Below, piece by piece: positions 1-9,906 of a stretch of DNA of 9,906 nt. Both the position numbers and the translations under genes were made by a program. Below the pieces are notes generated by a model. That model was not told where the DNA came from. It did not search any database and saw only the letters and a list, made by a program, of their open reading frames with translations. Numbering within the stretch: position 1 is the stretch's first letter; each line of letters opens with the position of its first letter. Origin of the DNA: Fidelibacterota bacterium (lineage in GTDB: Bacteria; Fidelibacterota; UBA8477); contig JAIPJR010000086.1 of NCBI GenBank assembly GCA_021734045.1, positions 1-9,906 on the forward strand, given 5' to 3'.

Positions 1-41
1 TGCTGGGGAAACCCGGGTTTACAACAGAGTAGGTAAGTTTT

Positions 42-635
42 ATGGGCAAGTTTCTTCAATATCTGAAACGCAGCACCCGGGAGATGATTCTGGTCGTGCT
101 GGTTTTTCTCATTGCACTCACCATTTTTTTCAAAATTGCGCCCCAGTTTCAAAGCCCTCCCGGCACATACCCACTAAAGGTTTTAGAGCTGCCGGTAGTG
201 CGGGATTCGGTGGACTGGACTGAATGGCCGAACCCGCGACTGACCTACCAGGGCGTGGATACCATGGCATTATTCACCATTTTAGAACAGCCGGCAGGAT
301 TACCCAATATGGCGCTCATTCACTTCTACAGTCCGGGGTACCGCGATTCAATGGCTGTTCATGCCGTGTGGGATTTGTGGCAGAAAAGGGGGATGCGGCG
401 GATTGAAGTAGCGCTTACCGATACCATCGGAGATCCGGTCTGGCATTTTGCGGATGTGGATGAACGCCGCCAGTTGATGACATTTTTTACCACCATGCAA
501 CGCGGGAAACCGGTTGCGGATTTCACACTTTTTTACCTAAACCAGTATCCTGACCGCATCTATTTCACGGCCGGTCCCATGGATACCAAAAGTGTAAATT
601 TATACCTGACGCGGGAGTTTCGCGGTCGATTCTGA
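42..635 (+). CDS. Membrane-anchored protein of unknown function
   Basis: A 197-residue protein that I do not recognise. Residues 1-14 are basic (KRSTRE), residues 15-33 form one strongly hydrophobic segment, and the remaining ~160 residues are soluble-looking with many aromatic and charged residues. This suggests an N-in bitopic or signal-anchored protein with an extracytoplasmic domain. There is no lipobox or other family motif I can name. ATG at 42 is the first start after an in-frame TAG at 30-32, preceded by a weak purine-rich stretch (GAGTAGG). It is the only sizeable plus-strand gene and converges on the minus-strand pilus cluster, so it is probably not part of it. It may be the last gene of an operon entering from the left. 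Coding status is well supported by length and composition; function is unknown. Confidence 0.8.
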   Translation: MGKFLQYLKRSTREMILVVLVFLIALTIFFKIAPQFQSPPGTYPLKVLELPVVRDSVDWTEWPNPRLTYQGVDTMALFTILEQPAGLPNMALIHFYSPGYRDSMAVHAVWDLWQKRGMRRIEVALTDTIGDPVWHFADVDERRQLMTFFTTMQRGKPVADFTLFYLNQYPDRIYFTAGPMDTKSVNLYLTREFRGRF

Positions 636-683
636 ACCCCATTATTTTTTTCGAATCTGCGATCCTTTTTGAATTCCAAACAT

Positions 684-710
684 CCTAAACCCAGACCATG
701 GCGGTTTGGG
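684..710. terminator. Possible hairpin between convergent genes
   Basis: CCTAAACC (684-691) pairs with GGTTTGGG (703-710) around an 11-nt loop, giving 8 pairs with one G-T wobble. Its position between two convergent 3' ends fits a bidirectional transcription end. No uninterrupted T-run directly follows the stem on either strand, so a terminator role is only a guess. Confidence 0.25.
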
Positions 711-731
711 TCATTGATTATTGGTACTCGA

Positions 732-767
732 GATTTGTTTTTTTCGGATTTGTGATTTGGGATTTCC
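732..767. repeat. GATTTG/GATTTC heptamer-spaced intergenic repeat
   Basis: GATTTG occurs at 732, 747 and 754 and GATTTC at 761, so the last three copies follow a 7-nt period and the first is 15 nt (about two units) away. Just upstream is a CATTGATTATTGGTACT stretch. From memory, tracts of this style (AAATCCCAAATCACAAATCC on the minus strand) recur between genes in several environmental bacterial lineages. Here it sits only in the non-coding gap. Function is unknown. Confidence 0.55.
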
Positions 768-805
768 GCTCCCCGCATGAACCGAAAGTACCCGGGAGTG
801 AAGCG

Positions 806-2332
806 TTACTGGTCACTGGAGATGGGAAAATACAAATCAAACCGAGCGCCCTCTCCGGGGGCACTTTCCACCTGAATATGACCGTTCATCTGGTCCATAA
901 TTCTCTGGACCACCGAAAGCCCCAACCCAGTGCTGATATTTTCATCTTTGGTTGTGAAAAAGGGGTCGAACAATTGCTTCTGAATGGTTTCCGTCATCCC
1001 GATTCCCGTATCGGTCAACGAAAGTTTCACATAAGCGCCGGTTGGAATGGACTTGGACAGGACCCCGGTTCCATCCTGGAATGATTTTTCAACCCGGAGG
1101 GTAAATTCCCCACCATCCGGCATGGCATCCCGGGCATTCATGGCAATATTAAAAAGTGCCTGCTCCACCGCTTTGGGATTACCCTTGATGAGAATGGATT
1201 CCTGGGGAAGCTCAGCCAACAGCTCAATCCCTCTACCCAAAACATGCTGCAACAGGTCCAGCATATTCTTGACCAGATGGCGTATGTCAAAGGTCCGTTC
1301 ATCTTCACCCCACTCCCGGGTGAATGTCAAAAGTTGACGGATAATATCCGATGCACTGCGGGCATTTTGAACCACCGAGCGGGCATATTTTTCCAGCTTG
1401 GTGCCCGGTTCCACCTTTGCCATAATCAATTCGCTATGCCCCAGTACAGAGGTCAGACGATTATTGATTTCGTGGGAAACACGACCACTGAGCGTACCAA
1501 TTACCTCCATTTTCTGGGCGTGCATCATCTGATTTCTGAGTGTATTTGCGCGGGTCATGTCCTCTACAGTACCCTCCAGAAAAATCGTCCCGCCCGACGC
1601 ATCATGCACCGGCCAGATATGAAGTTTCACAGGAATCGTCTTCCCGGTGAGTGAACACCAGACTGTCTCCTGGGCATCCTGGTCTTCCAGATTTAGAAAC
1701 GCGTGTGGCTGCGCTTCGGGCGCTACCAAATCCCGCAGGTTCTCTCCAATAAGCGATTCGCCCTCCGGTACCTCCAACAATTCAAGCAGAAATGGATTTA
1801 ACAGCTCCACCCGGTGACCGGGTGTGATCCTGAAGTAACCGATACGCAGGTTGGTAAAAATTCCCCGAAAGAGCTGCTCGGAACGTTCCAGCTTCTTACG
1901 GTATTCCACCAGCTGATTCTCATATTTATGACGCACCAGCGAAACTTCGATGGCTGATTTCAGGGCAGCCGGGCTCACCGGTTTTGCCAGGTAGCCGTGA
2001 GGATTTGACCTTAGCGCGCGGCTAAAAGCGCTTTCCTCTTCCGTGGCTGTGAGATAGATAATGGGGACGTTGTTTTTCTCACCAATCTGCTCACCAGCAA
2101 GAATGCCCGCTTCCGGTTCTTCCATCATAATATCCATCAAAATCACGTCCGGTTCGTGATTTTGCCATTCAGAGACTGCCGACGTACCAGACGAAAGTGT
2201 TCCCGTGACCTGATACCCCATCGTTTTCAACAAATGTTGAAGCAGCCGCTGCTGGGCTTCATCGTCATCTACAATAAGTATGCGGGTTGGTTTTGTGGCC
2301 GCAGGGACGGGTGTGTGTGATGCTGCGTTCAT
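806..2332 (-). CDS. Sensor histidine kinase, REC-PAS-HisKA-HATPase
   Basis: A 508-residue cytoplasmic kinase with no membrane segment. An N-terminal receiver domain (about 17-130) has the acidic patch D22-D24, phospho-acceptor D67, T95 and K117. A PAS-like domain follows (about 153-257). The HisKA segment (about 273-340) has the H-box SHEINN with phospho-acceptor H287. The ATPase domain (about 385-505) shows NIAMNARDAMP (N-box, N399), DTGIGM (G1, D441), FDPFFTTK (F-box) and STGLGLS (G2). All catalytic residues appear intact. Because the receiver precedes the kinase core, it may take signals by phosphotransfer from another kinase or regulate its own core. It starts 6 bp after the response-regulator stop with no obvious Shine-Dalgarno, which suggests translational coupling. 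It is the last gene of the pilus-type cluster, so a role in controlling filament function is inferred from position. Confidence 0.93.
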   Translation of the reverse strand: MNAASHTPVPAATKPTRILIVDDDEAQQRLLQHLLKTMGYQVTGTLSSGTSAVSEWQNHEPDVILMDIMMEEPEAGILAGEQIGEKNNVPIIYLTATEEESAFSRALRSNPHGYLAKPVSPAALKSAIEVSLVRHKYENQLVEYRKKLERSEQLFRGIFTNLRIGYFRITPGHRVELLNPFLLELLEVPEGESLIGENLRDLVAPEAQPHAFLNLEDQDAQETVWCSLTGKTIPVKLHIWPVHDASGGTIFLEGTVEDMTRANTLRNQMMHAQKMEVIGTLSGRVSHEINNRLTSVLGHSELIMAKVEPGTKLEKYARSVVQNARSASDIIRQLLTFTREWGEDERTFDIRHLVKNMLDLLQHVLGRGIELLAELPQESILIKGNPKAVEQALFNIAMNARDAMPDGGEFTLRVEKSFQDGTGVLSKSIPTGAYVKLSLTDTGIGMTETIQKQLFDPFFTTKDENISTGLGLSVVQRIMDQMNGHIQVESAPGEGARFDLYFPISSDQ

Positions 2333-2338
2333 GGTGCG

Positions 2339-2761
2339 TCAGGGTAAGTTACGCAAACTTTTTACCGGGACATGCCGAAATGTTTGAGCCATGATATCAC
2401 GCACCTGCAAAGGTTTATACAGATAACCATCGGCACCGGAATTGAGCGCCCGCTCAATATTCTCTTCGGTGAGATATCCGGAAATCATGATGATTTTTAC
2501 ATCCTCATCCACTTTGCGAATGCCTTCCAGAACATCCAATCCGTTGCGATCACCCAGTTTAATGTCCAGAAAAATGAGCTTATACGCACCCGACATTACT
2601 CGGCGTAAACCATCGGTGCCGGATCGGGCCACATCCACACGAATATCCATCTCCTCGAACAAATCCTGGAAAAATTCACACACACCACCATCGTCATCCA
2701 CCACCAGCACATAAGCGGTCGGGTTGACGGAGGACTGTTTATGATGATTCAGTTCGTTCAT
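2339..2761 (-). CDS. Receiver-only response regulator
   Basis: A 140-residue protein made of a single CheY-like receiver domain (about 16-130) with no output domain. Visible landmarks are the acidic cluster D22-D24, phospho-acceptor D66 in FLDIKLGDRNG, S94 at the conserved Ser/Thr position, Y113 and the K116-P117 pair. The start ATG overlaps the secretin stop as ATGA, and an AAGGAG ribosome-binding site lies about 7 nt upstream inside the secretin gene, so the start is well fixed. With the sensor kinase 6 bp downstream it forms a two-component pair. Lacking a DNA-binding domain, it most likely acts by protein-protein contact (as PilG/PilH- or CheY-type proteins do) or as a phosphorelay intermediate to the kinase's own receiver. 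The partner is not visible. Confidence 0.93.
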   Translation of the reverse strand: MNELNHHKQSSVNPTAYVLVVDDDGGVCEFFQDLFEEMDIRVDVARSGTDGLRRVMSGAYKLIFLDIKLGDRNGLDVLEGIRKVDEDVKIIMISGYLTEENIERALNSGADGYLYKPLQVRDIMAQTFRHVPVKSLRNLP

Positions 2762-4047
2762 TTTAAACGCTCCTTCAACGCGGATGGAATTGGTGCAATG
2801 GTGCCTGCGTCCTGATCCAGCTCCACGATTTTCGGGGTGAGCATGACCACCAATTCGGTTTTTTGTTTGGTCACCTTCGTTTGACTAAAAAATTCACCCA
2901 CCAACGGAATCGCTCCCAAAATGGGGACCCGTGTTTCAGTCTTCACATCCGATTCCTGCATAATGCCGCCAATAACGATGGTCCTGCCGGCCTTCACCAC
3001 AATCTGCGTTTTGGCTGAGCGGGTGGAGATAATGGGAATTCCATCGGGTGTAAAACCTTGTTGAAAGTTGGCCTGGGGTTCAATTTGAATAGTGATGGTC
3101 GAGTCATTATTAATATGCGGAACTAACTTCAACTGAATAGTGGCATCTTTGAATTCATAAGAGGTTACCCCAAACTGATTTAGTTTTGGATAGGGTATCT
3201 GATCCCCCACTGCGATAGAAGCGGCTTGATTATCCAGCGTCAGCAAGTAGGGCGTGGAAAGCAGGTTCAGGTCATTCACCGTTGAAAGCATTTTGATCGC
3301 TACATCAATATCCATATCCAGAATGCCAATGCCGAGGCCGATTCCCGGCGGACGAATAGGTGACACCGGCAGGTCATTGAGAACGGAGCGCAGACTGAAG
3401 TCGGTTCCCACGGAGATCTTGTCATTTTCTGTAAACCATTGCACACCCCGGTCGTGTCCTTTGCTCAATGATGCTTCAGCGATGGCGCTTTTGATATACA
3501 CCTGGCGGGTGGGTTTGTCCAGATTCACCAGCATATTCTGGATTTTTTCGATTTTTTCCGGTGTGTCCTGATAAATAATCGTATTCGTACGCACATCGGC
3601 AAATAGCTGGCCCACATTGGGTGTGACCAACTTCCCCACAATCCCCGCCATCTCCTTGGCCTGGGCAAACTGACAAGCATAGAAACCAATTTCAGTGGCT
3701 ACGGCAAATGTATTCTGGTCCGCCACCAGATATTTGTTGGGTTCGCTAAGCTCCTGATAACCCAATCCATATAATTCTGCGATAATGCGTAACGCCGCCA
3801 GTGGCTCCACATCATTCAAGTCCAGTGAAATGGATTTACTGCTGATGGCCGGATCGGCGATGAATTTCAGACCGCTTTTTTCACTGATAATTTTCAGAAC
3901 CTGACTGAGCTTCACGTCCTTCACCTTGAGGCTCATGAGCACGGTCTCATTGACTTTGTCAGCGCCGTAGGCCCGCGCCAGCAGCAACAGGAAAGCCAGC
4001 AGTAACAGTATCCCGCGGGCGCTATTCCTCATGGTAATTGACAACAT
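2758..4047 (-). CDS. pilQ: Short secretin of type IV pilus / type II secretion type
   Basis: A 429-residue outer-membrane pore protein through which the pilus or pseudopilus works. It has a signal peptide (hydrophobic 12-24, likely cleavage after AYG at 28), an N0/STN-like domain (about 36-100), one N1-type secretin domain (about 115-180) and the C-terminal secretin core (about 183-410). The core carries the signature VPILGAIPLVGEFF at 374-387 and the TQIVVKAGRTIVIGG strand before it. It is much shorter than typical PilQ or GspD (600-700 residues), lacking AMIN domains and extra N-domain copies. The chosen ATG (4045-4047) overlaps the PilP-like gene by 26 bp and has AGGGA just upstream. ATG at 4030-4032 (MRNSARG) is a real alternative giving a more typical signal peptide. 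pilQ is used from the PilMNOP context; gspD is not excluded. Confidence 0.93.
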   Translation of the reverse strand: MLSITMRNSARGILLLLAFLLLLARAYGADKVNETVLMSLKVKDVKLSQVLKIISEKSGLKFIADPAISSKSISLDLNDVEPLAALRIIAELYGLGYQELSEPNKYLVADQNTFAVATEIGFYACQFAQAKEMAGIVGKLVTPNVGQLFADVRTNTIIYQDTPEKIEKIQNMLVNLDKPTRQVYIKSAIAEASLSKGHDRGVQWFTENDKISVGTDFSLRSVLNDLPVSPIRPPGIGLGIGILDMDIDVAIKMLSTVNDLNLLSTPYLLTLDNQAASIAVGDQIPYPKLNQFGVTSYEFKDATIQLKLVPHINNDSTITIQIEPQANFQQGFTPDGIPIISTRSAKTQIVVKAGRTIVIGGIMQESDVKTETRVPILGAIPLVGEFFSQTKVTKQKTELVVMLTPKIVELDQDAGTIAPIPSALKERLK

Positions 4048-4576
4048 ATTTATCCCTATCGTTTTTCAGTACCACCGTGGTATCCAAAATGGCATACACG
4101 GTATACCCGTTAAAGTCGTCGCCCACCCGGTATAATTCACCATTCATAATGGCGTAGGGCTCCTGAATATCCCACACAATCCCGTTTATAGTCACGCTGG
4201 GGCGCACGATTTTGGGTTTGGGTTTGGGTTTTGGCTTGGGTGTTGTAGTGGTCTTTTGGGGCTTCGGTTTGGGCTTGGGAGGCGGTGGAACCGGATCGAC
4301 CGCCACGGCAAATGGATTCCGAACCTTTTCCGGGGCAACGTTTGCCACCACGGAATCAACCCGTGTCACAAAACCCAGCGGCTGTATTTCCAGCGTATTC
4401 ACCTGCCGGATAAGCGTTTTTATTGTTATTAAATCAATTTCCGGCTGAGCAATCGGTTGCAGGACAATCCGTTCGGCAGACAAATCCGTGAGATTGGGCA
4501 GCCGTGTCATGGCCAGCAGGGTGCTCACCAGGACAACACCGTTAAACAGCAGGAATCCGTGCCGGCTGATTTTCAT
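4022..4576 (-). CDS. pilP: PilP/GspC-like periplasmic bridging protein
   Basis: A 184-residue protein likely to link the PilN-PilO complex to the secretin. Residues 1-7 are basic, 8-24 form a membrane anchor, RNPF at 86-89 resembles the RDPF motif near the PilP core, a Pro-Lys linker spans about 95-124, and a small beta domain fills 126-182 (VTINGIVWD, YAIMNGELYRVGDDF, YTVYAI). That domain matches the homology-region fold shared by PilP and GspC. There is no cysteine at all, so unlike classical PilP it cannot be a lipoprotein; the topology is closer to GspC. The start overlaps the PilO stop as ATGA, with GGGGG a few bases upstream. The assignment rests on C-terminal pattern, gene order and topology, since overall similarity in this family is low. 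Confidence 0.8.
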   Translation of the reverse strand: MKISRHGFLLFNGVVLVSTLLAMTRLPNLTDLSAERIVLQPIAQPEIDLITIKTLIRQVNTLEIQPLGFVTRVDSVVANVAPEKVRNPFAVAVDPVPPPPKPKPKPQKTTTTPKPKPKPKPKIVRPSVTINGIVWDIQEPYAIMNGELYRVGDDFNGYTVYAILDTTVVLKNDRDKYVVNYHEE

Positions 4577-5157
4577 GCGGCCCCCGTCTTTGTAGACCTT
4601 AACACGCCCAACTCCACCGTGAAGGTGTGGATGTCAGCTGTCTTTGTAGGTTCAATATTCAATTTCTCAATCAGAAACCACACCTCATATTCATCCAGAA
4701 TTTTCAGCCATTTCAAAAAGTTGGCATACGTCCCTGACAGACTCACTCTGGCATACAGCTTTTGGTAGGGACCGCCCGCCAGATTCTGCCGCTTGTTCAA
4801 CGGCTCTAGCGTGCTTACCGCCAGTTTTGCTCGTGTAGCAGAATTATCCAGCACCGGCATGAGGGCATTCAAATTGGGTTCACGCAGCAAGCGCTTTTCG
4901 AAATTGTCCTTCAATTGATTCAGATGCGCCACATGCTGATCAATGCTGTCAATGGCGGTCTCGATATCTAACTGAATCAGATTGATATAGGTATTTTCCA
5001 GGTCATCCTGTCCGTCAATCAGGGTGGTGTAATGCTTCTGTAACGGTAAGATTAGCCAATAAATCAAAGCTGCTACCGTTCCCGCGTAAACCACCAGGCC
5101 CACCAAAAACCATGGTAGCGTTACCGCTTTTTTCCAGTCCTGAATCACCCTGCTCAT
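4573..5157 (-). CDS. pilO: PilO-like inner-membrane alignment protein
   Basis: A 194-residue bitopic protein. It has a short cytoplasmic N-terminus, a membrane segment at about 16-38, a predicted coiled coil or helical stalk (about 40-95) and a C-terminal ferredoxin-like domain (about 110-190) containing LYARVSLSGTYANFLKWLK and the following VWFLIEKLNIE strand, the usual PilO pattern. PilO pairs with PilN in the periplasm and contacts PilP. Both ends are coupled by ATGA overlaps, with PilN upstream and the PilP-like gene downstream. Size and layout match the family (about 200 residues). GspM is the type II secretion counterpart and cannot be excluded from sequence alone. Confidence 0.88.
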   Translation of the reverse strand: MSRVIQDWKKAVTLPWFLVGLVVYAGTVAALIYWLILPLQKHYTTLIDGQDDLENTYINLIQLDIETAIDSIDQHVAHLNQLKDNFEKRLLREPNLNALMPVLDNSATRAKLAVSTLEPLNKRQNLAGGPYQKLYARVSLSGTYANFLKWLKILDEYEVWFLIEKLNIEPTKTADIHTFTVELGVLRSTKTGAA

Positions 5158-5753
5158 GGATAATACCCCAGCGTGTAAGTCAGCCGTAGATTGGCGGCGT
5201 CTTTATAAATGCGGTTGTTTTTCACCACCAGCTTTGAGAAGGCATCCCGGGTGGTTGGGGCTTCAGAAAGCATGGCGCGGTAGTCGTCCACGGCGAAAAT
5301 GTCCTGACTTTTGTCCTTGATCACCATATACCCGTCAATGGTAATAGCCGGGGCGTCTTTTACCGTCTTAGCCCGCTCAGGATCATAACTGATGCGGCTC
5401 ACCACCAAATCGGCCGGCAGCATTCCAGCAATCTCCGACAACCGGGCATACCATACGATCGGGCGGTCATGCGCCTGGAGATAGAGCGGAATGTTTTTCG
5501 CAAACCGGTTGCGCTCCGCCACCTTCTTTTCCAGAAAAAGAACCCGGGGTTCAATACTGGCAATCTGCTGGCCAAGCGAACCAGATTGCCGCTGAAAGAC
5601 ATCAGCCACATACGAGAGCGAACCGTACACATTGAGAAATACCACTGCTGTTACCAGCCAGAGTAGTGAATAGAGCAGCGAAGTGACTCGGCGGTAATGA
5701 ATCCGGCGTTGCCGGTCGGCGGTGGTACTGAGAAAATTGAGTGAATAGCGCAT
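5154..5753 (-). CDS. pilN: PilN-like inner-membrane alignment protein
   Basis: A 199-residue protein with a short basic cytoplasmic tail (1-24), a membrane segment at about 25-46, a helical region (about 52-90) and a periplasmic domain including WYARLSEIAGMLPADLVVSRI (101-121), a typical PilN-family stretch. I chose ATG at 5751-5753, 7 bp after the PilM stop. The open frame continues upstream to 5942, but that part lies wholly inside pilM and reads as Trp/Cys-rich nonsense. The Shine-Dalgarno is weak, consistent with coupling to pilM. The tail reads YSLNFLST where classical PilN has an INLLP motif for PilM binding; the Asn and Leu pattern is partly kept and the Pro is lost. PilN partners PilM (cytoplasm) and PilO (periplasm). 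Confidence 0.88.
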   Translation of the reverse strand: MRYSLNFLSTTADRQRRIHYRRVTSLLYSLLWLVTAVVFLNVYGSLSYVADVFQRQSGSLGQQIASIEPRVLFLEKKVAERNRFAKNIPLYLQAHDRPIVWYARLSEIAGMLPADLVVSRISYDPERAKTVKDAPAITIDGYMVIKDKSQDIFAVDDYRAMLSEAPTTRDAFSKLVVKNNRIYKDAANLRLTYTLGYYP

Positions 5754-5760
5754 AATGATA

Positions 5761-6807
5761 TTAATTCCGCAAAGCCATTTCCATCGCCATGCTGTACTGA
5801 TAAGCCAAACCGGTCTCAATCTGCTCACGGGGCAACCGGCCGGTGAGAGGTTCCCAGTAATCACAGGGCAATTTGAGAAACAAATCGGGTGTATCCAGCA
5901 CATGACGCACCAAGTGGTCATTAGCCATGCCACCGGTGGCAATTATCCGGGTGATGGTTTTCCCGGCCTGGAGTTCATAGCGGGCATTGAACCGGAGAAT
6001 GGTGCTGATGAACTGGACCAGAATCTGCCAGATTTCCCGCGCCTCTTTTTCACCACTTTCCTGCTGGGATAAAATGCCGTCAGCGAAGGTCGGGTCTTTG
6101 CGCTGCTGCTCCGCCGTGAGGAAGGGTACACCCCGGTTCCGTACGATAATTCCATTGAGCAAATCACCCCCGAAAGGCAGCACCAGAAACGCCGGATCGG
6201 CGTCCGGCATCACCACGGTATAGGTGGAATGAGTAGCTCCCAGGTGCAGCAGCCCCGCCGGTGATTCCAGATCAGGAAAATCATCCCGAAAGCGTTCCAG
6301 CAGTACCAGGGTTTCCAAATCCAGGAGTGGCACTTCATTCACAAAATTTTTGATGGCCGTCATCGTCATCTCAAAGCGGGATTGCCGCAGTGTACCCACC
6401 AGTACCACCAGACTGCGTTTTTTCCGCTCACGCCGCAGGACCCGGTAGTCAATTTCATAATTTTGAGCTGATTGAGGCAGAAGCGGTCCCAATTCCCAAT
6501 AAATCGTCTGCTTGATCTGCGCATCGTCCACTTCAGGAATCGTGAGAATGAATACATTGTTGTGGGGTGTGGACATGACCAACCGGACAGGTGTTCGCCG
6601 GTAGGGCAGATCTTTCAGGATTTTCCGTAATGCCAGCTTGATGTGCCCGTCCCCCACATCCTCTGGTGTACGGGCCATGTCATCACTGACCAAAGGCTCC
6701 TGGCGGCAGGCGTAAATACTGTTATTGCGAAGGTTAATGGCCACCAGTTTCACCGTATGACCACCAATATCCAGTCCGATACGCAACTTGGGTTTACGGA
6801 AACTCAT
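5761..6807 (-). CDS. pilM: PilM, actin-like cytoplasmic ATP-binding protein
   Basis: A 348-residue FtsA/actin-like protein that sits under the inner membrane and binds the PilN tail. The N-terminal phosphate-1 motif is GLDIGGHTVKL (D13 in this numbering). HLGATHSTYTVV (about 188-199) matches the phosphate-2 region and IIATGGMAND (about 288-297) the adenosine motif. Length fits the family (about 350). I chose ATG at 6805-6807 (MSFRKPK), which overlaps the previous gene's stop as ATGA and has GGAG 9 nt upstream. A GTG at 6820-6822 would add five residues. It is a separate protein rather than fused to PilN as in GspL, which favours a type IV pilus-like arrangement. Confidence 0.92.
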   Translation of the reverse strand: MSFRKPKLRIGLDIGGHTVKLVAINLRNNSIYACRQEPLVSDDMARTPEDVGDGHIKLALRKILKDLPYRRTPVRLVMSTPHNNVFILTIPEVDDAQIKQTIYWELGPLLPQSAQNYEIDYRVLRRERKKRSLVVLVGTLRQSRFEMTMTAIKNFVNEVPLLDLETLVLLERFRDDFPDLESPAGLLHLGATHSTYTVVMPDADPAFLVLPFGGDLLNGIIVRNRGVPFLTAEQQRKDPTFADGILSQQESGEKEAREIWQILVQFISTILRFNARYELQAGKTITRIIATGGMANDHLVRHVLDTPDLFLKLPCDYWEPLTGRLPREQIETGLAYQYSMAMEMALRN

Positions 6808-7739
6808 AGGTCCATACTCCACGAGTTTTTCAAAATGCGTTTGGGCCAGTCGTAGGCTGTCACATCACCAAACCCCGGCGGGTAGTTGTAGTATTTTTCA
6901 TTGGCCAGATCGTTGATATCCAATTTCTGGGAGAGGGAAATATCCACACCCACCAACGGTCCGGTGAGGGTACCGCCTTTCATATCAAAGGGTCCCGAAC
7001 TGTAAATCGGTCCGCGGATGATAATACCCGGTGTGGTGGAAATATCTGCCGTGGAATCCGCCACGATAAGAGCCGGGAGATAAACGCCATTGGTATCGGG
7101 AATGGCCTGAAGTGTCACATCGGTTCCCACTACCTTCAATTTCCCCATCACCACCAGCGTGCCCTGTAGGGAGGCGCCCTGCTTCAGAAAGACATTTTTT
7201 TGTACAAAGTGAATCCCCGGTGTCATGACACTATCGAAATCCACATTGGCTTCGTTATACACGGCCACAGCATTGCTCATGTAATAGGACGTATCTACCT
7301 GGGGAAGAAAGGGAAACTGACGAATACCGTGCCCTTCAAGCAGGGTCACGGAGTAAGATGAGGTATCAATATCATCCCGGAAGGCCACACCATGATTGAA
7401 GGGGTGCATATCCTCCAGCGCGACCGTGAGGGATTTTCCATAACCGGACAGGGTGAGAATTTGCGTGGTCTCATCATAAGATGCGGTGACACCGTCACGG
7501 GAAAAATTGGCCAGACTGTCGGGTCCGGCATTCAGACGAAACAAAGCTTCATTTAGCACCGATTCAATGGTGATATCGATGGTTCTGGCTTGCTTCGATT
7601 TAACCGATTCAATTCTGAAATGGGCAGCCATACTCAGCGCTGCCATACCTGCCAGAGAAAATATCACGAAATAAACCATAGCGATGACCAGAACGGATCC
7701 GCCCTGATTTTTGTGATAATATCTGACACAGGTAAACAT
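6804..7739 (-). CDS. PilX-like membrane protein with beta-rich C-terminal region
   Basis: A 311-residue protein. Residues 1-12 are polar and basic, GGSVLVIAMVYFVIF begins a hydrophobic segment (13-38), and this GG-plus-hydrophobic start resembles PilX-type minor pilins rather than canonical GFTLVE prepilins. After a helical extension to about 72, the rest is beta-rich. Residues 175-272 hold short repeating strands (FLKQGASLQGTLVVMGKLKVVG, then IIIRGPIYSSGPFDMKGGTLTG) reminiscent of bactofilin-like or beta-helical folds. It lies between the peptidase (11 bp gap) and pilM (ATGA overlap), so it probably belongs to the filament, perhaps as a minor component displayed at the tip. No clear ribosome-binding site precedes the ATG. 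Role is inferred from position and N-terminus only. Confidence 0.75.
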   Translation of the reverse strand: MFTCVRYYHKNQGGSVLVIAMVYFVIFSLAGMAALSMAAHFRIESVKSKQARTIDITIESVLNEALFRLNAGPDSLANFSRDGVTASYDETTQILTLSGYGKSLTVALEDMHPFNHGVAFRDDIDTSSYSVTLLEGHGIRQFPFLPQVDTSYYMSNAVAVYNEANVDFDSVMTPGIHFVQKNVFLKQGASLQGTLVVMGKLKVVGTDVTLQAIPDTNGVYLPALIVADSTADISTTPGIIIRGPIYSSGPFDMKGGTLTGPLVGVDISLSQKLDINDLANEKYYNYPPGFGDVTAYDWPKRILKNSWSMDL

Positions 7740-7750
7740 CGTGTTTGTGC

Positions 7751-8551
7751 TCAGTGAATGAACCGGTAATAAAGGTTGAGAATGTCATTGCCGAAGAGAA
7801 TGACCACCAATCCGGCAGTGGAGAGTAGTGCGGGAAAGCGGGGGAGAAATTGCTGCGAAGATTTTTGCAGCTTATACACACCAAAAATTCCCAATATGCT
7901 GCCGATGAACCACGCCAGTAAAATGGCCAAGAGCAGCTTCGGTAGTCCCAGAAACAGTCCCAGCACCGCGGCAAACTTGATTTCACTAAAATCAGCCCGC
8001 TGCTCCCCGGGCAATAGGGAGCGCAGCAGGTTGTAGACGATTAAAACCAGTGCACCCACCACCAGACTGGCCAGAGCATAGGGAAATTCCGGCTGACTAT
8101 AGGCTAATACATAAATCATCCCCAGGGCGCCCATCCCCAGCAGCAGATTATCCGGTAAGACCCGGCTTTCCAGCTCGATAATAATGATGACGATGAGCCC
8201 GACACCAAACAGCATGGTAATGAATGCCGGGTAACTCCACCCATACCGCAGGATAAAAACAGCCACCCAGGCAATTTCTAAAATTTCGGTAATAATCTGG
8301 CGTTTCGGCCATTGGGCACCGCAGTAGGGACATTTTCCATGGTGCCGGAGATAACTCCACACCGGAATCAAATCCTGCCAACTCAGTGCGGTGGCACAAC
8401 TTCGGCAGTAAGGTTTGGGCGAAACCAGGGACTGATGACGAGGAATCCGGTCAATGGAATTATTGCTCAGAATGGCAAACACCGAGCCGGCAATCCACAC
8501 ACCCAGCAAGCTGAGTAGCGTCTCAATTCCGGGGGACAATAAGCCGGTCAT
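7751..8551 (-). CDS. pilD: Prepilin peptidase-like protein with Glu at both catalytic positions
   Basis: A 266-residue polytopic membrane protein of the PilD/GspO family, which cleaves and N-methylates prepilins at the cytoplasmic membrane face. The N-terminal zinc module is complete: C49-x2-C52 and C74-x2-C77, with PKPYCRSC and GKCPYCG. Several membrane helices follow. The first active-site motif reads IIELESRVLPD (E126) where family members have IDLxxxxLPD, and the second reads ADFSEIKFAAVLG (E190) where GxGDxKL is expected. Both catalytic Asp positions are thus Glu, 64 residues apart as in TcpJ (D125/D189). Codons are GAG at 8174-8176 and GAA at 7982-7984. The gene overlaps the upstream prepilin gene by 29 bp. 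Family membership is certain; activity is open. Confidence 0.9.
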   Translation of the reverse strand: MTGLLSPGIETLLSLLGVWIAGSVFAILSNNSIDRIPRHQSLVSPKPYCRSCATALSWQDLIPVWSYLRHHGKCPYCGAQWPKRQIITEILEIAWVAVFILRYGWSYPAFITMLFGVGLIVIIIIELESRVLPDNLLLGMGALGMIYVLAYSQPEFPYALASLVVGALVLIVYNLLRSLLPGEQRADFSEIKFAAVLGLFLGLPKLLLAILLAWFIGSILGIFGVYKLQKSSQQFLPRFPALLSTAGLVVILFGNDILNLYYRFIH

Positions 8552-9026
8552 AGCTCAGGGAATCCTCATCGTTAAAAATTGTTGTCTGCAACCGTATTGC
8601 ATCCATCTGACCCGGCATGCGGCGGAAACGCACCTGGCTGACAGGCGCGTCCAGCGGATAATGATCCGTCAGACCCACCTGCCAGTTGAATTGCTGACCA
8701 GCCATAGCCAGTCGAACCCAGGTGCTGTCGGGTAGGATTAGATGTAGAATGGTCCCGTCATTCGTGCGCGTATCATTGATCTCGTCCGTAGCGTTTGCAT
8801 AGATGGCGACTGAATCACCGTGAGCATTGGCGATATAGCGCTGGGTCCAGAGATCCAGCACCATCAGATCACGATAAAGGCTGAGACGATCATTCAATTC
8901 CGCCGTCTGCTGACGACTTAAAAAGAGAATGGCGGCAAATGTGAGCAGCAAAATGGTGGAAATGGTCATGCCGGTGCTTAACTCCACCAGCGTGAATCCC
9001 GCTTCCTGTCCATATCGCGTAGTCAT
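8523..9026 (-). CDS. Prepilin-like protein (minor pilin / pseudopilin)
   Basis: A 167-residue protein starting MTTRYGQEAG followed by FTLVELSTGMTISTILLL. This is a type III prepilin signal with cleavage expected between G10 and F11, Glu at mature position 5 and a hydrophobic helix of about 25 residues. The remaining part is a variable globular domain (LDLWTQRYIANAHGDSV onward), similar in layout to PulJ/PilW-type minor pseudopilins. I chose ATG at 9024-9026, 5 bp after the previous stop, because it gives a normal 10-residue leader. A TTG at 9045-9047 would add seven residues. It precedes the peptidase gene that would process it. Confidence 0.88.
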   Translation of the reverse strand: MTTRYGQEAGFTLVELSTGMTISTILLLTFAAILFLSRQQTAELNDRLSLYRDLMVLDLWTQRYIANAHGDSVAIYANATDEINDTRTNDGTILHLILPDSTWVRLAMAGQQFNWQVGLTDHYPLDAPVSQVRFRRMPGQMDAIRLQTTIFNDEDSLSYDRLIVPRN

Positions 9027-9031
9027 TACAG

Positions 9032-9487
9032 TCACTGCCAATCCCAACCCCAGTCCCGCTGGGGTGAATAAATGAACTCCAAGCTGTCGGTTGTATTACC
9101 GGGCTGAAACCAGGAGAATGTCACATTCACCCGGGCGTAATCCGGAACGGTCAAATCTGTTGGGGAGACATCATCCAGGGAATCATCAACCCAGGTGATC
9201 TGGGTGGTGCGATATCCCACCAGGTTTCCACGATAGAAGGGAACATTGGCTTCGGGCAGACTATCGGCGAGCGCACGGAAGCCAACGGATAAACATCGCT
9301 CATACTGTTGTTGCATGAGAATGTGTGCCCACTGGTTCCGTGCGGCCCGCTCGATCTCGTTTCGGGAGGCGAAAAAATAGTGCGTCGTCCCCAGTAAAAT
9401 GACGGCTAACAGCATCGTGGCAATCAAGGACTCTACCAAAGTAAACCCACCTGAACGCGCTGCCTGAATTGTTAGCCGCCATCTCAT
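9032..9487 (-). CDS. Prepilin-like protein (minor pilin / pseudopilin)
   Basis: A 151-residue protein with the leader MRWRLTIQAARSGG and then FTLVESLIATMLLAVILLG, so cleavage is expected after G14, with Glu at mature position 5. The mature hydrophobic helix leads into a small globular domain rich in Asp, Thr and aromatic residues and ending in WGWDWQ. Layout resembles PilV/GspI-type minor components. The start has GGAG 7 nt upstream, a good ribosome-binding site. It follows the major pilin gene after a 42-bp gap containing a hairpin, and the next prepilin gene begins 5 bp downstream. Confidence 0.88.
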   Translation of the reverse strand: MRWRLTIQAARSGGFTLVESLIATMLLAVILLGTTHYFFASRNEIERAARNQWAHILMQQQYERCLSVGFRALADSLPEANVPFYRGNLVGYRTTQITWVDDSLDDVSPTDLTVPDYARVNVTFSWFQPGNTTDSLEFIYSPQRDWGWDWQ

Positions 9488-9503
9488 TAGTCTGCTCCAT
9501 AGC

Positions 9504-9527
9504 CAGGGGGTGGTCAGACACCCGCTG
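9504..9527 (-). promoter_or_regulatory. Hairpin directly after the major pilin gene
   Basis: In the transcript (minus strand) CAG-C-GGGTG pairs with CACCC-C-CTG around a 6-nt loop: 8 pairs interrupted by one C-C mismatch. It begins 2 nt after the pilin stop codon and ends before the GGAG site of the next gene. No T-run follows, so it is not a classical terminator. It could limit read-through or protect the 3' end of the pilin message, giving more major pilin than minor components. Confidence 0.45.
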
Positions 9528-9529
9528 TA

Positions 9530-9906
9530 TTACTCTACACCACCAGCAAAAGTGCCAGTATGATCCAGGGTCCGATCGGACTCCAGAATCCCTGCATCAT
9601 CACAGGTGATGGTGTAAGTTGCTGAATCTGACACGATGGTAAAAAGACTATCGGCGGTGAAATATTTATTACCACCGGATAATTCAGTCTCTTTAATCCC
9701 TATCGATGCCTTACCTGCCCCACTCCCTGCTACCTGGGTTCCGGCAGATAAGGTTGGGTACTTCCCATTCTCAGCATAGTACACCCGCAGCGCTGTGCGA
9801 ATGGTTCCCAATGCCGCATCGGCTTCACTCATTTTGGCTTTCTGCACATTGGATGTGTAAATGGGTACACCCACCGCAGCCAGGATACCGATAATGACCA
9901 GTACGA
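9530..9906 (-). CDS. Major type IV pilin / pseudopilin, 5' end missing
   Basis: The gene runs off the right edge; 124 complete codons are visible. Translated from the edge, the protein begins VLVIIGILAAVGVPIYTSN, the conserved second half of the pilin hydrophobic helix, then KAKMSEADAALGTIRTALRVYYAENGKYPT, typical of the alpha-1 helix of PilA/GspG-like subunits. The missing part should be the leader peptide and roughly the first 10 mature residues (FTLIE-type). The C-terminal domain is Gly/Ser/Thr-rich with a single cysteine (TYTITCDDAG), so there is no disulfide loop as in Pseudomonas PilA. A GTG at 9872-9874 falls inside the helix and is not the true start. It is probably the most abundant subunit of the filament. 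Confidence 0.9.
   Translation of the reverse strand, partial: VLVIIGILAAVGVPIYTSNVQKAKMSEADAALGTIRTALRVYYAENGKYPTLSAGTQVAGSGAGKASIGIKETELSGGNKYFTADSLFTIVSDSATYTITCDDAGILESDRTLDHTGTFAGGVE

Follow-up and report, generated by a model that had tools for sequence, protein, structure and literature searches.

The window analysed here is the whole 9,906-nucleotide stretch of a contig from a 2.54 Mb MAG of an uncultured, marine-type bacterium whose named nearest relatives are Candidatus Neomarinimicrobiota. On its minus strand it encodes a 266-aa homologue of the A24 prepilin peptidases (7751-8551) that carries glutamate at both positions of the catalytic aspartates. Judged by its domains, its place in the tree and its gene order, the protein is a member of the A24A homology family; read against its aligned homologues, it is a conserved, selected prepilin-peptidase variant that fails the catalytic definition of that family. 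We consider it probable that this is a repurposed prepilin peptidase: the orthologous enzyme of its operon slot would no longer cut but would still handle pilins, while another enzyme would cut in trans. We found such a variant described nowhere in the literature searched, which did not extend to most subscription journals.

The translation of 7751-8551(-) matched the Pfam domains A24_N_bact (residues 21-102; 2.3e-18, 66.5 bits) and Peptidase_A24 (residues 114-222; 2.7e-08, 34.6 bits), both above the curated cut-offs, whereas NCBIfam gave only a weak zinc-finger match below its cut-off. The sequence-only reading had proposed that both catalytic aspartates are replaced by glutamate and that the GxG glycines are gone, and both proposals were confirmed by translation and alignment with homologues. 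Glu126 (codon GAG, 8174-8176, minus strand), within IIELESRVLPD (first residue 124), and Glu190 (codon GAA, 7982-7984, minus strand), within ADFSEIKF (first residue 186), fall gap-free in the first and second (GxGD) catalytic columns, and in this alignment the two catalytic aspartates are absent from the window protein. At the GxGD position it reads DFSE, so that the motif is absent, with D187-F188-S189 (7985-7993, minus strand) where GxG is expected. The further claim that the surrounding motifs are kept stood for the zinc cysteines but not for GxG, PFGP, GSFLN..RLP or RYPxVE, all of which are altered. The zinc/methyltransferase segment (8321-8407, minus strand; roles per PMC3584216) contains a CxxC...CxxC site formed by C49, C52, C74 and C77, with a Gly and a basic residue beside the third Cys (G72-K73-C74). 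In PilD, methylation depends on zinc whereas cleavage does not, and the Gly and basic residue beside the third Cys likewise contribute to methylation and not to cleavage (PMC3584216). The N-domain motifs GSFLN..RLP, DNIP and RYPxVE are altered in the window protein at columns 27, 61 and 85.

A profile built from close relatives was used to search 245 genomes from the phylum Candidatus Neomarinimicrobiota. It delimited a group, called here the E-clade, of 14 genomes in six families, whose full-length members scored at least 316 bits while everything else scored at most 134; the copy of one genome (G002) is divided across two contigs. Any confinement of the clade to this phylum is at most tentative, the one scan of a wider genome collection having used narrow patterns. 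The second catalytic column is E in every E-clade row covering it, and no D occurs at either column anywhere in the clade; among the other A24 proteins of the phylum comparison, both columns are D (D/D) in 68/68 and G189 is present in 68/68. Co-variation of the two glutamates (E/E) was found in five families (f1, f17, f20, f21 and f28) and failed in a single genus, f2/g3, whose six genomes have T, I or L at the first column. E/E as a clade-wide rule was thus rejected, and the inferred older state within the clade is E/E, the T/I/L forms lying in one genus. Like GxG, the C-terminal PFGP motif, which D/D proteins have as such or in close variants, is lost clade-wide, and GSFLN..RLP, DNIP and RYPxVE are altered. 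Across 12 diverse aligned members 48 columns are invariant, including C49, C52, C74, C77, G72, K73, E128, R130, E190 and K192; the split G002 copy has His at 73. The pattern [DE]187, E128, E190, K192 is fixed in the clade. PF06750 matched 12/12 members and PF01478 7/12, the latter not being recognised in g3 members.

Two escapes from this result had been foreseen. The first, that other aspartates such as D134 or D187 serve the active site, was not supported, as neither is a conserved Asp: D134 lies in a non-catalytic (P)D/N column that varies among D/D enzymes, and column 187, acidic clade-wide, is Glu in 8/14 E-clade rows covering it. The second, a sequencing or assembly artefact, could appeal to the origin of the contig in a MAG; it is refuted by the agreement of independent MAGs from several families, including a 92%-identical MAG that is also E/E and in which codon 126 differs synonymously, and we give it practically no credence. 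Two further observations concern A24 diversity in the phylum. A separate D/D group in f2 reads ALGD where GxGD is usual around the second Asp (G006, G008, G013, G015 and G018; L120-L122, L124 and L125), and one genome (G102) encodes at least five A24 proteins, four D/D and the E/E one.

The gene lies in a type IV pilus operon, all genes of which are on the minus strand of the window. Upstream are a PilA/GspG-like major pilin, A (9530-9904, its 5' end lost at the contig end), and the minor pilins V (9032-9487, leader ...RSGG|FTLVE) and W (8523-9047, leader ...QEAG|FTLVE), the last overlapping the A24 gene by 29 bases. Downstream follow the PilX/GspK-like pilin X (6804-7739, leader ...KNQGG|SVLVI, no Glu5), PilM (5761-6822, Pfam domain search), PilN (5154-5753, likely start ATG at MRYSLNF), PilO-like (4573-5157) and PilP-like (4022-4576) proteins assigned by position and homology across loci, and the PilQ secretin (2758-4047, Pfam domain search). 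A response regulator (2339-2761) and a hybrid sensor kinase (806-2332) are conserved at the operon end. In sufficiently complete loci, some others being cut by contig ends, the order reads B-C-A-V-W-A24-X-M-N-O-P-Q with regulators at both ends and the A24 gene between W and X; X is missing from two g3 loci. As a side observation, the regulator and kinase at 806-2761 are fixed at the downstream end across families and relatives have an NtrC-type regulator upstream of PilB, an arrangement that may reflect dedicated control of the filament system. Next to the operon, 42-635 encodes a conserved membrane-anchored protein with no Pfam match that is 93% identical in G001.

In the nearest D/D relatives (G242, G244, G039, G233, G235, G238, G234, G236, G030 (f9); G056 (f6)), the A24 gene stands in this very slot of the same operon. 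In the tree the E-clade is monophyletic (100/100) and nested with these D/D same-slot enzymes (100/99), on a stem branch of 3.0 changes per site. Because the nearest Asp/Asp homologues fill the same slot, the loss of the aspartates is, as judged from this synteny, a change that arose in place in the operon's own prepilin peptidase.

The E/E protein is under strongly purifying selection. Between the window and G001, dN/dS was 0.037 (0.026 for the N-terminal part and 0.040 for the C-terminal part), resembling the values for PilM, PilN and PilQ of the same operon. A pair from f20 gave 0.14 at low divergence, and in g3 pairs synonymous sites were saturated. Relaxed constraint in the protease half alone was considered and rejected, the ratio of N- to C-domain identity being similar in the E-clade and in the D/D same-slot enzymes. 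Constraint on the C-terminal domain is about the same as on the N-terminal one, and the former therefore presumably still does something. That the protein is a decaying relic heading for loss is very improbable. The long stem branch, the further loss of E126 in f2/g3 and the failure of PF01478 in g3 members could be read in this way; however, the dN/dS within the genus contradicts decay, the reading frames are intact, the slot is fixed in the loci and the 48 invariant columns persist. The earlier argument against random decay is thus upheld, E/E being a lineage feature in five families.

A second canonical D/D peptidase, as one branch of the sequence-only reading supposed, was found in every E-clade genome: 14/14 encode at least one D/D A24 protein elsewhere. 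Among genomes with a D/D enzyme in the slot, by PF01478 and PF06750, another A24 protein was present in 1/10 (G039 alone), one of the ten (G030) having been checked with one of the two A24 searches only. With nine of these ten genomes, the comparison (14/14 vs 1/9) gave a Fisher p of 1.8e-5, to be read with the qualification that the MAGs are incomplete and that families do not count as independent. Where their surroundings could be read, the extra D/D peptidases lie mostly in a second filament system, typically ordered secretin-PilT-PilT-regulator-A24-PilB. The window genome has two, one with PilT and PilB (C112) and one with PilB, PilC and a secretin (C117).

These results can be accommodated by the reading that we prefer. 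The operon's own prepilin peptidase would have lost both aspartates, GxG and PFGP in place, while its Zn-Cys4/Gly-Lys-Cys part would have been retained under purifying selection. It would no longer cleave leaders, and the A, V, W and X prepilins would be cut by the Asp/Asp enzyme of the second type IV filament system. The leaders of the operon pilins are still of the canonical G|FTLVE type, so that a D/D enzyme acting in trans could process them; prepilin peptidases are known that process pilins of other systems (PMC4471445, PMC12075869). The E/E protein would still bind the operon pilins and either N-methylate them or hold them for assembly, methylation being perhaps the most natural surviving activity and docking for assembly the alternative. 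Against repurposing stand the constraint on the C-terminal domain and the retention of E126 in five families, for which a loss of proteolysis would not by itself account.

Proteolysis by the E/E protein itself appears unlikely, given the loss of GxG and PFGP and data on MCMJR1, in which D162E and D220E abolish activity and G219A, at the Gly preceding the second Asp, slows it (PMC2947513); MCMJR1 is a presenilin-like GxGD protease and no A24 enzyme, so these substitutions come from another family. In a glutamate-based peptidase, Glu126/Glu190, or Glu190 with the invariant Glu128 or the acidic residue 187, would make up a working carboxylate pair, and its specificity would be narrowed, perhaps for X with its G|S leader and no Glu5. 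We regard such an enzyme as rather unlikely. It would account for the retention of E/E in five families, with a synonymous change at codon 126, and for the fixation of [DE]187, E128, E190 and K192.

The pilin X adds a further point. All five E/E families, and the D/D loci that could be read, have an X leader with G|S or G|F at its end. In f2/g3, every X whose start could be read, about 20 copies from six genomes with some scattered through the genome, has its Met right at the mature helix; in most cases a stop codon or a ribosome-binding site lies immediately before it. X has multiplied in g3, where each genome has about 3-6 copies and many of them lie elsewhere than in the operon (L094:6482-7453(-), L094:7815-8798(-), L095:3290-4279(+), L159-L174). 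The loss of E126 and the loss of the X leader thus coincide in one lineage, and E126 is lost only where the X copies found are leaderless and need no cutting. Such a coincidence would be expected if E126 were linked to cutting or holding the X leader, but the co-loss is a single evolutionary event and carries no statistical weight. Because five families keep Glu126 together with a leadered X and the genus with leaderless X lost Glu126, a two-glutamate GxGD-fold membrane protease dedicated to this minor pilin can be envisaged, an idea that we find slightly less likely still than a glutamate peptidase in general. Against a glutamate peptidase, every genome has a D/D enzyme that could take care of the cutting. 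Between a glutamate-based peptidase and another role plus a second enzyme, the two branches of the sequence-only reading, we favour the latter because one genus has lost the first Glu, GxG and PFGP are gone, and D-to-E kills MCMJR1.

A narrower form of the repurposing that we prefer, whose confidence overlaps with that of the broader one, is a monofunctional pilin N-methyltransferase, in which the D/D enzyme would cleave and the E/E protein methylate; we hold it only tentatively. It is consistent with the invariance, in the 12 aligned members, of the zinc cysteines and of the Gly and basic residue that precede the third Cys; in PilD these residues matter for methylation (PMC3584216). It is also in line with the D/D partners of the window's genus, in which Ala or Glu occupies the methylation-glycine column, but most D/D partners in other families retain Gly-Lys/Arg-Cys; a general division of labour by this glycine was therefore rejected, being seen in the window's genus only. 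The alteration of other N-domain hallmarks (GSFLN, N61 and RYPxVE) likewise means that methyltransferase activity is not assured. In the same genus, the N-terminal domain of the PilT-adjacent D/D peptidase (L001/L104 = G000:C112; L117 = G002) matches weakly (35 bits) and Glu stands in its methylation-glycine column, which suggests that this enzyme may cleave without methylating.

Compared with PilD/GspO/TcpJ (MEROPS A24A; PF06750 + PF01478), the window protein shares the two-domain architecture, the Zn-Cys4 site, the position in a pilus operon and orthology to D/D enzymes of the same operon, but differs in its replaced catalytic Asp, GxG and PFGP and its altered GSFLN..RLP and RYPxVE. An AlphaFold2 model (pLDDT 66, low confidence) was a helical bundle. 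With this model, a Foldseek search of the PDB returned nothing significant; VIA-align of its residues 106-264 gave FlaK (3s0x) as the best match (Z 9.7, rmsd 4.3, 147 aligned), which would agree with homology but, in the case of a helical bundle, is no proof of it. This low-confidence match would be a likeness to the archaeal FlaK/PibD GxGD peptidases and presenilin/SPP; unlike them, the window protein lacks an Asp dyad and GxGD, and FlaK has no Zn domain. Searching solved structures by sequence returned no prepilin peptidase and no methyltransferase-domain structure, the only matches being chance ones to zinc fingers. The loss of catalytic residues in a conserved, selected protein beside active relatives recalls pseudopeptidases and other non-peptidase homologues, except that here a second enzymatic domain may survive. 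Among prepilin peptidases, the literature searched yielded no such case, most subscription journals lying outside its scope.

According to one review, the two aspartates are universally conserved among prepilin peptidases, and what pilin N-methylation is for has stayed a mystery after 40 years (PMC10191384). A selected lineage that lacks the protease residues but keeps the zinc/methyltransferase part and the operon slot seems to be a case in which nature has uncoupled the two activities, and its D/D, E/E and X/E orthologues can be compared in one syntenic position. Such a lineage also suggests that the presence of a further peptidase allows a filament system to dispense with its own. The E-clade would make both the methylation question and possible glutamate-based GxGD catalysis testable.
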